Shown: positions 1-30,935 of the stretch, in pieces | Layout of the letters: every line of letters begins with the position of its first letter | Position numbering within the stretch: position 1 is the first letter of the stretch | NCBI GenBank assembly: GCA_004802705.1 | Contig: SGPL01000398.1 | Location: 1 to 30,935 of the forward strand | Direction of reading: 5' to 3' | Length of the DNA stretch: 30,935 bases | Source: Bondarzewia mesenterica | Taxonomy: Eukaryota; Basidiomycota; Agaricomycetes; Russulales; Bondarzewiaceae | Program-made: the position numbers and the translations under genes | The notes under the pieces: generated by a model | The model's database searches: none | Told to the model about the DNA's origin: nothing | Seen by the model: the letters and a program-made list of their open reading frames with translations, nothing else

Positions 1-1679
1 GGCGAGGCAGAGCCAGAAATATAGAAAGAAAATTATAATAATAAATTAAAAAATTTTTAAACTAAAATTACCCCCCTAATCTGTTTAAAATAAATATTAA
101 GGGGATAGAAAGGCATGACCCTCTATTTAAAATTAGTTACAACCCTACCCTATTACATAGACGGGCGTCAGAAGTAAGCGCAAGCAAGCGTACAGACGGG
201 TTTACATGCTCAATTGGTCTGTCAAGTCATGCCATCGGATTACCGCTGCGATGTTCATTTCCTGTAGCCGTTTTCGGCTGAAGAGGAATGTCATTGTCCT
301 TGTAATCAGGCAGCCGCGGTGACTATGACGAGCAGAGGCCGCGAGCCACATCCCAACTCAGCGATCCTGAAGGCCTGATTTGTCAGCTTCAAGTTGTACC
401 AAATGGTATGCAACTCAGGATCCAAAAGCCAGCCCGCCGCGACCGATCAAATTTCTTGTTTTTTTTAGCAGCTGAATGGCCCCATCGTACGTGCTACGCC
501 AAGAACGGCGAGCTCTTTTAGGACCGCATTTGACAAGTGGGTCGTTGAGGCTGAAAGAAGGACGTCCGACTCGCCCGAGCCGACATTTGGCGAAACTCCC
601 ACTGGAGCTCGTCCGAAAACGCGTCCGTGTCTCGCACACCAGCCGCTCTGTGATTCACGCTACATACACTCTCATAGAACACCTGTAAGAGCGCTCGTGT
701 ACTTGCCTCAGAATTCTATGCGCAAAAGATCCGAACTCGAATCCCTTCTGCGCGGCCATCGACAAATGACCGCCACATAATCTCCTGATAAGATGGGTTT
801 CATATTTCAGTGTGCACGGTCCGAGCGAGATCATATGTATACGTCGTTGTACTTAGTATGACGGCACTCGATTTGGGTCGCGCGCGAGGAACAAAATGAG
901 ATATCCGGAATCTGGTAGATCGTCACATCAACGGATGAACCAACGCGGCGCAGATCAAAATTTGAGGAGAGGTGACAAAGGGCGTTGTAGGGCCGATCAA
1001 GGGAAGGTTAAAAAAACGCGGTACGAGTGTAGCGACAGGCTGGTGCGCGAAGATCGACCCGGTGGTAGCCACAACCTGGTGATGAACAGTGCACGCTGAT
1101 AGTATTACTGGGAATAATGGGACGGCAGTATGGGAGTGAAACTAAGAGACGAAAAGAGAAAGCACGATCACGGACATACAGTACGAGAAGTGATAGATAT
1201 GATTTGAAGGAAGACTGTCGTATGCACGGTGTAGGGAATTGTGAGGAACCATATCGAGATGGCAAGAGAGCTGGAAGGCGGTAACGAGGTGAAGGGACGA
1301 GGGATTTGGCAATTTCGAGTTGAGGACCGATTTGGCGTCGGAAGAGACAAAAAGCTTGACGGAAGGGCTGGCGGGACAATTAAGCAGGAGCGAGGAGACC
1401 AAATATGGGATCGTGGGATAAAAAGGGAGTAGTCAGCAGCCCGAAGTGGAAAGGAGGGAGGGAAAGGCTATGGGGAATCCCAGGGAATCCCCTGGATGGA
1501 GCGCCTGCCGTGAGTGCCGAGAGGTGAGGTGGCGGACGAGGCGACGAGGTGGGCATCTGCGAGGTCAAGGTGGGATCTGGGACTCGGTCTGGCGGGCGGG
1601 CGGGGCCAGTTTCCTAAAGCGACATGAACGCCAACGGCATCTGCGAGTGTCCCCTGTCTGTCTCTAACCGGTTTATCCA
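1..1679. other. gene-free left end of window
   Basis: No coding region is supported here. The open frames are short, overlap each other on both strands and show no family motif. The first about 130 bases are much richer in A+T than the rest of the window and contain a CCCCCTAAT / ATTAAGGGG inverted pair (about 71-104). The motif agacggg occurs twice near 160-200. This could be a worn transposon end or ordinary intergenic DNA; neither can be shown. The upstream neighbour is outside the window. Confidence 0.4.
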
Positions 1680-1862
1680 CCGCGGAATATTCAACCGCTT
1701 TTTTTTCGTCTTACCGACTCCTTTCGCGTCCTTCCCCTTATTAAATCGCAACATGTCTCTCCTCTCCCTTCCGTTCTCTCTAAATCATTCCCTTCCTCAA
1801 ATATCTTGCAAATGGTCCTCTACACCCTCCCCTCCCTCTCCCATTCCCCGTGTCCCTACACC
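1680..1862 (+). promoter_or_regulatory. CT-rich leader/promoter of the cyclin gene
   Basis: The coding strand becomes strongly pyrimidine-rich (runs of T, CCCTT, CTCTCC) right up to the ATG at 1863. CT-rich stretches just before the start codon are usual in filamentous fungi and mark the core promoter and 5' leader. No clear TATA box was seen. The frame stays open upstream of 1863, so an earlier start at the ATG at 1812 is possible but less likely, because its extra residues look like translated CT-rich leader. Confidence 0.4.
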
Positions 1863-3878
1863 ATGAACGTCAACGCAGCTTTACCCTCTCTCCCGACTGA
1901 AATTCTCTCCACTTGGGCTTCATGGCGCTACCCCAAACAAGACCTCCCGACCCCGCCTTTGACCACCAACATCCCGCGACGCGAACGGAGGTCAGACGCC
2001 CACACAACCACTCTGCCTCCTATTGCCGACCTTGATCGCTCCATTTCTCGTTTGTCTCGTGAGTCTTCATTGTTTCCGTTTCCTGGATCTACTCCGCTGA
2101 ACGCGTCCACCAGCACCTTCATTAAACGCGCGTAATGAGCCCTCATCACATCCTCAACTGCCGCCTGTCGTCGACTCTTCGCGCGCCTTCTACCGACCCG
2201 TGAACGCGCCGTTGACGAAGCCCGCGACCCCCTCTCCGACGCCCTCTCCTCGCGTCGTCGCAGACTGGTTCTCCGAGTCCCGGAATTCGTCATCTCAGTT
2301 TCTGGCAGAAAAGATGTGCGAGATGATCTGCTATGTCTGGTTCTCCAAAGCTTCAGATTCCTCACGTCATAATACCTCCCCGCCACTATCCTATTTTCCA
2401 CATCGTAATTCGAAAACCGCATGGCTACAATTCTCGGTGTCTTCCGTCTTTGTTCACTTCATGCAAAAATTGCTCGAGACGACTCAAGTCAGCCAGTCTG
2501 TCATCGTCCTCGCGCTGCACTACATTTACCGCCTCAAAGCGCGTAATAGCGTCACAATTCCCCATCCGGGGAGCGAGTTCCGCGTAGCGGTCGCGGGGCT
2601 CATGATGGCGAATAAGTTTGTTGACGAGTAAGTTCACCTTTCGCGTTTCACGTGTGTTTCCGACTCAAAAGCCTCGTTTTCAGCAACACCTACACGAACA
2701 AGACGTGGTCGGAGGTGTCAGGAATTGAGTTGACGGAGATCAATAAGATGGAGCGGGAGTTTTTTGCAGGGCACTGATTTTGGGCTTTACGTTGACAAGC
2801 AGATATTCGACTCTTGGCTGCATCTCTTGAAGGGTTTGGTCATGGCCAAGGAGAAGGACAGTCGTTTTTGGCGCAAGTCGTGCCAAGTCCCGCGTGCGGC
2901 AGCATCAAAGCCGCCAATGCCTCTGTCCCTTTCGAACAGACGCTTGTCGACGCGCGCGCGTTCTACGTCACCCATTCATTCATTGCGATGCTTGCATACC
3001 AATTCGTACGACGCGAACGCGTCTCAGGCGTACAGCTCGCCGATGTCCATGGACGCCGATTCTCCCGTGCGTCTCAACGCGAAGCGCTCTGCTGTTGACG
3101 CTTTCTCGCCTACTTCTGCCGCGTTCGATATCCGTCCTTGCAAGCGTCCGACAGGGCTGTCCTTGGAGATCCCCAACACTCTGGATGGCAGTGCCGCTCA
3201 TACACCGTCCCCCCTCGAATCCCTCCAATTCTCGAAGCTCTCGCTCAATTCGTCTCCCGCGAAGCACAGCTCTGCTGACGGTGGAGTATTGCCTTCCACA
3301 AATAGGCGCATCTCCCCTCAAACGCTGGTCGCTGCGTATCGGCTGGATCCTACCAAGCCAAGGCCTGCGCCGCAGGTGAGTACTTTTCGTCCGTCACGTG
3401 TGTTTGTGATATTGACGGCTCTGATCCACTCTAGAACCTGTACTTCTATTCTCTGGCATGCTCTCCGATGGCTGAGGATACCCGGACACGAAAAGCCCGC
3501 CTTCGCTACCACCAGCCACCGCCTCCTCCTTTAGCACCCCCGAACAAAGTATATCCCCCATCGCACTCTACAGGTTATGTCATCCAATCTGCGTCTACGA
3601 GTCCTCACGACATGCATATGACTCTCCCACCGGTTTTCTCTCACCCGCACAACGGATTCTGGCCTCACCACCGTCCAGAAGCGTTCCCGCCCTACGACGC
3701 GGCTCCTGCGCGATCGTATGCACTGGAGTCCGGCGTAGATCACCGTGACTCCATGGATGGTTCAGTGCCTTCAGCACCGTTCGCGAATGCGGGACCACCC
3801 GGTGTGCAATTTTATCCTACCCCTGGGTCCCTGCAGTCTTCCCCCGATTACTACTGGCACCGTGGCCGCCGTCTATAA
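1863..3878 (+). CDS. Pho80/Pcl-type cyclin (partner of a Pho85-like kinase), with a +1 frame break
   Basis: Predicted regulatory cyclin of the Pho80/Pcl group, which binds a Pho85-type kinase to control cell-cycle entry, polarity or nutrient responses. Exons: 1863-2058, 2114-2627, 2684-3375, 3435-3878; introns of 55, 56 and 59 nt are all GT-AG. The cyclin box covers about residues 174-290 and includes VIVLALHYIYRLK, GLMMANKFVDDNTYTNKTW and DFGLYVDKQIFDSWL. A low-complexity Ser/Pro-rich region follows, then a conserved C-terminal NLYFYSLACSPM segment. The frame breaks in a run of six T at 2760-2765: with one T fewer the model reads through in a family-like way (REF-L-QGTDF) and totals 614 residues. 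Without that change it stops at 2775-2777. The break is either a sequence error or a real lesion in the cyclin box. The assignment is by motif memory; the exact cyclin subtype is uncertain. Confidence 0.82.
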
Positions 3879-4502
3879 TTATAATGTAACTCATGTGCAC
3901 GCATCGTTTTCGCATCTTCCTACAATTGGGATTTCTTTATGCTTCTAGTCGAACTATTGTTTTCAGAGCCCTGCATTGCCTAATTTTATTGTGCATCATA
4001 CACATCATCACTGCATCCACCTCTTCTGCATCTGGACTCTCTTTCACTCCGTACTATTCGCATTGTCGTAGAGAACTCTTCGCACTGTATCATCATCATC
4101 GTCGTCACACATCAACAACACTGTTCGCAATTATCCGTCTCACATACAGTTGATATCCCTGTGCTAGTAGCAAACCGTTGGGTCGGGCACACGCATATAA
4201 CCACTAGGTGCATTTCCAACTTCCGGCATCCGGACTGCCCAAATGAAATATCATCATCATTTCGCAGTCGTCATGCGCCACCGTCAGTCGTGCCGGATGA
4301 GGTTTTATCTAAGTAAGTCATTCTGTCAGGAACTTCGGGAATGGAGGGACGAATATGATGATCTGAGCTTGATTGTTGTCCCTTTGCAGGCGGTTGTCAG
4401 TTGCGGTGTGGACAAGGGGTGCTTCTTCGCGCGCGGCCTTGCCTTGTAAGGCCCTTAGTTCGAACAAGGTACGCTAATAACAGCACACCATGGACCTTGT
4501 AC

Positions 4503-4520
4503 TAAATAAATAAATAAAAA
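4503..4520 (+). repeat. short TAAA microsatellite
   Basis: Four tandem TAAA units followed by extra A. The repeat contains overlapping AATAAA hexamers, so it could serve as a polyadenylation signal, but it lies about 620 bases after the cyclin stop codon, which is far for a fungal 3' end. Confidence 0.5.
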
Positions 4521-4670
4521 TGCCGTGTCACAGCGCAGTCTAGATACACAGGTACGTCAGTTTGGAAATGAGGTGTAACACCCCCACTCTGAGACTAGCG
4601 CCCGAACTTGACTCCAGCTGGCAGGCTGAAATCTTCTCGCATATAAGCTCGCTATCGCGAATATGCTCTT

Positions 4671-5471
4671 ATGGGGCATGCCATGCCCGTTGTCGTCGAG
4701 AACCGTTCCAGCCCCCGTCCTCCGGTCGACTTTTTGCGTTCATGGGCTTGTTGGAAAAACGCTGCGTCAGGGCCCCCCGCGGGTGCTGCTGAGATTATAC
4801 ACACTGAATACATGTGGGGTCCCTGTGTTCTCAGATCCGTGCGCCAGGGCGCTTCGCTGCAGCGCAGCGCAGCCCTGCTCCTGCGTGCGTGCGTGGCGTG
4901 TGAGTCCATTCTGGCCAAAACGCCCAGAATCGCTGGCATCGCGCCAACATCGCATGCAGACTCTTCTCATGACGAGTTTTTGCTCCGTTATGTAAAAACT
5001 GGATTGGACTTGTTTCACCGCGGCTGGTCCGTCAGACACCCCACCGCCCAATCATGCGAATCCGATGCCGTTCGAGAACCTTCACCAATGCAGTCGCACC
5101 TTGGCTTGGAAACCCAGATTCGTGAGTTAGAGTTTTTCTCGCGGACCACGTACATATGTAGTGTACCGTATGACAGCGTCTGTTCTTTTTCTTCCAATTT
5201 TCCCCTTGCAGGCTACCGCTTGCAGGCAGGTGGAGATGCGACAGGTTGCATGCACGCCCGTCGCAGGGGCGGAGGGTGGATTATGTATAGCCGGACGAGT
5301 CAGGCGCGCGCAACTTCCAATTTTCTCCAGGAAGATCGACCCAAATTTCCAGGGGGCACAGTGCACACACGGATTGTCGAGGCCGACGCCGTGCCTCCAG
5401 CGGTGGTTCATCGGATGGCTGACACGGCGCACGGAATTCGCACTCGGCCGCGCCGTCGACGCGAGTTGTGA
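4671..5471 (+). CDS. orphan open frame, doubtful
   Basis: An uninterrupted 801-base frame (266 residues from the ATG at 4671), the longest open stretch in this gene-poor interval. The product is rich in Arg, Ala, Ser and Cys and shows no signal peptide, membrane segment, repeat or recognisable domain. Equally open frames run on the minus strand through the same DNA, which suggests the openness comes from G+C-rich composition. No CT-rich leader precedes it. It is kept only because its length exceeds most chance frames here; it may well be non-coding. Confidence 0.12.
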   Translation: MGHAMPVVVENRSSPRPPVDFLRSWACWKNAASGPPAGAAEIIHTEYMWGPCVLRSVRQGASLQRSAALLLRACVACESILAKTPRIAGIAPTSHADSSHDEFLLRYVKTGLDLFHRGWSVRHPTAQSCESDAVREPSPMQSHLGLETQIRELEFFSRTTYICSVPYDSVCSFSSNFPLAGYRLQAGGDATGCMHARRRGGGWIMYSRTSQARATSNFLQEDRPKFPGGTVHTRIVEADAVPPAVVHRMADTAHGIRTRPRRRREL

Positions 5472-6568
5472 TTTTGTCTTGCCATTCAAATTCGGGTGAC
5501 GACCCGTAAGGATTTAGATGAGTCTTGAATCCAAAACCCTTCCACCTACTGAACATTCCTCAAATGGAAAGGGTGGACCTAACCCTTTGTTTAGTCTCAC
5601 ATCAAGATCCTCACGCGTTCGGGGAGGGGCTCGGTCGAACCTAACCTTTGTTCACTTTGCCATGTATGGTGGTCTACTGTGCCATATAATTGACCATTTA
5701 GGGCCGTAATTTTGAGAGATTCTGATCTCTTCAGATTGCACCAGGAACGCACTGTCAAGGCGATAACATTAGATTTTATAGAATGAGAGCTTACTTACAA
5801 GCCGTATTAGTCTGCAACTGACAATGGTTGTTCCCTGAGGCCGATATGATGATCGAATCGCGGCCGCGTCCCGTTGCAGGTCTGCTGTGTTTTATCAGGG
5901 AGATGCGGCCACGACTTTCACATACATAGCACATGTAATACCAAGCGAAGGTAGTGTTTCAGTCACGTCAAGCACGCCTAGAGGCCTTCGATTCACGGCG
6001 CGTAGCCGTATCATAACCTTTCTCCGAGGCACGGGACATCTGGATCCGATTCCGAGAAAATGAAAAGAATGCGAATAAGCGGAGGCTGACGGACGGATGA
6101 ATTGGAGGCAAGACAGCAGGGGTTGTCGTCAAGCCATGCCATCACGTCACTGAACTTAGGGCGAAGACTCACTGTGCCCATCATGGAATTCCATACGCAC
6201 GAACTGATATGGCGGTGATTAATCGACCCCGCAAGAGCAGTTATCTGGATATGGTGCATGGCTGTGGAGAAATTCGAACGCCTTGGTTGCTCAGCCGGTC
6301 AGTACGGTAGCCAAACTGGCTCACGTAACACGAATCCGATCCGAACGAACCTATGCCAACTCGATTGCGGCATCCGGTACGTGATACAAAGCAACGCATG
6401 GTATGCGATATGTATCAACACAGAGGCACCGAATCGTCGCACCACTGTGGTAGTCAAACTCCGCATACAGCCTAGAAGAGATGAGAGTATTTCTTTCAAT
6501 CAATGGAGTGTCCACTGCCCAGTTATACGTACAGGAGCCGAACACGTATTTTGAGAGCGTACGATTCG

Positions 6569-6910
6569 TTAAGAGGCAGGATCTACCGTTTCACTTTCGC
6601 GTTGTTTCCTCTCCTCACGAGCCGCTACTTCAGCGCGGAGCTGCGACATGTTGGAAGCGAGAAAGCCCTGGGTGAATTGATATCCCGCCAGGACGCCTGT
6701 GGCTGTTGCAGACAAATATCGCCGTCAGAATTGCAGGGCAAGATGATCAAGGCCCATCGCCAATTTGACTGAAAGAAAAATCCTTAAGCGGTCGGGCGAC
6801 TCACCCACGGCAGCAATCATTGCCTTATTTTTGTTGAGTCCCATGCGTGAACCCAGGATGGCTAGAGCAAATCCATGTGAAAACTCCGACAGCACATAAC
6901 TTGGCATCAT
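6569..6910 (-). CDS. small conserved-looking single-pass membrane protein, function unknown
   Basis: A two-exon gene that is easy to miss. Exon 1 is 6910-6805 and exon 2 is 6702-6569, joined by a 102 nt GTGAGT...CAACAG intron. The product is 79 residues. It begins MMPSYVLSEFSHGFALAILG, followed by a basic SRMGLNKNK segment, then a hydrophobic stretch (AMIAAVATGVLAGYQFTQGF, about residues 31-50), and ends in a charged, probably helical tail (RAEVAAREERKQRESE). The Gly/Ala-rich hydrophobic core with an amphipathic tail is common in small mitochondrial or ER membrane proteins, but the family was not recognised. The splice joins frame exactly and both exons look protein-like, which is the main evidence. 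It is transcribed away from the SPO22 gene, starting 347 bases from it. A second in-frame ATG is at 6907. Confidence 0.62.
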
Positions 6911-7257
6911 GGCTGACCTCCTAGTAGGCCCGACGTCAGACCGGCAAAAACACCATCTCTGCGAGCGTCCTGTTACGGATGAGGAAATTCCGAGAAGGAA
7001 GGTCAGGAAAAAACGTTTACATTTGTGGCCCGCGCGACGGCATCAGGAGGGAGCTGCGGTGGCGAAAGGGATCCAGTTGGTTGAGCAGACATGGAAGCTG
7101 GAAGGCGGCAAAGGTGGATGGCACCCAGAGTCGTGGCCACGACGCGTCCCATCACGCTGCGTGACTACATGTGACCGCGTGTTTCTCACACAGCTCGGCG
7201 TGCATTCACTTCCTCTTCGCGACGCGTTTTCATCGACATCTCCATCCCCACCTCACA
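6911..7257. promoter_or_regulatory. divergent promoter between the small membrane-protein gene and SPO22
   Basis: A 347-base interval between two divergently placed start codons. The SPO22 side becomes CT-rich just before its ATG (about 7190-7257). No TATA box or known site was identified. Short open frames running through it are not supported. Confidence 0.35.
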
Positions 7258-10200
7258 ATGTCCGCTCGGAAGAGAAAGGAACCCACGTCAGATTTCCACG
7301 AGATTTACGATGTTATTAAAGGTGATCATGAAACTTGCTGCGCTCTTTGCCACGCATTAATGGGGCTCCTGGGCGGAACCTAAAGACCTTCTTGTCAGGA
7401 TCAAGCCAAATCTTAGCAAAAGTAGTCAAGCTAGTCAAGACACTGGATCTTCCCTGATACCGCAGCTTGATGAACTCTCCGCTCTGTGCGAAAAAAATTA
7501 CCATTCAACGCCCAAAGCTCCCGCAGAACCTCGCGGATACGCTCGATCGTGAAGGTTCTCTTCAATACGTGAATGATTGCTGGGATCCATTCAAGCCTGA
7601 CAACGCGATTTTTTAGGAACAAATCTCTGGAATGTATCAACCACCGTTCGTCCTGGAAGTGGTGATAAGACAACAGCCATTTCTGCTGCGCGTAGGTTTC
7701 TGTCATCGTTGTCCACGCGTCCTTAAGTTGTTGAACTCAAACGGCCTCAAGTGAGGTCATCTGGGTTTCGCCTCATTGAGGCGGGATTGCCTCACAAACT
7801 CAGTATCGAAAGTGAATGCAGATCCCCATCAATACCCTCGCTTGGCATCGGCTCACAATTTCTTTTCTTAGCTCTGATTCACGTGTTGCAGCTGGCCAGC
7901 AAAGCAGGCGCTGATTTGGCTGGTGAGTAGACTTGTTTCACAGCTTCCGTTTTGATTGTAACACGCTGTTGATACGACCCGGCGCCAGATGTACGAAGAT
8001 TTGAGACAGCTGCCAGCGTGTTGGGATCTGCGGCTAAGGTACGTCCCAGGCGCTGGAAGACGTTATCTGGAGACTACGCCAAGAATTCGTTGCGATTGAT
8101 ATCCTAATAGTACGAGGAGCGACTCCGGAGCGTGGATGACCCGCAAGGAACTCATCAACAATCGAAGGCACAGGCCACCGTGGTCTACTACTGTAGTAGA
8201 ATGGAAGCTGTAAGCCTCGTGTACTCATATTATCTCTATTTCCGTCGTCGTCTCGCCTGCGTCTCGCTGACCATGCTGAGTAATTACCCAGGCTTGGAAA
8301 GAGGGCAATCACACTCTCGCACACTATATGCTCCAGAACATCACTGGTCAGTGTACTTGTCTTCTTCGTGTTTCGGAGTTCGAACGCTCACCTAATGCGG
8401 TTCAAGAAAGCGAGAATGAGCGCCTGGCACTTTTACCTGCTCGTGACGTACATATGTCGATCCACTTACCTTCAACCACAAAATTTTCTGACGAAACGCA
8501 CGCATTTAGCGTGAATTATTGGCTTCCAAGCTACTGCATATAGGTAAATCCCTGTTGACCGGAGGTTCTCGGAGTAAGGAGACTACTTCCGAGGAAACAA
8601 AGGCCCCAGAGGCCGTGAAATGGCTACAGAAATCGTTCGCGCTCGCGGAACAACTGGATGACACGGTGATAGCCGGCTCTGCACAACTGAAAGTGAGTTA
8701 GCACTGTTACTAACTCCACGGCATGCAACCTCATTTTCCTTCAGAGATGCATTTTGAGAAATTTAGGCGCGTTTTTCGCACTACTCAAGCCCGGTGGACT
8801 CCGAACCATAACACATCCCACAGCTAGAGCATATCTATTGTCGTCCACTCAAGACCCGGAAAATCTTAGTCGTGCAGAAGCTTCCATCAAGGAGCTCCTG
8901 ACGTCGGTCGATGCATCTGGCGACAACGTAAGCGTACCAGATGCACAATTTCATTGCAACCGATTCTCATCGTTCTCCTACGCCCTAGGCATCTTCCGAG
9001 TATGAGGAGATTCGATGGTGGATGCTTGCGGTCCTTAAACGGCGAAAAGCGAGGGACGAGGCACTGCTCGAAGGTCAGTACCCCATGTGACAAGATAGAT
9101 ATACTGACCTTCCGATGAACTAATCGCATCACCGTGGACTTGATTATACCAGCATTCAGTTCTATCGTAGATCACATGGAATTTACAGAAGAGAGCGTGA
9201 CTAAGTATGTATATCTCCCTTTGCGTTTTCGCCTCACGCAACAAACTCAGCCATCCTTCACAGCCTTCTCCAAGAACTCCGAACATCAAGCCAACAACAG
9301 TACGTACGCTGTCACGCTCTATCCGAGAATCAAGCTTCTTGTTGAATGCGAGACAGCGCGCTTGTCATAACCGTTCTGCAACAATGCCTGCAACGTGCAT
9401 TAGATGTTCCCCACGGCCCTGGATTTCCTTTTGTGGACCGGCTAATATTGGCTATGATTTTCCATTGTTCTCGAGTTGATCACACCAGGGCTATGCACGA
9501 TCTGAAAGCGGTCTTTCAGAGTACGTTATGCGTATCGCGCCCAGGGAGGTGCTTCTTACTGATTGTCACATCGCAGTTGTTCAAACAGCTGAGTTCGACC
9601 TCCCAAAGGTTCCTGCGACATCATGTTTGACTGTACGTCCTATCCTAGTTTTTCTCGCCCTTCTGGGCGCACGTCTTTCGGCTCATTATGTTTAGCTTCT
9701 CTGGCAATTCGGCGAACGCCAGTACGGCGTCCGACGATATTCAGAGGCCGCGGACTGGTTCTTGCAGGGAACTCATCCAATCTTTCGGAGCATAGCGGAC
9801 ACCAGTAGCAGTAAAAGCTATCGAAAAGCAGCGTTGTGCCATATTCAGCAAGAAGAATACGCAAAAGCATCCGCTATTATTCGCTGCTGCCCTGGAGATG
9901 ACGCCCCTACACACTATGTTATGCTCCTAGCTGCTGTTAAGCAAGGTGAGGCGTATTATCGGAGATTGTCGAAGCGCTGAATGCGGTACAAACAACGTAG
10001 TTCCGCAGGTTTGGAGGACGAAGGTACATATTTGAGAATTTATCTAATTAATAGTCTTAGGAGACTTACCATCACGAAATCTCTTCAGCTATACAGGCGA
10101 CCAAAAATATGGTTAACGCTTCCCACTTTGATCGCAAGATGTTGCTCATGGCCACACGCCTCGCACACGAGTCGGATCTCAAAGGTCTACTTCTTACCGT

Positions 10201-12118
10201 CCTTCAAGAGTTGTCGAAGGCGGTCCGGGGACGAGAGGGTCTCGAAGGTGATATAGATGCTATCGCAGTACTGCGATGCTTGATCAGACTTACGGTGGAT
10301 CTCATCGCTGATCCTGCTACACGGAAGTGAGTGAATACCCCTTAGTATCCATGGGTCGAGGCCAGACCACCCAACAACGTTTTGTCAAGGGGTACCCTTA
10401 TCGATGCATTGATCGGACATTTTGAACAAGGTGGGTGCTGTAGACATCCCTGTTACAGGGATCTTACTAATCATACTCAAGCTAAAATATTGGTTCGCGC
10501 CGCATGCGTCGAGAAGCGAGCGACCATAGTTATCAAAGACATATCGTGGCTATGGCGCACTGCTTATAATTGTGCCATCCAGGGTTGTTCCGAATGGGAC
10601 AACGCAGAAGACAAAGTTCCTCGTCTGTTCGACCTTTCACGAGAGGTTCGAGATGCTATCATGCCACAGGACAGGTCGACACTGACCTTTTCAGTCTAGC
10701 TCCTAGAAGCGCACTGTGAGGTCGCGCTGATTGAGGTAGATGAGGATAGCTATCTATGCATTGTTTATGCATCTTTCGCCGCAATCTCGGGAAGAGGTAC
10801 GTTCAGAAGCTGAGGCGCCGGTTCCCGGCTTCCTTACCAATTTGTCACATCTAGTGTTTGCGACCCGAAAAGCCCACTTGGATTTAGCGTCAAAAGATCA
10901 GGCAATTCTCCCTCCCCTTATAACCCGCCTTGTTACCATTGGCTAATGCCAAGTTAGGTCAATCAACTGCAGGCAGTCTCACGGGAGATCCGTGCTTGCG
11001 ATGACAGAATTCGGACCATCCTAACCAAGGCTCCGCTCCAAAAAGAGAATGAAACTCGAGTTCTGACATGTCTTCATACTTTGCTGGTCTTCGAAGCAGA
11101 AGTTGCTTGTCGCCTACGGGACTGGACGCAACTACCACAAATCGTCGAGGTAGGCCATCTGACCTAGCATCCTCAATTTCTTTATCTGATATTTGCCGGT
11201 TTTTGTATAGCGGGCCTCACGAAGCGAGCCCCTTCCCGCGGATACGTTCGAGGCAATAGCGGACATGCTGGTGCGTTCTTTGAGCATTCTATCAGAATTG
11301 GCATGCGCGCCTCTCATGCAATTTGCCGCAGTGGGCGGAAAGAGATTGTCCGGTCGACGGTGGGTTAGCATGCATGTGTCCTTACCATGTTGACTGACAG
11401 AATTCTACCGACTGTAGTGCTGCTTTCTGCGCTAGAGGTAAGTTGGTAGTAACTCTATCCCCGCGATGTGACTCGATGACAGCTCATTACCTCTTGCGAT
11501 GACTCGCTGGCTTCCTGGCCGCTTACGTTGAATCCCTCAGGCAATATTGCATGCAAGTCTAGACCGACATACGCTGTCTGTCGAAAAATTTTCCCGTTGG
11601 CTGCGTGCTATATGCACTATCCTCTTATCCAGAAATACTGCACCGGACCGGTTAAGGGCTGTCGGATACATCGAACAGGCCATTCCCGTAATAGAGGAGC
11701 ATTGTGACGAGCGGAACGACCAAAATCAGGTCACATTTGTGGAGTAAACGCCGTCTTCCCTGCACTCATGTGTTTGTCCGTTCATGCAGGTCTATCCGGT
11801 CGATGAACGGTCTTGGCTCATGGCTACATCCTATAACACCGGGATCGAATGTTTCCAGTATGTTGACAATATCGGGATTTTCCCCGAATGCATCCTGTTC
11901 ATGCATACTCAAACGCCCGTCATCAGTGTATCTCTGCTCGACGAGGCGAAACGCTGGTTCGAGGCGAGCACTGTTATATGTCGATTTGTACCCGATGGCG
12001 AAACCCGCGCGAAGAAGGTGCGTCCTCCGACTGGTACATGGCCCCACTCACGCATGCATGCTGCGCACTGCAGATCCTGGAAACCTACACAAATCTGCTC
12101 AACCGCTACGCCTCTTGA
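7258..12118 (+). CDS. SPO22: meiosis-specific SPO22/ZIP4/TEX11-type TPR protein, about 30 exons
   Basis: Predicted TPR-like scaffold of the ZMM group that promotes crossovers and synapsis in meiosis. Family-like stretches in order: PKLPQNLADTLDREG, LWNVSTTVR, ALRSSGFRLIEAGL, EIRWWMLAVLKRRKARDEAL, IVDHMEFTEESVT, ASHFDRKMLLMATRLAHESD, KRATIVIKDISWLWRTAYN, EKFSRWLRAICTILLSRN, and a C-terminal PVDERSWLMATSYNTGIECF then LLDEAKRWFEASTVICRFVP. About 30 exons were placed by frame, including microexons 10009-10023 (15 nt) and 11418-11437 (20 nt); the last is 12074-12118. The total is about 985 residues, within family size. One intron (10902-10957) must be GC-AG. Odd points: a run of seven A at 7491-7497 shifts the frame (six would fit), and the junction of exon 1 (7258-7321) with exon 2 is unsure. 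The acceptor at 7398 has a good pyrimidine tract but lacks one base for frame; the one at 7430 fits the frame but is weak. The gene could be intact with sequence errors, or damaged. Confidence 0.78.
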
Positions 12119-12383
12119 ACGCTGTCACGCTGCCTTTGGCTTTTCTATTGCTCTGCTCTGTCGCTCGCTCTATCATGCTTTCTCGGACCGATTCCTCTGT
12201 TCTTTGCACTTTGGCTGTTGTCTGTCTTGGGCTACAAGTTGTCCTATTCCCATCGTCTTCAACTCAGGTGAATTGATGATCATTGCTCTGTCCTGTAATA
12301 CTTCCACGTTTGTACTCCCTTGAAATGAATCGCATTGCACCAACAAGCAAATAAGGCAAAAACAAGATGTGGCAATAACATCC

Positions 12384-14479
12384 TCACAGAGCATCAAAAT
12401 CTCTGAGATGATACAGCAACACTCGTCCCCGAGTGTTCCCCACTGCGACATATTCGCTTCCTGCGGAAAAGTCGAGGCTAGTAACGTGTCCGAGCGGTGT
12501 GCTTGATGTCGGCCAATTAGAGAAAGCCGTCAACGATGGAAGATGTATCTGCGGAACATGATTTGGTCGGCGGATATCAGTTTTTTCAGCGCACGAACAC
12601 AGGTGTCAAGATCTTCCGTACCAGGCGCATTTGATCCTTTTTGACATTGCTGGCGATGGCCAACAACTGCGAGTCATGATTGAACCGAGCGCTGGATATG
12701 GAGGTAGTGAGGTTCTCAATGGCTTTGAGCGGCCTTGGACGGTCGCTCCCTGATGAGGCTGCGTCCGACCCGTATACATTGACGATGCCAGACTTGGAGC
12801 TGCGGCACACGTCCATTAAGCGCATGCACAGGGGGTCGACAATCAACGGACGGATACATACCCCACAACGATATGCTTGCCCGCTCGATCACCACAGAGG
12901 ATGCGACTTCCAAATCCCCCGTCATCCTTCCATCGCCTCAAACATTTCTTTTCGCCAACGTCCCAAACATAGACCTCCGCATCCTCTCCGAGCGCCATCA
13001 ACTCCCTTGCACCTGCTGCGACCCCACGCGCCCACCACAGCGACTTGATTGCTGCATTCGCCTTGACACTCCCTACAACCTGACCTGCGCCACTCTTCCA
13101 ATCCACCAGATGCACGTATCCTCTCCGGCCGGCGACGGCGAGGACGTCTCCAGTAGGATTGAACGCGCAGATCTCCATGCTCTGGTCCTGCGCGGAGGGA
13201 TTTGACGTGTTGAATGTTGTACCCCAGAGCCCACGTGGAGACCGCACGGTCGCCCCAGATTGCAGGTCGTAGGTGTAATAATAAGGACGTTGGCCTGTCA
13301 ATAGGATCGATGACCCTGATGGATGGAATTGTGCGGTGGTGACGGGGAGGGAGGGTATATGCAGGGTTTGGAGGTGGGGGTTTGTGTGACCATCGATCTT
13401 TTGGAAGCAGAGTAAAATCGACACAGCTCACCAATGATAGAAAATAAAAATGAATACGCACATTGAACAGTCGTATCCGCCTGTCTGAGCTCGCTGTTAG
13501 CAGTACTGGAACCTGCCGTGATGGGTGGAACTGAATCGCTTTTATCTCCCCCTCCGCCTGCGCCGCCTGATTCGCATCTCTCAACCTCTCGATAGCCAAC
13601 ACGCCCGGCTCCAGCTTCCCGCCCTTCTTCCCTTTGTCCAAGATCCCCCCTGTAGACGCAACCAACTCCTCCAACCCTTCCTCCTGCCGTTCACCACCAC
13701 TGTCCTCACTTCCTGCGCCCCGCCGTCGTTTCGACCGCTTTGTCCTCGCGTTGACAGCCCATTCTGGTGTGGGATGGATTTTTTCGTACTGCCGCCGAAG
13801 GCGCCTTTCGTATTCGCGTCCGCCGACAGTGTCTTCGGTTGGAGCATCCCGCAGCTTGCGCAAGCGGCTCGAAGAGGTGAGGGAAACCTGCAAAGTATTA
13901 TCGTCTGGATCCGTCCATGCCGGCGCTTTGCGGCTTTGGGGAAGGGATGATTCTGCTGGTATGGTTTTTTGTGCTGCAAGTGTTCCTTCCAGGTCTGGGT
14001 CTTCTTCCACTTCGCGTCTCTCTTCATCTTCATCTTCATCTTCATCTTCGTCATGATCAGTTTCTTCTCCACTGCTACCTGCATCAGAGTCTTGTGGCAA
14101 TTCCACATCTATGTCAAGCTCTGGCACGTCCTTGGGCTTGGAACCAACCCTGTCATCTACAAAAAATAGCTGTACAAGATGAATTGTGAGCACATTTCTC
14201 AGATATTGAACTACTCACATCGTTATCCAATAGTCCCTCAAATTCTGCAGCACCCTCATCTGCATCCCCCTCATTGTCAGATTCATCGCTCACGACGAGG
14301 ATATTTTTCTTTCCCTTCCTAGACGATACGAAGGGTGTCCCGAACAACATACTCTCGAGCCTGCGCTCTTCATCATCTTTGCTTGCGTCGTCGTCAAGAG
14401 CTGTCCGTGCTCCCAGAGGGAGGACCTCGTCTTCCTTCTTCTTTTCGACACGTCGTCGTTTTCGAGCATGCTTTGCCAT
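12384..14479 (-). CDS. UTP18: U3 snoRNA-associated WD40 protein Utp18
   Basis: Predicted nucleolar beta-propeller subunit of the SSU processome (UTP-B part) needed for early 18S rRNA processing. Five exons: 14479-14219, 14169-13462, 13397-12862, 12799-12622, 12548-12384; introns of 49, 64, 62 and 73 nt are GT-AG; product 615 residues. The N-terminus is basic (KHARKRRRVEKKK), followed by acidic tracts (DEDEDEDEDEE) and the family-typical RRQYEKIHPTPEWA. The propeller starts near residue 250 with IKAIQFHPSRQVPVLLTASSD and RLFNIDGHTNPHLQTLHIPS; later parts include MEICAFNPTGDVLAVAGRRGYVHLVDW, and it ends GNTRGRVLLYHLRDFDAL. All splice joins keep frame, with no breaks. It converges on SPO22 with 265 bases between stop codons. 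The open frame at 12922-14193 is this gene read through an intron into a wrong frame. Confidence 0.92.
14021..14050 (-). repeat. TCTTCA hexamer repeat coding the acidic tract of Utp18
   Basis: Five tandem TCTTCA-type units (the last TCTTCG). On the minus strand they encode alternating Asp and Glu in the N-terminal acidic region of Utp18. A hexamer repeat keeps frame, so its length could vary between strains without harm. Confidence 0.85.
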
Positions 14480-15925
14480 TTGGAAGGGAGGAGAACAGAA
14501 ATTTCAGAAATTACCGAGGTAATGGGAGCCATATTTGGTACGGTTTCTCAGCACGTGACTTATACGCGATCGAGCTTCAAGTTGAAGTTCAAGCCAGCGC
14601 AGACACTCCGAGAGCAAATTATCTATCAGGTTGAGTACTGTCACCACTTAAGTGTGCACTCATCTGCCCTTGATCAGCATTGAATGTAATATCACGGGCC
14701 ATTGAAATTGGGGTCAGTGGGATCGCAAATTAATGAATTTTACCCCTCGTGGTAAGTTGCATGTCGCATGTCAAGGTGAGCTGGAGGACTGTCAGCCTGG
14801 AGTACCTCAGACTTCATTGAGCGGTCTACAGTTGTACGACGGATATACATAACGGAGCACATTCCTCACAACGCGTCGCGCCGTCGCCTATGCCTCCACG
14901 GCGCGTGTGGGTGTGAATTGCACGGAATGTTTCGGTGTCTATCAGCCCAAAACCAATAATCTTGCCTGATATTGCAAATATGCTACATTACAGAGAAGTA
15001 CATCGGCGATATATCAACGTTTGGAGTGTGGCTCCGATTTTCTCCGTTTCAGTATACGAGAATTGTAATTATCCGGAGTTGTCGTAACCACGTCCGCAAA
15101 GTGAGAGTATACGGTATTCTACGTAACTTTTCGTTTTTGTTGCAGCAGTCCGACATCTGGGTTGTGCACGCTTGCTAAGCAGTGGTGTTGGAGCAATGTT
15201 GAGCAGAAGTTCCTAGAAGATCTCATTGTTTGACCCGTATCTTCAATCGTTGGGTACGTAAAATACGATCCAGATTGCTTAGTTCAGAAGCTGAGAAGTT
15301 TATTCTAATATGAACATGTGGCAAGCGGGACCTTACGTGGTGAAAGAGGAATCGAAAGGTAACTTCCTACAGAGCTGTATAGCTGTATCTCCGGGGAGAT
15401 TCGACGACACAGAATGCAGAGAAACGCGATTCGGAGAGCGAAAGAGAGGTTTATTAGTTTGATAGTTCTGGCAAATATATAGGATCTCAGAAGCTCGCGT
15501 GGAAGCACAGCCGAAGATATTCTGGCGGACTCTGACAATCTCGGCGTCACTTGCGGCGCATCCTACCGCTAGCCGACGGACCCGCCCTGACACTGACAAG
15601 TACTGGGCCGCCTCAGCAAGCTTCCCCTCTAAGACTTTTTCCGCTACCATCACCACAAATCCCTCCCGTGTTCGCTCTTTTCCTCTTTTTTCCCTCTTAA
15701 TTCTCTTCGCTTTCTTGTTGTCCGCTATTGCTCGAAACTCTCTCATATCTATACCGCGTCTCTGTTCCCACAGAGCTTCCCGGTTAGCCGAGAACACTGA
15801 TCTCATCACGCAGTCCCCTGCTGACTTTCCCAGTGCTTTCCAGTGCTTTGAATATTCTCTTCACCGCCACCCATCCTAGCTAGCAACCATTCCCCTTCCC
15901 CCAACTCCTCCAAGACGCCGCAAGA
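14480..15925. promoter_or_regulatory. divergent upstream region of UTP18 and the G-alpha gene
   Basis: A 1.45 kb interval between two divergent genes. On the UTP18 side a CACGTGAC palindrome-type E-box (14552-14559) lies 73 bases upstream of the start codon. On the G-alpha side, 15616-15910 is strongly CT-rich and ends at the ATG at 15926, as expected for the promoter and leader. The 158-residue minus-strand frame at 15333-15809 is largely the complement of this CT-rich tract and is not supported. No gene was found in between. Confidence 0.45.
14552..14559 (-). promoter_or_regulatory. CACGTGAC E-box upstream of UTP18
   Basis: An exact CACGTGAC, matching the core bound by bHLH factors of the Cbf1/Pho4/USF type. 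It lies 73 bases before the UTP18 ATG. The same octamer occurs in the divergent promoter at 24497-24504. An exact octamer is expected about once per 65 kb per strand by chance, so function is only suggested. Confidence 0.35.
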
Positions 15926-17647
15926 ATGGGCATCTGTATATCCTCCAGTGGTATAGAGCTCTCTGAGGAGGACAAGCGGCGGCATCGAGAGGCTGAGAAG
16001 ACACTTAAAGATGTTAGTCTTCACTCTATCACTTGCCCAGAACGCATATAAGCACAATCAGATTTGATTTGTAGTATCACTGGAGCTAATGCATTGTTTA
16101 ACAGGCGAAAACGAAAATGGCTTCTCAAGTGAAGGTGAGTAGCGTACAGTGCTCTAATACTCTTTTCGTGATTTCTGAGAGATCCCTGTCAGGTATTGCT
16201 ACTAGGGTCTGGTGATTCAGGGAAATCGACCATCTTGAAGGTATTTGTTTCCGACTGTAATGATATCATTATGTGCAGTATTCATCGTCGCCTTCAGCAA
16301 ATGCGTCTCATTCATCGTATACCATTCTCTCCCCAAGAAGTCGAGTCATATCGACAGCTCGTCTTTAACAACTTGACACATGGACTCAAATACCTCCTGG
16401 ATGCGATGGAAGACATGGGTTTAGAGGTTTCTGCTGAGAACGCCGAGCATATTGACAAGGTGGAGAACGCCGTCGACCTTCGTGATGGCGAGCAATTTCC
16501 AGTAAGCTATCTAGAGCCGCTTCGGGTCCTCTGGGCGGATGAGAATGTGCAAAAAGCCTGGGAGCGAGGAAATGAAGCGGCATTACCGGAGAAGTAAGTG
16601 TTTCATCAAATATTCGTTGGTGACGCCGATTCTGATGGTTCATCGCTGGGCAGTCTGTCTTACTTCTTTGCAGACCTCGATCGACTTTTCGATCTGGAGT
16701 ATACTCCAACGGAACAGGATATTGTCCGCTGCCGTGCGCGGACTATTGGTATAACTGAGACGGTCTTCCAGCTCAAGGAACATGAGATGCTCATGGTCGA
16801 CGTCGGTGGACAGAAGAGCGAGCGAAGAAAATGGATCCACTGTTTCCAGGATGTCACTAGTATATTGTTCTTGTGCAGTTTGAGTGGTTACGATCAGTGC
16901 CTAGTCGAAGACAAGGATGCGGTGAGTATCTTTCGCCTAGGCCATAGACTTTCATTAAGGGCGTTTTCCACATAGAATCAAATGCAAGACACGATGACAA
17001 TATGGGATTCTATCTGTCACTCACAATGGTTCAAATCAACATCTATAGTATGTCCTTCACTTCTTTCACTCGCAATGTGTGTTCATTTGATCGCTTCAAG
17101 ATTCTCTTCCTGAACAAGAACGATCTTTTCGAGAGCAAGGTCCTGCACTCTGATATCAAGAATTTCTTCCCGGTACGTTCGCTTCTAGCTAACTGGGCTC
17201 ATCTCGTTGACCATTATCTCTCACAGGACTTTGATGGCGAGCCAGGTGATGCACGGGCAGGCCGCGAGTACTTCAAGAAGCGTTTTGGACGACTGGCTCA
17301 AAAGGCTGGTCGCTCAAAGGAGCGCGAGATATACATCCAGTGAGTGCATTTCGGAAAGATGTGATCAATACTGACCCTCTTCGTCACAAGCATAACCACG
17401 GCAACGGATACTGCTCTACTTCGTGTGGTGATGGCAGCTGTCGAAGGTGAGTTCTCGTATTTTCTTGAGCTCTCTCATGTTCTAACGTCTTTATCTTCCA
17501 GAGTGAGTCTTTCCTTTTCATGACCCCCCTTTGAGCCCCCCCTTTCCTGGCATCCGATTTATAGCTCAACCTTTTATTTCGTGTGTCCCCTCACTTTTCT
17601 TCAGCATCGTTCTTCGTCAAAACCTTGAAGTGGCCGCATTGATCTGA
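15926..17647 (+). CDS. heterotrimeric G-protein alpha subunit with a one-nucleotide exon
   Basis: Predicted membrane-bound GTPase that couples receptors (pheromone or nutrient) to effectors. Exons: 15926-16012, 16105-16134, 16193-16240, 16298-16593, 16654-16921, 16976-17047, 17101-17172, 17227-17339, 17391-17446, 17502 alone, 17605-17647; product 361 residues. Gly2 and Cys4 (MGICIS) are the myristoylation and palmitoylation sites. G1 is GSGDSGKST (44-52; usually GxGESGKST, so Glu is replaced by Asp). Switch I is RCRARTIGIT with Arg181 and Thr184. Switch II is DVGGQKSERRKWIHCF with catalytic Gln207 present. NKND is at 272-275 and TTATDT at 331-336 (usually TCATDT). The tail is D348-IVLRQNLEVAALI, without the usual GLL-type end. 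The Asp348 codon is split G|A|C over three exons. These deviations point to one of the divergent G-alpha paralogs found in mushrooms. All other joins keep frame. Confidence 0.93.
17502..17502 (+). other. single-nucleotide exon (A) in the G-alpha gene
   Basis: The base lies between two introns that each look complete: 17447-17501 (GTGAGT donor, TTCTAAC branch-like site, CTTCCAG acceptor, 55 nt) and 17503-17604 (GTGAGT donor, TTCTTCAG acceptor, 102 nt). The preceding exon ends with one leftover G and the next begins with C. Only inclusion of this A gives GAC (Asp) followed by the family-typical IVLRQNLE tail. Skipping it gives ASFFVKTLKWPH and stop instead; keeping the second intron gives a stop at once. 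Confidence 0.75.
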
Positions 17648-18118
17648 CTGTTCCCTGTTTTTCACCTTTCCATGCTTCATTTTCATACATGCCCATGATC
17701 TTGATTATCGCATCGTGCAACTCTTCCGTGTTTGCGGTTTGGCGACGCACGTCAATTGGTCTTGTATCCCGCTCGACGTTGTCCACGTGGTTGTCACGCA
17801 TTCGGACATACTGTTCTCCTGAAACTATTCACTTGTCATCCTTTCTGATCATTAACATTATCCTTCGTACTATGTTCGCATCAACCTACAACACACGTCT
17901 CTCGAATCTCCATGTTGTGTCTATCCAATGACCGCCCGCGTTGCAATCACGCTATCAATCGAACAGCTCTATCATCAGTAAAAGCGTACGTCCATTCATG
18001 CAATGTAAACCGTCCATGATCGCTTCCTTCTATTCGTTTCACACGCATGGACAACTGGCGCTGACATGGACTGCCTGGTTTGTTTCTTAGATCCGCGAGA
18101 TCATGTTGTGATATTGAG

Positions 18119-18622
18119 ATGTCGACCCTGCGCTCGCGCACCAGAGTTCCCGAGAAACTCAACGGCCATGCTCCCTACACTCTTCCCCTTGGGCCATTCA
18201 AATCCGCCCCAAATCCCCCCTCACATATACTGGCTCCACCGGGCCGCATTGTGTCAGCCATTTTCGGAGACGGCTGCGTTGCTTCTGTTGTTTGTGGTCC
18301 GTCAGCACCACTATCGATTGGATGGCTGGCTCACCTGTCGCTGATTCCGGTAATTTCGTTTCTTGTTCATTTTATGCTTGTTTGCCGCTATTTGTGCTGT
18401 GCTCTCCAGTTCTTGCTTCGAGCCCACGTTGCTGCTCCCTTTTTGCCTTTCCTTTACCCCTCGGCTTCGCACATCTGTACATATACCTTCACACATCTGC
18501 AATTAATCGACATACCTTCGCATACCGATTTTTTTTTAATTCGGGGAGTCTTGACCATCGGGCTTGTCAGCGGGTCACGTACTAAGTTTGATGCGGCAGT
18601 GGACGCTCATCTCATCCTCTGA
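18119..18622 (+). CDS. possible small protein, doubtful
   Basis: A 167-residue frame from the ATG at 18119. Its first about 45 residues (MSTLRSRTRVPEKLNGHAPY and a Pro-rich continuation) look like a real N-terminus. The rest is translated CT-rich DNA with several hydrophobic stretches and many Cys and His, typical of a non-coding fungal promoter or leader read as protein. It could be the first exon of a spliced gene or chance. No domain was recognised. Confidence 0.18.
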   Translation: MSTLRSRTRVPEKLNGHAPYTLPLGPFKSAPNPPSHILAPPGRIVSAIFGDGCVASVVCGPSAPLSIGWLAHLSLIPVISFLVHFMLVCRYLCCALQFLLRAHVAAPFLPFLYPSASHICTYTFTHLQLIDIPSHTDFFLIRGVLTIGLVSGSRTKFDAAVDAHLIL

Positions 18623-19004
18623 TGAACCATCAGAGCTGTTGATGACCTCGACTGATCTGATGGGTCGCAGAACGTCTTCCTACTGGATGAAGTTGAGTCT
18701 TCAGGAGGATCGATGACAGCAAATCCAAATATACTGTGACACGTCGGAGCCCACAGGGTCCAATAGAATCGCTCGTGTGCTTGAAATGCCAATGCGCGGT
18801 TTGATTGATAAACGCACCGCAGTCTGTCTCAGTCCGGTTTCATCGGAGGTAATGCGGTGAACATACGAGATTCAAGGGTAGAGGAGGGAAATGACTGACC
18901 GAGACGCCCAGGACCCAAAGGAGGATGTTAGTTAAGCTTCCGTACGGATCGTTGGAGGGAGACGCCACGGGGGTATAGTGACAGCGACGAACACATGAGA
19001 ACAT
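18607..19004 (-). CDS. possible small spliced gene, structure unresolved
   Basis: On the minus strand a CT-rich leader (about 19070 down to 19005) precedes an ATG at 19004. A first exon encoding MFSCVRRCHYTPVASPSNDP and then GSLTNILLWVLGVS runs to 18900, followed by GTCAGT. Downstream, a frame ending at 18607 contains FYWTLWAPTCHSIFGFAVID and a Ser-rich tail. No single set of splice sites joins these convincingly: an alternative 51 nt intron (GTACGG, CTAAC, TCAG) inside the first segment is equally possible. The family was not recognised. Reported because leader, start and splice-like signals occur together. Confidence 0.2.
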
Positions 19005-20408
19005 GCAGCAGCAACGAAGGGAGCGTGGTGGTGGTTGAAAGGAAGGAGAGGTTGGGGTCGATTCTGCGCCTCAATATTCAATAGTGACCTGGCAGTTCAC
19101 GCGGGTCCGGTCCCTCACGTCTTTTTTTCCATTCCTCCTGTTTAAGAACTGTCCGCGCCTATCCGGTTTTAGAAGGCGGCGCCCTGCTGGCAGTTGTATC
19201 CTCGCGCGGGGCACCGTGGTGAATTACGGTTCCAATTGTGAATAGGATACAGTTTGTACTTACGGAACAACGAGACTCAGCTCGCAGGGCTTCGCAGGGG
19301 CCAGCGGATGAGCGCGCCTGCCATCATTTCTCAGAATGCGACCATCGAAGAAAATGGGTTTATGCAGGTTTATGCACGTTGGCGATTCCTCTTCTTCCTT
19401 CTACTCTCCCAATCTGTGAGACGTTGTAATCAGCAGGTCAACCGGTCATTTGCACCTACATAATTGGCGAACTCCGAGTCTCCGAGTCTGACTGGTGCAG
19501 ATTATAATACGAATGGCCATGGTGCATGAGTGTCCGCGACGATGCTCACATTTTTCTCAGACTAAATTCGATCTATCGTCTCAACCGGTGTGGGGCGACA
19601 TCAAATTCAGACGTCGCGGAGTGAGAGAAGGAGGAAGTGTCCGAGGTGCCGCGCGGCGCGCGGCTAGTAGATACGTGCACCTACGACGACGAACAGATTA
19701 ATTGAGACTCTGGCCGGCTGCTGTACCGTTGTTGTTCGAAGTCGCATGTACATAAGTGTACTGTCCTTCTTTGCACGAAAATAAATGGTTCGGGACACAA
19801 AAGCCCCTTCAGAGTCCAAGGCCCTTCACTAACCTTTTTCGAGACCCCGTGAGTGGAAGGTCTCGTACCCACAGGACTTCACAGGTCCAACGTGTCGATG
19901 GCATCGAGATGAGGTCGGCCTTAGAACGTCGGAGGTGCTCCAGAAATTAGAACACTAAATCTGCGTATCACACTTGCCAGATATGGTATCAAGCAGGAGG
20001 GTGGTTCAGGAACAACTGTTCGGCGTTCCTAGCGTCGACTCAACATCGTCACTTGATCGAATGGTACAAGTATGTGTCGTCCGGAAAATTATATGAATAG
20101 GTTCGCCCAATCGACAGAGTCGTTAGCACCCACTCGAACACCGTCCTGCTGACTTAGTATGGTATACCCTATGCGCCACCGAACCGTCTGTATATCAGTC
20201 TGCATGTATGATACACGAAGGAATTGCATGCAATCGGGGAATGCTCTTCAACGAAACTAGTCCTCAAAGGCCGCCATGGAACCAAAAGATAAAAAAAGAG
20301 GGGGAAAAAAGAATAATCGAGTCGAGGATAAACAGCATCCGTTACAATGGGCGCACCGGACCTCACGTTGCTATGCCAGCATTGGGGTTGGGACGCAGAG
20401 GTAAGCGA

Positions 20409-23115
20409 TCACAATGCCCATATTTTCACCATCGAATCTCGGCCGCCCGAAACGAGATAGCGGTCCATGTACCGCAGTCGCTCGATAGGCCGTGTATGGC
20501 CGTTCGTCAACAACGTGGAATGTTGCATAGACGTCCGATTATACACCTGTCCCAAGATGGCCCATACAGTTAGCTCGAGGCTCTGGGAGCAAGATTCGGG
20601 CGAACACACCTTGACCCCGTTCTCGCCTGCAGCCGCGATGATTTTCCGGCTGTCGAACTGGAGCGCGGTGACGGCGTGATCATACTTGATCGTCTCAAAT
20701 ATCCCGCCCGTGCGCAGGTCCCAAATCTATAAGATTGAACGACCGTCAGCCTTACGTATTCGAATATATAAAACTATACTCCGGTTATTCAAGGAAAGAA
20801 TTGCTTACTCTGATGGATTTGTCCAAGCTCCCACTAACAACGTGAATTTCGTCGAACTGGAGACAGGTGACTGGGCCTGTGTGCCCCAACAGCGTCCGAT
20901 GTGCCTGGCCAGTACGCACTACGAACCATCGTAATTTAGCCGTGCTCCTTCAACGAAGCCGCAAAGACTGCACTTACTGTCCCACATTCTCACTGCACCG
21001 TCCCCGCTACCGCTCACAAGCGCGTACCCCCAGAATTGCACGGCGCCCACGAAATCCTGATAAAGCTCCCAGCTCCCGTCAGCATAGGGTGGCGTAGGAA
21101 CGGCGAAAACGCCCGCTGCTGCTGCTGTTCCTGAGAATACATTATTCGGTAGCTGTCCGCCATTCGCAGCGATGGGATGAGAGATAGCCCAAAGAATGTC
21201 CATCGTCATTACACACTGGCCAGTGGTGAGATCCCATTGACGAAGCGTCTTGTCCGAGGCGCCAGTAACCTGAATGACGGAAAACCCGGATTAACAATTT
21301 ATAGACTCAAGGCTGCACAGAAATGCTCACCAAGGTATCGTCCTCGAAATACAACGCTGTGACAGCCTTGCTATGGCCCTCCAACACCCTCGCACAGGGC
21401 CCCTGCTGGTCATGATGCTCTGACCCATGTTCGCCGTCTCTGATCCCGTTCGGCTTTTCCACTACCACGCCCTCAGCATTCTCATCCTCCGCCTCCTCGA
21501 CCACATCACTCAAATGCACCATCCCGCCTTCCCATTCATCCTCATCCACTCGTCGCAGATCCCACACTCTCACGTTCCCGTCTTCGCTTCCTGTCAAACA
21601 CACATTATCTTCGACCTGCACGCATTTGACCGTGCCAGTGTGTCCTCGTAGTCGACCAATCTCTTCACCTGTAAGCAGGTCCCAGACGCGTGGTTGCGCG
21701 TCGTCTTGAGACGCTGCTACGAGTGTGCCATATGGTTCTGACAGATCGAGTGCGCAAACGGGCGTGGCGCCGCATTCAAGGGTCTTCAAAAGCGTAATTC
21801 CGAACAATGAGAAAAGACAACGCGGTGTGTGTAACGTTACTGACCATGAATGCAACGCCTGGTGGTAGGTCGTCATGTTCTGATGGCAAGAAAGCAGGGC
21901 CTGTGACAATGTATGATCATTAAATGGTGGGTAAACAATAGTATGTTCTACATGCCTTTCCGTCTTCGAGAACTTTGGAGATGTGGTGGTTGTGAAGTTC
22001 CTCTTTGAGTACTTGCAGCCTCTAGCTCCATGCGCTCCTTCACCATCTCGACTATGCGCGATGCGTGATTCAGCGAAATTTGTAGTAGTCCATGAAAGCA
22101 AGATTAACGTACGTTCATCATCCAACTCCAATTCATCTTCTTGAAACTTCAAGAGATCGTCCTCCAACTTTGCACGAATGGCATCCAACGCATCAATTTT
22201 GTTAGTGATTTCTACGATCTCGTTAGTAACAAGACTCTAAACGCGAACACCGACCATTAACAACCAACAATGCAAAACGAAAGATAGAAACACACCCTCC
22301 GGACATGCAGATTCTCCTTATCCCTCATGATTTCGCGCGTCTGCCTCTGCAGTTCATCCTTTCCGAATACCTTGTTCGCACTTAGACTCTCCCTTCCCCT
22401 CTTCTTCCGTCCTTTCTTGCCCCTCCCTCGGTCCTCCTTGCCAACCACCACCACATCGTCTTCGCTGCCTTCTTCATCTACCATCAATCCCCTTGATCCC
22501 ATCCCTAATTTCTTCAATCCCATCTTCGGCGCGTCGACATTCCTCGTCATCCGCCTCCTCACCCGTCCCTTGTCCGCACTCGGGATCGTTGCCTGAAAAC
22601 CGCGCAGGAGGCTCGGCGCGCCGCCAAATTCCTCGCCGGCATCCGCTGGTGCATCTGGTATCTCTGCGGCGAGCAGCTCCCCCGCCGCCTCGACGATTTC
22701 GAGGTCATGCGACGTTATGCGGCGAGTCCCGAGCCCAAGCCGCAGTGGTGCACGCCCGAGCGTCGCAAAGTCCATTCGCGGACGTATTGACACACCATTG
22801 ATAGATTCTCTAGGTCTGTTCGAAACCGTCCGCGCGATCATCCGAGGCGTCATGATAATCGGAGCCACTGTGCACGCGCAGGGCCCGTGCGGTTCACTCA
22901 GTTGTGATACGGTGTGAGCGAGTCGTGCAGGACTTACAGTCGGAGAGAATTTTACTTGAGTCACTCTTCCGATGCTGGAAAGGTGCTAACAGTGTTTTAG
23001 ATACCATATCCAAACGACTGCTACTCGCATTGCTCGAGCTATCTGCCGCAAGAGGTTCCGGTGCTGGCTTGCTCCGTCTCTTCTCCTTCGCGCGACCAGA
23101 TGACGATGCAGCCAT
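20409..23115 (-). CDS. MDV1: mitochondrial fission WD40 adaptor Mdv1/Caf4-like
   Basis: Predicted adaptor at the mitochondrial outer membrane that links Fis1 to the dynamin Dnm1 during fission. Ten exons: 23115-22938, 22867-22296, 22236-22113, 22051-21956, 21900-21845, 21783-21331, 21269-20978, 20918-20809, 20726-20610, 20546-20409; product 711 residues. N-terminal part: ARAKEKRR-like basic start, MVSKTLLAP, and [18 protein letters not shown] (Fis1-binding region in the family). A coiled coil follows (about 225-305; [20 protein letters not shown], then [18 protein letters not shown]), which would mediate dimerisation. The seven-bladed propeller begins near residue 343 ([20 protein letters not shown]) and ends [19 protein letters not shown] Gly/Ala-rich insertion sits in the propeller ([16 protein letters not shown]). 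Intron 21955-21901 must be GC-AG (AAAG/GCATGT). Frame is intact throughout. Confidence 0.92.
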
Positions 23116-23479
23116 GCTTCTCCTAGTGATTCAGATGAATTTTTGACAGAGAGAAGCTGAAAAAAATAGCAGCCAAGAGACCCTACGAGAAGGATATGAA
23201 CGAGAGTTGAGTTGAGAGGCAATGCAAAGTCAAGTTACGCGTCGGATGTGTCGGACGCGGTCCAGGAGCGCTACTACATGAAGAACTCTTTCCCGAACAG
23301 GCCCGTACTTAGGCCTTTACGGCTCGCCAAGACAGCCAATATCGGCATGTTTTGACAGAAAATTCAGAATCGTAGTGAGATAGCTAATTTAGTACCACAC
23401 ATATGTAACCGTACAGCGTAATAATGTAGAAAATGTCGCCAGTATAATAGAATGCAGCGTCCGTCAAATCCATCCTTCA
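23116..23479. promoter_or_regulatory. MDV1 upstream region and 3' flank of the next gene
   Basis: A 364-base tandem spacer between two minus-strand genes. It should contain the MDV1 promoter and the 3' end of the gene that stops at 23480. No TATA box, strong CT tract or known motif was identified. Confidence 0.3.
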
Positions 23480-24410
23480 CTAGTCGCTCTGTCTCGACCA
23501 TCCGAAATCGAGAATCATAGCAAATCCGTATGGTCGAAGATCGTACTGTCGTCGCAGCAAGGGTTGTTTTTGCAGCACCGATTCCGGTGCTGATGAAGGC
23601 TCGGCGACGGACGCATCGTTTTCCTTCAATTCCGACAGAGGCTCGTGCTCAGACGTGTTAGAGGGCAGCTGGACTGTAGACTCTGGAATAGACCAGGAGG
23701 TCAACATGGACCATATCCCCTTCCGTCTTACCGTCTCATCTCCCTGCGACTGGTTGGCTGGTGTAGCGCCAGCCTCCGCCCCTGCACTCTCCTCCAACGG
23801 CTCTGGAAGAACAGCCTCTGGACTATCCTTAGCATCCTGTCCTTCTTGGATCTCCTCCTCTTCTGCATCTCCTGCAGTCACCTTGCGCGCTTCGCGCTCC
23901 TTGCGCTCCATCTCCTGCTTCACCAGTTCCACGCTTGTGCGCTCCCATTTGACAGTATCGAACGGCTCAAACAGATTTGCGGACGATAGGTCACACCAAC
24001 ACCGGTCCAGCACTCGTATGACGGATGGCCTGCCAGACTCTGGCACTGACAGTGCAGTCAGGGCGTCGGAGAACGTAGTTGTGTTCTCGGACCAAGGGTG
24101 CGCGAGCGGCGCGTCTAATGGTACTGGTTGCCAGTAGCAAGACGAGAGAAAGAGGGCGGAGAGTAACATTATGCAGTAGAAACTACGTTCGTGTTCATGA
24201 TTTTCATCAGATGTAGCTCATGAGTCGAGTGAATTGAGGCACTTACCATGGTCTGGCATGCAGCGTCAATGAGAACAGGAATAGAACCAGAAAGAACGGT
24301 GATGCTGAGGGTAATGGCAAGATAAGGAGGGGTATAAACCAGCGCGTGCACCTGCTTTGAAACATCAATAGCAATTCATATTTTTTCTTGTTCTCCTGAA
24401 CTCACCACAT
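23480..24410 (-). CDS. membrane protein of unknown function with a conserved-looking C-terminal motif
   Basis: Three coding exons: 24410-24406 (only five coding bases, ATGTG), 24351-24247 and 24182-23480; introns of 54 and 64 nt are GT-AG. The product is 270 residues. The first about 55 residues are very hydrophobic (MWCTRWFIPLLILPLPSASP, FFLVLFLFSLTLHARP, IMLLSALFLSSCYW), giving two or three membrane segments or a long signal anchor. Then come a Trp/Cys-containing segment (RVLDRCWCDLSSANLFEPF), a charged helix (VELVKQEMERKEREARK), an acidic Glu/Ala/Pro-rich middle, and a C-terminal LLRRQYDLRPYGFAMILDFGW. Only this joining keeps frame across all exons; reading each exon alone gives other frames. 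The family was not recognised. It shares a 195-base divergent promoter with p23. Confidence 0.68.
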
Positions 24411-24605
24411 CGTTTTATCGTCGGTTTGGAAACCCTTAACTTCCAAGCGCGGTCACGGCGGAAGGCAAGCAAGCGCACATACCGAAGTGGGGTATCCACG
24501 TGACACTTTGAGTTCTCCAACGTTCTCGTCTTTTCCTAGGTTATCTTCCTTCATCCGCGTATATCAACATCACCATCCCCTTCACAAATTCAACTAACAA
24601 GCTCA
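24411..24605. promoter_or_regulatory. divergent promoter of the membrane-protein gene and p23
   Basis: The 195 bases between the two start codons hold a CACGTGAC E-box at 24497-24504 and a CT-rich stretch (about 24510-24600) before the p23 ATG. TTC triplets are present (for example 24513 and 24523), but the alternating nGAAn/nTTCn pattern of a heat-shock element is not met. Confidence 0.4.
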
Positions 24606-25612
24606 ATGGCAACACACCCCGAAGTTCTATGGGCTCAGCGCAGCTCTGAGACCGAAGAAGACAAGGTTTGTCATCCACAGTCGTAACCCCACACCCTGAT
24701 CGCGTCGTGCTCACTTCAGGGCAATCCTTGCACTGTTTCACGACGATTGTTACTGCGCGTTTGGCATGCGATGTTGTGGATCCTGAATTTTTATGAGAAC
24801 AGAATATTCTCTTGGTCACTGTCAATCTGCCGGATGTGATCGAATCTTCGCTTCAGTTGGACCTCAAGCCGACAGTGATTTCCTTCAAAGCGCTCGCCGG
24901 AGAGTACGTGACCTTTTTATCATCCTAAAGCATCTAATTCTCACCTGTTTTATTTCAGTGAAAAGAAGGAATACGCTTTTAACATTGAATTGTTCAAAGA
25001 AATTGACCCAGAGGCACGTTTTCTCATTCCGCTTTCCTTCGCCATCCACTGACGATTCGTTGTAACAGAAATCGACAAAACGTATCAGCTCCCGCGCGCT
25101 GAATCTGACGCTCCGCAAAGCCGAAAAAGGTCAGGAGTACTGGCCCCGCCTCACCAAGGAGAAAATCAAGACGCCGTTCATCAAGACCGACTTCAGTCGC
25201 TGGGTCGACGAGGACGAGCAGGATGGCGCGGAGGCCGTTGAAGATGATGCCGACATGGGCGGTATGCCGGGTGGTATGGGCGGTATGCCTGGTGGTATGG
25301 GTGGTATGCCTGGTGGTATGGGCGGTATGGGCGGTATGCCTGGTATGCCTGGCGGCATGGGTGGCATGGGTGGCATGCCCGGCGGCATGGATTTCGAGAA
25401 GGTGCGCGAGATCTCATTCATCACAGACGACTAGGACGATTCTGATCGATGGGTTTTCTTCCTCTTTTCGTGTTTGATAGATGCTCGCGAGTATGGGTGG
25501 TGCAGGCGGTGCGGGACCATCGAGCGGGTTGTCTGGTGCGGGAGACGACGGCTCGGACTCGGACGACGATGGTCCTCCGCCGCTCGAGGACGCAGAGGCT
25601 CCCAAGCCATAG
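24606..25612 (+). CDS. SBA1: Hsp90 co-chaperone p23/Sba1
   Basis: Predicted CS-domain co-chaperone that binds ATP-bound Hsp90 in the cytosol and stabilises client complexes. Exons: 24606-24665, 24803-24903, 24959-25013, 25069-25401, 25481-25612; product 226 residues. The CS domain covers about residues 4-108: PEVLWAQRS, LLVTVNLPDV, LDLKPTVISFKAL, EKKEYAFNIELFKEIDPE and LTLRKAEKGQEYWPRLTKEK. The family signature FIKTDFSRWVDEDEQ follows. A Gly-Gly-Met/Pro repeat links to an acidic tail (DDGSDSDDDGPPPLED), as in fungal p23 proteins. Intron 3 (25014-25068) must be GC-AG (GAG/GCACGT...AACAG), since no GT donor keeps frame and retention reaches a stop. The first intron is long for this window (137 nt). 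Confidence 0.95.
25258..25389 (+). repeat. in-frame GGM/GGMPGGM repeat of p23
   Basis: An imperfect tandem array of GGTATG-type units (GGC GGT ATG CCT, GGT GGT ATG) encodes repeated Gly-Gly-Met and Gly-Met-Pro in the linker of p23. Copies differ mostly by synonymous GGT/GGC changes toward the 3' end, consistent with expansion by slippage. Confidence 0.85.
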
Positions 25613-25868
25613 GCTCGAATCGAATCGTTCGTGAAGAGACAGTGCAGGCAGTTTCCTTCACTCCTCACATTAATTCTATTGATGACATGTTTGTGCGATT
25701 GATGAAGTTGTGTTTGGGCTGCAATGTACATTAATCCAACAGTACGAAAAGCGACGGGTATCGGAAACTTGAATGTTATAACTACCTTCCGGAGTCACGA
25801 TATTTGTATGCAATGATGTATTCGCGTTCAGAGCTATATACTTCTCCAGCATCGTGAACCGGAACATA

Positions 25869-27364
25869 TCAGCAAATTCCGTTGGTACTGCAAGGCTGAT
25901 CACTGGTAGCCTCGTCAATGTCTACGACCAACTTGCCATCCACCCACTTAGCCAACACCCTATGGAGCAGCAAAGAAATCAATGTACAATCAGAGGGGGG
26001 TCGTGTTTGTCCCAGAGGGCCGACCATGATGTAGGTACAGAAGTTGGAAGTGGCATAGACATGGAAGGTGGATAGAGACTCACCGTGTCAGGTCCTTGAC
26101 GATGAAATCCGGGTTCGCGCCTGACGCCTCGATCTTCTCGCGGGTGTGAGACGTGCACACGGCAAGTGTTTGTGCGCCGGCTGCGCGCCCCGCTTTCAGC
26201 CCCGAAGGTGCGTCTTCTACTACTAAGCCTGTGGGAAAATGTGAGAAGGAAAAAAGGAAGAAAAATAGAGAAAAATGCAACAGTCCAAGCTCCTCAGCGA
26301 AGTCGAGCGGGCAGAGGGGAGGGATATTGCGCCGCAACGCACGCCCCAAAATGCGATCAATGAAGGGAACAAGGTACGCACATCGAGTGGGGTCGACGCC
26401 GCATTGCTTCGCGCCGGCGAGGAAAGGATCGGGGTGCGGTTTGCCATTTTTTATGTCATTCGAGGTCACGTATCCCGCTGCTGGGATTGGGACGTTGCAG
26501 ATGGCGAGGGCTTTCGGTGTGAATACCTTCGTTGCTGTGAGCAGGGGGTTAGCAGATCTGGGTGAATACGAGGCCAAAATTAAGAAGACGAATGGCAAGG
26601 TCCGGAGATGAAGAAGACAGAAGATGCAAGGGGGAAGGGATATACATGCCGGAGGTAATGATAGTCCAACCGTAAGCCGAGGGAGAGCTTCCCGCGTTGA
26701 TCTAAGCAAAACCATTATTAAAAAAAAGTGTCATGTTCAAGAAAGGGTCTGATAGAAGACATACTACCTACCTGCTCAAGCAAGTCTAGCACACCAGGCA
26801 ACACGACTGGTCCACCCTGAATCACCTCGTTCTCAAAGTGTACAATTTCCGCCTAACAACATCGAAATGAACCAAAAGCGCCAACATCACCGGTCATGTA
26901 AGTCCCCTGTGGTCAACACGACGAAGATTCTGACTACCTCAAGCTTTTCCTGATCGTTGCCAAGTTTGCACCACTCGGCGAGAGTATCAGCGAGCCGACG
27001 TCCGTGGGTATCGTGCGCGGCGGCAGCACCGTCAAACCCGTACGCCCGCCCGAAGGCATCCCATGCGCGTAGCACACCAGGCGTCGAATCAATCAGTGTT
27101 CTGGGAGAAACGAAAGTCACCGTTGGCGTGAGCGATGACTCAGGCAGTATAGACTCGATGGAGGGTGCGATGGGGATGTGATCCGGGAATAGACATTGTT
27201 ACTGAGAATTGATATGACTGACCCATCCATATCAAAGAGAATCTGCGAAACGTTGTCGAGTGAGTTCGTCAGAGAATTCCGGTTGTCGTGCAGATATTCT
27301 GATTTGATAGCATACTGCTCGAGGAAATTGGGGTACTTACTGCGTCGACTGTGATGCTGGGCAT
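25869..27364 (-). CDS. HAD-family sugar/glycerol phosphate phosphatase (Gpp/Dog type)
   Basis: Predicted Mg-dependent phosphatase of the Gpp1/Dog1 group, which dephosphorylates glycerol-3-phosphate or 2-deoxyglucose-6-phosphate in the cytosol. Exons: 27364-27341, 27242-27223 (20 nt), 27100-26938, 26852-26772, 26701-26650, 26534-26382, 26228-26084, 25959-25869; product 242 residues, the usual size. HAD motifs: I is LFDMDGTLIDST (nucleophile Asp12, acid/base Asp14), II is TIITSAT, III is the Lys in NGKPHPDP, IV is VVEDAPSG. It ends WVDGKLVVDIDEA followed by a Cys-containing tail. Intron 26649-26535 must be GC-AG (TCCG/GCATGT). The first two exons are only 24 and 20 nt, so automatic prediction could easily miss the start. 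It converges on p23 with 256 bases between stops. Which substrate is used cannot be told. Confidence 0.9.
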
Positions 27365-28202
27365 AGCGCTGGCAGAGTTGAAGAACAGCTGTCTCAAGTA
27401 GTGACACAAAATGCCAGGCGAAGACGTTCAGGTAGTCGTAGATTGCCGTGTGGGCGCGCTGAGATGTGCGCTTAGCTCGATTCAAGGTTCCTGTCAGTCC
27501 CTCCTGTGTGTATGTTTTGTGCAGGATAGATGGTCATCATATCAATGCATCAAAACTCGGATCAACGGTGCCCTGTTCCTCTCGATCACAATTTCGAGAG
27601 CTCACTGCTAGCGATGGGTACCACGAGGTGTGCAGCCCAAGAACTTTGACGAATTATTTCTGCCAATGTGGTTATGCAAGAAATGCTGCAGTGCTGGCTC
27701 ATGAGCTCATGAGATTCAGCAATATTTGGATTCAATTTGGATTCAAGAAGCCGTCAATGACCGGCACAGTGTCAGCATACCATATCAGGCAAGTATGTGA
27801 TCCCAAATGGGCTGGTGGCGGGCCGTTTCAACTTGGTCCTTGTCATCATGATTCCGCTGAACAGCTAGTCTCGTCGTTGGATGGCCTGCACAGCCAGCAC
27901 AAAACACAACAGTTTCATAGCACACACCACGCAGATTTCCAGCGCCGCCATGTGCGCTTTGTCGCACGCGCCAGGTTATTATAAAAGTCCGCTTTTGCAT
28001 CACAATGGCGCTTCGACGTTGTCCATTGTTCTCTCCCGCTTTTCTTGTCCGTCCCTTTAAATCCCCCGCGGTCTGGTATCGCCCCTCTTATCTTTGCTCC
28101 GACCAGACCTGGTGTCCATCCGCTCTCTCACATTCCTGCCAAACATTTTTCTCTTCTCACGCCGATCTCTTACGACCACTCAATACGAGTTAGTATATTA
28201 TA
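27365..28202. promoter_or_regulatory. divergent upstream region of the phosphatase and secreted-protein genes
   Basis: An 838-base interval between divergent starts. On the right it contains a TATA box at 27980-27987, then a CT-rich stretch (28020-28190) up to the ATG at 28203. A 62-codon open frame from the ATG at 28005 would sit near the presumed transcription start and is probably not translated. Nothing else was recognised. Confidence 0.4.
27980..27987 (+). promoter_or_regulatory. TATA box of the secreted-protein gene
   Basis: TATAAAAG, a full TATA consensus, 215 bases before the start codon and followed by a CT-rich leader. Transcription would then start around 28015-28050. A clear TATA box suits a highly or conditionally expressed secreted protein; the other genes here show none this good. 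Confidence 0.45.
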
Positions 28203-29787
28203 ATGCAGCTCTCAGTCCTTGTATCTCTCGCCCTCGCCCTCTCGATCTCCGCCGCTCCTACGCGCCGAGCTGATTTCACTCTTAAGAACGGCCAGGATGC
28301 CATTGCTCTCAAGTGAGTCGTTCTCAAATCTTCATGCCAAGTGCGCGTCTCAACATTTTCATGAATCCCCCACAGCGACAAGTTCAAGACCCTCACAGCT
28401 GATTCTTCCTGCACTGACGGTGAGGATGCCTGTGTCACTGGCCAGTTTGCTCAGTGCGTCGGCGGCAAGTTCGTTCTTCAATCCTGTGGTCCGGGCACAC
28501 AGTAAGCTCAACTTCCCGCCGAGCACGCGTACAGTATTGATATAAGTCTCCTGACGCGCCTGAATCTTTGCAGGTGTGCAGCCTTGCCACTGGTCAACAG
28601 CGCCGGCACAAGTATTACCTGCACAACACAAGCCGACTTGGATGCTCGTATTGCTGCCACTGGCGCAACAAATGCTGGCAATAGCGCCGCAAACGTGTCA
28701 TCGGTCGTTGCCTCAACTACAACGGCTGCCACGAGCACAAGTGCCGCCGCCACTACAGCTTCAACGACCTCCGCAGCCGTAAGTCTGGCTTTTGCTATCT
28801 TTCAGGTCTGGCATTAATACCCACATCTCTCTAGGCTGCCACCAGTTCTGCTGCGGCTGGCGGCAATAACTCCGGTAATGGTGGCGCGACAGGAAACAAC
28901 GGTGATGCCCAGAATTCCTTGACCTTGCTGGACTCGGTCATCGCAACAGGTTTTGAGAAGGATGGACAGGAGACTCCTGCAGCAGGCCAGTCTGCCTCGT
29001 TGACGTCGTCGAACAACTTCATCAACTTCTGCGCGACCGTCCCGAACAAGCCCATCACAAATGGCCAGCAGATCAAGTCTGGTATGCATCTTTCCGCGTT
29101 CCTTCAACGTTAGTTAACCGTTTTCCTCCGCAGGTTCGTGCAACCCTGCGCCTATGGGTGTCATCGCCGCGACCACGAATATGCCGTCGTCCAAGTTCGT
29201 CTTCCCCAAGAACACGGAGACTATCAAGGCCAACACCAAGTTCACAATTCAGATGGCTCTCAACAACCTTCAGGCCGGTACCTTCGTCAACGCACAGAGT
29301 AACTATTACTCCGCGCCGCAGCAGGTCAACGCGCAGGGCAATACCATCGGGCACACCCACGTCGTGATCGAGAAGCTCGACTCGCTCGACCAGACCAAGC
29401 CGACCGATCCGACCGTATTCGCATTCTTCAAGGGCATCAATTCCCCCCAGCAGAACGGGATCGTCTCCGCGGACGTCGACAGTGGTCTTCCAGTCGGAGT
29501 GTACCGCATCGCGTCGATCAACGCCGCTGCGAACCACCAGCCCGTCCTGGTCGCTGTCGCTCAGCACGGTTCTCTCGATGACATGGTCTACGTGCGTCTT
29601 GCTTCCTGCCTCATTATATCTGCATTTCTTAACATGTTCATGCTTGTACTTGCAGTTCACTGTGACAGACGATGGAAAGGCCGCCGCGGGTACTGGCGCC
29701 GCAGCTGGAAACGCGACTGCAAGCGCCACGAAGAGCGCAGCCTCGTCCGCTACTTCAGCTACGGCTACCGCGAAGGGCAAGAACTAA
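28203..29787 (+). CDS. secreted protein with CBM19-like chitin-binding module and unknown C-terminal domain
   Basis: Six exons: 28203-28312, 28376-28501, 28574-28778, 28835-29081, 29134-29591, 29656-29787; five GT-AG introns; product 425 residues. A signal peptide (MQLSVLVSLALALSISAAP, cleavage about residue 18) is followed by a possible Arg-Arg processing site. A six-cysteine module (about residues 47-92: SSCTDGEDACVTGQFAQC, KFVLQSCGPGTQCAALPLV, SITCTT) resembles CBM19 chitin-binding modules. A Ser/Thr/Ala-rich, probably O-glycosylated linker follows. Then comes a domain of about 200 residues (FINFCATVPNKPITNGQQ, NTKFTIQMALNNLQAGTFVN, GHTHVVIEKLDS, DSGLPVGVYRIASINAAANH), seen in memory as a fungal secreted protein without known catalysis. 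The tail is Ala/Ser/Thr-rich, ends AKGKN and has no GPI-type hydrophobic end. A cell-wall or chitin-related role is inferred. Confidence 0.88.
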
Positions 29788-30201
29788 AGCACGAGGTCCG
29801 ACCGACGTCTCTTCTCCGACCTGCTTTACAGTCACATCCATTCTGCATACCCTCGCATGGTACATATCCCCGTTTTTAGCATAAGTTATACATTATCTGA
29901 GATCCGAGTTCTCGACGTTGTCTTGTTGTTTCCTCGCTGGGTGCGAGATACTTAGCTATACTACGTTGCGCGTTGTAGTTTGTCGTTTGAGATGGCAATA
30001 TGAGGTTAATGTTGTATTTGGTAAACGCCAACATTTATTGAGCGTTTTTGAGACATTGGGCCATCATGCAACATCTCGTCTGCTTTGGTTGCAAGAAGTT
30101 TCACCAAATTCCATGGTGAGCGCCGCGGAGCGCCTCCAAGTTTGCTCAGGCGCCGCCGGACAGTTGTCGGCGCGGCGGATTGGCCCGCCACTCAACCACC
30201 G

Positions 30202-30207
30202 TGACTC
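30202..30207 (+). promoter_or_regulatory. Gcn4/CPC1-type site upstream of THR1
   Basis: TGACTC followed by G, the core half of the TGACTCA site bound by bZIP regulators of general amino acid control. It lies 241 bases before the start codon. With the inverted copy at 30324-30329 (also TGACTCG) it suggests induction of homoserine kinase under amino acid starvation. Each six-base core alone is common by chance. Confidence 0.35.
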
Positions 30208-30323
30208 GAATCCGAGGCGGCTAGTACCACCTCTCTGCCAGCTCGTAAGTATAAAATTGACCATTCAATTTTTTTTACAGTGCTGATTTTCTCGTGGTAT
30301 ACAAGGAGCTTGATCATAGCTCC

Positions 30324-30329
30324 GAGTCA
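30324..30329 (-). promoter_or_regulatory. second Gcn4/CPC1-type site upstream of THR1
   Basis: GAGTCA on the plus strand (TGACTC on the minus), 119 bases before the start codon, with the same flanking G as the first copy. The spacing is typical for Gcn4-type sites in fungal amino acid genes. Confidence 0.35.
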
Positions 30330-30442
30330 CCGGCAGAAGCCAAGCTACAAGCATTTTGGCAGGTGTGTGTTCCGTGCGTTTTCTCCTGCTGACGGGCATA
30401 CAGAATCAAAATCTGTATATACTAGTGGACACGATACTAGCC

Positions 30443-30935
30443 ATGTCTTCTGCCCCTCGGTCTTTCACAATCCGCGTACCCGCCACCTCAGCCAACATTG
30501 GTCCCGGTTTCGATGTCGTCGGTCTCTCCCTTTCGCTCTACCTCACTCTCACCGTGACCATCTCCGCACCATCCCATTCGTCCTCCTCCTCAAACACTCC
30601 TGCACCCCCAACGCTCACTTACTCGGGCGAAGGCGCCGATGAAGTCCCTCTGGACGCGTATAAAAACCTCACGACGCGCGTCGCGCTCTACGTCCTCCGG
30701 TGCCACGGCATCCCCACCTTCCCAGCCCATCTCGTCATCCACGCACACAACGAGATCCCCTTCGGCCGCGGCCTCGGCTCATCCGGGGCCGCCGTCATCG
30801 CGGGCGTCCTCCTCGGCAGCGCGCTCGGCAATCTTTCCCTCCCACGCGAGCGCGTCCTTGACTTCGCGCTTATGGTCGAGCGCCACCCCGACAATGTCAC
30901 CGCCGCGCTCGTTGGTGGCTTCGTTGGCTCATATC
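30443..30935 (+). CDS. THR1: homoserine kinase, 5' part (cut by window end)
   Basis: Predicted GHMP-family kinase (EC 2.7.1.39) that converts homoserine to O-phosphohomoserine with ATP, the step before threonine synthase. The visible 164 residues show the N-terminal VPATSANIGPGFDVVGLSL and the GHMP ATP-binding loop IPFGRGLGSSGAAVIAGVLL (about residues 110-130), then VERHPDNVTAALVGGFVGS, all typical of the family. A Ser/Pro-rich insertion near residues 44-57 is longer than in yeast. No intron is present in the visible part. The gene continues beyond the window, so its C-terminal domain is not seen. Confidence 0.95.
   Translation, partial: MSSAPRSFTIRVPATSANIGPGFDVVGLSLSLYLTLTVTISAPSHSSSSSNTPAPPTLTYSGEGADEVPLDAYKNLTTRVALYVLRCHGIPTFPAHLVIHAHNEIPFGRGLGSSGAAVIAGVLLGSALGNLSLPRERVLDFALMVERHPDNVTAALVGGFVGSY

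Follow-up and report, generated by a model that had tools for sequence, protein, structure and literature searches.

The window, which is the whole stretch of DNA analysed (30,935 nt; contig SGPL01000398.1, assembly GCA_004802705.1), carries on its plus strand a G-alpha gene of Bondarzewia mesenterica. Its joined coding sequence of 1086 nt, including the stop codon, gives a protein of 361 residues (form A), the total already proposed in the initial annotation. In this form the gene spans 1722 nt and has ten introns of 51-102 nt. The protein covers the whole PF00503 profile (1-333 of 333, 387.1 bits) and has the nucleotide-binding motifs GSGDSGKST, DVGGQ, NKND, and TATDT. Residue 348, read from the joined coding sequence, is Asp; the PDB matches are animal G-alpha chains, and Asp is aligned with Asp in both alignments shown. 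By these sequence features, namely the whole-profile match, the motifs, and the Asp of alpha-5, the gene is that of a heterotrimeric G-protein alpha subunit.

The G-alpha P-loop is usually GAGESGKST. The form GSGDSGKST (16193-16240) and the switch II stretch GGQKSERRKW do not vary among the 61 cDNA-like homologs aligned. The closest database match, among the matches listed, is the public protein EW146_g7198 (Bondarzewia mesenterica, Russulales), evidently the product of this gene. Its model has 348 residues, ends in MAAVEE, and lacks the end of alpha-5. The gene is the sole one of its type found in the assembly, where other matches are at most 60% identical. Its placement in the Agaricomycete G-alpha group named 'alpha subunit 4' or 'GPA2-like' in databases belongs to the best explanation given below and shares its high probability.

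Another G-alpha gene occurs at L003 (G000:C370:27559-28170) and L004 (G000:C644:14036-14647), identical over the 1010 bases compared; the pair may be an assembly duplicate, two haplotypes, or a recent duplication. On the minus strand of the window, an open frame at 21310-22236 matches the WD40 repeat (PF00400, 52.5 bits), and one at 26083-26730 has weak HAD-hydrolase matches (PF13419, PF13242) barely over the cut-off. An Rfam search of the window at gathering scores gave no match.

Exons and the single base at 17502

The exons, together with the introns at the 3' end, are as follows, with exons 1 to 8 taken from the joined coding sequence.

15926..16012, plus strand: exon 1, ATG at 15926
16105..16134, plus strand: exon 2
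16193..16240, plus strand: exon 3, with the P-loop GSGDSGKST
16298..16593, plus strand: exon 4
16654..16921, plus strand: exon 5
16976..17047, plus strand: exon 6
17101..17172, plus strand: exon 7
17227..17339, plus strand: exon 8
17391..17446, plus strand: exon 9, ending GTC GAA G, the last G being base 1 of codon 348
17447..17501, plus strand: putative intron 9, 55 nt, GTGAGTTC..TTCCAG, GTGAGT donor, CTAAC branch-like site
17502..17502, plus strand: putative exon 10, the single base A, base 2 of Asp348
17503..17604, plus strand: putative intron 10a (tail A), 102 nt, GTGAGTCT..TTCTTCAG, GTGAGT..CAG
17605..17647, plus strand: exon 11a (tail A), base 3 of Asp348, then IVLRQNLEVAALI and the stop codon
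17503..17966, plus strand: putative intron 10b (tail B), 464 nt, donor shared with 10a, far acceptor, exon 11a inside it
17967..17985, plus strand: putative exon 11b (tail B), 19 nt, base 3 of Asp348, then SIISKS
17986..18090, plus strand: putative intron 11b, 105 nt, GTACGT..TAG, CTGAC branch-like site
18091..18111, plus strand: putative exon 12b (tail B), IREIML and the stop codon

The initial annotation had read GAA G at the end of exon 9, a 55-nt intron, the A at 17502, a 102-nt intron, and C ATC GTT, with GTGAGT donors on both introns, and the letters bear out each of these statements. The A is flanked by complete GT-AG introns (55 and 102 nt) with YTNAY-type sites, CTAAC lying 15 nt from the end of intron 9 and CTCAC 10 nt from the end of intron 10a. 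Exon 11a starts C ATC GTT CTT CGT CAA AAC CTT GAA. Codon 348 is then G+A+C over three exons, which gives Asp followed by IVLRQNLE, also as claimed.

Enumeration of AG..GT microexons between 17446 and 17605 leaves the single A as the only one that keeps the frame. Among single introns, 13 combinations keep it, of which 12 bring several foreign residues and one merely adds Gly before Asp. The earlier statement that only G+A+C gives Asp is thus correct for Asp without any insertion, which the one-base exon alone achieves among the splice combinations enumerated, and too strong as worded: a weak donor (intron 17451-17604) and a GC donor (intron 17469-17604) also give Asp, the latter after seven foreign residues. 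When A 17502 is omitted, both possible ends of the protein, tails A and B, are out of frame. Also dropped was a nested (twin) intron in which the A would be spliced out, since both tails would then be out of frame.

The weak donor is the basis of a rival explanation without a one-base exon, in which a single intron starts 4 nt downstream (TGA/GTTCTC) and yields VEG-DIVLRQNLEVAALI, a protein of 362 residues. It restores the frame and keeps Asp; however, GTTCTC is a poor donor compared with GTGAGT, and the complete intron 9 and the needed A would both be a coincidence of about 3e-4. This value comes from the string YAGAGTRAGT, which has 300 occurrences in the 33,085,620-base assembly, both strands counted, or about 4.5e-6 per position. 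The 158-nt gap offers about 60 positions that leave two introns of at least 48 nt, hence the chance of about 3e-4. The control, the same string backward, occurs 535 times on both strands of the assembly. A one-base exon explains the gap between exon 9 and exon 11a best.

In the paralog control within the assembly, tail-like ends at six further G-alpha-like loci (C644, C479, C196, C93, C263, C445), located by pattern and without full gene models, cross the Asp/Glu codon unbroken. For C447, the pattern search of the assembly gave no tail. Scans of viral contigs and genome contigs for ortholog DNA bearing on the one-base exon gave no relative.

The initial annotation overlooked a second C-terminus that uses the same A. 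Tail A is DIVLRQNLEVAALI (17605-17647), and tail B is DSIISKSIREIML (17967-17985 and 18091-18111), which starts 320 nt past the first stop codon. Including Asp, the tails have 14 (A) and 13 (B) residues. Both ends lie in one gene, in frame, with GT-AG splice sites throughout, and the start of tail A and both tail B exon patterns each match once over both strands of the window, at the places listed. Exon 11b is preceded by AACAG, and YTNAY is absent from the last 70 nt of intron 10b. Because intron 10b is 464 nt long and has no YTNAY in this stretch, tail A could serve by default and tail B be regulated. Ten of the 12 residues after Asp in tail B are shared with the homolog P0010. The two tails are alike by hydrophobic pattern only, as compared by eye. 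In AlphaFold2 models, P0005 (tail A) and P0010 (tail B) both form a helix over 336-359, and pLDDT is below 50 from residue 355 onward. The low pLDDT of the model tails and the lack of YTNAY before tail B count against the best explanation given below.

Homologs and their tails

Protein searches gave 170 distinct proteins from the best 120 of 3368, 120 of 1769, and 120 of 182 matches; the third used the B tail as query and is biased to tail B. The cDNA-like set (n=75) has jgi, lgn, or ena as its only source and consists of short one-ORF contigs of 1109-3167 nt, 51 of the 75 being under 1722 nt; the term was assigned from source codes and contigs and is not a database label. The annotated set (n=95 of the 170 listed) consists of ncbi, uniref, or nr records. 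The tail patterns were widened to cover the variants seen, and the tails are of two kinds, D-IVLRxNLxxAALI (A) and D-xIISKNIRxIML (B).

Among the matches listed, Asp follows MAAVE or the like in 75/75 cDNA-like homologs, with tail A in 42 and tail B in 33, and the extra Gly occurs in 0/75, which argues against the weak donor. VED with either tail occurs in 0/95 annotated homologs listed. Both counts support the reading of a one-base exon put forward in the initial annotation. The first search alone (best 120 of 3368) gives Asp in 55/55 cDNA-like and Asp plus tail in 0/65 annotated proteins. Asp348 is invariant in the alignment of 61 of the 75 cDNA-like homologs.

The ends of the 95 annotated homologs listed comprise 29 with VEE and a stop, pieces of tail A (14) or tail B (10) after other residues, 41 others, and one cut short. 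VEE and a stop is as expected of a model that splices out intron 9 and then reads past G/A/GTRA, giving GAA GAG TRA. Among the 41 others, P0059 has Asp followed by unrelated residues. Some annotated homologs are one residue too long (e.g., VEGNIVLRR, VEGAIVLRR), as the weak donor would have it. With the poor donor and the cDNA-like proteins against it, that explanation is improbable.

Four annotated ends fit a direct join of exon 9 with exon 11a, shifted by one base: P0002 (Heterobasidion irregulare), P0119 (Daedalea quercina), P0158 (Psilocybe cubensis), and P0160 (Boletus edulis), from Russulales, Polyporales, Agaricales, and Boletales, respectively. The test is permissive because of codon degeneracy; the matches are 4 of the 21 'other' ends of at least 8 residues and include every one of the four that start with Ala. 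A further 13/95 annotated homologs listed have the right length with Gly in place of Asp, as if a transcript-guided model had taken a genomic G instead of the A. Tail A is present in 4 of them and tail B in 9, and Schizopora paradoxa (Hymenochaetales) is one of the group.

These ends bear on a second rival, an assembly error in which a base is missing at the exon end and the gap is one ordinary 158-nt intron. The sequence does come from a single assembly of the species, but the same one-base gap precedes tail B, and annotated homologs from other assemblies bear traces of it among the matches listed (the 29 of 95 with VEE and a stop, and the four compatible with a one-base shift). An error is thus very improbable, even less likely than the weak donor.

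P0093 (Flammulina filiformis), which has no contig listed, ends in VEE and a stop and counts against the best explanation; should it come from a sequenced cDNA, there is a form reading into intron 10. The model of P0079 (Lactarius tabidus) ends in VEGTIRDIML, as if splicing had passed over exon 11b and retained exon 12b, which suggests that tail B is split in the same way in Lactarius. The cDNA-like P0148 and P0170 (403-404 aa) have about 40 extra helical-domain residues that are absent from the other homologs.

Whether the tails belong to one gene or two was addressed with a quick tree of the window protein and the bodies of 55 cDNA-like homologs. The tail labels change 14 times on it against a shuffled mean of 17.0, a slight clustering (42-49 of 500 shuffles as low), and the well-supported branches alone force 5 changes. 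Mean body identity is 79.0% for A-A, 79.0% for B-B, and 78.9% for A-B. Among the homologs listed, the closest A/B pair is P0170 (A) and P0148 (B), with 96.4% identity over 390 residues; Lactarius indigo (A) and L. tabidus (B) have 96.1% over 337. The homolog database is clustered at 90%, by which most same-species pairs are hidden. No named strain among the homologs listed supplied both tails as transcripts. Armillaria solidipes has one of each tail in P0106 and P0132, with bodies 91.9% identical, perhaps a duplication with share-out of the tails.

A third rival accepts the one-base exon and places the tails mostly in different paralogs, the tail B exons of the window being little used or a decaying remnant. 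The Armillaria pair, the weak-looking acceptor before tail B, and the slight clustering on the tree favour it. Against it, tails A and B do not separate on the body tree, body identity is independent of the tail, the near-identical bodies of P0170 and P0148 have different tails, the sole gene of this type in the assembly has both, and tail B of the window keeps its frame, its GT-AG sites, and the residues shared with P0010. Separate paralogs are therefore unlikely, though the least unlikely of the three rivals.

Proposed splicing switch

The frame requirement, the Asp with both tails in the cDNA-like homologs listed, and the intermixing of tails on the body tree speak for an obligate one-base exon followed by a conserved switch, made by splicing, in the helix that couples to receptors, a reading to which a probability of about 0.86 is given on comparative grounds. 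A broader form is also likely, if somewhat less so: across Agaricomycetes, an old one-base exon would be the obligate link to two mutually exclusive tails, and one G-alpha would serve two receptor classes by splicing.

In the proposed switch, exon 9 would end one base into the conserved alpha-5 Asp codon, A 17502 would supply base 2, and the next exon would supply C. The introns flanking the A are most likely spliced out in sequence, since a single base separates them. After the A, the near acceptor (17604) would lead to tail A, and the far acceptor (17966) with one more intron to tail B. One GTPase body would thereby have two C-termini at the alpha-5 end, both in need of the same A. The C-terminus of G-alpha, the end of alpha-5, is a main determinant of receptor coupling. 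Because the tails form this end, the switch most likely sets receptor choice, so that a single G-alpha would serve two receptor sets. We infer the use of the listed splice sites in Bondarzewia mesenterica, the splicing order, and the receptor choice.

Mating and fruiting of mushroom fungi use receptor signalling. If the switch is real, a core mushroom signalling gene has a one-base exon with traces in several orders, and the gene would point to a fungal G-alpha that exchanges its receptor-coupling end through splicing. With Asp plus tail in none of the 95 annotated homologs listed, studies using such models may lack or distort the alpha-5 end.

Comparison with known systems

The one-base exon of cox1 is not a case of the nuclear spliceosome, because the gene is mitochondrial. 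It is described in Placozoa (PMC5436844, as far as the available text goes). In open-licence PMC papers, a range that leaves out most subscription papers and all of bioRxiv, neither a one-base exon in any G-alpha gene nor an alternatively spliced fungal G-alpha tail was found. The earlier claim that no one-base exon is known in a fungal G-alpha agrees with this, and the fungal case elsewhere is CYP621A of Fusarium. For Flammulina filiformis, four G-alpha genes are reported, and the words 'alternative' and 'C-termin' are absent from the main text of that paper (PMC9030616).

The published single-nucleotide exon of Arabidopsis APC11 (PMC4674806, available part) likewise consists of one A, with AG before it and GT after it, which the frame requires and which annotation overlooked. 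Unlike that of the window gene, it was proved with cDNA and constructs and is reported as constitutive, and rice paralogs are without an intron (PMC4674806). The evidence here is comparative, and two tails follow the A.

The CYP621A exon of Fusarium is called the second one-base exon, and the first in a fungal gene, by its authors (PMC12940212, February 2026; available part). It too is in a fungal nuclear gene, with the base in a conserved-motif codon and a gap from phase 1 to phase 2; it is common to orthologs, and gene models of it are wrong. It differs in that the base is a G, the gene belongs to one P450 subfamily in a single ascomycete genus, 18 reads prove the exon, and the text available gives no alternative ends (PMC12940212). 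In the gene of the window the base is an A, the protein is a basidiomycete signalling protein, and traces of the exon extend over several orders. A tie between a one-base exon and alternative splicing, if true, would be unreported for APC11 and CYP621A in the accessible parts of these papers.

As to the two ends, human GNAO1 is the closest likeness, being one G-alpha gene with alternatively spliced last exons and two C-termini, GoA and GoB (PMC7599900, available part). It differs in using a duplicated pair of longer last exons (PMC7599900), whereas the gene of the window would place tails of 14 and 13 residues behind a one-base exon, with tail B split into 19 and 21 nt.
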